Origin: Calditrichota bacterium
Lineage (GTDB): Bacteria; Zhuqueibacterota; Zhuqueibacteria; Residuimicrobiales; Krinioviventaceae
Length of the DNA: 38,415 bases
Assembly (NCBI GenBank): GCA_013152225.1
Contig: JAADGR010000381.1
Location: forward strand, 1-38,415
Direction of reading: 5' to 3'
Positions within the stretch are counted from its first letter, which is position 1. Each line of letters begins with the position of its first letter. This document shows positions 1-38,415 of the stretch, piece by piece. A program made the translations under genes and the position numbers. The notes beneath the pieces are model-generated. The model was not told the origin of the DNA. It did not search any database and saw nothing but the letters and a program-made list of their open reading frames with translations.

Positions 1-51
1 GTTCTTAGATACGGTTCTGATGAGGTCTGTATTTTACTGCTAACGTATAGG

Positions 52-158
52 ATTTTATCTGTCGTTGAGCCGAAAAAAGAAGCACAAATGGTGATACATG
101 TGCTTCTGTCGACAAGGCAAAATAACTAAGGTCAACGTTGCTCAATGACAGATAAAAT
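52..158. repeat. Imperfect inverted repeat / nested hairpin element
   Basis: ATTTTATCTGTCgTTGAGC (52-70) vs GCTCAAtGACAGATAAAAT (140-158), 19-nt arms with one mismatch; nested AAGCACA (80-86)/TGTGCTT (99-105). Confidence 0.7.
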
Positions 159-1008
159 TCATGTTGGACGATGCCGCAGTCCTATGGGTATTCTATCTGC
201 CTGTTTCGCGCTAAATTTTGCCTTTTCTTTCTCGATAATGAAATTGTTAACGTTCTTTCTGTTCATCATTGGATGTCATGTGTCATTGGTTTTGTTTATT
301 CATCATACACATCACAAACAGCACGTACGTATCCTGCTTCCCCGGCTGTTGTTCTTTGATAATGTCGTTCCCCACAAGCCTGTTTGTATTAATTCCCAGC
401 GCTAAGGGGGAAGCCCGGTAATGCGCTTCAATTCTTTCACCCGAACCATCCGTCCTTTCTGACACACCGGGCAGCACCATATATCGACGCCGTACAACTC
501 CAACAGCAGGACGTACAAGTTTTTTGAAACCAATTGACATCCGCCTCCTCAGTCCTTTTGCTGTAGTGTTTTGTCCTGAGAATCCGGCGCACCTGGTCAA
601 GGAGTTTGGGCTTTTGGGTGGAAAAAGATTTTACTCCGTCGTTGCTCAAGAAAATCCCCATTTTAATGATTCGGAGCCGGGAAAAGTGCCAAGTTACAAG
701 TGCTTAAAATGCCTGAAACGGCAAAAGTGTTTGAAATCCCTGGTTGGCCATAAATACTTTTGGCGGTAAATCTGCTTGTATTTAGTTAGATAATTTGTTG
801 GTAAAAAGCAAGGGATTTTTATTGCTACTTGTTAAATTGGTAATCTACTAAAAAGTTGAATTAGAGTGGTCGTTTTCTTGTTTTTAGCAATATGAAGGAA
901 AATATACAACGCAAGAATTAAAAGATTCCAATTCCAGCGTTTCCCCTACAAGATTCCTTCTGAATGACGCCCTGTGGTTCGTTATTAAATATAGTTGCAA
1001 TAAACCTG

Positions 1009-1110
1009 TTATTGCGAGCGATAGTGAAGAAACTTTTTTGCTAGTGCAAATTATAAAGATTGCTTCCCCGATAATTCGGGGTAAACTGTCGCTTCGCTCC
1101 TCGCAATGAC
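1009..1110. repeat. Dispersed palindromic repeat, copy 1 (TTATTGCGAGCG...CGCTTCGCTCCTCGCAATGAC)
   Basis: Complementary ends; shares the TCGCTTC..CTCCTCGCAATGACA end with 10351-10443. Confidence 0.65.
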
Positions 1111-1173
1111 ATAAAAAGATAAATGTTATTTATATTAGCTTTTCAAAAAAGGCAGGTGTAATTATCACTACTT

Positions 1174-2358
1174 TTAAAAATGAAACGATCCTGAAATCCG
1201 ATGTGTGTTTGCCAGTTCATTGGCTACAAAAGCATAATCGATTGTGAAACCGAGGAAGGAGAGGCCGGCGCCGGCGGAAAAGTTTTTGTTGTAAAATCCG
1301 CTCCGCAGCGCAAGTGTATTGAAAAAGAACAACTCGCCGCCTGCATGTAGTTCTTTGTAAAAACCAAATTCCTGATCCAGGGAGAGCGTGACACGGGTAT
1401 GAAAAAGTTTTGCAAGTTTTGAAAACGCCAGACCGGCCTGCACTTTCGTTTCCACCTGATCTTTGTGGTTGGAACTCGTGTTCCAGACGATATCTGTGCG
1501 CGACAGGTCGCGCGCGAGAACGCCGAATCCCAGCCAGGTGTTCGGTTCTCCGGCAGTGGATTGATCGCTGAGGAAACGCAGCATGACACCGGCATCGAGT
1601 CCCTGGCCCGAGCCCTTGTTCGCATCCAGTTGCTGGTGTATGTATTTGCCGGTAAAACCAAACGAAATTTCCATGGGTACGCGATTATCAGAGATGACGC
1701 TGCCGAAAAACATATCAAAAAGAAAGGAACGGCAGAAAGAGACCATCAATGCGTCTTCCGTATCGGAAAAATAGCCTTCGGCCTCGCCTGTTGAGCGATA
1801 CTGGTTTCGTGTCAGCCGGTCGTAACTGCTGCCCCGGAGCGGGGCATACCTGGGAATGTCATCGACGCTGAGCCGAATCCAACTCAGGCCGATTGCCATG
1901 CGCGGGTTCAATCCGATGGTGACATTGGCGGCGTTGTATTGTGCCAGTCCGCCGAACATGGGCACATGGTCGAAATGAAGGGAAACCTTGTGCTGCGATG
2001 CAAGTCCGGCCGGGTTCCAGTAAAATGCAGAGCCGTCATTTGCAGCCGCCACATAAGCGCCTCCCATGGCCAGGGGCCTGGCACCGACGCCGATGCGAAG
2101 AAAATCGGCTGCATATTTTCCTGCAAAAGACGGTGCTGCCCATAGGAACGGCAGAATAATCAACAGATAAAAAAATAATTTCTTTTGCAATAGCACACTC
2201 TTGCGCGGAGAATTTCGTTCCCAAGCTGGAGCTTGGGAACGAGATTCAGTTGGAGCTTGGGAACAAGATTCAACTGGAGCTTGGGAACAAGATTTCTGAA
2301 ACGTCACCGGTAATTGAGATATTTTTGTTTTTTTATCCTGCATCCACAACCACCTCAC
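1174..2358 (-). CDS. PorV/PorQ-family outer membrane beta-barrel protein
   Basis: Signal peptide then KYAADFLRIGVGARPLAMGGAYVAAANDGSAFYWNPAGLA, typical of the PorV/UPF0164 family; GTG start overlaps the upstream stop (GTGA), with a possible later start near residue 55. Confidence 0.85.
   Translation of the reverse strand: MRWLWMQDKKTKISQLPVTFQKSCSQAPVESCSQAPTESRSQAPAWERNSPRKSVLLQKKLFFYLLIILPFLWAAPSFAGKYAADFLRIGVGARPLAMGGAYVAAANDGSAFYWNPAGLASQHKVSLHFDHVPMFGGLAQYNAANVTIGLNPRMAIGLSWIRLSVDDIPRYAPLRGSSYDRLTRNQYRSTGEAEGYFSDTEDALMVSFCRSFLFDMFFGSVISDNRVPMEISFGFTGKYIHQQLDANKGSGQGLDAGVMLRFLSDQSTAGEPNTWLGFGVLARDLSRTDIVWNTSSNHKDQVETKVQAGLAFSKLAKLFHTRVTLSLDQEFGFYKELHAGGELFFFNTLALRSGFYNKNFSAGAGLSFLGFTIDYAFVANELANTHRISGSFHF
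2217..2297. repeat. 24-bp in-frame tandem repeat plus palindromic GTTCCCAAGCtggaGCTTGGGAAC
   Basis: Three GGAGCTTGGGAACaAGATTcAa-type units; encode SCSQAPVE/SCSQAPTE/SRSQAPAW in the PorV-like ORF. Confidence 0.8.
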
Positions 2359-5300
2359 TGCAATTTCGCCATTTTTTCAATACGTTCAATTTTTTTATCG
2401 CCGTTTCGCGCAGAAAATTTGAGATAATAAACCCCGTTGGCAATGTCATTTCCATCCTCATCACGCCCGTCCCACTCCTGTTCAACGTATCCGCTGATAT
2501 CGGAGAAAGTGAAAGAGCGGATGAGCCTGCCGGAGACCGTATAAATTCCGAGTTTAACTTCCTCGGCAATATCGGTGAGGTTAAAGGCAATGGTTGTTTG
2601 CTGCGCAAACGGATTGGGGTGATTGGCTATGAAGGCCAAAACAAATTTTCCCGTCACGGAGAAATCCACTTTTGTCGATGCGGTATTGCCGTTTATATCT
2701 GTTGCTTCAATTTGAAGATGGTGTTCACCGACTTTTAACTGCGGCGCAAAAGTAATGACGGCTTGATTTTTCGAATCTTTATTATGGAAAACGGCCAATT
2801 CACTTGCTTCAATTTTGTTATCATCCAGTGCCACGGCAAACGGGGTACGGGCAAAGTCAAAGCCGCTTTCATCCTCGATCATAATGGTCATCGTGGGGTG
2901 AGGGCTGACATTATCCCCGTCGGCAAAGTTTTGTCCTTCAACGCCGATTTTGATGTGCGGCGCCTCGGCATCGCTGCTGCCGAAAAGCGCAAAGATCAGA
3001 TATTGCGCCGGCAATTGTGCGGCAATACTCGCTTCCTGAGGATTGATTGTGCTTGCAAATCCGTTCCATGTATTGCTTGCTGCATTCCAGGCAAAAATCC
3101 GCAGCGCATCCCGGGTCAGCAAAAGATGGGTTGCCGAATCGTTTTTATCATAGTGGAGACGGACTGAAACCGGCTTTGTGGTGGTAACGGTCGAATCGCT
3201 GAAGCGAATTTCGCAGGCATTCCAATCGGATGCTCCCGCTAATTTTATTGGCGTGAGCGAAGAACTTGCCGCAGCTTTTAAAAATCGGGCCGTCGATTTT
3301 TTCTCCAAAGATATGGCCGTATTTTGTGTGATTCCCTCTGCCGGAATTGCAACAGAATAGCTCCCGCTGTCGTCCGTTATGGTTCCGCTTGTGCCGGATT
3401 TTCTGGTGATGATCCAGAGCTTTTTCTGGGTAACATTGTTCGTTTCATTTGATTCGGAGATTTGATCCCCTTCATCGACTTTGATGAAAATCTCGTGTGC
3501 ACCGGTCGTTGCTTTATCCCAGGGTATCGAAATGGTTGTATCGCTTCGCGCTTTCAATCCGGATAAAGAAAGTTTCGGAGAAATTTGTGTTCCGTTATCC
3601 AGGTCAGCGCCTTCATACAAAACCAGGGAGAACGCACCGGCATCGGTGTCGCCGCTGTTTTGCAGCGTTGCGGAAAGGACAGTGTGAGATGTTCCGGCGA
3701 TATTTATTGACGAGGGTTCTATGAAAAGATCGGGCCGGTAAATCACCCGGAGTTCTTTCATTTCGCTTTCCGTTGCAGAACTATCCCCTGCGGTTATTCT
3801 CACTTTGTAAAATATTTTCGTTCCTTCCGGTTTGCTTATGGAGGTCAGCGATTTCCACAATCCATTCGCCTGTTTTTGCAGATTTAAATTTTCCCAGGAA
3901 ACGGTATTCGTGGACCAGAACACGTTCACAGAGGCAATCCCGCCAAGGGGGGCGTAATCGGCTGAATCGATTTGAACGATAAAAAATGTCGAATCGAGAT
4001 GCGATGGTTTTTCAGGCTGCGTGTAGATACGCGGCACGCCCGGTCGTTTCACGGAAAATGAAATGCTGCTTGCCCCATCGGCATTTTCATTCTCAAAATA
4101 CGCCCGGACAATTCCATTTCCCCCGCCTTTTTTCCATGCTTTGCCGAATTCGGAATCCAGGGAAAACAGATCAACCGAAAATGCGCCGCTCTGAAGCGGC
4201 ACTTTTTTTTGCACCAGCAGTGAATCAAAATTATTAAAGGCGGAAATGGTAATATTGCCTTTTGTTTGATTTTGAACCTGTCCGCTTACCGTGAGTTGAT
4301 CGCCGTCTTGCAGAATTGTCTGCGACAGGTGCAGTTGAATATCGTCTTTCGGAAAATCACAAATCATTGCCGGATCGCCGAGGAGGATATAGTTTTTGAC
4401 CTGATCCCAGTAACCCTTGGTTTCCTGCACCATGCCCAGTTTGCCCATGGTCGTCACTTCGCCGATTCGGCTGGCACCTTCATTAAAGAGCGCATCAAAC
4501 AAAGCATTGTTGAGAAAAAAGTCGCCGTAAAGATAAGCGCGCCCTGCGGAGCCAAAGTGAGCGACAATGCCTTTGTCTTTGGCGCGTAAAAGTTCTTCTG
4601 AGAGAGAAGGGATTTCCGGATTATCGAAATGACCGATAAAGCAGGTCATGCTGAACGCAATCGGGTATTTATTTCTGTTGTTCAAAAGCGAAACATCTTC
4701 AACCAGAAAGAGTTCGGAATCGAAATAAACGCCGCCGCCGCCATGTCCGATAAAATTTAAGACCGCCTGACCGCTGTTCAAATAGTGAGCGAGATCAGCG
4801 GTGCTGCCGAAATAGCGGGATTTCAGTTCGGTTGAAATCCTGTTGGAAACAAATCGTTTGGGGATCAAATGATCGACCAGGTACTGGGCGCTGGTCTCGA
4901 AAAAGTTGTTATTCCCGGAGAGCAAACAAACGTTTCGCCGCCACTCATCTTTTACAGAAGTTGTCTCATAGTCGATGACCTTTTGCACCATGATCTCCGC
5001 CTCTTCCGCGGTATTTGCCGGTAGTCTTCCCACAAACATATCCGGCAGAAAATCATTGCCTTGCACCGCAACAAAATAATTGTCGCTTGCGGTCATTCCC
5101 CAGGAATATGTGTATTCCATCATGGTTGGGACAAAGGTTTCCAGGTTTGCTTCATGCGCCGCTGTCTTGTCCATCATGTTCGTGGTGTCGCCGAACAGCA
5201 GGACGTACAGCGGGGAGGGCTTGACCCAGTTCTCATAAGCGTATTTCAGAAAGCGACGGATGGCAGCGGGGTCATATATGCCGTCGTTAAACTCGTCGTA

Positions 5301-7184
5301 AATATCCTGCACATCGACGACCAGAGTACGCAGGTTTTGCGTCGAACGATAGTCTGCTAATTTGTTTGCTTCCTGCAAAAAATCAGCGTGGGAAATAATG
5401 ATACAGTCGGCGCCGTTGGCGGGATTGTGAAGATCGGAGGGTTTATCCTGAATAATCCGCATTACCGGCTTTAGCGCTTTGCCGGAGGCAATGACATAGT
5501 TGCTTTCCCTCGGCAGGCGATTTACGAATGCCAGCGTGTAGGTGGAATTGTCCCGCAACGGTTGAACAGCCGTGATGCGATAGCCTCCTTTTGTGAGAAT
5601 ATAAATTTTATTGTCTGTAAAACCCGTGATTTTGAAAATTCCATTTTGCGATGGCCGGGCAGTGAAAGCGATGGAATCATTTTGCGCGATCAGTTTCTGC
5701 CGACAATCCACTTCTATCCAGTTCAGCCACACCTGATCAACAGTTACGTTTTCCTGCCCGCCCGGAATATAAAGTGTGATAATGTTTTCGCTGCCAATAT
5801 TTTGTGCGGTTTGATCTCCGGAGTCAAAAACAAATGGATTCTGGTTGTCCCAGATCGCTTCGCCAAATTCCTGATCATTCATGGAGACAACGACTTTATG
5901 ATCCGGGTTTGCCGTCTGGTAGGTCAGCCCTTGCAGACCGACCCTGATGTGCATGGGAGAATTTTTGACAATTTCTTTAGCCGGTATGCGAATTTGGACC
6001 TGATCTCCAATGGAAAGTTTCTGCCAGAACCAATGATCTCTGTCTTCCTGCGACATGGTGAGGAGGCGATCATACTTTTTGTCTTTTTCCAAATGGATGG
6101 TGTTTTGAATTGTTGAAATGGTGTCGGGATTGGTGCTGTCCGCTACGCCGGGTATTTCCACAAACCGCGCGCCCACACCATCGCCCCAGGTGAGCCAGTA
6201 TATGTTGGTATCGGAATAATACGAGTAGAACGTTCCATCACCACTATTATGTTCGCCGATAAAGACGATTCGATCGTCCTTATAAAAAACACCGTCGCCC
6301 ACGCCTTCGACGATAATCGGCACAACATGACCATGATTGGTCAATGTCAGGGTTGACGGAACAATCGTGCTGAGGTCCGCCCCGGCTCGTTCCAGTTCTT
6401 CACCGGTAACGTAATAGATGCCGTCCTCTTTTACCTGCAATTTAAAGCGATACGGCGCTGCTGCGGATTCTGTTTTCGCTAATGAAACCGTCGCTTTTGC
6501 GCTCCGCCGCCATCTTTTCGCCTGGGAATAATTATCCACCTGTTTTCGGTAAAGGTTCTCAACATCTTTTGCAGCACTTTTGCCTGGAAGCGAGAACTGC
6601 GAATCATTATTAGCGGAAGTGTTGTTAAAATCGATTCTGAGTCGCATCGATTTGATTATGCGCGTCATTTTATCCTGCTGATGAAATCGCACCGGATGCA
6701 GTTCCACCTGTAAAATGCGTTGATTGCGCATAAAACCGGAGGTGCCCAATTGTGCAGCTTTTGCAGGATACCAGTCGGTCGGAATGACTTTTGAGGAGGG
6801 CGTTTCACTCTTGTCAGAATCGTCGCGGATGATCTGCGGGACCGCGGGAGCGATGTCGCCCAAAGATTTGCTCTCCGAGTTTTCACTAAGAATGGTGAGT
6901 TTCGGCGTGCCGGCAGGGGGGATGCCCAACACGAGACTGGTAACCGGAAGACGCGGCAAACCTTCCTTGTCCGTAAATGCACATTGGCCCATGGAAATAT
7001 CCGAATACCATTTGCTCTTTATTTGACGCTGCACGACAGCAACGGAATCAAACTGAACATCGCAGATGATGTATGAATTGTTTGATTCTACAATGGAGAG
7101 ACGGAAACCGCGCTGGGAATGCGCGAAAACAGTTGTCGAGGTGAGCAATAAATATATTAAAGACCGGAAGAACCTCTTTGGCAT
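2355..7184 (-). CDS. PorU-like gingipain-family (peptidase C25) sortase with CARDB domain and FlgD/T9SS-type C-terminal domain
   Basis: 1609 aa; His motif AVLNFIGHGGGG, Cys motif PIAFSMTCFIGHF; CARDB-like RPDLFIEPSSINIAG...ISESNETNN; C-term NHPNPFAQQTTIAFNL...GRDEDGNDIANGVYYLKF. Confidence 0.88.
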   Translation of the reverse strand: MPKRFFRSLIYLLLTSTTVFAHSQRGFRLSIVESNNSYIICDVQFDSVAVVQRQIKSKWYSDISMGQCAFTDKEGLPRLPVTSLVLGIPPAGTPKLTILSENSESKSLGDIAPAVPQIIRDDSDKSETPSSKVIPTDWYPAKAAQLGTSGFMRNQRILQVELHPVRFHQQDKMTRIIKSMRLRIDFNNTSANNDSQFSLPGKSAAKDVENLYRKQVDNYSQAKRWRRSAKATVSLAKTESAAAPYRFKLQVKEDGIYYVTGEELERAGADLSTIVPSTLTLTNHGHVVPIIVEGVGDGVFYKDDRIVFIGEHNSGDGTFYSYYSDTNIYWLTWGDGVGARFVEIPGVADSTNPDTISTIQNTIHLEKDKKYDRLLTMSQEDRDHWFWQKLSIGDQVQIRIPAKEIVKNSPMHIRVGLQGLTYQTANPDHKVVVSMNDQEFGEAIWDNQNPFVFDSGDQTAQNIGSENIITLYIPGGQENVTVDQVWLNWIEVDCRQKLIAQNDSIAFTARPSQNGIFKITGFTDNKIYILTKGGYRITAVQPLRDNSTYTLAFVNRLPRESNYVIASGKALKPVMRIIQDKPSDLHNPANGADCIIISHADFLQEANKLADYRSTQNLRTLVVDVQDIYDEFNDGIYDPAAIRRFLKYAYENWVKPSPLYVLLFGDTTNMMDKTAAHEANLETFVPTMMEYTYSWGMTASDNYFVAVQGNDFLPDMFVGRLPANTAEEAEIMVQKVIDYETTSVKDEWRRNVCLLSGNNNFFETSAQYLVDHLIPKRFVSNRISTELKSRYFGSTADLAHYLNSGQAVLNFIGHGGGGVYFDSELFLVEDVSLLNNRNKYPIAFSMTCFIGHFDNPEIPSLSEELLRAKDKGIVAHFGSAGRAYLYGDFFLNNALFDALFNEGASRIGEVTTMGKLGMVQETKGYWDQVKNYILLGDPAMICDFPKDDIQLHLSQTILQDGDQLTVSGQVQNQTKGNITISAFNNFDSLLVQKKVPLQSGAFSVDLFSLDSEFGKAWKKGGGNGIVRAYFENENADGASSISFSVKRPGVPRIYTQPEKPSHLDSTFFIVQIDSADYAPLGGIASVNVFWSTNTVSWENLNLQKQANGLWKSLTSISKPEGTKIFYKVRITAGDSSATESEMKELRVIYRPDLFIEPSSINIAGTSHTVLSATLQNSGDTDAGAFSLVLYEGADLDNGTQISPKLSLSGLKARSDTTISIPWDKATTGAHEIFIKVDEGDQISESNETNNVTQKKLWIITRKSGTSGTITDDSGSYSVAIPAEGITQNTAISLEKKSTARFLKAAASSSLTPIKLAGASDWNACEIRFSDSTVTTTKPVSVRLHYDKNDSATHLLLTRDALRIFAWNAASNTWNGFASTINPQEASIAAQLPAQYLIFALFGSSDAEAPHIKIGVEGQNFADGDNVSPHPTMTIMIEDESGFDFARTPFAVALDDNKIEASELAVFHNKDSKNQAVITFAPQLKVGEHHLQIEATDINGNTASTKVDFSVTGKFVLAFIANHPNPFAQQTTIAFNLTDIAEEVKLGIYTVSGRLIRSFTFSDISGYVEQEWDGRDEDGNDIANGVYYLKFSARNGDKKIERIEKMAKLQ

Positions 7185-7232
7185 CTTTGCTCCTTCATCA
7201 TTTTATCGAAAAAATGCTGTCCCTGAACCCAA

Positions 7233-7517
7233 TCAATGAAGTGAATGAGGCGGGTTCGCATTATCTTTTCTCTTGTCACCAAGCAGCGCTAATATGATTT
7301 CGGCTATGTGGTGTGAGTGATAGTCGATGCGAGAAAGGAGTTTCGCCTGATCCGGTTTGAGATCGGTGCTTGTCTGCTCTGAAAAAATTTCAAGATATCC
7401 CAACAGACTATGTATTGCCGCGCGCAATTCATGGTTCATCTTGTCAGGTAAAAAATGTGCTGCGCTGTCGGGACGGATCTCATTTTCAGAGTCCTTATGA
7501 AACCTTGTTTGGTTCAA
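7233..7517 (-). CDS. Small protein consisting of a HisKA/DHp-like domain only
   Basis: KMNHELRAAIHSLLGYLEIF resembles H-box (NHELRTPL); no HATPase; TTG start with GGGAGAGG upstream. Confidence 0.5.
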   Translation of the reverse strand: MNQTRFHKDSENEIRPDSAAHFLPDKMNHELRAAIHSLLGYLEIFSEQTSTDLKPDQAKLLSRIDYHSHHIAEIILALLGDKRKDNANPPHSLH

Positions 7518-7618
7518 TTCCTCTCTCCCAAAACTCTATGATGAAAAATCAAAGATGCCGCTAAAAAACAAACAGCGTGTGGAGCTTCCTGGTGGTCCGG
7601 GAGGCATCGAATGTTAAA

Positions 7619-7773
7619 AAAATATTATGACTATGCAGATGTTTCAGCTATTGCAAAATTGAGCTAGTCATCGGAGTGCAATCTCTTTATGGATTGCACT
7701 GCGGCGCATAAAGGCGCCGCACTCCTCGTTGAAAATATTTTTAGCTGAGGTATTTGCATAATCATAAAAAATT
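7619..7773. repeat. Palindromic MITE-like element with cruciform core
   Basis: Outer imperfect arms TTATGACTATGCAGATGTTTCAGCTA / TAGCTGAGGTATTTGCATAATCATAA; core GGAGTGCAATC..GATTGCAC and TGCGGCGC..GGCGCCGCACTCC. Confidence 0.7.
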
Positions 7774-7974
7774 AAATGTCACAGCGTGTCATTCAGTAGG
7801 AATCCTGGTGGGGCAATGCTCATATTAGAATTTTCAAAATTCAATTCCATGTCCGAAAGGATTCTTACAGAATAACAAGGTCAAACTATCGTTGCTTGGT
7901 TATCAATCAGGGTTCTCATTTTCTGGACGAGTGTGATGTCTTTTGCACAACAATTAACGAGCCCTGATAAACTT

Positions 7975-9258
7975 TTAAATATTATCTCCGACAGGCCTTT
8001 GATTCCATAGGTGACTTGAGCCTGCGAATAGTCTCTTTTTCCGCATTTTTTTCGCCAGTTCGTAAAAGCGCATTAATGCGAACGAGGCGGTCACAATGGT
8101 AAAATAATCTAATGGCAGTCGAAAGCGCACTTTGGTGATAAAGAGCGCGTGTAAAAATGTAAACAGAAGAGCGTAAAAGAAAAACAATAAAAGTTTTTTT
8201 CTCGTCCCGGCCGAGGCAAAAAAGAATCCCAACAGGGACAGGGAAAAAATGGGACCGAAACTGAGAATGCTGATCCAGCGATAAAACCGGTTTTGTCTCA
8301 CATAACCGTGCGTTGTCGGTGACGGATCCCAGCGCCAAAAGCTTATCGCCTTTTCAAGAAACAAAAGTACAGATTTCTTCGGATTTTGCAGGATAAACTT
8401 TTTCGCTTCTTTGATGTAAATCCGGTTAACTTCTGTCTCGGATTTGGCGGCTGCGATTTTGGCATCCAACTGCTTTGGCAGCGGAATATTGCTTCCGGTA
8501 TTGATCGTCGCCTTTGGATTGTTGCCAAGCCAGAGGTTTCGTCCGCCGTTTGTTGATAAATTCACGATATGAAATTCCTGGTAATTGCGGTAAATCCAGG
8601 GCGCAACGGCCACAGCACAAATCAACGCGAACGGAATGCTCAGTTTCAGCAGACGCCGGAAATCGGGCAGAGTGTATACTCCAAGCCACAGCATGACCGC
8701 TATAATCAACACTATTCCTGATGGCCTCGTTAGTGCTGCCCAGGCAAACAACAACCCGCTTAACAGTATAAGCTTAATGTTTTCAGTCTCAGAACCCACA
8801 AATATCAGCAGTGTGGATGCAATGAGCAAAAAGCTAAACCATGAGGTTGCTAAAACCGTACCAGGTACAAAGACAAAGTACGGATAAATCGTTGTTATTC
8901 CGGCAGCAACCAGTCCGACCGTGCTGTTGAATAACAGCTTGCCAAGCAAATAGATGAGCCAGATGGAAACCACGCCGAGCAGCACCTGCACGAACCGTAT
9001 GGCGAAAAGGCTGTTGATCCCGACAACGCGCAACATCGCAAGAAAAAGGGGGTAGCCGACGGGTCGGAACGCTGTGGGCGCGCCATCGTCCATAACATAA
9101 CCATCGCCGGCAACGATGTGATTTGCCAGGGCCATATAATCGAACTCGTCCACCCAGTACACTTTGTTTTCAAGCGTCAGTATATATCCTGTTCGGATGA
9201 GAAAGCCCAGCAATAAAATGCCAAAAAGGATGGCCTGATGTTTTTTAATTTTCGACAT
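7975..9258 (-). CDS. GT39-family membrane glycosyltransferase (ArnT/PMT-like)
   Basis: Multiple TM segments, YWVDEFDYMALANHIVAGDGYV and RPVGYPLFLA motifs; start chosen at MSKIKKH. Confidence 0.8.
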   Translation of the reverse strand: MSKIKKHQAILFGILLLGFLIRTGYILTLENKVYWVDEFDYMALANHIVAGDGYVMDDGAPTAFRPVGYPLFLAMLRVVGINSLFAIRFVQVLLGVVSIWLIYLLGKLLFNSTVGLVAAGITTIYPYFVFVPGTVLATSWFSFLLIASTLLIFVGSETENIKLILLSGLLFAWAALTRPSGIVLIIAVMLWLGVYTLPDFRRLLKLSIPFALICAVAVAPWIYRNYQEFHIVNLSTNGGRNLWLGNNPKATINTGSNIPLPKQLDAKIAAAKSETEVNRIYIKEAKKFILQNPKKSVLLFLEKAISFWRWDPSPTTHGYVRQNRFYRWISILSFGPIFSLSLLGFFFASAGTRKKLLLFFFYALLFTFLHALFITKVRFRLPLDYFTIVTASFALMRFYELAKKMRKKRLFAGSSHLWNQRPVGDNI

Positions 9259-10270
9259 ATTTATAAATCCCTTTTCCCACTGTGCAGGCATAAACAACGG
9301 TCGTTTTCTCATTTTTTACAACACATATTTTTTTCATCTGCAATGATTCCAGGCCGTCATTGAATTGAGACCAGCTTTCGCCGTGGTCTGTGCTTTTATA
9401 CACACCGTCATTCAAAGTTGCCGCCCATATTAAATTCGGATTCTCTTTGTCGGCGTCGATTGAAACGACATCGGAGAATTTCAGGTCGTTTGCAAACTGC
9501 TGCCAGGACTGACCACCGTCCGAGGAGCGGAACAGATCCACCCAGCCGGTGCTCACATAAATTTCGTCGGGATTATTCTGAAAAAAGATATAGCTGTTGG
9601 CAGCAGCCACTCCGTCTCCGGTTTTATACAGACCCTGGTTTGCCGGATTCCATGTTTTCCCGGCATCGGTTGTTTTGTAGATGCCTTTGTAGCGCACGCC
9701 GATGAATAGTGTGTTTTCATTATTCGGCTGGCCGGCAATCGAAATGACGTGATCATGATCGAAGGATTTTGTCCAGGAACGACCCAAATCGTTACTTTTG
9801 TAAACACCGTCTTCCGCCGCAGCCCACAGGACGTTTTGTCCATCGGGGCGGGTGATGATCACGTTGTTGATTCGCGGGTCCTGGTCCGCGTTCCAAATCT
9901 TTTCCCAGGATAACCCGGCATCCAGTGATTTGAAAACGCCTTTTCCCCACGTTCCGCAAATAATTGTTTCGGGATCGTCCGGGCTGGCGGTCAGCGCCTT
10001 TGTATCCCGATTCTCAAGCGTTCCGCTTATATCCGTCCAGTTCTTTCCTCCGTCCGTGGATTTGTAGACTCCGTCCAATGTGCCGATATAGATTCTGTTT
10101 CCACTGTGCCCCGGAACAGCAATGGACTGCACTGTCAGGTTCGACAGACCCGTGCTTATGGAAACCCATTTATTTGGCTGCGCCGGTTGCATTGGATTTT
10201 TATTCGAGCACATGGTCAGAAAAAATGTGCAAAAAGCTAAAACAGGTATGGAATAATTTTTCAGAGTCAT
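9245..10270 (-). CDS. Lipoprotein with BNR/sortilin-like beta-propeller repeats
   Basis: Lipobox-like FFLTMCSNK; repeated GVYKSTDGGKNW-type motifs. Confidence 0.85.
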   Translation of the reverse strand: MTLKNYSIPVLAFCTFFLTMCSNKNPMQPAQPNKWVSISTGLSNLTVQSIAVPGHSGNRIYIGTLDGVYKSTDGGKNWTDISGTLENRDTKALTASPDDPETIICGTWGKGVFKSLDAGLSWEKIWNADQDPRINNVIITRPDGQNVLWAAAEDGVYKSNDLGRSWTKSFDHDHVISIAGQPNNENTLFIGVRYKGIYKTTDAGKTWNPANQGLYKTGDGVAAANSYIFFQNNPDEIYVSTGWVDLFRSSDGGQSWQQFANDLKFSDVVSIDADKENPNLIWAATLNDGVYKSTDHGESWSQFNDGLESLQMKKICVVKNEKTTVVYACTVGKGIYKYVEN

Positions 10271-10350
10271 CGACTTTTTCTCCGTGATAACAACCGTGCC
10301 AAAATTATGTAACCATTCAATCGAGCATCTTTATTACAACGAGTACTTTT

Positions 10351-10443
10351 GTCATTGCAAGCGAAACGGAGTGGAGCGAAGCAATCTCATGCTTGACAGG
10401 CAGTTATGAGATTGCTTCGTCGTTCCTCACTCCTCGCAATGAC
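10351..10443. repeat. Dispersed palindromic repeat, copy 2 (GTCATTGCaAGCGaa...CTCCTCGCAATGAC)
   Basis: Inverted ends plus internal GCAATCTCAT/ATGAGATTGC; related to 1009-1110. Confidence 0.8.
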
Positions 10444-10485
10444 AGGTATCTGCTCACCGGCTTTGGGAACAGACCTTTTGCTGTC

Positions 10486-11946
10486 TCAATTCTGTATTTC
10501 TTCAAATGTCCCGCTGGGAGTCACATAATATACTTTTTCAATAGTTTCGGATTTTTTTGAAAAATCCATAAATCGAATGCCGCTTTTACTTTTGTCATTT
10601 GTTTTGAAACTCGGTGTTTCCGCAAATGAATTGTCATCAAAAATGTTTTCTGCATCATATTGTTCCATTTTTACTTTATCTCCTATATTTGCAAATGAAA
10701 AATCAGCAAGTTCGTTCGTTGTAAAGACGGGCATTTCTTCTGCAGGTACAATGAATTCGGAAACTTTATCATAAGCACGAAGAAGAGCTTTATGCGTGTG
10801 GCGCCAGGCAAGGTGATCCACAACACGACGACGCCCGAATCTGCCCATTTCCTCTCGTTTTAAGGGATCGTCTAAAAGTTTGTCAATTTCGGCAGCGAAT
10901 TGTTCCGTGTTGTCGGGCGGGACATACACCGCAGCTTGCTGCGCAGAGTGTTTTGCTTCCGTCAGATCGAACGAGACAATAGGCTTGGCGAACGTCATAT
11001 ATTCAAGGATTTTATTCATTGTCGAGTGATCAGCCCATTCGGAAAATGGGTCGGGATCGACGCATACGTCGGCAGTGGATAAATAGCGGCACAGTTCCTC
11101 ATCCGGGATGCGCCCGGTAAATGCAACGTGATCCGACATGCCCATTTCGTCACTCATTTTTTCCAAGTCCTCCATGGCCGGGCCGCCGCCGATCAGAGTG
11201 AACTGGACATCTTTGCGTCCGATTTTGTTAATGAAATGGTCGATAGAACGGAGAAGATAATCAACACCATCCTGCGGGCACATTTCTCCGAGGTAGGCGA
11301 CCATGTACTTTCGGCCTCGTTTCAACGCGTTTTCCGGCGGCATTATTCGAAGACGCTGCAAATCCGGTCCGGTGCGAACGACAAAAATGTCCTCCTCTGA
11401 TCTTCCGCCCCTGCTCATGGCAACATTTTTATAGGACTCGTTGGTCGAGATAATAATGTCCGCGGTTTTCAAAGTCCATTTTTCCAGCAGCAGGAGCATC
11501 TTGTGCAGCAGTCCGCCCTTTTTATCATATTTTGCCTCAAACATTTCCGGCGACAAATCGTGATGATCGAATACAAACTTTTTACCAAACAGTTTGTAAA
11601 AACGAGCGAGCAGAAAATATGTGTCCGGCGGATTGCACGCCTGAATGATGTCAAAGCCTTCGCGGAACAGAACTTTGAGTGACAGTGATGCTGTGGCCAG
11701 CCAGGCATAAGCAAATTCAAAAAAATAGCTCAGTGCACCTTGCGCATTAACCGGCATTTTGTAGCGATAAACGGCAATGTCATCGATGCGTTCGTAACTC
11801 TCCGTAAACTCTTTTGATTTTGGGCTAATAACGGAAACTTTATATCCATGATCCCGCAGCGTTTGTGCTTCCAGCCAGACACGCCTGTCAAAAGGCACCG
11901 GCAGATTCTGCACAATAATTAAAACTTTACCAGCATATCCCTTCAT
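10486..11946 (-). CDS. Glycosyltransferase family 4
   Basis: VLIIVQNLPVPFDRRVWLEAQTL...; GT4-type C-terminal domain; ~80-aa extra C-terminal tail. Confidence 0.88.
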   Translation of the reverse strand: MKGYAGKVLIIVQNLPVPFDRRVWLEAQTLRDHGYKVSVISPKSKEFTESYERIDDIAVYRYKMPVNAQGALSYFFEFAYAWLATASLSLKVLFREGFDIIQACNPPDTYFLLARFYKLFGKKFVFDHHDLSPEMFEAKYDKKGGLLHKMLLLLEKWTLKTADIIISTNESYKNVAMSRGGRSEEDIFVVRTGPDLQRLRIMPPENALKRGRKYMVAYLGEMCPQDGVDYLLRSIDHFINKIGRKDVQFTLIGGGPAMEDLEKMSDEMGMSDHVAFTGRIPDEELCRYLSTADVCVDPDPFSEWADHSTMNKILEYMTFAKPIVSFDLTEAKHSAQQAAVYVPPDNTEQFAAEIDKLLDDPLKREEMGRFGRRRVVDHLAWRHTHKALLRAYDKVSEFIVPAEEMPVFTTNELADFSFANIGDKVKMEQYDAENIFDDNSFAETPSFKTNDKSKSGIRFMDFSKKSETIEKVYYVTPSGTFEEIQN

Positions 11947-13249
11947 AATCCACCTCTTTCAGATTCCCGTTGTTCGCATTATCAAGACCGGTCAGGTCTA
12001 TGATTTTGTGGCCGTTTTTCAGATCACCCAAAATGGCTTCATGCTCCCTGGCTTGATTTCCAACAATGACCACGTCCGAATGATCGAGAACATCCTGCAC
12101 CGAATCGCTCATCAGTTTTGCAATGTGCGGGATGTAACGTTTGATATAGTCTTTGTTTGAGCCGATGAGACGAGCCATGGAAACATTTTTATCATAGATT
12201 CGGATTTTGTATCCTTTGCCGATGAGTTGTTCCACCATGTTGACGATCGGACTTTCGCGAAGATCATCCGTGCCCCCCTTAAAACTCAGGCCGAGCACAC
12301 CGATTCGCTTGCGGCCATTTTTCTGCACCATATCCAGCGCATGATGGATGTGTTCCATATTGCTTTCCATGGCTGCATCAAGCAACGGCACAGCAATGTC
12401 CTTTTGTTTGGCTTCGTGAGTAATGGCACGAAGGTCTTTGGGCAGGCAGGATCCGCCGAAAGCAAAACCAGGTTTCAGATAATAGGGTGACAGGTTAAGT
12501 TTGACATCACTGGTGAAAACTTGCATCACTTTACGGCTGTCGATATTATACTCTTTGCAAATTCGCCCAATCTCGTTTGCAAACGCAACTTTGATGGCAT
12601 GAAATGCATTGTCCGAGTATTTGATCATCGATGCTTCACCGATACCGATGCGGAAAATTTTATCGTCGATTGGGCGGTACATTTTTTCCAGAATATCGGC
12701 GGTTTTCTCGTCCAGTTCGCCGATCACTGTTTTGGGAGGATGATAGAAATCATATACCGAAGTGCTTTCCCGGAGAAATTCCGGGTTCAATGCAAATCCA
12801 AAATCTTTTCCCGCTTTTTTGCCGGAATTTTCTTCCAGCCGGGCAATGGCGATTTTTTCAGGAATGCCCGGCAATACCGTGCTTCGCAGTACCACAGAAG
12901 TGTAACTCTTTTTATATTTCAATGCCCGTCCGATTTGTCCGCAGACCCGGTCGACATAAGAAAAATCGATACTGCCGTTGCTGTTGCTCGGCGTGCCCAC
13001 GCAGATAAAAATGACATCCGAATCGCGAATAGCCTTTGTTGTGTTTTGTGTTGCCGACAAATTACCTTCATCTACCTGGCGTTTGATGAGAACATCGATA
13101 TCTTTTTCGACAATTGGTGAAATGCCTTTGTTGATCATTTTCACTTTGCTCGATTTGACATCCACCCCGATCACTTTGTGTCCCATTTCTGCAAAACAAG
13201 CTGCTGAAACACACCCCACATATCCTAAACCAAAAACACTTATATTCAT
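11927..13249 (-). CDS. Nucleotide-sugar dehydrogenase (UDP-glucose/GDP-mannose dehydrogenase family, AlgD-like motifs)
   Basis: MNISVFGLGYVGCVSAACFAEMGHKVIGVD; FGGSCLPKDLRA active-site motif. Confidence 0.93.
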   Translation of the reverse strand: MNISVFGLGYVGCVSAACFAEMGHKVIGVDVKSSKVKMINKGISPIVEKDIDVLIKRQVDEGNLSATQNTTKAIRDSDVIFICVGTPSNSNGSIDFSYVDRVCGQIGRALKYKKSYTSVVLRSTVLPGIPEKIAIARLEENSGKKAGKDFGFALNPEFLRESTSVYDFYHPPKTVIGELDEKTADILEKMYRPIDDKIFRIGIGEASMIKYSDNAFHAIKVAFANEIGRICKEYNIDSRKVMQVFTSDVKLNLSPYYLKPGFAFGGSCLPKDLRAITHEAKQKDIAVPLLDAAMESNMEHIHHALDMVQKNGRKRIGVLGLSFKGGTDDLRESPIVNMVEQLIGKGYKIRIYDKNVSMARLIGSNKDYIKRYIPHIAKLMSDSVQDVLDHSDVVIVGNQAREHEAILGDLKNGHKIIDLTGLDNANNGNLKEVDYEGICW

Positions 13250-13273
13250 TTTATAGCTCCTTCTGTCAGCGAG

Positions 13274-14635
13274 TTAGTTTAAAATACCGGGCACATTGGA
13301 GATCACAGATTTCAATTTACCATTTTCAGTGCGCGGTATAAAAGTGAGTTGTTCAATTTCAAGGTGCATGGGTTCTCCCAGCCGCTTTTGCAATTTGCTT
13401 AAAATTGAATCGGCATCACTTTGCTTGAAAAACTGATCGGGAACGATTCTTAAAATAACATTTTTAGTATCCGGTTGAAAAATTTGCGCCTCAATTAAAT
13501 TATTGGCTCCCTTGAATACATGATCCAGGCGGCCAACCAGCTTTCCGCTTGGAGTGATAATATAGTCATCCGCGCGGCCAACGATTTTTTCGATGACGGG
13601 ATAATTCCTTCCGCACGGGCATTGCTCGTTGCTCGGCTTGATGACATCTCCCACCCTGTAACGGATGAGCGGCATGGCCATGTTGGTGAATGTTGTGCCA
13701 ACGACTTCGTAAATGCCATTGCTGAGAGAATCCGAGCTTTTGAATTCGACCAGGCTGTATTCCGGTACCAGGTGGTGCCTGCCATGTTCACATGTGTGGA
13801 TTGCGGCAACGCGTTCCGCCATGCCATAGTAATCGTAGACCCGGCACTGGAAGGCTTGTTCGATAACGGCCTTTTGTTTTGCAACCAGCGTTTCCGATGT
13901 CGTCAGGGCACTTTTCATCTGGACTTTTATGTTTTTATTCAGCATGAGTTTGGCCAGCACATAAAGGGATGAAGGATATCCTTCCACTGCCTTAATATGG
14001 TATTTTCTCAATGCCGTAACATAACGGTCGATGTTCCGCTCGGATAAATGATATGACGACATGTACAGCTTGTTTTCTATGGGACTGAAATTCCAAAAGA
14101 TGTTGTTCCTTGTTCTGATTTGCGGAATCATTTCACCTTTCAAAGTGGCATAGCGGTCATTCGGACCGAGTTTTGCCCATTGCCATTGGCGCATGAGCAT
14201 AGCATGTTCAAAACCGACATTGTCAAGATCGCGATAAAGTGTAAGTGGTTTACCGGTGGAGCCGCTGGTCTGACACTTGTACAACATAGGTGGAAAGGCA
14301 TTTACCGCAAGCATGTCTCGATAATTTTTTCTCACATCTTCTTTTTCCAGAATCGGCAATTTGACAATAAAGTCGATGGATTTTATATCATCCGGCTTTA
14401 TGCCGTAGACCTGCATTTTACCGCGATAATAGGGCACATTCTTGTACGCAGATTTTATGGTCGCCTTTAAATGCTCTAATTGATAATCCAGCAAGTGTTG
14501 TTCAGACCACCATTGGGATTCGGCCAAAAGCTTTTTATATTTTCTATAAGGACTGATCGTTCGCTTTATGATTCTGTGGCGAACGCCGTTACCAAAGAAT
14601 CCTATAGTCATATTTTTCCAATCCGAATTCCGCAT
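13274..14635 (-). CDS. Phenylacetate-CoA ligase/CapK-like adenylate-forming enzyme
   Basis: CQTSGSTGKPLTLYRD, YDYYGMAERVA, RYRVGDV motifs. Confidence 0.88.
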   Translation of the reverse strand: MRNSDWKNMTIGFFGNGVRHRIIKRTISPYRKYKKLLAESQWWSEQHLLDYQLEHLKATIKSAYKNVPYYRGKMQVYGIKPDDIKSIDFIVKLPILEKEDVRKNYRDMLAVNAFPPMLYKCQTSGSTGKPLTLYRDLDNVGFEHAMLMRQWQWAKLGPNDRYATLKGEMIPQIRTRNNIFWNFSPIENKLYMSSYHLSERNIDRYVTALRKYHIKAVEGYPSSLYVLAKLMLNKNIKVQMKSALTTSETLVAKQKAVIEQAFQCRVYDYYGMAERVAAIHTCEHGRHHLVPEYSLVEFKSSDSLSNGIYEVVGTTFTNMAMPLIRYRVGDVIKPSNEQCPCGRNYPVIEKIVGRADDYIITPSGKLVGRLDHVFKGANNLIEAQIFQPDTKNVILRIVPDQFFKQSDADSILSKLQKRLGEPMHLEIEQLTFIPRTENGKLKSVISNVPGILN

Positions 14636-14697
14636 GTTCTCTCCTTAAAACCGCTAATTTTCTATGTATCCGCTTCACTCATTTCCGAATTGACTTT

Positions 14698-15417
14698 TTA
14701 TTTTATTGCCAAAACGTAAACTGAAGGGATTATTTTTTTTTCAACTCGAAGCTTTTTTGCAAAGCGAAAGATGCTGCTGAAATAATTCTCTTTTGCATTA
14801 TAATAAAGATCACTTACGGGTCTCACATCGGTGAAATATCTACCGAGCATTTGCTCCAGTTCTTCTTCTCTGAAGCCGGCATGTGCTCCGTAACGATTTT
14901 CAAAACGTCCCGCCAGCCGATATTTCCAGTCAATTGCGTTTTGTCGCATTTGTTGATAGAACGATTTGTGTCTCATGCCGATATATCCAAGAAATCTTTC
15001 GCGGTTTGGCACACCAAAATAGGCAATGCCGTTTTGCTTCAAAACTCTTTGCGCTTCATTTAAAATGAGGTGCACATTTTTAACATGTTCCAATACGTGA
15101 AAAGAATAAATGGCATCAAACGTATTGTCCGCAAAAGGCAAATGCGATCCGTCATAGTTTTCGAGTGTGGCCAGATCTTTTGATTTTTCTTCAAATTTTT
15201 TATTTATGTCGATTCCATAAACAGCGGCACCGGTTAATATCGCAAGCCGGGCAGCTTCTTCTCCGCTTCCACAACCGAGATCAAGAATTTTGCGCAAAGA
15301 TTTCAGGGCCTTTTCTTTTCGGATAATACCTAGAAAAGTTTGTATCTGGAAACGCTGCCCTTTTTCTTTTAATTTTTCGCTATCCATGCTGTCCATTTTA
15401 CTGCATCTCATTTGCAC
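14698..15417 (-). CDS. SAM-dependent class I methyltransferase
   Basis: ILDLGCGSGEEAARLA, FDAIYSFHVLEHV. Confidence 0.88.
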   Translation of the reverse strand: MQMRCSKMDSMDSEKLKEKGQRFQIQTFLGIIRKEKALKSLRKILDLGCGSGEEAARLAILTGAAVYGIDINKKFEEKSKDLATLENYDGSHLPFADNTFDAIYSFHVLEHVKNVHLILNEAQRVLKQNGIAYFGVPNRERFLGYIGMRHKSFYQQMRQNAIDWKYRLAGRFENRYGAHAGFREEELEQMLGRYFTDVRPVSDLYYNAKENYFSSIFRFAKKLRVEKKIIPSVYVLAIK

Positions 15418-16639
15418 GATGTGTCAATTTCCTTGGTTGTTTGGAGAAAGCAATTCTTTTCTTTACTGTCAGGCTTTCATATAAAGCCAGATATTTCATG
15501 GCAATGTCATTAATGTTATAGTTATTGAGTATTTCAAGACTGGCGTTTTTTCCCATCCTTTCACGCAAACCCGGATTGCGCATCATGATTTTGAGTGCCG
15601 CGGCGAACCTTTCCGTATCCTCACAGTTCACCAAAAAGCCGTATTTCCCGGTCTGAATGATTTCGTCGGTGATGCCGGGAATGATATTCGCAACTGTGGG
15701 CAAACTGGTTGACATGGCCTCTAAGATGGCGTTTGGCTGTCCTTCCTGCCTGCTGGGGTGGATGTAAATATCAGCCGCTTGCATATATTCGTGAACATGA
15801 GTTTGTGTTTGTTCGAAATACACAATATCTTCAAGCCCGTAAAAAGAAATCATTTTTTTTATTTTTTTCACAAAGGATTCGACTTCTTTATCATATTGAC
15901 CGAAACCCTTTGCATATTGCTGCGGGCCGATCACCCATAACATAAGATCTTCATCCAGAGTTTCGGTCAAGGTATAGACAGCTTTGATGAGCGAGTCGAT
16001 GCCTTTACGATAACTTACCAGCCCGACCGTTAAGAGCACAATTTTATCATGTGATATTTTCAGCCTGTTTCGGATGTGAGCTTTTTCTGCCGGCGGTACA
16101 GGACTGAATAATTCCGTATCAACGCCGTTCGATAATCTTTCGTATCTCGTCTTTGAACCCAAACCTGTTTGGCAGGTTTTTTCCAATAGCGGTGAAGTCG
16201 GGACGATCACTTTTGCCCAATTATAGACTTTTGAGGCGAACCAACCGAATTTTCTTTCGCGTACCGACACGGGGTCGTCCACATTCTGGTTGGTGATTTT
16301 TTGCACCAGCGGGATGCCGGTCGCTTTGGCCGCCAGATTGACAGGCGCATGAAAACCGTGTGCATGGAGTATGTCGTATCTTTTTTGATTTTTGTAAATG
16401 TAACGGAAAATTTCCCAGGCATAAGCTGTTTTGTGACGCCAAGTGCTCCTGTTGCGCAATACTCTTATGACCGGCACGCCGTCTACCTCACCGTAGCCGA
16501 CGAGATTCAATTTATCCGTTCCGGATAAAACTTCAACATTTACGCCCAAATTAATTAACCTTCGCGCCAGCCTGTGGCTTTGCAAGGCACCGCCGCAAAA
16601 TTCCGGATAATACAACCAGTTTGTCATTAATACACGCAT
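15398..16639 (-). CDS. Glycosyltransferase family 4
   Basis: FCGGALQSHRLARRL..., IYIHPSRQEGQPNAILEAMSTSLPTVA. Confidence 0.9.
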   Translation of the reverse strand: MRVLMTNWLYYPEFCGGALQSHRLARRLINLGVNVEVLSGTDKLNLVGYGEVDGVPVIRVLRNRSTWRHKTAYAWEIFRYIYKNQKRYDILHAHGFHAPVNLAAKATGIPLVQKITNQNVDDPVSVRERKFGWFASKVYNWAKVIVPTSPLLEKTCQTGLGSKTRYERLSNGVDTELFSPVPPAEKAHIRNRLKISHDKIVLLTVGLVSYRKGIDSLIKAVYTLTETLDEDLMLWVIGPQQYAKGFGQYDKEVESFVKKIKKMISFYGLEDIVYFEQTQTHVHEYMQAADIYIHPSRQEGQPNAILEAMSTSLPTVANIIPGITDEIIQTGKYGFLVNCEDTERFAAALKIMMRNPGLRERMGKNASLEILNNYNINDIAMKYLALYESLTVKKRIAFSKQPRKLTHRANEMQ

Positions 16640-16682
16640 ATCTCACCTTTGTCTAAGAGTTCGTTCACGTTAAAAAGGTTTA

Positions 16683-17654
16683 TTATTTAGTTGCCGCAGC
16701 CATTGATTGCCGGAAGGCGCGGCGAATTCTGTATTTGTAGGCACACTTGTAAAGAACATCCGATGCCATAAACCAGTCCCGGCGGACAAGTTTGCCAAGA
16801 AAAACGATGACCGGTAAAGTCGCACGATTCACAATGAGCGATCGTATAAAATATTTGACTTTAGATTCCAGCGGCAATTCGACAGCGAAAACGCCATAGC
16901 GCATCACCAGGTGCCGCCGCAGTTCCGGATTCATCTGGTACCAACGTCCCACCGCCTGCCCATAAACCGAGGCTTTATGCAAATAATTCTCAAGGTCGAT
17001 GGGATGATAATGTGTCGCAACAATAGACTCGTCATAATAAAACCGAACGCCCGTTTGTGACAGCCGATACGCTAATTCCGTGTCTTCTGCTGCCAGTAAT
17101 TTGGTGTTGAATCCACCCAATCGTTTGAGCAGTGATTTTTTTATGGACGTATTGGCCGTGCGATATTTCCACCACTCCAACTCGATTAATTCCGCTTGCT
17201 CCAGGTTAAATTCTGTCTCCCAAAGTCTGGCTTGATCAGCATGATTCAATTCGGGTGCCATGGACACCTGCCCGAGAATACAAACTTTCGAGTCTCCAAA
17301 ATGGTTCTGGTGCTGCAAATGCCTGAGAATCAGCGTTTCCTCAGGGATCGTGTCTGCATCCAGAAAGAGGATATAATCACCTTTGGAACGGTTGATACCC
17401 AAATTCCGCGAGGCGCTCGCAGAGCCGCATTTACCGATGACAGGACGAAAATTCATTGTCGTTTGCCTGGAAAACTGTTTTAAAAACTCTGCGGTCTCAT
17501 CTGTCGATCCATCATCAACAACGATGACTTCATAGCTATATTTCGAACAGTCTTGTTTTTCGAGTCCGTGCAAAACATCTCTCAACACAAGATGTCGATT
17601 GTGTGATGGAATGATCACTGAAATTTTAGGTTTCAAGTCGAGTTGCTTTTTCAT
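16683..17654 (-). CDS. Glycosyltransferase family 2
   Basis: ISVIIPSHNRHLVLRDVL, VVDDGSTDET, YILFLDADT. Confidence 0.92.
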   Translation of the reverse strand: MKKQLDLKPKISVIIPSHNRHLVLRDVLHGLEKQDCSKYSYEVIVVDDGSTDETAEFLKQFSRQTTMNFRPVIGKCGSASASRNLGINRSKGDYILFLDADTIPEETLILRHLQHQNHFGDSKVCILGQVSMAPELNHADQARLWETEFNLEQAELIELEWWKYRTANTSIKKSLLKRLGGFNTKLLAAEDTELAYRLSQTGVRFYYDESIVATHYHPIDLENYLHKASVYGQAVGRWYQMNPELRRHLVMRYGVFAVELPLESKVKYFIRSLIVNRATLPVIVFLGKLVRRDWFMASDVLYKCAYKYRIRRAFRQSMAAATK

Positions 17655-17675
17655 GTTCTATCCATCTTTCTAATG

Positions 17676-19100
17676 CTAATTTGATCTGAGTTGTTTAAGT
17701 AATGCAATCTCATGAGTTGTAATCGTATGTGAGAACCATAAAAAGCCGATGTAAATTGATCCCCCGGCCAGCACTGCCAGGACAGGGTGAATGTTTTTGA
17801 GCGTTATAACTGCGACAGACATTAGTGCTGCGCCAAAAATCGGTTTCAACATCTCTGCTGAGAACTTTAGCCGCAACAGTTCTTTTTCCACCCAGTAAAA
17901 TTCCACTGTGAAAAAGACAACACATCCCGCAAGCGTGGCTATGGCAGCGCCCAGCGCGTGCAACTGTGGAATCAGTATCAGGTTAAATAAAAGCACCGAG
18001 GCTGTTGCAAGAAAATTTGCTGTCAGGTCCCTGTTTTGCAAGTGGTTGTTAATAAGAGAATATGCAAAAACCGGGATGAATGAAAACGGCACGATAAGCC
18101 AAATCAAAACCTGTAGCACGGGAATAGCATCGTGCATGCCCGGGCCGAATAACCAGTGTATCAAATTGGGAGCGAGAATATTCGTTCCCGTGGCAATTGC
18201 AATGGTAAAAATTAAAATATATTTAATGGATTTTTTAAACAATTTTTCAAACATGTCAGGATTCGTTTTTAAAATTCTCGAACTCACCGGAAATAATGCT
18301 CCTCCATAGGCGGCGGCAAAAGAAATACATATATCAACAAATTTGAATGCTACGCTGTAAAGTCCTGCTTCGGTTTCTCCTTTTAGTTTTGTTAAAAGGA
18401 TGACTGTCAATGCCCAAAACAGGGCGTTAAAAATAGCGATCATCGAGAACGACGGTACCTGTCTGATAAAGTACTTTATCAGCGAGTGCTGTATTTTCCA
18501 CTGCGGCCGGACGACTTGTGTGTTTGCATAAAAATAGCAAATAGCGAATGAAACGATTTTACTTGCCGCGACGATCAGGGCGATAGTGCGAATTCCGTAG
18601 CCATTGAGGAGAAAGAAAACACCCAGCGTTACTTTGAATATGTTTTCCGCTGATTTTGCGATGGCGATGTAGCCCATCTTTTCTGCCGCGGAAAGTATGG
18701 CGCGACTCCAGATAAAGCCGGATGTCGGTACAATAACGATTGCCAGCAAGATTGTAATGAACAATGTGTCTTTGCCCGGGTGTATCAGTTTCGCAGTCAG
18801 AATCATCAACCCGGCAAAGACGATGGACGATATGAATCCCAAAATCATCGTGTGGCCGAAATACTGTCCTGCTTTGCTATGATCGCGCGATACATCACGA
18901 ATGACCACTGCATTCAGTCCAAGCGTTGAAATTGCGCTGAACAGATTGTACAAAGAAAGAGCGAATGCCAATGATCCCAAACCGGAAGGCCCTAGGTATC
19001 GCGCAATAAAAATCCAGAATATTGCGGCTCCCAGTCTGTTTACTATTTCAGTTGCCGACCTTGCTGCTGTATTCGCAACCATCGATTTTAGTATTGTCAT
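17676..19100 (-). CDS. Wzx-like polysaccharide flippase (MATE/PST family)
   Basis: Multi-TM; ARYLGPSGLGSLAFALSLYNLFSAISTLGL. Confidence 0.9.
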   Translation of the reverse strand: MTILKSMVANTAARSATEIVNRLGAAIFWIFIARYLGPSGLGSLAFALSLYNLFSAISTLGLNAVVIRDVSRDHSKAGQYFGHTMILGFISSIVFAGLMILTAKLIHPGKDTLFITILLAIVIVPTSGFIWSRAILSAAEKMGYIAIAKSAENIFKVTLGVFFLLNGYGIRTIALIVAASKIVSFAICYFYANTQVVRPQWKIQHSLIKYFIRQVPSFSMIAIFNALFWALTVILLTKLKGETEAGLYSVAFKFVDICISFAAAYGGALFPVSSRILKTNPDMFEKLFKKSIKYILIFTIAIATGTNILAPNLIHWLFGPGMHDAIPVLQVLIWLIVPFSFIPVFAYSLINNHLQNRDLTANFLATASVLLFNLILIPQLHALGAAIATLAGCVVFFTVEFYWVEKELLRLKFSAEMLKPIFGAALMSVAVITLKNIHPVLAVLAGGSIYIGFLWFSHTITTHEIALLKQLRSN

Positions 19101-19451
19101 TTATCCTATTTCCTCTGTTAGTAAATCCGTTCCGAGGTTTTCACTCTTTTCGTTTGCCACGACCAATAGCCCAAATCCATCTAGATGCTTTCTTTTGCAG
19201 TCTGCCCTGAGAAGCATGGTTACGAACGGATGAACCAGAAGAAAATAGAATAAAAATGTTACTCTGAAAAAAAGATTGTATTGTGCATTAGTTATTATTT
19301 TGAATGCCCAGCGGCCTGAGGAACGCTTGGGTTCGGGAAATGAACCGGTTGAAGATAATTTGCTTTTGTTGGAAAGATGTAGGTTGTTCCGCAAGTCGCG
19401 TTGACTTGTCGCTGTTCCGCTTTGCCTAAAGTCAGTTTGCCAGGGTGTCAT
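19101..19451 (-). CDS. Hypothetical small ORF between Wzy- and Wzx-like genes
   Basis: 116 aa, one hydrophobic segment, TAAATG junction with the Wzx start; no recognised domain. Confidence 0.25.
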   Translation of the reverse strand: MTPWQTDFRQSGTATSQRDLRNNLHLSNKSKLSSTGSFPEPKRSSGRWAFKIITNAQYNLFFRVTFLFYFLLVHPFVTMLLRADCKRKHLDGFGLLVVANEKSENLGTDLLTEEIG

Positions 19452-19498
19452 TGTGTGCTTTTCCTTCTTGTTGTGCTGACTCTGATGCTTTTTTTGAA

Positions 19499-21058
19499 TT
19501 AATTATAGAATTCCGCTATGGGAAAATTTTTACGAATATCGAAATTTTTTAATGTTTTCATCCATTTTTTACTTGTTAACAATTCTACGGCAACCTGTTC
19601 CTGCCTTTCGTTAATGAGGATAATTGCCTCAATAATTGCCATAAGACTCCAGAAAACGATGAGCAATGAAAAACTCTCTTTGTAACTTTTGTCGGATAAA
19701 GCAGTTAGTAAATATCCGGCAAAGCTTCCCATTACGCCAACAGCAATGGCGGACAAGTACTTTGATCTGCTTTTCATCGCTTTTTTTATTCTTACAAAAA
19801 ACGCCGTTAAAAGCCATAGATAGGCGCCAAATCCGACCAGTCCCAGCTCCGCTGCGTAAAGAAGATAGGTGTTATGTACGGCTGCAATCCGTGTAAAGCT
19901 GTCTTTACTGCTCCAGTATTTTTCGAGAATTGAGCCATAGTTGTTTATGCCTACGCCGAGAATGGGGTGATCTGCGATGACGTGCAGCGCGACCTGTGCT
20001 GTCGTCAACCTGGTTTTTGCCGAACCCATGTCGTTAGAAATTAAACGGTCCCAGATCACGTTGCCATAGGCAGAAAGGAGAATTAAAAGCACCATCGAGC
20101 CAAGCGCAAATTTGCCGATCGTACGCAGGCTCATCAATCTGTACTTGAACATGAAAGGGATCATCACCGCGATCGACAGAAGCAGGCCTATCCAGGAGCT
20201 TCGCGTCAGTGTGTAAATAAGCGCGAGAATTCCTGCCATGGAAACAAAGGCAGCCAAACGGCTCATGCTTTTGGAAGATACACTAACGAGCGCCAGAATG
20301 ATGGATATCGGCAAAATAAAACCAATATAGCGCGCCAAATGGTTGCAATGACCAATTGTTCCGCCGGGTCGGGCCACATCGGCAGCTTTCATTTCGAATT
20401 CCAGTATCTGCGACGGCTCGCCCAGTCCAAGCAGGCCCAGGTTCGTTCCTTTGTAATATTGCAAACCGACAATCACTGCCTGAATCACCAATCCGAGAAA
20501 GAAAGCTTTGAGAACAAGCGTCAGATCATCTTTGTTTTTGATATTGTTTGCAAGAAAGAAAAAGAACAAAAATGCTTTGGTAAAACTGATAATGTCAAAC
20601 AGACCCCATTGCACATCTTTTGCCTGGAGCAGCGAAAAGATGCTGATGGCGATGATAGCAAGTGTTGGCAATGTGATCGCCGGGAAAAACTTGATCGTTC
20701 CGGTCTGTTTGGAGTTTGAGGCATATAAAAACGTCTGTATAATCAGGATGACAAGTAGAATGTCTGTCAGTCCGATGTTGATTCCGTTGGCACCACCCGG
20801 ACTGGGATGCAGAACAAAGTAATAGTCAGCATTCAAAGGGACGGCAAAGATCATCAAGCCCATGATGAATCGCCGTGTATCCCTGACCATTGCCAGTATG
20901 AAAGGAAATAGTAATCCAATGAAGCTGAAAACCGCCCATTTTAGTTCCAGAGACCAGATGGCCCAGGAAGCTATAGAAGCAATCAGTCCGGTTACAACAA
21001 GACCGATAATCAAATAATAGTTATGAATCATTGATTTATTTTTTGCAACAGATATCAT
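19499..21058 (-). CDS. O-antigen ligase/polymerase (Wzy/WaaL-like) membrane protein
   Basis: Multi-TM; GGTIGHCNHLARYIGFILP, HPILGVGINNYGSI, AAVHNTYLLYAAELGLVGF. Confidence 0.9.
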   Translation of the reverse strand: MISVAKNKSMIHNYYLIIGLVVTGLIASIASWAIWSLELKWAVFSFIGLLFPFILAMVRDTRRFIMGLMIFAVPLNADYYFVLHPSPGGANGINIGLTDILLVILIIQTFLYASNSKQTGTIKFFPAITLPTLAIIAISIFSLLQAKDVQWGLFDIISFTKAFLFFFFLANNIKNKDDLTLVLKAFFLGLVIQAVIVGLQYYKGTNLGLLGLGEPSQILEFEMKAADVARPGGTIGHCNHLARYIGFILPISIILALVSVSSKSMSRLAAFVSMAGILALIYTLTRSSWIGLLLSIAVMIPFMFKYRLMSLRTIGKFALGSMVLLILLSAYGNVIWDRLISNDMGSAKTRLTTAQVALHVIADHPILGVGINNYGSILEKYWSSKDSFTRIAAVHNTYLLYAAELGLVGFGAYLWLLTAFFVRIKKAMKSRSKYLSAIAVGVMGSFAGYLLTALSDKSYKESFSLLIVFWSLMAIIEAIILINERQEQVAVELLTSKKWMKTLKNFDIRKNFPIAEFYN

Positions 21059-21105
21059 TTGTCAACCCGTTCCTCAATGATAAATGATGATTTTTGCTCG
21101 TGAAT

Positions 21106-22047
21106 TTATTCATCCATCAGGCGTTTGTACAAGCCATCGGGAATATCCATCCTGCGACGGTTTAAAGCGACGCCCAACAGGTTTGAATGCGCTGTGGATA
21201 ATTTCCGCTTTGCATTTTGTGCGACTTCCCAGCGGGTATGCCCTGCCCACACGACGAGAACGACACCATCAACAACAGTTGCCAGACTAAGGGCATCGAC
21301 ATAAGAAAGTACCGGCGGTGAATCGAAAATGACATAGCGGAAATGATCACGCCATTCATTAACAAGATTCAGAAAAGTCTCAGAACTGAGCAATTCAGCC
21401 GGGTTTCTATCCGGACTACCGGCAGTGATGATTTGCAAATTGCTGTCATGAACAGGTTTTGCAAACTGTTTCCAGTCCAGTTCTCCTTCAATAATTTCCG
21501 CAAGTCCGTCTTCGGCTTCCAGGCCAAAGAAACGGTGCAGCCCGGGTTGATGAAAGTTTGCGTCGACGAGCAAAATATCACTTGGTTCTGCCTTTTGCTC
21601 TTTTTTATCTTGCGCTTCTTCAGACGGCGACTCGTTAGCTTTTTTCTTGCTCAAAGTTGTGAATTCCGTTGTAAAAATTTTGTCGGCGTCGGGTTTTCTT
21701 TTTTCTTCCTCGTCGTGAATTTCCTCGGGCCGGGGAGTATCTGCGGGTTTTTCTAATTTTTGAGCAACACCGCCGGACATTAGAAATGCCAGGTAAGTGG
21801 CTATGGTCGAGGAGCCTTCTCCGGCTACTGAACTGGCCATAGACAAAACCCGCATTTGGCCGCGTAAATTCGCAATGCGTACGTATTCTTTCAGATCATA
21901 AAAATCGTTGAGGATTTCATTTGGTAAATCAAATACAAAGAGTCCTCGTTTTGCAGGGCGGTTGCCCGCCGCCCACGGTGACGCTTCGATTATCTTTTTT
22001 TCCTCAACATGATTGAGCAAATCATGGACGACACTCATTATGTGCAC
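21106..22047 (-). CDS. CpsD/CapB-family BY-kinase-like protein with degenerate Walker A
   Basis: SVAGEGSSTIATYLA (no Lys), ILLVDANFHQPGLHRFFGL, YVIFDSPPVL; long charged insertion. Confidence 0.82.
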   Translation of the reverse strand: MHIMSVVHDLLNHVEEKKIIEASPWAAGNRPAKRGLFVFDLPNEILNDFYDLKEYVRIANLRGQMRVLSMASSVAGEGSSTIATYLAFLMSGGVAQKLEKPADTPRPEEIHDEEEKRKPDADKIFTTEFTTLSKKKANESPSEEAQDKKEQKAEPSDILLVDANFHQPGLHRFFGLEAEDGLAEIIEGELDWKQFAKPVHDSNLQIITAGSPDRNPAELLSSETFLNLVNEWRDHFRYVIFDSPPVLSYVDALSLATVVDGVVLVVWAGHTRWEVAQNAKRKLSTAHSNLLGVALNRRRMDIPDGLYKRLMDE

Positions 22048-22074
22048 CTCATTTTTTCAGGATGAAATAACTGC

Positions 22075-23070
22075 TTAGTTAATCGCCAACTGGCCGAGAT
22101 CAACACCATCAAAATATCCCAATTCCGTTTCCAAAATTTCGGCACCGATGTTTTTGTTGTTTCCATTCCGTTTTTTGGACAGACTATCGGTTGTAGTGAA
22201 AAATTTCGTGGTGTCTTTTTCTTCCTCTTGCGGAAGAAATTCTTTTCCTGTTGCCGGGGTAATGTTGCCTTTTTGCAAGAGTTCGGCAATGAGCACAGAA
22301 TCAACTTGTTTCATTTTTTTTCTTGCCGCTGTCAGCAGAGCATTATCGCACGCCTGGTTAATCAACCTGGGTACGCCATCGGTGACATCATGAATTGCCG
22401 AAAGGGCGGCTTCTGTAAAAATATCTTCCCGCCGCGCGCCCGCAACCCACAGGCGATGACGAATGTACTTTACCGTATCTTCCATGCCCAGTCTGGATAG
22501 CACCGCTTTCATGCTGATCCGTTGCTTTAACTGGTGCAGCATCGGATGATTAAGATGTGCGTCCAATTGTGGCTGGCCGGATAAAATGATTTGCAACAGT
22601 TTCTTGTTCACCGTTTCCAGGTTGGATAACTGGCGAATCTCTTCCAGGACTTCGGGTTTCAGGTTTTGTGCTTCATCGATAATGAGCACGTTGATCTTGC
22701 CTTTTTCGAACTCTTTGATCAGAAAGGTGTACAATTCCATCAAGAGTTCACTCATATCATCGCCTTTGGGTTTGAGACCGAAATCGCGGCAAATATACTT
22801 GAAAAGCTCGCGGGAATTCAAAGTTGTGTTAAAAACCCAGGCAAAATGGACGTTTTTTTGAAAACCACTCAGCATCGTACGGACCAGGGTGCTTTTTCCT
22901 AATCCCGGTTCACCGATGATAGCGTTGATACCTTTGCGCATGGATACTGCCGTTGTGAGGCGTTCCAATGCTTCCTGGTGAATCCCGCTTCGATAGAGAA
23001 ACTTGGGATCCGGTGAAGTACCGAACGGTTCTTCACGAAAATTAAAATGTTTTAAATACATACGACTCAC
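22075..23070 (-). CDS. ExeA/GspA-like AAA ATPase of the EPS-locus secretion-ATPase type
   Basis: MYLKHFNFREEPFGTSPDPKFLY, Walker A GEPGLGKST, Walker B NVLIIDEAQNL. Confidence 0.9.
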   Translation of the reverse strand: MSRMYLKHFNFREEPFGTSPDPKFLYRSGIHQEALERLTTAVSMRKGINAIIGEPGLGKSTLVRTMLSGFQKNVHFAWVFNTTLNSRELFKYICRDFGLKPKGDDMSELLMELYTFLIKEFEKGKINVLIIDEAQNLKPEVLEEIRQLSNLETVNKKLLQIILSGQPQLDAHLNHPMLHQLKQRISMKAVLSRLGMEDTVKYIRHRLWVAGARREDIFTEAALSAIHDVTDGVPRLINQACDNALLTAARKKMKQVDSVLIAELLQKGNITPATGKEFLPQEEEKDTTKFFTTTDSLSKKRNGNNKNIGAEILETELGYFDGVDLGQLAIN

Positions 23071-23104
23071 CTCGCGTTAATTTTAGTGTTTCATTGCAAA
23101 TGCT

Positions 23105-23329
23105 TTAATAAACAGGTTCTGCATGTACTGCTTCCCATTTTGCAGCCATAAAAATTTCATCGACAGAAACATTGAAAAGCTCAGCGGCTTTTTTCTTAAA
23201 TTCTGCTGTTGCTTCGATACGGTTGTTCTCTACCAATGAAAGATACGTGGAACTGCATCCGAGTAAAAAAGCTAATTCGTATTGCTTTAATCCAGCTTCC
23301 CATCTCTTAATTTTCAGCACGTTCTTCAT
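23105..23329 (-). CDS. Small XRE-family helix-turn-helix regulator
   Basis: KRWEAGLKQYELAFLLGCSSTYLSLVENNRIEATAEFKKKAAELFNVSVDEIF. Confidence 0.85.
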   Translation of the reverse strand: MKNVLKIKRWEAGLKQYELAFLLGCSSTYLSLVENNRIEATAEFKKKAAELFNVSVDEIFMAAKWEAVHAEPVY

Positions 23330-23386
23330 GAGGGGCCTCCTTTTGTGAATCAGTGATTGGTTGCTTTGCCATTTTTAAAAAGAACA

Positions 23387-24898
23387 TCAGGATTCGATTT
23401 CTTGATTCGTGTCTGTAAAATTCATATTTTTTAAATTTAACGAACCGGGGCTTTTTGCTTCAATTCGTCGATAAAAATCAGGGTGGAAATCGGGAATGGC
23501 GGCCAGAATAGGCAAGCCAAGACAATTTTGCGCATCCTCGATTGTGTTCACCGAATGATCGAAATACTCCAGAAAGAAAGCTGTCCCAAAAGAAACGACA
23601 AGTCCCAGCAAGACTGCCAAAGCTGCGTACAAAGGTCTGTTTGGCTTTACCGGGATGTGAGATGCGATTGCCGGTTCCAATAAGCGTACTTGAGCAGCAT
23701 ATTCTTTTCTGCTGGCTGAAATGCGCGCCTCTTCCCGCTGACGCACGAGCATCGAGTGGACAAGTTTCAAATCCTTAATACCGATGGTCAATTTGTCCAA
23801 CTCGTAACTTTGTTTGGAAAGATTAGAGATCGAACCAACAACTTGTCCCATGCTTTGGGCCAGCGCATCTTCTGAAGCTTTGAGCGCCTTGATTTTGATA
23901 TCTTCGACTCTTATGATGTCCTGTATTTCCGATCTTAGTTTCTGCTTGGTCTCGCGAATATCATCCAGCACACTTGCCAATTCGGGATGTTTTGGTGTGT
24001 ACTTTTTTGCCAGGGCATTCTTCTTCAAGTCAAGGTCGAATAGCGTCTTTTTCAAAAGATTCAGGTAATCCTGTTTGCTGCCCATTCCTTCGGTGGTCTC
24101 TGTCGTCGGTATGAAAAGGCCGTCATTCTTTTTGATTTGTTCTTTGATGATTTTTAGCCTGGCTTCTTTGGATATCCGCTCCGCGCGGACTTTGGTCAAT
24201 TCTTTATCAAAATCGGCGACTGAGGAAAAAAGTATTTCCGTCTGTTTATCCGGTAAAAGAATTTTTTGCTGGCGTTTGTATATCATTCCTTTTTGTTCAA
24301 GTTCATTGATCCGTTTTTCGATCATTTGGATTTGCTTGTCGAAAAAATCGTATGCCCTGTCGTCCCGGTCAATTGATGGCCTTTGCGTGATGTATTCCGT
24401 AACGATCTTTTCGACCACCTTGGCCGCAAAATTTGGATCCGTATCATCGAATGAGACGGAGAATACATTTGTGTCTTTTTCACGTTCCACGTCGACCTGT
24501 CTGGCGAGTTTCTCAACGGCTTTGTCATGCATCTTTGCTGCCTCGGCAACGTCTTTGATCTGCTCACCCTTTTTCGGCTGATCCATCTTTAAATCGGAAA
24601 CAACGGGCTCGAGGATACTGCGCATCTTAAAAATGAGCAATTCAGATGCAAGTTGGTCGTATGGCACTTTAGTGTTTTGTTGGTAATTGCCCAGCAGAAA
24701 AGACTTGTCGGCATTCTCCTGGTATTTCACCATCACTTTAGCCGTCGAGCGAAAAACCGGCGGCATGATAAACGCTGCCGCAACTATGCTTGCCACAATA
24801 ACGGTGAAAAGAATGAGTATTACTTTGCGCCGTTTGAAAACAATTCCCAAAAAACTTTGAGGTGACATCGGACTGTCAAATTTGTTGTACTCGATCAT
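23387..24898 (-). CDS. Wzz/GumC-family chain-length determinant, no kinase domain
   Basis: N- and C-terminal TM segments, coiled coil, PVKPNRPLYAALAVLLGLVVSFGTAFFLEYFD. Confidence 0.9.
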   Translation of the reverse strand: MIEYNKFDSPMSPQSFLGIVFKRRKVILILFTVIVASIVAAAFIMPPVFRSTAKVMVKYQENADKSFLLGNYQQNTKVPYDQLASELLIFKMRSILEPVVSDLKMDQPKKGEQIKDVAEAAKMHDKAVEKLARQVDVEREKDTNVFSVSFDDTDPNFAAKVVEKIVTEYITQRPSIDRDDRAYDFFDKQIQMIEKRINELEQKGMIYKRQQKILLPDKQTEILFSSVADFDKELTKVRAERISKEARLKIIKEQIKKNDGLFIPTTETTEGMGSKQDYLNLLKKTLFDLDLKKNALAKKYTPKHPELASVLDDIRETKQKLRSEIQDIIRVEDIKIKALKASEDALAQSMGQVVGSISNLSKQSYELDKLTIGIKDLKLVHSMLVRQREEARISASRKEYAAQVRLLEPAIASHIPVKPNRPLYAALAVLLGLVVSFGTAFFLEYFDHSVNTIEDAQNCLGLPILAAIPDFHPDFYRRIEAKSPGSLNLKNMNFTDTNQEIES

Positions 24899-24959
24899 GA
24901 CTTTCTCCCTCAGGATAAATTTTAATTTGCTTCCCTTTCATTCAATTGCTTTGCCGGGA

Positions 24960-25712
24960 TCAATACCTGTGATTCCAGATCATATATCTTGTCCAAATAT
25001 CGAGCGGCGGCAGGAGTATGTCATAGTATTGCGAAATAAAGTTATTGACATCCGCAATAAAAGTTCGCGGGACATACACCACATCAAAAGGTTTGAGAGG
25101 GAGGTCTTGTCCGGGCTGCTTTCTCAGAGATGCTAAATCCAGATTGATGCGAGTCGCTTCAGCTCTATGCTGGTTGTCCTCTCTCAGCAAAATAATACTG
25201 CTTAATTTTGCCGAAGTTTTTACTCCTCCAGCCGTTGCAAGTGCGCGTAAGATGGTCATACCTTTTGAGATGGGATATTTTCCCGGTTTTGCGACTTCAC
25301 CCATGACGTAAAACTCCTGGCCGCCGAACTCTCTTACAATAACCGTAACTTGCGGATTGATCAAAATTTCACTGTAGGCGTCGGTTACGATTTTGTTTAA
25401 CTGCATCGTGGTCATTCCCAAAACCAGAATGTCTCCGACTCTTTGCAATGAGATTTTTCCATCCGGCCGAATGGCTACGGTTTCGTTATATTGTTCGTTA
25501 TTAAAAAACTTTACTTCAATCACATCGCCGTAGCCGAGCACATAATCGGATGTCTCGACAATATCGTTGTTCGCATTGTGATCGAGTTGAACAATGGCTT
25601 TGCTGCTCCCGGCCTCGCTTTCTCCGGAATACGGTTGGACCGAGCAGGCCATCGTCACTATGAGTGGCAGAGTCATAAGGCTCAAAATCCATTTACTGTT
25701 TCGTTTCTTCAT
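24960..25712 (-). CDS. Wza-like polysaccharide export lipoprotein (SLBB domain)
   Basis: Lipobox VTMACS; DYVLGYGDVIEVKFF...VRPDGKISL; GEVAKPGKYPI; start chosen at MKKRNSK after GAGGG RBS. Confidence 0.9.
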   Translation of the reverse strand: MKKRNSKWILSLMTLPLIVTMACSVQPYSGESEAGSSKAIVQLDHNANNDIVETSDYVLGYGDVIEVKFFNNEQYNETVAIRPDGKISLQRVGDILVLGMTTMQLNKIVTDAYSEILINPQVTVIVREFGGQEFYVMGEVAKPGKYPISKGMTILRALATAGGVKTSAKLSSIILLREDNQHRAEATRINLDLASLRKQPGQDLPLKPFDVVYVPRTFIADVNNFISQYYDILLPPLDIWTRYMIWNHRY

Positions 25713-25822
25713 CTCATCCCTCACACACTTAATTAATTTTTTACTAAAAAAGTTTAAAAAATAGGCACAGCTCTCAGGGCAATATTCCCAATGGCGCGTG
25801 TGCCATGAAATCGGCATGGCGA

Positions 25823-26917
25823 TTACTTCATAAACGCCATTTTGCGCGTGTACTTGAAATCATTCACATCTATCGAATAGAGATATGTTCCGGTCGTTAC
25901 GACCTGACCGAAATCGTCGCGTCCATCCCAAACAGCCGAGTATTCGCCGGCAAATTTACTGGTATTCACCAATTGACGTACAAGCTGCCCGCGTATATTA
26001 TAAATAAGCAGCGTCACGTGGCCTTCGTCTTTCAATACATAACGAATGGTCGTCGATGGGTTGAAGGGATTGGGATAGTTTTGCTCAAGGTTATAAAACT
26101 TGGGCGCTGCCATTGTCTCTACTTTTTTCGGCCCATGGAATTGCATCATGCCGTTTTCCGAAACGTCGGCAACCCAGTAAAAGTAGGTTATATTTTCCTG
26201 CACATCGGGGTCTTCCCATTGATAAGAGTGCTTTGATTCGGAATTTCCCGCACCCGGGATCATTTTTGTAGTGACTTGTTTTTTTTCGCCTTTTTCCGTC
26301 AGACTTTTGAAAACATGAAAACCCAGGTTTTGTGTTTCTGATTGGGTCGTCCATGTGAGGATAACATGTCCCGGTCGGGCAGTAATACTGAATGCCGTCA
26401 TCTCGACTGATAAGGAACCCAGTTCTTTTACAGTCCATGTGCCAAAATCTGCTACTTCGCTGTCCGAGTTCTTTATTTCATAAAGGTCGGAATCACCATA
26501 ATAGGCCACACTCTGTCCGTTCACAACCGAGTCATTCCAGGCGCGGACGAAAACTTTTGTCCCGGGGACAAACAACAGAGCGTTTGAAAAATAGGCAGAG
26601 AATTTACCGGAATCCCAATCGGACTCGTTTGGAATCCCATAGCCAATGTGGGATGTCCCAAGAAGGGAATCGTCCACCGTTGTGTGGCCGAGAGAATCTG
26701 CCGGGTCTATCATGCCATTCGGACCGACCCAGATGATTTGAACAAGATCGCCGCTCGACGGATTGCCTTTCAAGTATTCCTGACCACCCAGGTCAAGGAC
26801 GCCGGAACTCGAGTAGGCAATAAATTGTGTAGGAACGAGTTGAGCGTATGCAGGTGAGCCTGACATGATGATCACGGCCATCACCAGCAATATTTGAGTA
26901 ACTTTTTGAATTTTCAT
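25823..26917 (-). CDS. Secreted protein with T9SS type A-like C-terminal sorting domain
   Basis: Signal peptide; C-term NLEQNYPNPFNPSTTIRYVLKDEGHVTLLIYNIRGQLVRQL...GTYLYSIDV; start at MKIQKV with GAGGAGG RBS. Confidence 0.88.
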   Translation of the reverse strand: MKIQKVTQILLVMAVIIMSGSPAYAQLVPTQFIAYSSSGVLDLGGQEYLKGNPSSGDLVQIIWVGPNGMIDPADSLGHTTVDDSLLGTSHIGYGIPNESDWDSGKFSAYFSNALLFVPGTKVFVRAWNDSVVNGQSVAYYGDSDLYEIKNSDSEVADFGTWTVKELGSLSVEMTAFSITARPGHVILTWTTQSETQNLGFHVFKSLTEKGEKKQVTTKMIPGAGNSESKHSYQWEDPDVQENITYFYWVADVSENGMMQFHGPKKVETMAAPKFYNLEQNYPNPFNPSTTIRYVLKDEGHVTLLIYNIRGQLVRQLVNTSKFAGEYSAVWDGRDDFGQVVTTGTYLYSIDVNDFKYTRKMAFMK

Positions 26918-26953
26918 TTTTTCCTCCTCACCAAACTGTTTTATCCGCATCCG

Positions 26954-28237
26954 CTAATTATTTGAATTGGGGTTGGGATAACTCCATTCATTATTCGGAT
27001 TATCGTTTTGCATCCACAAAATATAGCCTTGACCGGGAAGAAAACTCATGGACGAAACACTGACCCCGCTCATTTCCAGCCATTTTCCGCTCATTTCAGA
27101 GTTCCCGTCCTCGTAAAGCCATGCTTTTTCAAAAGTATTATTTTTCCAGGCCATAATTTGGTCTGCCAGAGCACTGATATTACTGCCTGTTACAACATCA
27201 TCTTTGGCCAGTTCGCTGGCATCCAGAGACATTTCTACGGGAAAGGAGGTTCCGATAAAGCTGTAACCCTTGGCCAATGTGACCACACGTTGTGAATCAG
27301 CGCACACAGTACCTGCCACTCGGAGAATTGTATCTGTGCTCGTACTTTGCAGAACAATCCAAAAGGATTCATCGGGTCGGATCAAAGAGGTCGACTCTGC
27401 AGTTCCCCGCATATTGACCCATTTCCCTTCAAGTGAGCCGGAGCCACCTTCGAATAGCCAGGCAGCTTCATATCCTTCGCCATTCCAGACGTATATTTTG
27501 TCCGATAATGCGCTTTGTGTGCTCCCTGTTAACTGTGTTCCGATGACGCTTGTAAGAGTAGAATCATCCGGGATCAGCGGCAAAGAAACCAGGTTGGCGG
27601 ATTTGTTCAGGCCAATGTTGAAGACGCCGACTTTATTATATTCGTGGAGAACGGATCCGCCGCTCAGTGCTTTGAGGATATAATACCTTCCGCTATCGGG
27701 TTTTGTCGGATAGTCCGTATCAGTAAAAGTTGTGGTACCTTCCAGCCGTTCAATTGGAGACGAGGGGGTGAAAAATGGATTGCTGCTGCGGTAAAGTTCA
27801 TACGCATCGGCACTCTGGATAGAAGCCCAATTTAAGCGAATGCTGGTGCCGGTGAAAACCGCGTGTAGTCTGGGAGTCCGTACAATCGCACTGACTTCTG
27901 TGGATGGCGCGCTTTCATTTCCCGATGAATCATAAGCAGTAACAACGAAAAAATAAGTTTTGCCAACGGTCAGGTTGTTTACCTGATAAGCTGTTGTGTC
28001 ACCCACGTCGATTGTTTTTGTATAATTGCTTGATTCCGCCCCATAGTAAAGTTTGTAACCTGCCAGATCGGATTCGGTGTTTGCATCCCAAGTAGCGATT
28101 AATGAACCGGAATAAGCAAACGGCACGGTTATAAAAACCAGAAAAAGCAGGGGGAGAATTGCTGTCACTTTCGAAGCCATTCCCATTCGTTGTTTTAATG
28201 TCGCTCGAAAGTTGCTTGTCTTAATAGTAGTAGTCAT
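26954..28237 (-). CDS. Secreted fibronectin type III protein with duplicated C-terminal module
   Basis: SGSLIATWDANTESDLAGYKLYYG...YFFVVTAYDSSGNESAPS; two modules with AWLxExG...GKWxxM; start at MTTTIKT after AGAGAGGTG RBS. Confidence 0.85.
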   Translation of the reverse strand: MTTTIKTSNFRATLKQRMGMASKVTAILPLLFLVFITVPFAYSGSLIATWDANTESDLAGYKLYYGAESSNYTKTIDVGDTTAYQVNNLTVGKTYFFVVTAYDSSGNESAPSTEVSAIVRTPRLHAVFTGTSIRLNWASIQSADAYELYRSSNPFFTPSSPIERLEGTTTFTDTDYPTKPDSGRYYILKALSGGSVLHEYNKVGVFNIGLNKSANLVSLPLIPDDSTLTSVIGTQLTGSTQSALSDKIYVWNGEGYEAAWLFEGGSGSLEGKWVNMRGTAESTSLIRPDESFWIVLQSTSTDTILRVAGTVCADSQRVVTLAKGYSFIGTSFPVEMSLDASELAKDDVVTGSNISALADQIMAWKNNTFEKAWLYEDGNSEMSGKWLEMSGVSVSSMSFLPGQGYILWMQNDNPNNEWSYPNPNSNN

Positions 28238-28320
28238 CTGCTTCACCTCTCTTGCTATTTTGAGTGTACTCATTATTTTTCCACGTGGTGCTATTCGTAT
28301 TTCCTTACTTTTTTCTCACG

Positions 28321-28363
28321 AAAAAGTCTCTGTCGGGAACCTGACGAATCAGGCCCCCGACAG
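28321..28363 (-). terminator. Candidate intrinsic terminator in EPS operon leader
   Basis: Minus strand CTGTCGGG-gg-CCTGA-ttcg-TCAGG-tt-CCCGACAG-AGAC-TTTTT. Confidence 0.6.
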
Positions 28364-28566
28364 ATGTGTGAGGGAACCATGAGTAGTAAATTCTGTTGTT
28401 GCGCATGAACCATCGATCGTGTCAAAGATTGCTTCGACCGAGCAGGTTCCCTGATAAGAAAAGTCGTACTAAAATTGTTTGGAAAATATTATGAAAGATC
28501 AGCAGGGTTTGCCAGACGGCGGTGGGGATCATCAAATGAAAAATGCCCGCCAATTGCAGCATACCT

Positions 28567-28632
28567 CTCTGTTCTTTCTTCCATGGCCTCTGCTATCATG
28601 TTTGATGACTGGGCGAGTCACATTGACAGCAG
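28567..28632 (+). ncRNA. Structured RNA element copy 1 (paralogous to 29104-29168)
   Basis: CTGCTATCATG-TTTGATGACT-GGGCGAGTC-ACATTGACAGCAG; shared core with copy 2; strand uncertain. Confidence 0.5.
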
Positions 28633-28780
28633 TTCTTCACATTGCTAAATTATATTTATTTCAGGACAAAAAAATCCCGAAAACTGCAACCACCTTTCGT
28701 TTATCCGTGTCCTGTAATCACCTGTACCATTCGCGTCTCCGTAATATCTGCAGTCTTCGGGGAATTTCATTTATCCCTTT

Positions 28781-28796
28781 TGCATCTTCTGTGCCA
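28781..28796 (-). promoter_or_regulatory. Sigma54-type promoter TGGCACAGAAGATGCA
   Basis: GG-N10-GC with TGGCAC-N5-aTGCA, facing the EPS operon, ~540 bp upstream of the FN3 start. Confidence 0.65.
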
Positions 28797-28878
28797 AAAT
28801 TAGATTGACAAGTGTATTAATGATTTATTAGAGATTATTCAAGTCATAAGGCTTTGTTTTAAAAGCTCTTACTTTAAG

Positions 28879-28905
28879 ATTTCAGTGTGCTGAAATAATT
28901 TTTTT
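28879..28905 (+). terminator. Candidate intrinsic terminator
   Basis: ATTTCAG-tgtg-CTGAAAT-aa-TTTTTTT. Confidence 0.5.
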
Positions 28906-29043
28906 AGTAAATAATTTATTGTTAAATTATAGTGGCCTTTAGGTATCGCACACCACACCGTGTTTCCTGAATGTCCCACAAATGGAACGAAAGTAAAATT
29001 TTGCGTATTAATCGAAAAAAGTTTCATTGAATTAACTTTATAG

Positions 29044-29072
29044 TTGACAAATGGAAAACAAATAATTATATT
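29044..29072 (+). promoter_or_regulatory. Sigma70-type promoter TTGACA-N17-TATATT
   Basis: Consensus -35, 17-nt spacer, 5/6 -10 match. Confidence 0.7.
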
Positions 29073-29078
29073 GATAGT

Positions 29079-29176
29079 AATGCCCGCATTGGAGTTATTT
29101 CAACTCTGTTTATCTCTTGCGTGGCCAAAGCTACCAGTTTTGATGACTTGGGCGAGTCGGCTGGTAGCTTTTTTTT
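29079..29176 (+). ncRNA. Candidate ~100-nt small RNA, copy 2 of structured element
   Basis: Promoter just upstream; 5' hairpin GAGTT-atttc-AACTC; GCTACCAG..GACTtgggcgAGTC..CTGGTAGC then T8. Confidence 0.65.
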
Positions 29177-29178
29177 CA

Positions 29179-29604
29179 TTAAAACACTGGGGCCGGAGCC
29201 AAATTCCGTTCAATAATTGTTTCTGTTGCCGATACAATTGCGTCTGTTTCAGAAGTAGAGATGGGCTTGAAAGCCTGGTAGTTTATCCCTAATTCTGCTG
29301 CTACTTTGCGAATTCGATGATTGAAATCGTCTGTGATGAGAATGACCGGCAGGCGGGGACGTAATTTTTTAACGACCGGCAGAACTTCCACTCCCATAAT
29401 GCCTGCCAAATCGATATCCATGATCAGCAAATCGATATCGTGATCCAGGATTTTAACGAGTACGTCAATGCCTCTCTGAACTACATAGATTTTGTAATTT
29501 CCTTTACCCAATTTATTTTTGAGCGCTTCTACCGTCCGTGAGTCGAGGGTCCCAATTACTATTTTTTTCGTCGATTTCGTCTCTGAATTTGATTGCTGTA
29601 TCAT
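29179..29604 (-). CDS. Single-domain response regulator (receiver)
   Basis: DLLIMDIDLAGIMGVEVLP, VILITDDF, YQAFKPIS. Confidence 0.82.
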   Translation of the reverse strand: MIQQSNSETKSTKKIVIGTLDSRTVEALKNKLGKGNYKIYVVQRGIDVLVKILDHDIDLLIMDIDLAGIMGVEVLPVVKKLRPRLPVILITDDFNHRIRKVAAELGINYQAFKPISTSETDAIVSATETIIERNLAPAPVF

Positions 29605-29878
29605 TTTGTTTGCACCTTTTTGTTGTTGGTTCCACTGATTGCCATGCTTTTTTGACTCGTCTTGGATTTTACAACATTCATGCCATTGAGGTCGAAAATT
29701 GCGATTTGTTTTTGCAATTGATTTTAATAAGGTTAACTAGTGGTCTGTGTTGTGATGCAAGAGATGGAAATTGGAATCTACGAGGATTTTGTTGCTTGTA
29801 AGCCACTTGATGAGACAAAACACGGTCATTGGTTTAGAGATGGAATAAAGGGGTGGGAGCAAATTCCTTAAAAAAGAA

Positions 29879-29906
29879 AAGCCCTGTCAAAGAGTTGGCA
29901 GAGCTT
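29879..29906 (-). terminator. Terminator downstream of the sigma54 activator gene
   Basis: AAGCcCTGtCAA-agag-TTGgCAGaGCTT; T-rich TTTTCTTTTTT follows on minus strand. Confidence 0.6.
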
Positions 29907-29919
29907 TATTCGGTATTTA

Positions 29920-31347
29920 TTAATTGTCTATTTTCATCTTGCGGAATTCGATTCCACGATTATCGATCAACCGATAAATCGTTTTTCGGTTGAGTCCTGC
30001 GGCATCCGCGACTTTTGTAACATTGTTGTCATACTTTTCCAATAGTGTTTCGATATATTGTTTTTCCCACGTTTGCAATAATCTTTCTTTAGATGTTTTG
30101 AAATCCAATTCCGCGTTCGTGTCGACAAAGACTCTTTTTGATGTTGGCCGTAATCTTTCGGGCAAATCTTCCGGACGAACAATCGGACTATTCGAGAGAG
30201 CAATAATATGCTCGATTACACTTTCAAGTTCTCTGACATTGCCCGGCCACGGATATTGCTGCAATATTAATAATGTCTCATTTGAAAATTTATCAATTTT
30301 AATGAGGCCGCGGCTATTGGACTTTTTCAGGAAATGATAGGCCAAAACGGGAATGTCTTCTTTCCTCTCCCGCAATGGAGGAACATGCAAGCGAATCACA
30401 TTGAGGCGGAAATAAAGATCTTCACGCATCATGCCTGATTTAACCATTTCTTCCGGGTCTTTATTTGTAGCGCTGATAATGCGTACATCCACTTCGCGTT
30501 CTTTTACACTACCGAGACGTCGAACCCTGCGATCATTTAGAACGCGCAAAAGTTTGTGCTGCATTTCCAGGCTTACTTCGGCGATTTCATCCAGAAAAAT
30601 TGTTCCCCTGTCTGCAGCTTCGAACAGTCCCTGTTTGTCTGCATTTGCCCCGGTAAAAGTACCTTTTACATGACCAAATAATTCCCTTTCCAGCAAATGC
30701 TCGGGAAGCGCGCTGACCAGGACAGGAACGAAACTCTCGTCTTTCCTCTGGCTGTAATAATGAATGCCTCTGGCAATAACATCTTTACCTGTTCCCGTTT
30801 CTCCGGTAATGAAAACATTTGTAATGGTCCGGGCCACGCGCTTGGCCTTTTCGAACACATCACAAATTGGCGGACTGGTGCCGACGGCTCCGTAAAATCC
30901 ACCATCGTCCGCAATATTGACTTTACCGCGAAGATACTCGTTTTCTTGCTGCATTCGGGCATATTTAAATGCCCGTTCAATGGGGAGCAAAATATCATGG
31001 CTGATTTGAACTTTTTGGATGAAATCAAATGCGCCCTTTTTAAAAGCCTCTACCGCGACTGGCACCGTTCCATAAGCGGTATACAGCAAAATGACTGCAT
31101 CCGGATCTATCTGCCGGGCTTCTTGTAAAAATTCGATTCCTGCTAACGGTGTTTCCATCTTGAGATCTGTCAGAACGACAAGGGGTTTTTTCTCCTTGAA
31201 GACCTTTAAACCCTCTGCTTTATTATGAGCTGTCAGACAGCTATAATGTGAACTTTTGAGAAGGTTAACGATAGATTCCAGCACTGTTAATTGATCATCA
31301 ATGACCAGAATCTTGCCGTCATTGTTGTTCCGCTTTCCTTTTTCCAT
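29920..31347 (-). CDS. NtrC-type sigma54-dependent response regulator
   Basis: Receiver + AAA+ (FITGETGTGKDVIARGIHYYS, GTFTGAN, FLDEIAEVSLEMQHKLLRVL) + Fis-type HTH. Confidence 0.95.
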   Translation of the reverse strand: MEKGKRNNNDGKILVIDDQLTVLESIVNLLKSSHYSCLTAHNKAEGLKVFKEKKPLVVLTDLKMETPLAGIEFLQEARQIDPDAVILLYTAYGTVPVAVEAFKKGAFDFIQKVQISHDILLPIERAFKYARMQQENEYLRGKVNIADDGGFYGAVGTSPPICDVFEKAKRVARTITNVFITGETGTGKDVIARGIHYYSQRKDESFVPVLVSALPEHLLERELFGHVKGTFTGANADKQGLFEAADRGTIFLDEIAEVSLEMQHKLLRVLNDRRVRRLGSVKEREVDVRIISATNKDPEEMVKSGMMREDLYFRLNVIRLHVPPLRERKEDIPVLAYHFLKKSNSRGLIKIDKFSNETLLILQQYPWPGNVRELESVIEHIIALSNSPIVRPEDLPERLRPTSKRVFVDTNAELDFKTSKERLLQTWEKQYIETLLEKYDNNVTKVADAAGLNRKTIYRLIDNRGIEFRKMKIDN

Positions 31348-31379
31348 AACACACCACCCTTCCTAACACCACGATGAAC

Positions 31380-32438
31380 TTAGACATCTGCTCTTGGCAA
31401 AAGTACTGTTACTTTGGTTCCTTTATTTACCTTACTGTTTATTTCAATGCTACCATGATGATTTGCAATGATGCCATAGCTTATCGAGAGTCCCAATCCC
31501 GGATGTCCATCACTTTTTGTCGTAAAAAACGGATCATAAATTCGTTTAAGAACTTTATTATCAATTCCTGTCCCATTATCACGAATAACGATTTTTAAAT
31601 ATTTTGAAGAAACTTTATCAACTGCGGATGATATTTTGAGAACACCACCATTTGGCATTGCTTCCAGGCCATTACGGATGATGTTGACGAATGCTTGTTC
31701 CAACGTTATTTCACTTCCGAGAATTGTCGGCAATTCTTCATCCAGAATAATCCAATAATTAATGTTATGTTGAAGCTGCAACATTTTGCTTAGTTCAATA
31801 GATTTCGCAATGATGTCATTAAGCTGCAACTTGACAAAGTTACCTTGTGGTTCCTGGCTGAACGATTGCATAGCATTTGTTATCAGAGACATCGAATAGA
31901 GCTGATCCTGCATCGATTGCAATTCACCTTTAAGATTTGAAAAATCAATGCTTACAAATCCATCAGCAAGCAATGTTCCGATCCGATTCAGCACCGAAGC
32001 GAGAGGATTGTTTAATCTGTCCGCGATTTGAGCTGCAAGGACTGACATAATGGACATTTTTTCATGTAGTTCATGCTGAAGAGCCAGGCGCGAATTCTCG
32101 GTAAAATTACGTCCGCCAAAAACCACTCCGGTTATTCTTCCATTATTAACCAGGGGTTCAATTGTTATTAAAAATGTTATAGAGTGCTTTGAGTGCGAAT
32201 GAGGAGATATAACTTTTTTAAATGTTTTGCCCTCGTTAAGAACCCTGCGACAAATCAGAGTAAATTTTTTGCTCCAAAACTTGGGCACTACATTGTAAAA
32301 ATAATCTCCTTTTTTGAATTCCTGGAAATAGCCTCTATCAGATAAAAAAGTGCCTTTGTAATCAAGGATTTTAAGGTCCTTATCAAGCACAAATTTCTGC
32401 GCCTCTGCGTTCACTTTTATTTTTTCTGTGGCATTCAT
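31380..32438 (-). CDS. PAS/histidine kinase-like protein lacking the H-box His
   Basis: AAQIADRLNNPLASVLNRI; intact HATPase DNGTGID, PFFTTKSDGHPGLGLSISYGI. Confidence 0.88.
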   Translation of the reverse strand: MNATEKIKVNAEAQKFVLDKDLKILDYKGTFLSDRGYFQEFKKGDYFYNVVPKFWSKKFTLICRRVLNEGKTFKKVISPHSHSKHSITFLITIEPLVNNGRITGVVFGGRNFTENSRLALQHELHEKMSIMSVLAAQIADRLNNPLASVLNRIGTLLADGFVSIDFSNLKGELQSMQDQLYSMSLITNAMQSFSQEPQGNFVKLQLNDIIAKSIELSKMLQLQHNINYWIILDEELPTILGSEITLEQAFVNIIRNGLEAMPNGGVLKISSAVDKVSSKYLKIVIRDNGTGIDNKVLKRIYDPFFTTKSDGHPGLGLSISYGIIANHHGSIEINSKVNKGTKVTVLLPRADV

Positions 32439-32456
32439 TTCAAATAATGCTTTTAA

Positions 32457-33566
32457 TTATGCCCTCGGAAGTTGGATCCTTACAATTGTACCGCCAGCGG
32501 TCTCACTTTTAATTTGCAAAGTTCCATTGTGATTTAGAACTGTACTGTACGCAATCGAAAGTCCCAGTCCCGACTTGTCCTTCCCCTTGCTTGTTGTATA
32601 AAAGGGTTCAATGACTTTGGAAATTTCTTCCGCCGGAATTCCAGGTCCCGTGTCCCTGACAGTTATCAAAAAATATCCGTTATTTTCATTGTTGTATTTC
32701 AATGTAACGCGGACATGTCCATGGTCATCTATCGCTTCCAAAGCGTTTAAAATGACCTGCAAAAAAGCGTATTGAAGTTTTGATTCGGAACATTTAATGT
32801 CCGGTAATTTATCCGTCGAAACAAAATCGATGTTTTTTGCTCGCCTGGAAAATTGAATTTTTGCTACAGTGATCGCATTAGTAAGAATTTCATTTAAATT
32901 TGCCGGAGCCATTTCAATTTGTGAATCGTCCTGAAAAAAGCACATTTCGTCTAAAAACGTGCTGATCCCATTTGCCTGTTTAACCAGAAAGTCTATATCT
33001 TTTTCGCCGCATTCAAACGTTTCGTCACCATTGGAGGAGATTTTTCTGCGCATAAGGTCGAGATGATTTAAAATAACCATGAGATGGTTGTTTATGTCAT
33101 GTACTATTTTTCCAACCAATCGCCCCATTGCTTCAAATTTTTCCGCTTCGATGGATAGCGCTTCATTCTGACGAGGTGCTTCCGGAGAAGAAAATGTTTG
33201 CGATAAACTACTATTGTCTGTTTTCCGGGACGCTTGAATAAAAAGAGGAATATTATCAAGACAATTGACTGCAAGTTCCGTTGCTTCGGAGTCGGAAGAA
33301 TGAATGGGCGTTGCATTTGCTTTTCGTGAGATCGAGGGTGACTGCATGGCGATTGTGCTTTCCGCCCGCGAGTTACTTTGAATTGCTTTTTTTGCGGGGC
33401 AGTTGGGGCATGGTGAATCTAAATTGAAAAATATTTTATAACATATTTTACCTTCGAGCTTAAGTGATGGAACGCTGGCACATTCTTCGGCAAGTTTATT
33501 ACCTAATATTCTTTGAATAATATACGATTTATCGATTATTAAAGTTTTTTCGTCATCACGAACCAT
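32457..33566 (-). CDS. Sensor histidine kinase with N-terminal CPNCP motif
   Basis: KIVHDINNHLMVILNHLDL H-box; HATPase DTGPGIP, PFYTTSKGKDKSGLGLSIAY; FNLDSPCPNCPAKKAI. Confidence 0.9.
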   Translation of the reverse strand: MVRDDEKTLIIDKSYIIQRILGNKLAEECASVPSLKLEGKICYKIFFNLDSPCPNCPAKKAIQSNSRAESTIAMQSPSISRKANATPIHSSDSEATELAVNCLDNIPLFIQASRKTDNSSLSQTFSSPEAPRQNEALSIEAEKFEAMGRLVGKIVHDINNHLMVILNHLDLMRRKISSNGDETFECGEKDIDFLVKQANGISTFLDEMCFFQDDSQIEMAPANLNEILTNAITVAKIQFSRRAKNIDFVSTDKLPDIKCSESKLQYAFLQVILNALEAIDDHGHVRVTLKYNNENNGYFLITVRDTGPGIPAEEISKVIEPFYTTSKGKDKSGLGLSIAYSTVLNHNGTLQIKSETAGGTIVRIQLPRA

Positions 33567-34110
33567 TCACGAACTCGCCTTTAATTCATCTATGCGCATT
33601 CTTGAACTTTAAATTTTTCAATAATAAATAGGAAGGATTAGAACTGTTTCCCGTCAATCCCTTCCACACAGCCCAGCCAAAATGATGCGGAATAACTACG
33701 AGGATATTATGATGTGGAACCTGTCGTTGGAGAGAACCATATCCGTTTTAAAGAACTGAAATAATATAATGAATTTGTCCCTTAAAAGCAACATTTATTT
33801 TTGAAAAATCTAATTTTTTTTGATCTCTGGGGCAACTTTGTCTCATTGATATGTATTAATACGTAAAAAAATGATTTTTGCGGGCACTGAAAAGAAAGTA
33901 ATTAAATATGAAAAAATAACCATCAGGATGACTTCTTGTTATTGTTGAATTTCGAACTGTGGATGCTCAATATGCGTGAATAGCTTTTTCTGTTTGTGCA
34001 ATATAATATATTTTTGATGTAATTGCTGCGCGAATATCAATATTGTAATTGGATGGTGTTGTACTTTTGCTTGAATTTAGTTCCAGGAAAACGTACATTT
34101 CATCGTACAA

Positions 34111-34599
34111 TCAAAGATGAATGTTTTTCTTTTGCAACGCATACAAAAGTATCAACCCAAAGACATAGCAGGCCACAAACTCACCAATAGCGATGTAGGT
34201 GACTGTCATCCAGTAAGGAAGGCCAGACAGAACATGCAGGTAAAGGCTTACTCCGAAAGCATTAACGAGAACAGGCGGAAGAGGTGCCAACCAGGGTTTG
34301 TTATAACGGCGCAGCCAATATGTGAGGAGTGCTGCAATAAGGGTTAATAAACTGCCGCCAAAAATATCAATCGGCCCAAAGCCGCCGAATATATTTGCTG
34401 CCATGCATCCAAAATACAGTCCGGGAATGGCAGGAGGAAAAATGTAAGGCAGAACAGTGAGGGCTTCGGCTAATCGGACTTGCACCGGGCCATAGCTAAA
34501 GGGGGCCAGGATGATGGTTAAAGCGGCGTACAGCGCACCGATTATTCCGGCAATGGCAATATTTTTTGTGCTAAATTTTTGGGACACTTTGGACTCCAT
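34111..34599 (-). CDS. queT: QueT-family transporter (putative queuosine precursor transporter)
   Basis: IAIAGIIGALYAALTIILAPFSYGPVQVRLAEALTVLPYIFPPAIPGLYFGCMAANIFGG; start at MESKVSQ. Confidence 0.85.
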   Translation of the reverse strand: MESKVSQKFSTKNIAIAGIIGALYAALTIILAPFSYGPVQVRLAEALTVLPYIFPPAIPGLYFGCMAANIFGGFGPIDIFGGSLLTLIAALLTYWLRRYNKPWLAPLPPVLVNAFGVSLYLHVLSGLPYWMTVTYIAIGEFVACYVFGLILLYALQKKNIHL

Positions 34600-35254
34600 A
34601 ATAATAGTTTCTACAATTACAGATAGACTGGAAAAAGTATTTGGCATTCCCAAATGGAAGGGCAGAGGCAAGCCCTTGGGAAGCCTGATTCTCACTGTGC
34701 TTTCGCAGAGCACAAATGACCGCAATCGAGATGTTGCTTATGCGCGTTTGAAAGAACGATTTCCTGAATGGAAAAGTGTTATGAACGCGCCGGCAGAAGA
34801 AATTGCAGATGCTATCCGCCCGGCCGGACTGGCCAACCAAAAGGGGGCACGGATCAAAGACATCCTGCGATGGGTTTATGATACTTATGATACTTTCGAT
34901 CTCGGATTTCTATGCGATATGGATCCGGATCAAGTGACTGAGACGTTTCTCAAACTAAAGGGTGTCGGCATTAAAACGATCAGCGTGGTTTTAATGTTCA
35001 CCTGTGGCGTGGATGTGTTTCCGGTCGATACTCATGTGCACCGTATTTGCCGCCGCCTGGGATTGGTCGGGGAGAAGGCCTCCGCAGAAAAGACCCACTA
35101 CCACATGCAGGCTTTGGTGCCGGATGGAAAATCTTATTCTTTACATAACAATTTCCTCCGTCTGGGGCGGACAATTTGCAAAGCGCAAAAACCGAAATGC
35201 ATCGAGTGCCCGTTGAATGATTTGTGCCCTTCAGCCATTATCACTGATAATTAA
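34589..35254 (+). CDS. nth: Endonuclease III-like DNA glycosylase with [4Fe-4S] loop
   Basis: LKGVGIKTISVVLMFTCGVDVFPVDTHVHRICRRLGL; C-x6-C-x2-C-x5-C; TTG start inferred. Confidence 0.9.
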   Translation: MDSIIIVSTITDRLEKVFGIPKWKGRGKPLGSLILTVLSQSTNDRNRDVAYARLKERFPEWKSVMNAPAEEIADAIRPAGLANQKGARIKDILRWVYDTYDTFDLGFLCDMDPDQVTETFLKLKGVGIKTISVVLMFTCGVDVFPVDTHVHRICRRLGLVGEKASAEKTHYHMQALVPDGKSYSLHNNFLRLGRTICKAQKPKCIECPLNDLCPSAIITDN

Positions 35255-35331
35255 GCGATCTTTTGAAAAAGCAAAACTTTGAGATCTTAAATGGGTTCCT
35301 CCTTAAAATATGCGGGGATAACATTTTTTTC

Positions 35332-36210
35332 TTACAGACGCGCTTTGATCTTTTTCAGCAATTCATCCGCTTTTTGTTGATCTTTGTACCCTGAAACTCC
35401 GAGGATATAATTTTTGAATCCCTCTGCCACCATCTTTCCCTGGTAAGGAGTTTTGGCGCTGAACCGTTTTGAAATGCTTTCCGATGAAATTGTTATTTCT
35501 CCCCGTTTGGCGATACTTTCCCTGAATGTTTTCAGAGCTACCCTCGATTCCTTTTCTGATTTGTTTATCACGATAAAAGCCGAAAACCCGCTTTTATAAC
35601 TTGCCTGAACGACCGGGCCAAAAGAAGATTGTCCCATAAAGTCTTTAGTGATATACTTTAGAGAATGAGGCATCTGATTTTGGGATGGCAGCAATGAAAG
35701 CTCTTTTGGCCGCGGCGTATTTGGGAAAGCAGCAGCTAATTTCAGGGCAAGATTGTGAATTGTCGTTTTTACGCGCGGATTTGTCGACCCGGCATTCAGT
35801 TGTACAAAATACTTGTCTTTATAAAAACGAATGTTCAAATCAGAGACGATCGCTTCTTCGCCGATGTTTGCAAAAGAAAGTTCCGGCCGGCGATAACTGC
35901 TGTAAATTCCAAAAGCATTCAGGGGCGTTCCCATGTCATAAACGTCAATAGTAAAGGTCACGCTTTCATCGGTTTTGAGCGCATAAGAGGCGGTGGCCAT
36001 CTCAACAAAGTAATAATCATTGTATAGTTCAGCTTCGCCGTCAATGTATTCATACAGGTTTTCAGCCGTATAAATCTCCGGCTCAAAATCCCATTTCCAG
36101 CCTGGTTCGAAATCAGGCTGAGGCAAAAATGTTTGGACTTTGGCCGCCGGGGAGTTTATCACAGTTGCCAACAAAAAAGAGGCCAAAATTACCCCAAATA
36201 GATTTCTCAT
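35332..36210 (-). CDS. DUF6599-like secreted protein
   Basis: Signal peptide; ENLYEYIDGEAELYNDYYFVEMATASY motif. Confidence 0.7.
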   Translation of the reverse strand: MRNLFGVILASFLLATVINSPAAKVQTFLPQPDFEPGWKWDFEPEIYTAENLYEYIDGEAELYNDYYFVEMATASYALKTDESVTFTIDVYDMGTPLNAFGIYSSYRRPELSFANIGEEAIVSDLNIRFYKDKYFVQLNAGSTNPRVKTTIHNLALKLAAAFPNTPRPKELSLLPSQNQMPHSLKYITKDFMGQSSFGPVVQASYKSGFSAFIVINKSEKESRVALKTFRESIAKRGEITISSESISKRFSAKTPYQGKMVAEGFKNYILGVSGYKDQQKADELLKKIKARL

Positions 36211-36236
36211 TTTTCGTCCTTATTTATTAGTTACGC

Positions 36237-36515
36237 AAAGAGGGCAACACCGCGCGGGCATTGGCCTTCACAGGCACTACATAATCGGCAGAGTTGGTTG
36301 TCGATAACCTGGCCGTAAATGCAGCCTGGTAGGGATTCAAGTTTTTTATTCTATCATCCTTATAGCCGCAGGCCTGGGTCTTCATGGCAATGATGCCAAT
36401 GTTAGCTGCTGCCGCTTCCTTGATAGCATTTCCCAGAGCTTTGAGGCTTTTTTCAGCATCCCTGAGCTTTTTCTTTTTTGTACCCGGCTTAATTTTTCTC
36501 CTCTTGCCATTTTAA
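36237..36515 (-). pseudogene. Decayed aldo/keto reductase with C-terminal 4Fe-4S motif
   Basis: One frame LKALGNAIKEAAAANIGIIAMKTQACGY...LNPYQAA; another frame LCRLCSACEGQCPRGVALFA*; N-terminus and middle missing. Confidence 0.7.
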
Positions 36516-36844
36516 AAACCTCCGTTGAAAGCATATACAAAAAGAAATTGCTACTTGAGCATTACTCTAATTTGCTAAAAGAGTGAAAGAAATGCAAGCA
36601 AATAATAAAACGCATAAAGAATTCTCCCATTTACAAAACATGTCTTGGCGATCATCAATTATATGAAATCTGCGACGAATGTTGCAATTCGACATGAACT
36701 TTTTTTGCAAGTAATAGCTCAAATTTCCAAACATATTTTTAATACTAGGGCAGCGTTTTTTAGTATTTGCAAGAATTGTTATAATTATTATATTGCTTAC
36801 TCAAAATGTTGTTACTGTAGTTTATTAAACAAAAGGAGGGAGCA

Positions 36845-38415
36845 ATGAGAAAAAAAAGCCTGCTCGCTTTAAGCCTTATTTTGGCCGTCTTTCTGTCCTG
36901 CCGGACATTCAAAGCACCGTTGGAAATTGCATCGCCAGATCAAAAAGTGCAGATCACTTTCAACTTGAGCGAGGAGCAAGCGCCGGTTTACTCTGTCAAG
37001 TTTAATGGCAATTCGATTATCGCCGAGTCACCGCTGGGGATTGAATTTAAACAGGGCGGCCTCTTGTCCGCGGGATTGAAAATAACCGGTGTAAAAAGAA
37101 ATGCCATTGATGAGACTTACAAACTTGTTGTCGGCAAATCTAAAGAGGCGAGAAATTATTGTAATGAAATGACGGTTTCTTTGCAGGAAATGAAGGCACC
37201 CAAACGAAAGCTCGATCTTGTTTTTCGTGCATACAATAATGGTGCTGCTTTTCGTTACATCATTCCAAAGCAAAAGCCGCTTCAGGATTTTGCCATTCTT
37301 GCCGAAAAGAGTTCTTTTAATTTTTCAGGAAATTATACCTGCTGGGCGCTGCAACTGGGTTCTTTCACTTCCAATTATGAAAAAGAGTTCGATCAAACTC
37401 ATCTGAACGATTTAGCTGCCGATGCTGTCGTTGGGCTGCCGCTTACGATCAGTGTTAATGATAGTCTCACGCTTGCGATTACGGAAGCAAATCTCACCGA
37501 CTATGCCGGCATGTACCTTGGCGGAAGCAGCGGCAATATGCTCGTCTCCAAACTTTCGCCCTTGCCCAATGGAAACGGCGTGTGTGTCAAAGGCTCTACG
37601 CCGCATGTTTCACCTTGGCGCGTGGTCATGATCGGTGAAAAACCCGGCGACCTGATCGAATCCAATATTGTTCTTAATCTCAACGAACCCTGTGCTATCG
37701 AGGATCCTTCGTGGATCAAGCCGGGCAAAGTTGCCTGGCCGTGGTGGTCCGGTCGTATGGTAACCGGTGTGAATTTTGAAGGCGGCATGAATACCGCGAC
37801 GATGGAACACTATGTTGATTTTGCTGCCGAAGCACATTTGCAATATCTGCTCATCGATGCTAAATGGTACGGCGATCATAAAGATGTGGTTGCCGATATT
37901 ACCACAACTATTCCTGAAGTGGATTTGCCGGGGATCATTGATTACGCTGCGAAGCACAACATTGGCGTTATTCTCTGGCTAAACTGGAAGAACGTTCGAA
38001 AGCAAATGGACAAGGCTTTTCCGTTGTATGAGAAATGGGGTGTCAAGGGTGTGAAAATAGATTACATGGATCGTGATGATCAGGAAATGGTGAATATTTA
38101 TCACGAGATCGTCAGCAATGCTGCGGCGCATCATCTCCTGGTAGATTTTCATGGCGCGTATAAACCAACCGGTATGCGGCGCACCTGGCCGAACCTCATC
38201 ACCCGTGAGGGAGTAATGGGAATGGAGTATGCAAAATGGAGTGATCGCATTACCCCGGAACACACAGTGACCATTCCTTTTACACGCATGCTCGCCGGGC
38301 CAATGGATTTTACCCCCGGAGCTTTTCACAATGTAACAAAAAAGAATTTCAAGCCGCAAGGAACAGCACCGATGACGATGGGCACCCGCTGCAACCAGTT
38401 GGCCATGTTTGTCGT
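36845..38415 (+). CDS. Glycoside hydrolase family 97 lipoprotein, truncated by window edge
   Basis: RBS aaaggagggagcaATG; lipobox ILAVFLSC; VKGVKIDYMDRDDQEMV, PWRVVMIGEKPGDLIESNIVLNLNEP, VAWPWWSG. Confidence 0.92.
   Translation, partial: MRKKSLLALSLILAVFLSCRTFKAPLEIASPDQKVQITFNLSEEQAPVYSVKFNGNSIIAESPLGIEFKQGGLLSAGLKITGVKRNAIDETYKLVVGKSKEARNYCNEMTVSLQEMKAPKRKLDLVFRAYNNGAAFRYIIPKQKPLQDFAILAEKSSFNFSGNYTCWALQLGSFTSNYEKEFDQTHLNDLAADAVVGLPLTISVNDSLTLAITEANLTDYAGMYLGGSSGNMLVSKLSPLPNGNGVCVKGSTPHVSPWRVVMIGEKPGDLIESNIVLNLNEPCAIEDPSWIKPGKVAWPWWSGRMVTGVNFEGGMNTATMEHYVDFAAEAHLQYLLIDAKWYGDHKDVVADITTTIPEVDLPGIIDYAAKHNIGVILWLNWKNVRKQMDKAFPLYEKWGVKGVKIDYMDRDDQEMVNIYHEIVSNAAAHHLLVDFHGAYKPTGMRRTWPNLITREGVMGMEYAKWSDRITPEHTVTIPFTRMLAGPMDFTPGAFHNVTKKNFKPQGTAPMTMGTRCNQLAMFV

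Follow-up and report, generated by a model that had tools for sequence, protein, structure and literature searches.

A putative antisense small RNA family of Zhuqueibacterota and a matching hairpin in the leader of an exopolysaccharide operon

We examined a stretch of 38,415 nucleotides (the window) from a 4.9-Mb genome assembly (G000), using for comparison a sample of 82 assembled genomes, several of them metagenome bins, of the host phylum, which is probably KSB1/Zhuqueibacterota. A sister species is represented by G001; the public record of one of its contigs (L034) is titled Actinomycetota, with content that is KSB1-like. A first-pass annotation of the window had noticed two related plus-strand elements that share CTCTGTT, TGGCC and TTTGATGACT[T]GGGCGAGTC, and these are present in the sequence at the positions it gave. 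One (copy 1) lies upstream of a minus-strand exopolysaccharide (EPS) operon and the other (copy 2) beside a response-regulator gene, among the following features.

26954-28237, minus: first gene of the EPS operon, a fibronectin type III protein (Pfam fn3, 4e-8)
28317-28364, minus: terminator-like 16-bp hairpin (28364-28329), then GACTTTTT (T5); z -5.9
28540-28640, minus: copy 1, the complement of the small RNA (sRNA) in the EPS leader, with a leader-strand hairpin at 28632-28590 and the anti-core at 28619-28601
28668-28763, minus: leader hairpin beginning near +8, then U7 (RNAfold -30 kcal/mol, z -2.5); also in G001
28781-28796, minus: sigma54 promoter of the EPS operon, TTGGCACAGAAGATGC, predicted +1 at about 28770
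29044-29072, plus: sigma70-type promoter, TTGACA (29044-29049), N17, TATATT (29067-29072), with 11 of 12 consensus bases
29079-29176, plus: predicted sRNA (copy 2) of about 98 nt, with a fold z-score of -3.85, a covariance-model match and covariation
29139-29158, plus: conserved loop TTTGATGACTTGGGCGAGTC, comprising a 5'-side internal loop, a short upper stem GACUU/GAGUC and an apical GGGC
29179-29604, minus: receiver-only response regulator (Pfam Response_reg, 1.5e-12), its stop codon abutting the sRNA 3' end
29920-31347, minus: sigma54-dependent response regulator, candidate activator of the EPS promoter (Pfam Sigma54_activat, 6e-65)

The promoter ahead of copy 2 is as the first-pass annotation described it, and the RNA predicted to start from it, at about 29079, would fold into a 5' hairpin (29082-29125) followed by a terminator part, AAAGCTACCAG...CTGGTAGCTTTTTTTT, with the terminator hairpin at 29127-29171 and a U-tract at 29169-29176. 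The loop of the terminator hairpin contains GATGACTTGGGCGAGTC, and in the structure prediction UUUGA and GGGC of this loop are unpaired. An own promoter and an intrinsic terminator, by which trans-acting sRNA genes are recognised, are thus both predicted from the sequence at copy 2. The same gene is found in three further genera of the family (G003, G004 and G005). In G003 and G005 the promoter has the hexamers and spacing seen in the window (TTGACA-N17-TATATT), with the hairpin GCTACCAG/CTGGTAGC and the loop ATGACTTGGGCGAGTC, and in G004 it reads TTGACA-N17-TAAATT, with a different stem (GGCCGCCGGT/ACCGGCGGCC), the loop ATGACTTGGCGAGTC and a weaker T-tract. Across G000, G003, G004 and G005 the promoter, 5' hairpin and terminator loop are kept while the intervening sequence has diverged; G001, which is 97% identical to the window at the sRNA locus, adds little information. 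The order of response-regulator and sRNA genes is also the same in G003, G004 and G005 and, with a more diverged regulator, in other families. The copy-2 sRNA would be fully antisense to any response-regulator transcript that passes its stop codon.

To follow the element through the phylum we used two covariance models, one built from copy-2 sequences (R1) and a broader one (R2), a kind of search the first-pass annotation had suggested. At copy 2 itself the match spans 29112-29178 with E-values from 2e-20 to 3e-16 in the genome. At E<1e-6, R2 finds the element in 18 of the 82 genomes, representing 15 genera and 9 families; one of these genomes, G067, falls outside the class. A typical member has a 5' hairpin and then a terminator hairpin with a lower stem of 9-13 bp, a 5'-side internal loop of 4-6 nt, the upper stem GACUU/GAGUC and an apical loop of 3-4 nt, with a U-tract after the hairpin. 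Across 21 sequences, paired bases fill 98.1% of the stem cells, two-sided changes occur in 11 of 15 pairs, and none of 500 shuffles reached the covariation score. As the annotation had supposed, the element lies outside the known Rfam families: Rfam 15 gave no match at E<=1 in the window between 24000 and 33000, nor at the sRNA in the loci of 15 relatives; searches covering 18 relatives' loci gave nothing at the element. Comparison thus supports the reading of copy 2 as an sRNA gene of a family missing from Rfam, and its predicted sigma70 promoter would make expression constitutive. The counts exclude weak matches (R1, 20-25 bits: L121-L126), most of which are ordinary terminators, and core matches in G026, G029, G036, G051:C258 and G052 were set aside as chance, their surroundings having no family hairpin.

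The layout seen in the window recurs. In G011, G015, G017, G045 and G051 the sRNA is antisense and directly follows a gene for a receiver-only response regulator (identity to the window's regulator is 29% in both other-family cases compared), with a sigma54 activator gene adjoining and, where the contig goes on, EPS or PEGA-domain genes; sigma54-type promoters precede the receiver-only regulator in G015 and G045. Elsewhere the sRNA is antisense within an EPS operon (G012, G019) or antisense and upstream of a short PEGA-like gene (G016, G020). Promoter scores are modest at several of the loci in other families. A third, more distant member in G000 (C14:6982-7046; L169 1983-2047, minus) is antisense and upstream of an OMPP1/FadL-like gene and a carboxypeptidase-regulatory-domain-like gene; it is conserved in G001, and similar members lie upstream of outer-membrane-protein genes in G013, G030, G045, G057 and G058. 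We also observed, in other families, a sub-variant with a GGCGGCGCUC-type loop near outer-membrane-protein-like genes (L116, L118, L119, L111, L126).

Copy 1 lies, as described in the first-pass annotation, within the leader that runs from the sigma54 promoter (28796-28781, minus) to the EPS start codon at 28237. The length of about 65 nt that it gave to each element is too short: AATGCCCGC is common to both copies and the homology extends into the sRNA 5' hairpin, so that copy 1 occupies about 28540-28640 and the sRNA 29079-29176. A repeat search aligned 28572-28613 with 29110-29151 at 74% identity over 42 ungapped nt, and by pattern count the whole G000 assembly has just two instances of the exact core TTTGATGACT[T]GGGCGAGTC. 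Moreover, R1, which was made from copy-2 sequences alone, recovers copy 1 (28574-28640) with E=0.0066 across the whole genome. Since that model contained no copy-1 sequence, the similarity of the copies is not fortuitous, and together with the pattern counts it rules out a chance origin of the repeat.

Within the leader, the copy 1 hairpin has a lower fold energy on the leader strand (-16.2 kcal/mol) than on the other strand (-12.9 kcal/mol). The promoter motif TTTGGCAY, with GC at -12, is conserved before the EPS gene in seven genomes of the family. The hairpin at 28668-28763 is closed by CCCGAAGACTGCA/TGCAGTTTTCGGG with U7 directly after it; it has no Rfam match, and it is possibly an attenuator or an unknown riboswitch-like element. 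The terminator-like hairpin at 28364-28329, which follows copy 1 and precedes the EPS start codon, is likewise present in G001 and was seen only in this genus. The likely start codon at 28237 is preceded by a Shine-Dalgarno-like AGAGAGGTG, the longest reading frame beginning at 28273. A leader peptide running rightward from the end of copy 1 (minus strand) was considered and rejected, because it is not conserved and a 1-nt insertion in G001 shifts its frame. A promoter-like match on the plus strand (TTGACA-17-TAAATT, 28623-28651, matching the consensus at 10 of 12 positions, with TG preceding the second hexamer) overlaps the end of copy 1 and would fire away from it through the sigma54 promoter, giving a transcript antisense to the leader 5' end; it was not seen in G004 or G005 and may be due to chance. 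Upstream of the sigma54 promoter, TGTCCC/GGGACA half-sites recur among genomes of the family as candidate activator sites (window 28900-29000; L071/L072/L073/L074). The EPS-operon gene at 25823-26950 (minus) carries a type IX secretion (Por_Secre_tail/FlgD_ig) C-terminal domain.

The first-pass annotation had held that absence of the motif near the EPS loci of close relatives would count against its proposal, and the motif is present there. In G000, G001, G004 and G005 the stretch from the conserved sigma54 promoter to the first EPS gene contains a second element, always in the orientation opposite to EPS, with its core near +150, +151, +26 and +32 of the leader, respectively. It is upstream of the start codon by 330-395 nt in G000 and by about 110-190 nt in G004 and G005. 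G002, G006 and G008 keep the response regulator, the sigma54 promoter and the EPS gene and have neither copy. Copy 1 is thus found in 4/4 sRNA-bearing family genomes with a readable leader vs 0/3 genomes without the sRNA (p=0.029, for a small set of related genomes). The sRNA is also present in G003, where the contig stops short of the EPS side and no orthologue of the EPS gene turned up.

Second copies ahead of EPS or sugar-uptake genes also occur in two further families. In G016 (C313) and G020 (C6:86941) a polysaccharide deacetylase/glycosyltransferase operon has a nearly full-length second copy in its leader, in antisense orientation, another in G020 (C6:309908) adjoins an SLBB export gene, and in G050 a LacI gene is followed in turn by the antisense sRNA, the second copy and a GlcU-type sugar symporter. 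The combination of a regulator, the sRNA and an operon with a matching leader is therefore not restricted to the window's family.

The two copies within a genome change together. The same G has been lost from both copies of G004 (TTGGCGAG), both copies of G005 read CCGAGATGACTTGGGCGAG and both of G000 read TTTGATGACT(T)GGGCGAGTC, and the internal loop is common to both copies within G000, as it is within G005. Copy 1 of G004 and copy 1 of G005 have a flank in common, TTCTCCCAG(G)CGACCC, and this points to a single ancient duplication with later co-evolution or gene conversion. The core, GACTTGGGCGAGTC, is quasi-palindromic, and its dyad symmetry and its standing as the best conserved part would suit a site for a DNA- or RNA-binding protein, present in two places for that reason. 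We regard this as highly improbable, as GACTTNGSCGAGTC matches 17 times in 14 genomes, each time within one of these hairpin elements, the flanking stems covary although DNA binding would not call for this, and the two transcripts read the copies in opposite senses.

We then compared predicted pairing within and between genomes. Net cofold energies are -27 to -69 kcal/mol for own-genome pairs vs -2 to -19 kcal/mol for unrelated pairs; copy 1 with its own sRNA gives -46.8 kcal/mol vs -10 to -17 kcal/mol with the second copies of other genomes. Own-genome pairing also beats shuffled targets, and G016 and G020, which belong to one genus, are interchangeable. Duplication within a genome would by itself raise own-genome pairing, so the cofold result is not independent of common descent.

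Another way to view the relationship between the copies is to ask on which strand each is maintained as an RNA. For this comparison "second" copies were defined, after the first searches, by position, missing promoter and poor U-tract, and some copies are related to one another. The sRNA strand gives the better fold in 16 of 18 primary copies and the leader strand in 6 of 7 second copies (Fisher p=0.001 for the contrast), the exception among second copies being G020:C19, which prefers the sRNA strand. Stem G.U:A.C pairs, counted on the sRNA strand, number 10:1 in primary and 3:8 in second copies (p=0.0075). If copy 1 acts as leader RNA, its structure is expected to be kept up on the leader strand, and that preference is what we observe. 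The primary-copy wobble bias also speaks against the element being a unit of the sense strand only, acting as terminator or attenuator both past the response regulator and within leaders, with the antisense promoter and U-tract coincidental. A T-rich stretch does follow the complement of the 5' hairpin on the sense strand at several loci in other families, but it is missing at copy 2 of G000, G004 and G005, where the sRNA-strand promoter is conserved. Sense-strand termination as a general function was rejected, being inconsistent from locus to locus, and we consider a sense-strand role of this kind very unlikely.

The strand preference also bears on whether copy 1 might be a second, perhaps decaying, paralogous sRNA gene on the plus strand whose pairing with the EPS leader is incidental. 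The homology does cover the entire sRNA beyond the loop, some T-rich sequence lies 3' of the hairpin in copy 1 of G005 and G004, and neutral decay predicts equal G.U and A.C, with which 3:8 taken alone is compatible. However, the second copies lack the sRNA's promoter, with nothing convincing where one would be expected, and lack a good terminator, their U-tracts being poor, yet they keep the loop and the pairing (mismatches other than G.U/A.C in 0 of 80 stem pairs). Against a paralogous gene, too, are the better folding of the leader strand in most second copies, the deletion common to both G004 copies, and a placement with respect to the sigma54 promoter, in position as in orientation, that is constant in three genera. 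We therefore judge it unlikely, and prefer to see in copy 1 a leader-strand target hairpin that would derive from a duplicate of the sRNA locus.

Taken as a whole, an antisense sRNA gene at 29079-29176 (plus), with copy 1 as its matching target hairpin in the EPS leader and a mainly negative outcome, is the probable reading of the locus. That the sRNA could pair with the EPS leader was the central proposal of the first-pass annotation, and comparison lends it good support through the sRNA gene, the leader complement and the co-variation of the copies; the hairpins flanking copy 1, the antisense layout at the response regulator and the phylum-wide family go beyond that annotation. The sRNA very probably pairs with EPS messages, as far as genome comparison can indicate. 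The loops of the sRNA hairpin and the leader hairpin are complementary in sequence and predicted fold, as kissing loops require: the unpaired UUUGA and GGGC of the sRNA match AUCAAA and GCCC, predicted to be unpaired in the leader hairpin, although much of the loop sits in a weak upper stem in both partners. We suggest that both RNAs are made and meet, that pairing would be nucleated at these positions and extend over most of about 100 nt, and that the duplex would form on the nascent leader.

The consequences for the EPS operon can be considered in the light of where copy 1 lies. Its distance upstream of the start codon makes direct ribosome blocking unlikely, and its place between two terminator-like hairpins in this genus (28763-28668 and 28364-28317) makes altered termination or decay likeliest. 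The outcome would be mainly negative, through premature termination at 28364-28317 or decay, in which case the sRNA would set a threshold for sigma54-induced EPS transcription to exceed. By analogy with DonS and FopS (PMC7366714, PMC11697453), a negative effect on EPS is more likely than a positive one. The distance from the start codon would also suit the leader being a decoy, such that firing of the sigma54 promoter lets copy 1 titrate the sRNA and free its other targets, with EPS itself uncontrolled. A candidate for such a freed target is the 3' end of the response-regulator mRNA, where the closest complement of the sRNA lies just past the stop codon. The second copies of other families, however, also sit in leaders of polysaccharide and sugar genes, and control of those genes fits at least equally well; a pure decoy seems rather unlikely to us.

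Plasmid copy-number control offers a precedent for the contact between hairpins that we propose. In ColE1 RNAI, pMV158 RNAII and the pT181/pIP501 type, a short antisense RNA has stable hairpins whose loops match those of the target leader, and binding can start by loop contact. The window sRNA resembles these in having hairpin loops complementary to leader hairpin loops, and differs in being chromosomal, tied to EPS and two-component genes, and encoded apart from its target. Qrr-type sRNAs likewise belong to sigma54/response-regulator circuits; those sRNAs are themselves sigma54-driven, whereas the window sRNA has a sigma70 promoter and its target is sigma54-driven.

Closer in setting are the DonS-type sRNAs of Bacteroides polysaccharide utilisation loci, antisense RNAs of about 78-128 nt that reportedly reduce expression of the gene they face (PMC7366714). 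Members of the window family are also antisense beside polysaccharide genes, either in the interval from response regulator to EPS genes or within EPS operons, and the C14 member and its relatives are antisense upstream of outer-membrane-protein genes. DonS, compared here by description only, faces susC (glycan uptake), whereas the window sRNA has a response regulator on one side and an EPS biosynthesis operon on the other, with a second antisense copy in a leader under another promoter. No susC homologue faces the sRNA, copy 2 facing the receiver-domain gene and the EPS operon and the C14 member the OMPP1/FadL-like gene. The FopS/GibS sRNAs of Bacteroides thetaiotaomicron form a multi-copy family with a Rho-independent terminator that acts on polysaccharide-related operons (PMC11697453), and the window family is also multi-copy, terminator-bearing and linked to such operons. 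FopS, however, has a single-stranded 5' seed before its terminator hairpin and binds near start codons; no such seed is apparent in the window family, a 5' hairpin being predicted in nearly all members, and its pairing would be by the terminator-hairpin loop, with a target site that is a copy of its own locus.

If these proposals are correct, the element represents an sRNA family that is widely conserved yet previously undescribed, in a candidate phylum whose sRNAs are unreported in the literature we searched (they are unmentioned in the description of KSB1/Zhuqueibacterota, PMC11683472), and it would add a layer to sigma54/two-component control of exopolysaccharide. The role in cis on the response-regulator transcript is probably the older one. 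Tentatively, and with somewhat less confidence than an even chance would warrant, we suggest that the sRNA began as such a cis regulator and gained trans targets when its locus was copied into other leaders and the copies lost promoter and terminator. The copied loci would then retain only the leader-strand hairpin and loop complementarity, so that a regulon would arise through duplication of the sRNA gene into its targets, and this may have happened independently in several families of one uncultured phylum. Duplication of an sRNA's own gene, antisense, into other leaders would thus be a testable route to new trans targets.

Two further observations concern leaders. The leaders of several genes in G016 and G020 contain CCACGCC...GTGAGG(A/T)CAGACGCAGC upstream of sRNA-complementary hairpins (L148 2310-2350, plus; L146 520-570, plus; L147 2720-2640, minus; L108 1800-1750, minus); this motif has no Rfam match and is possibly a second shared leader element. 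A possible extra target, not found in G000 and left aside here, lies on contig C451 of G001, where a 16-nt anti-core with one G.U is located about 40 nt upstream of a 2Fe-2S-type gene.
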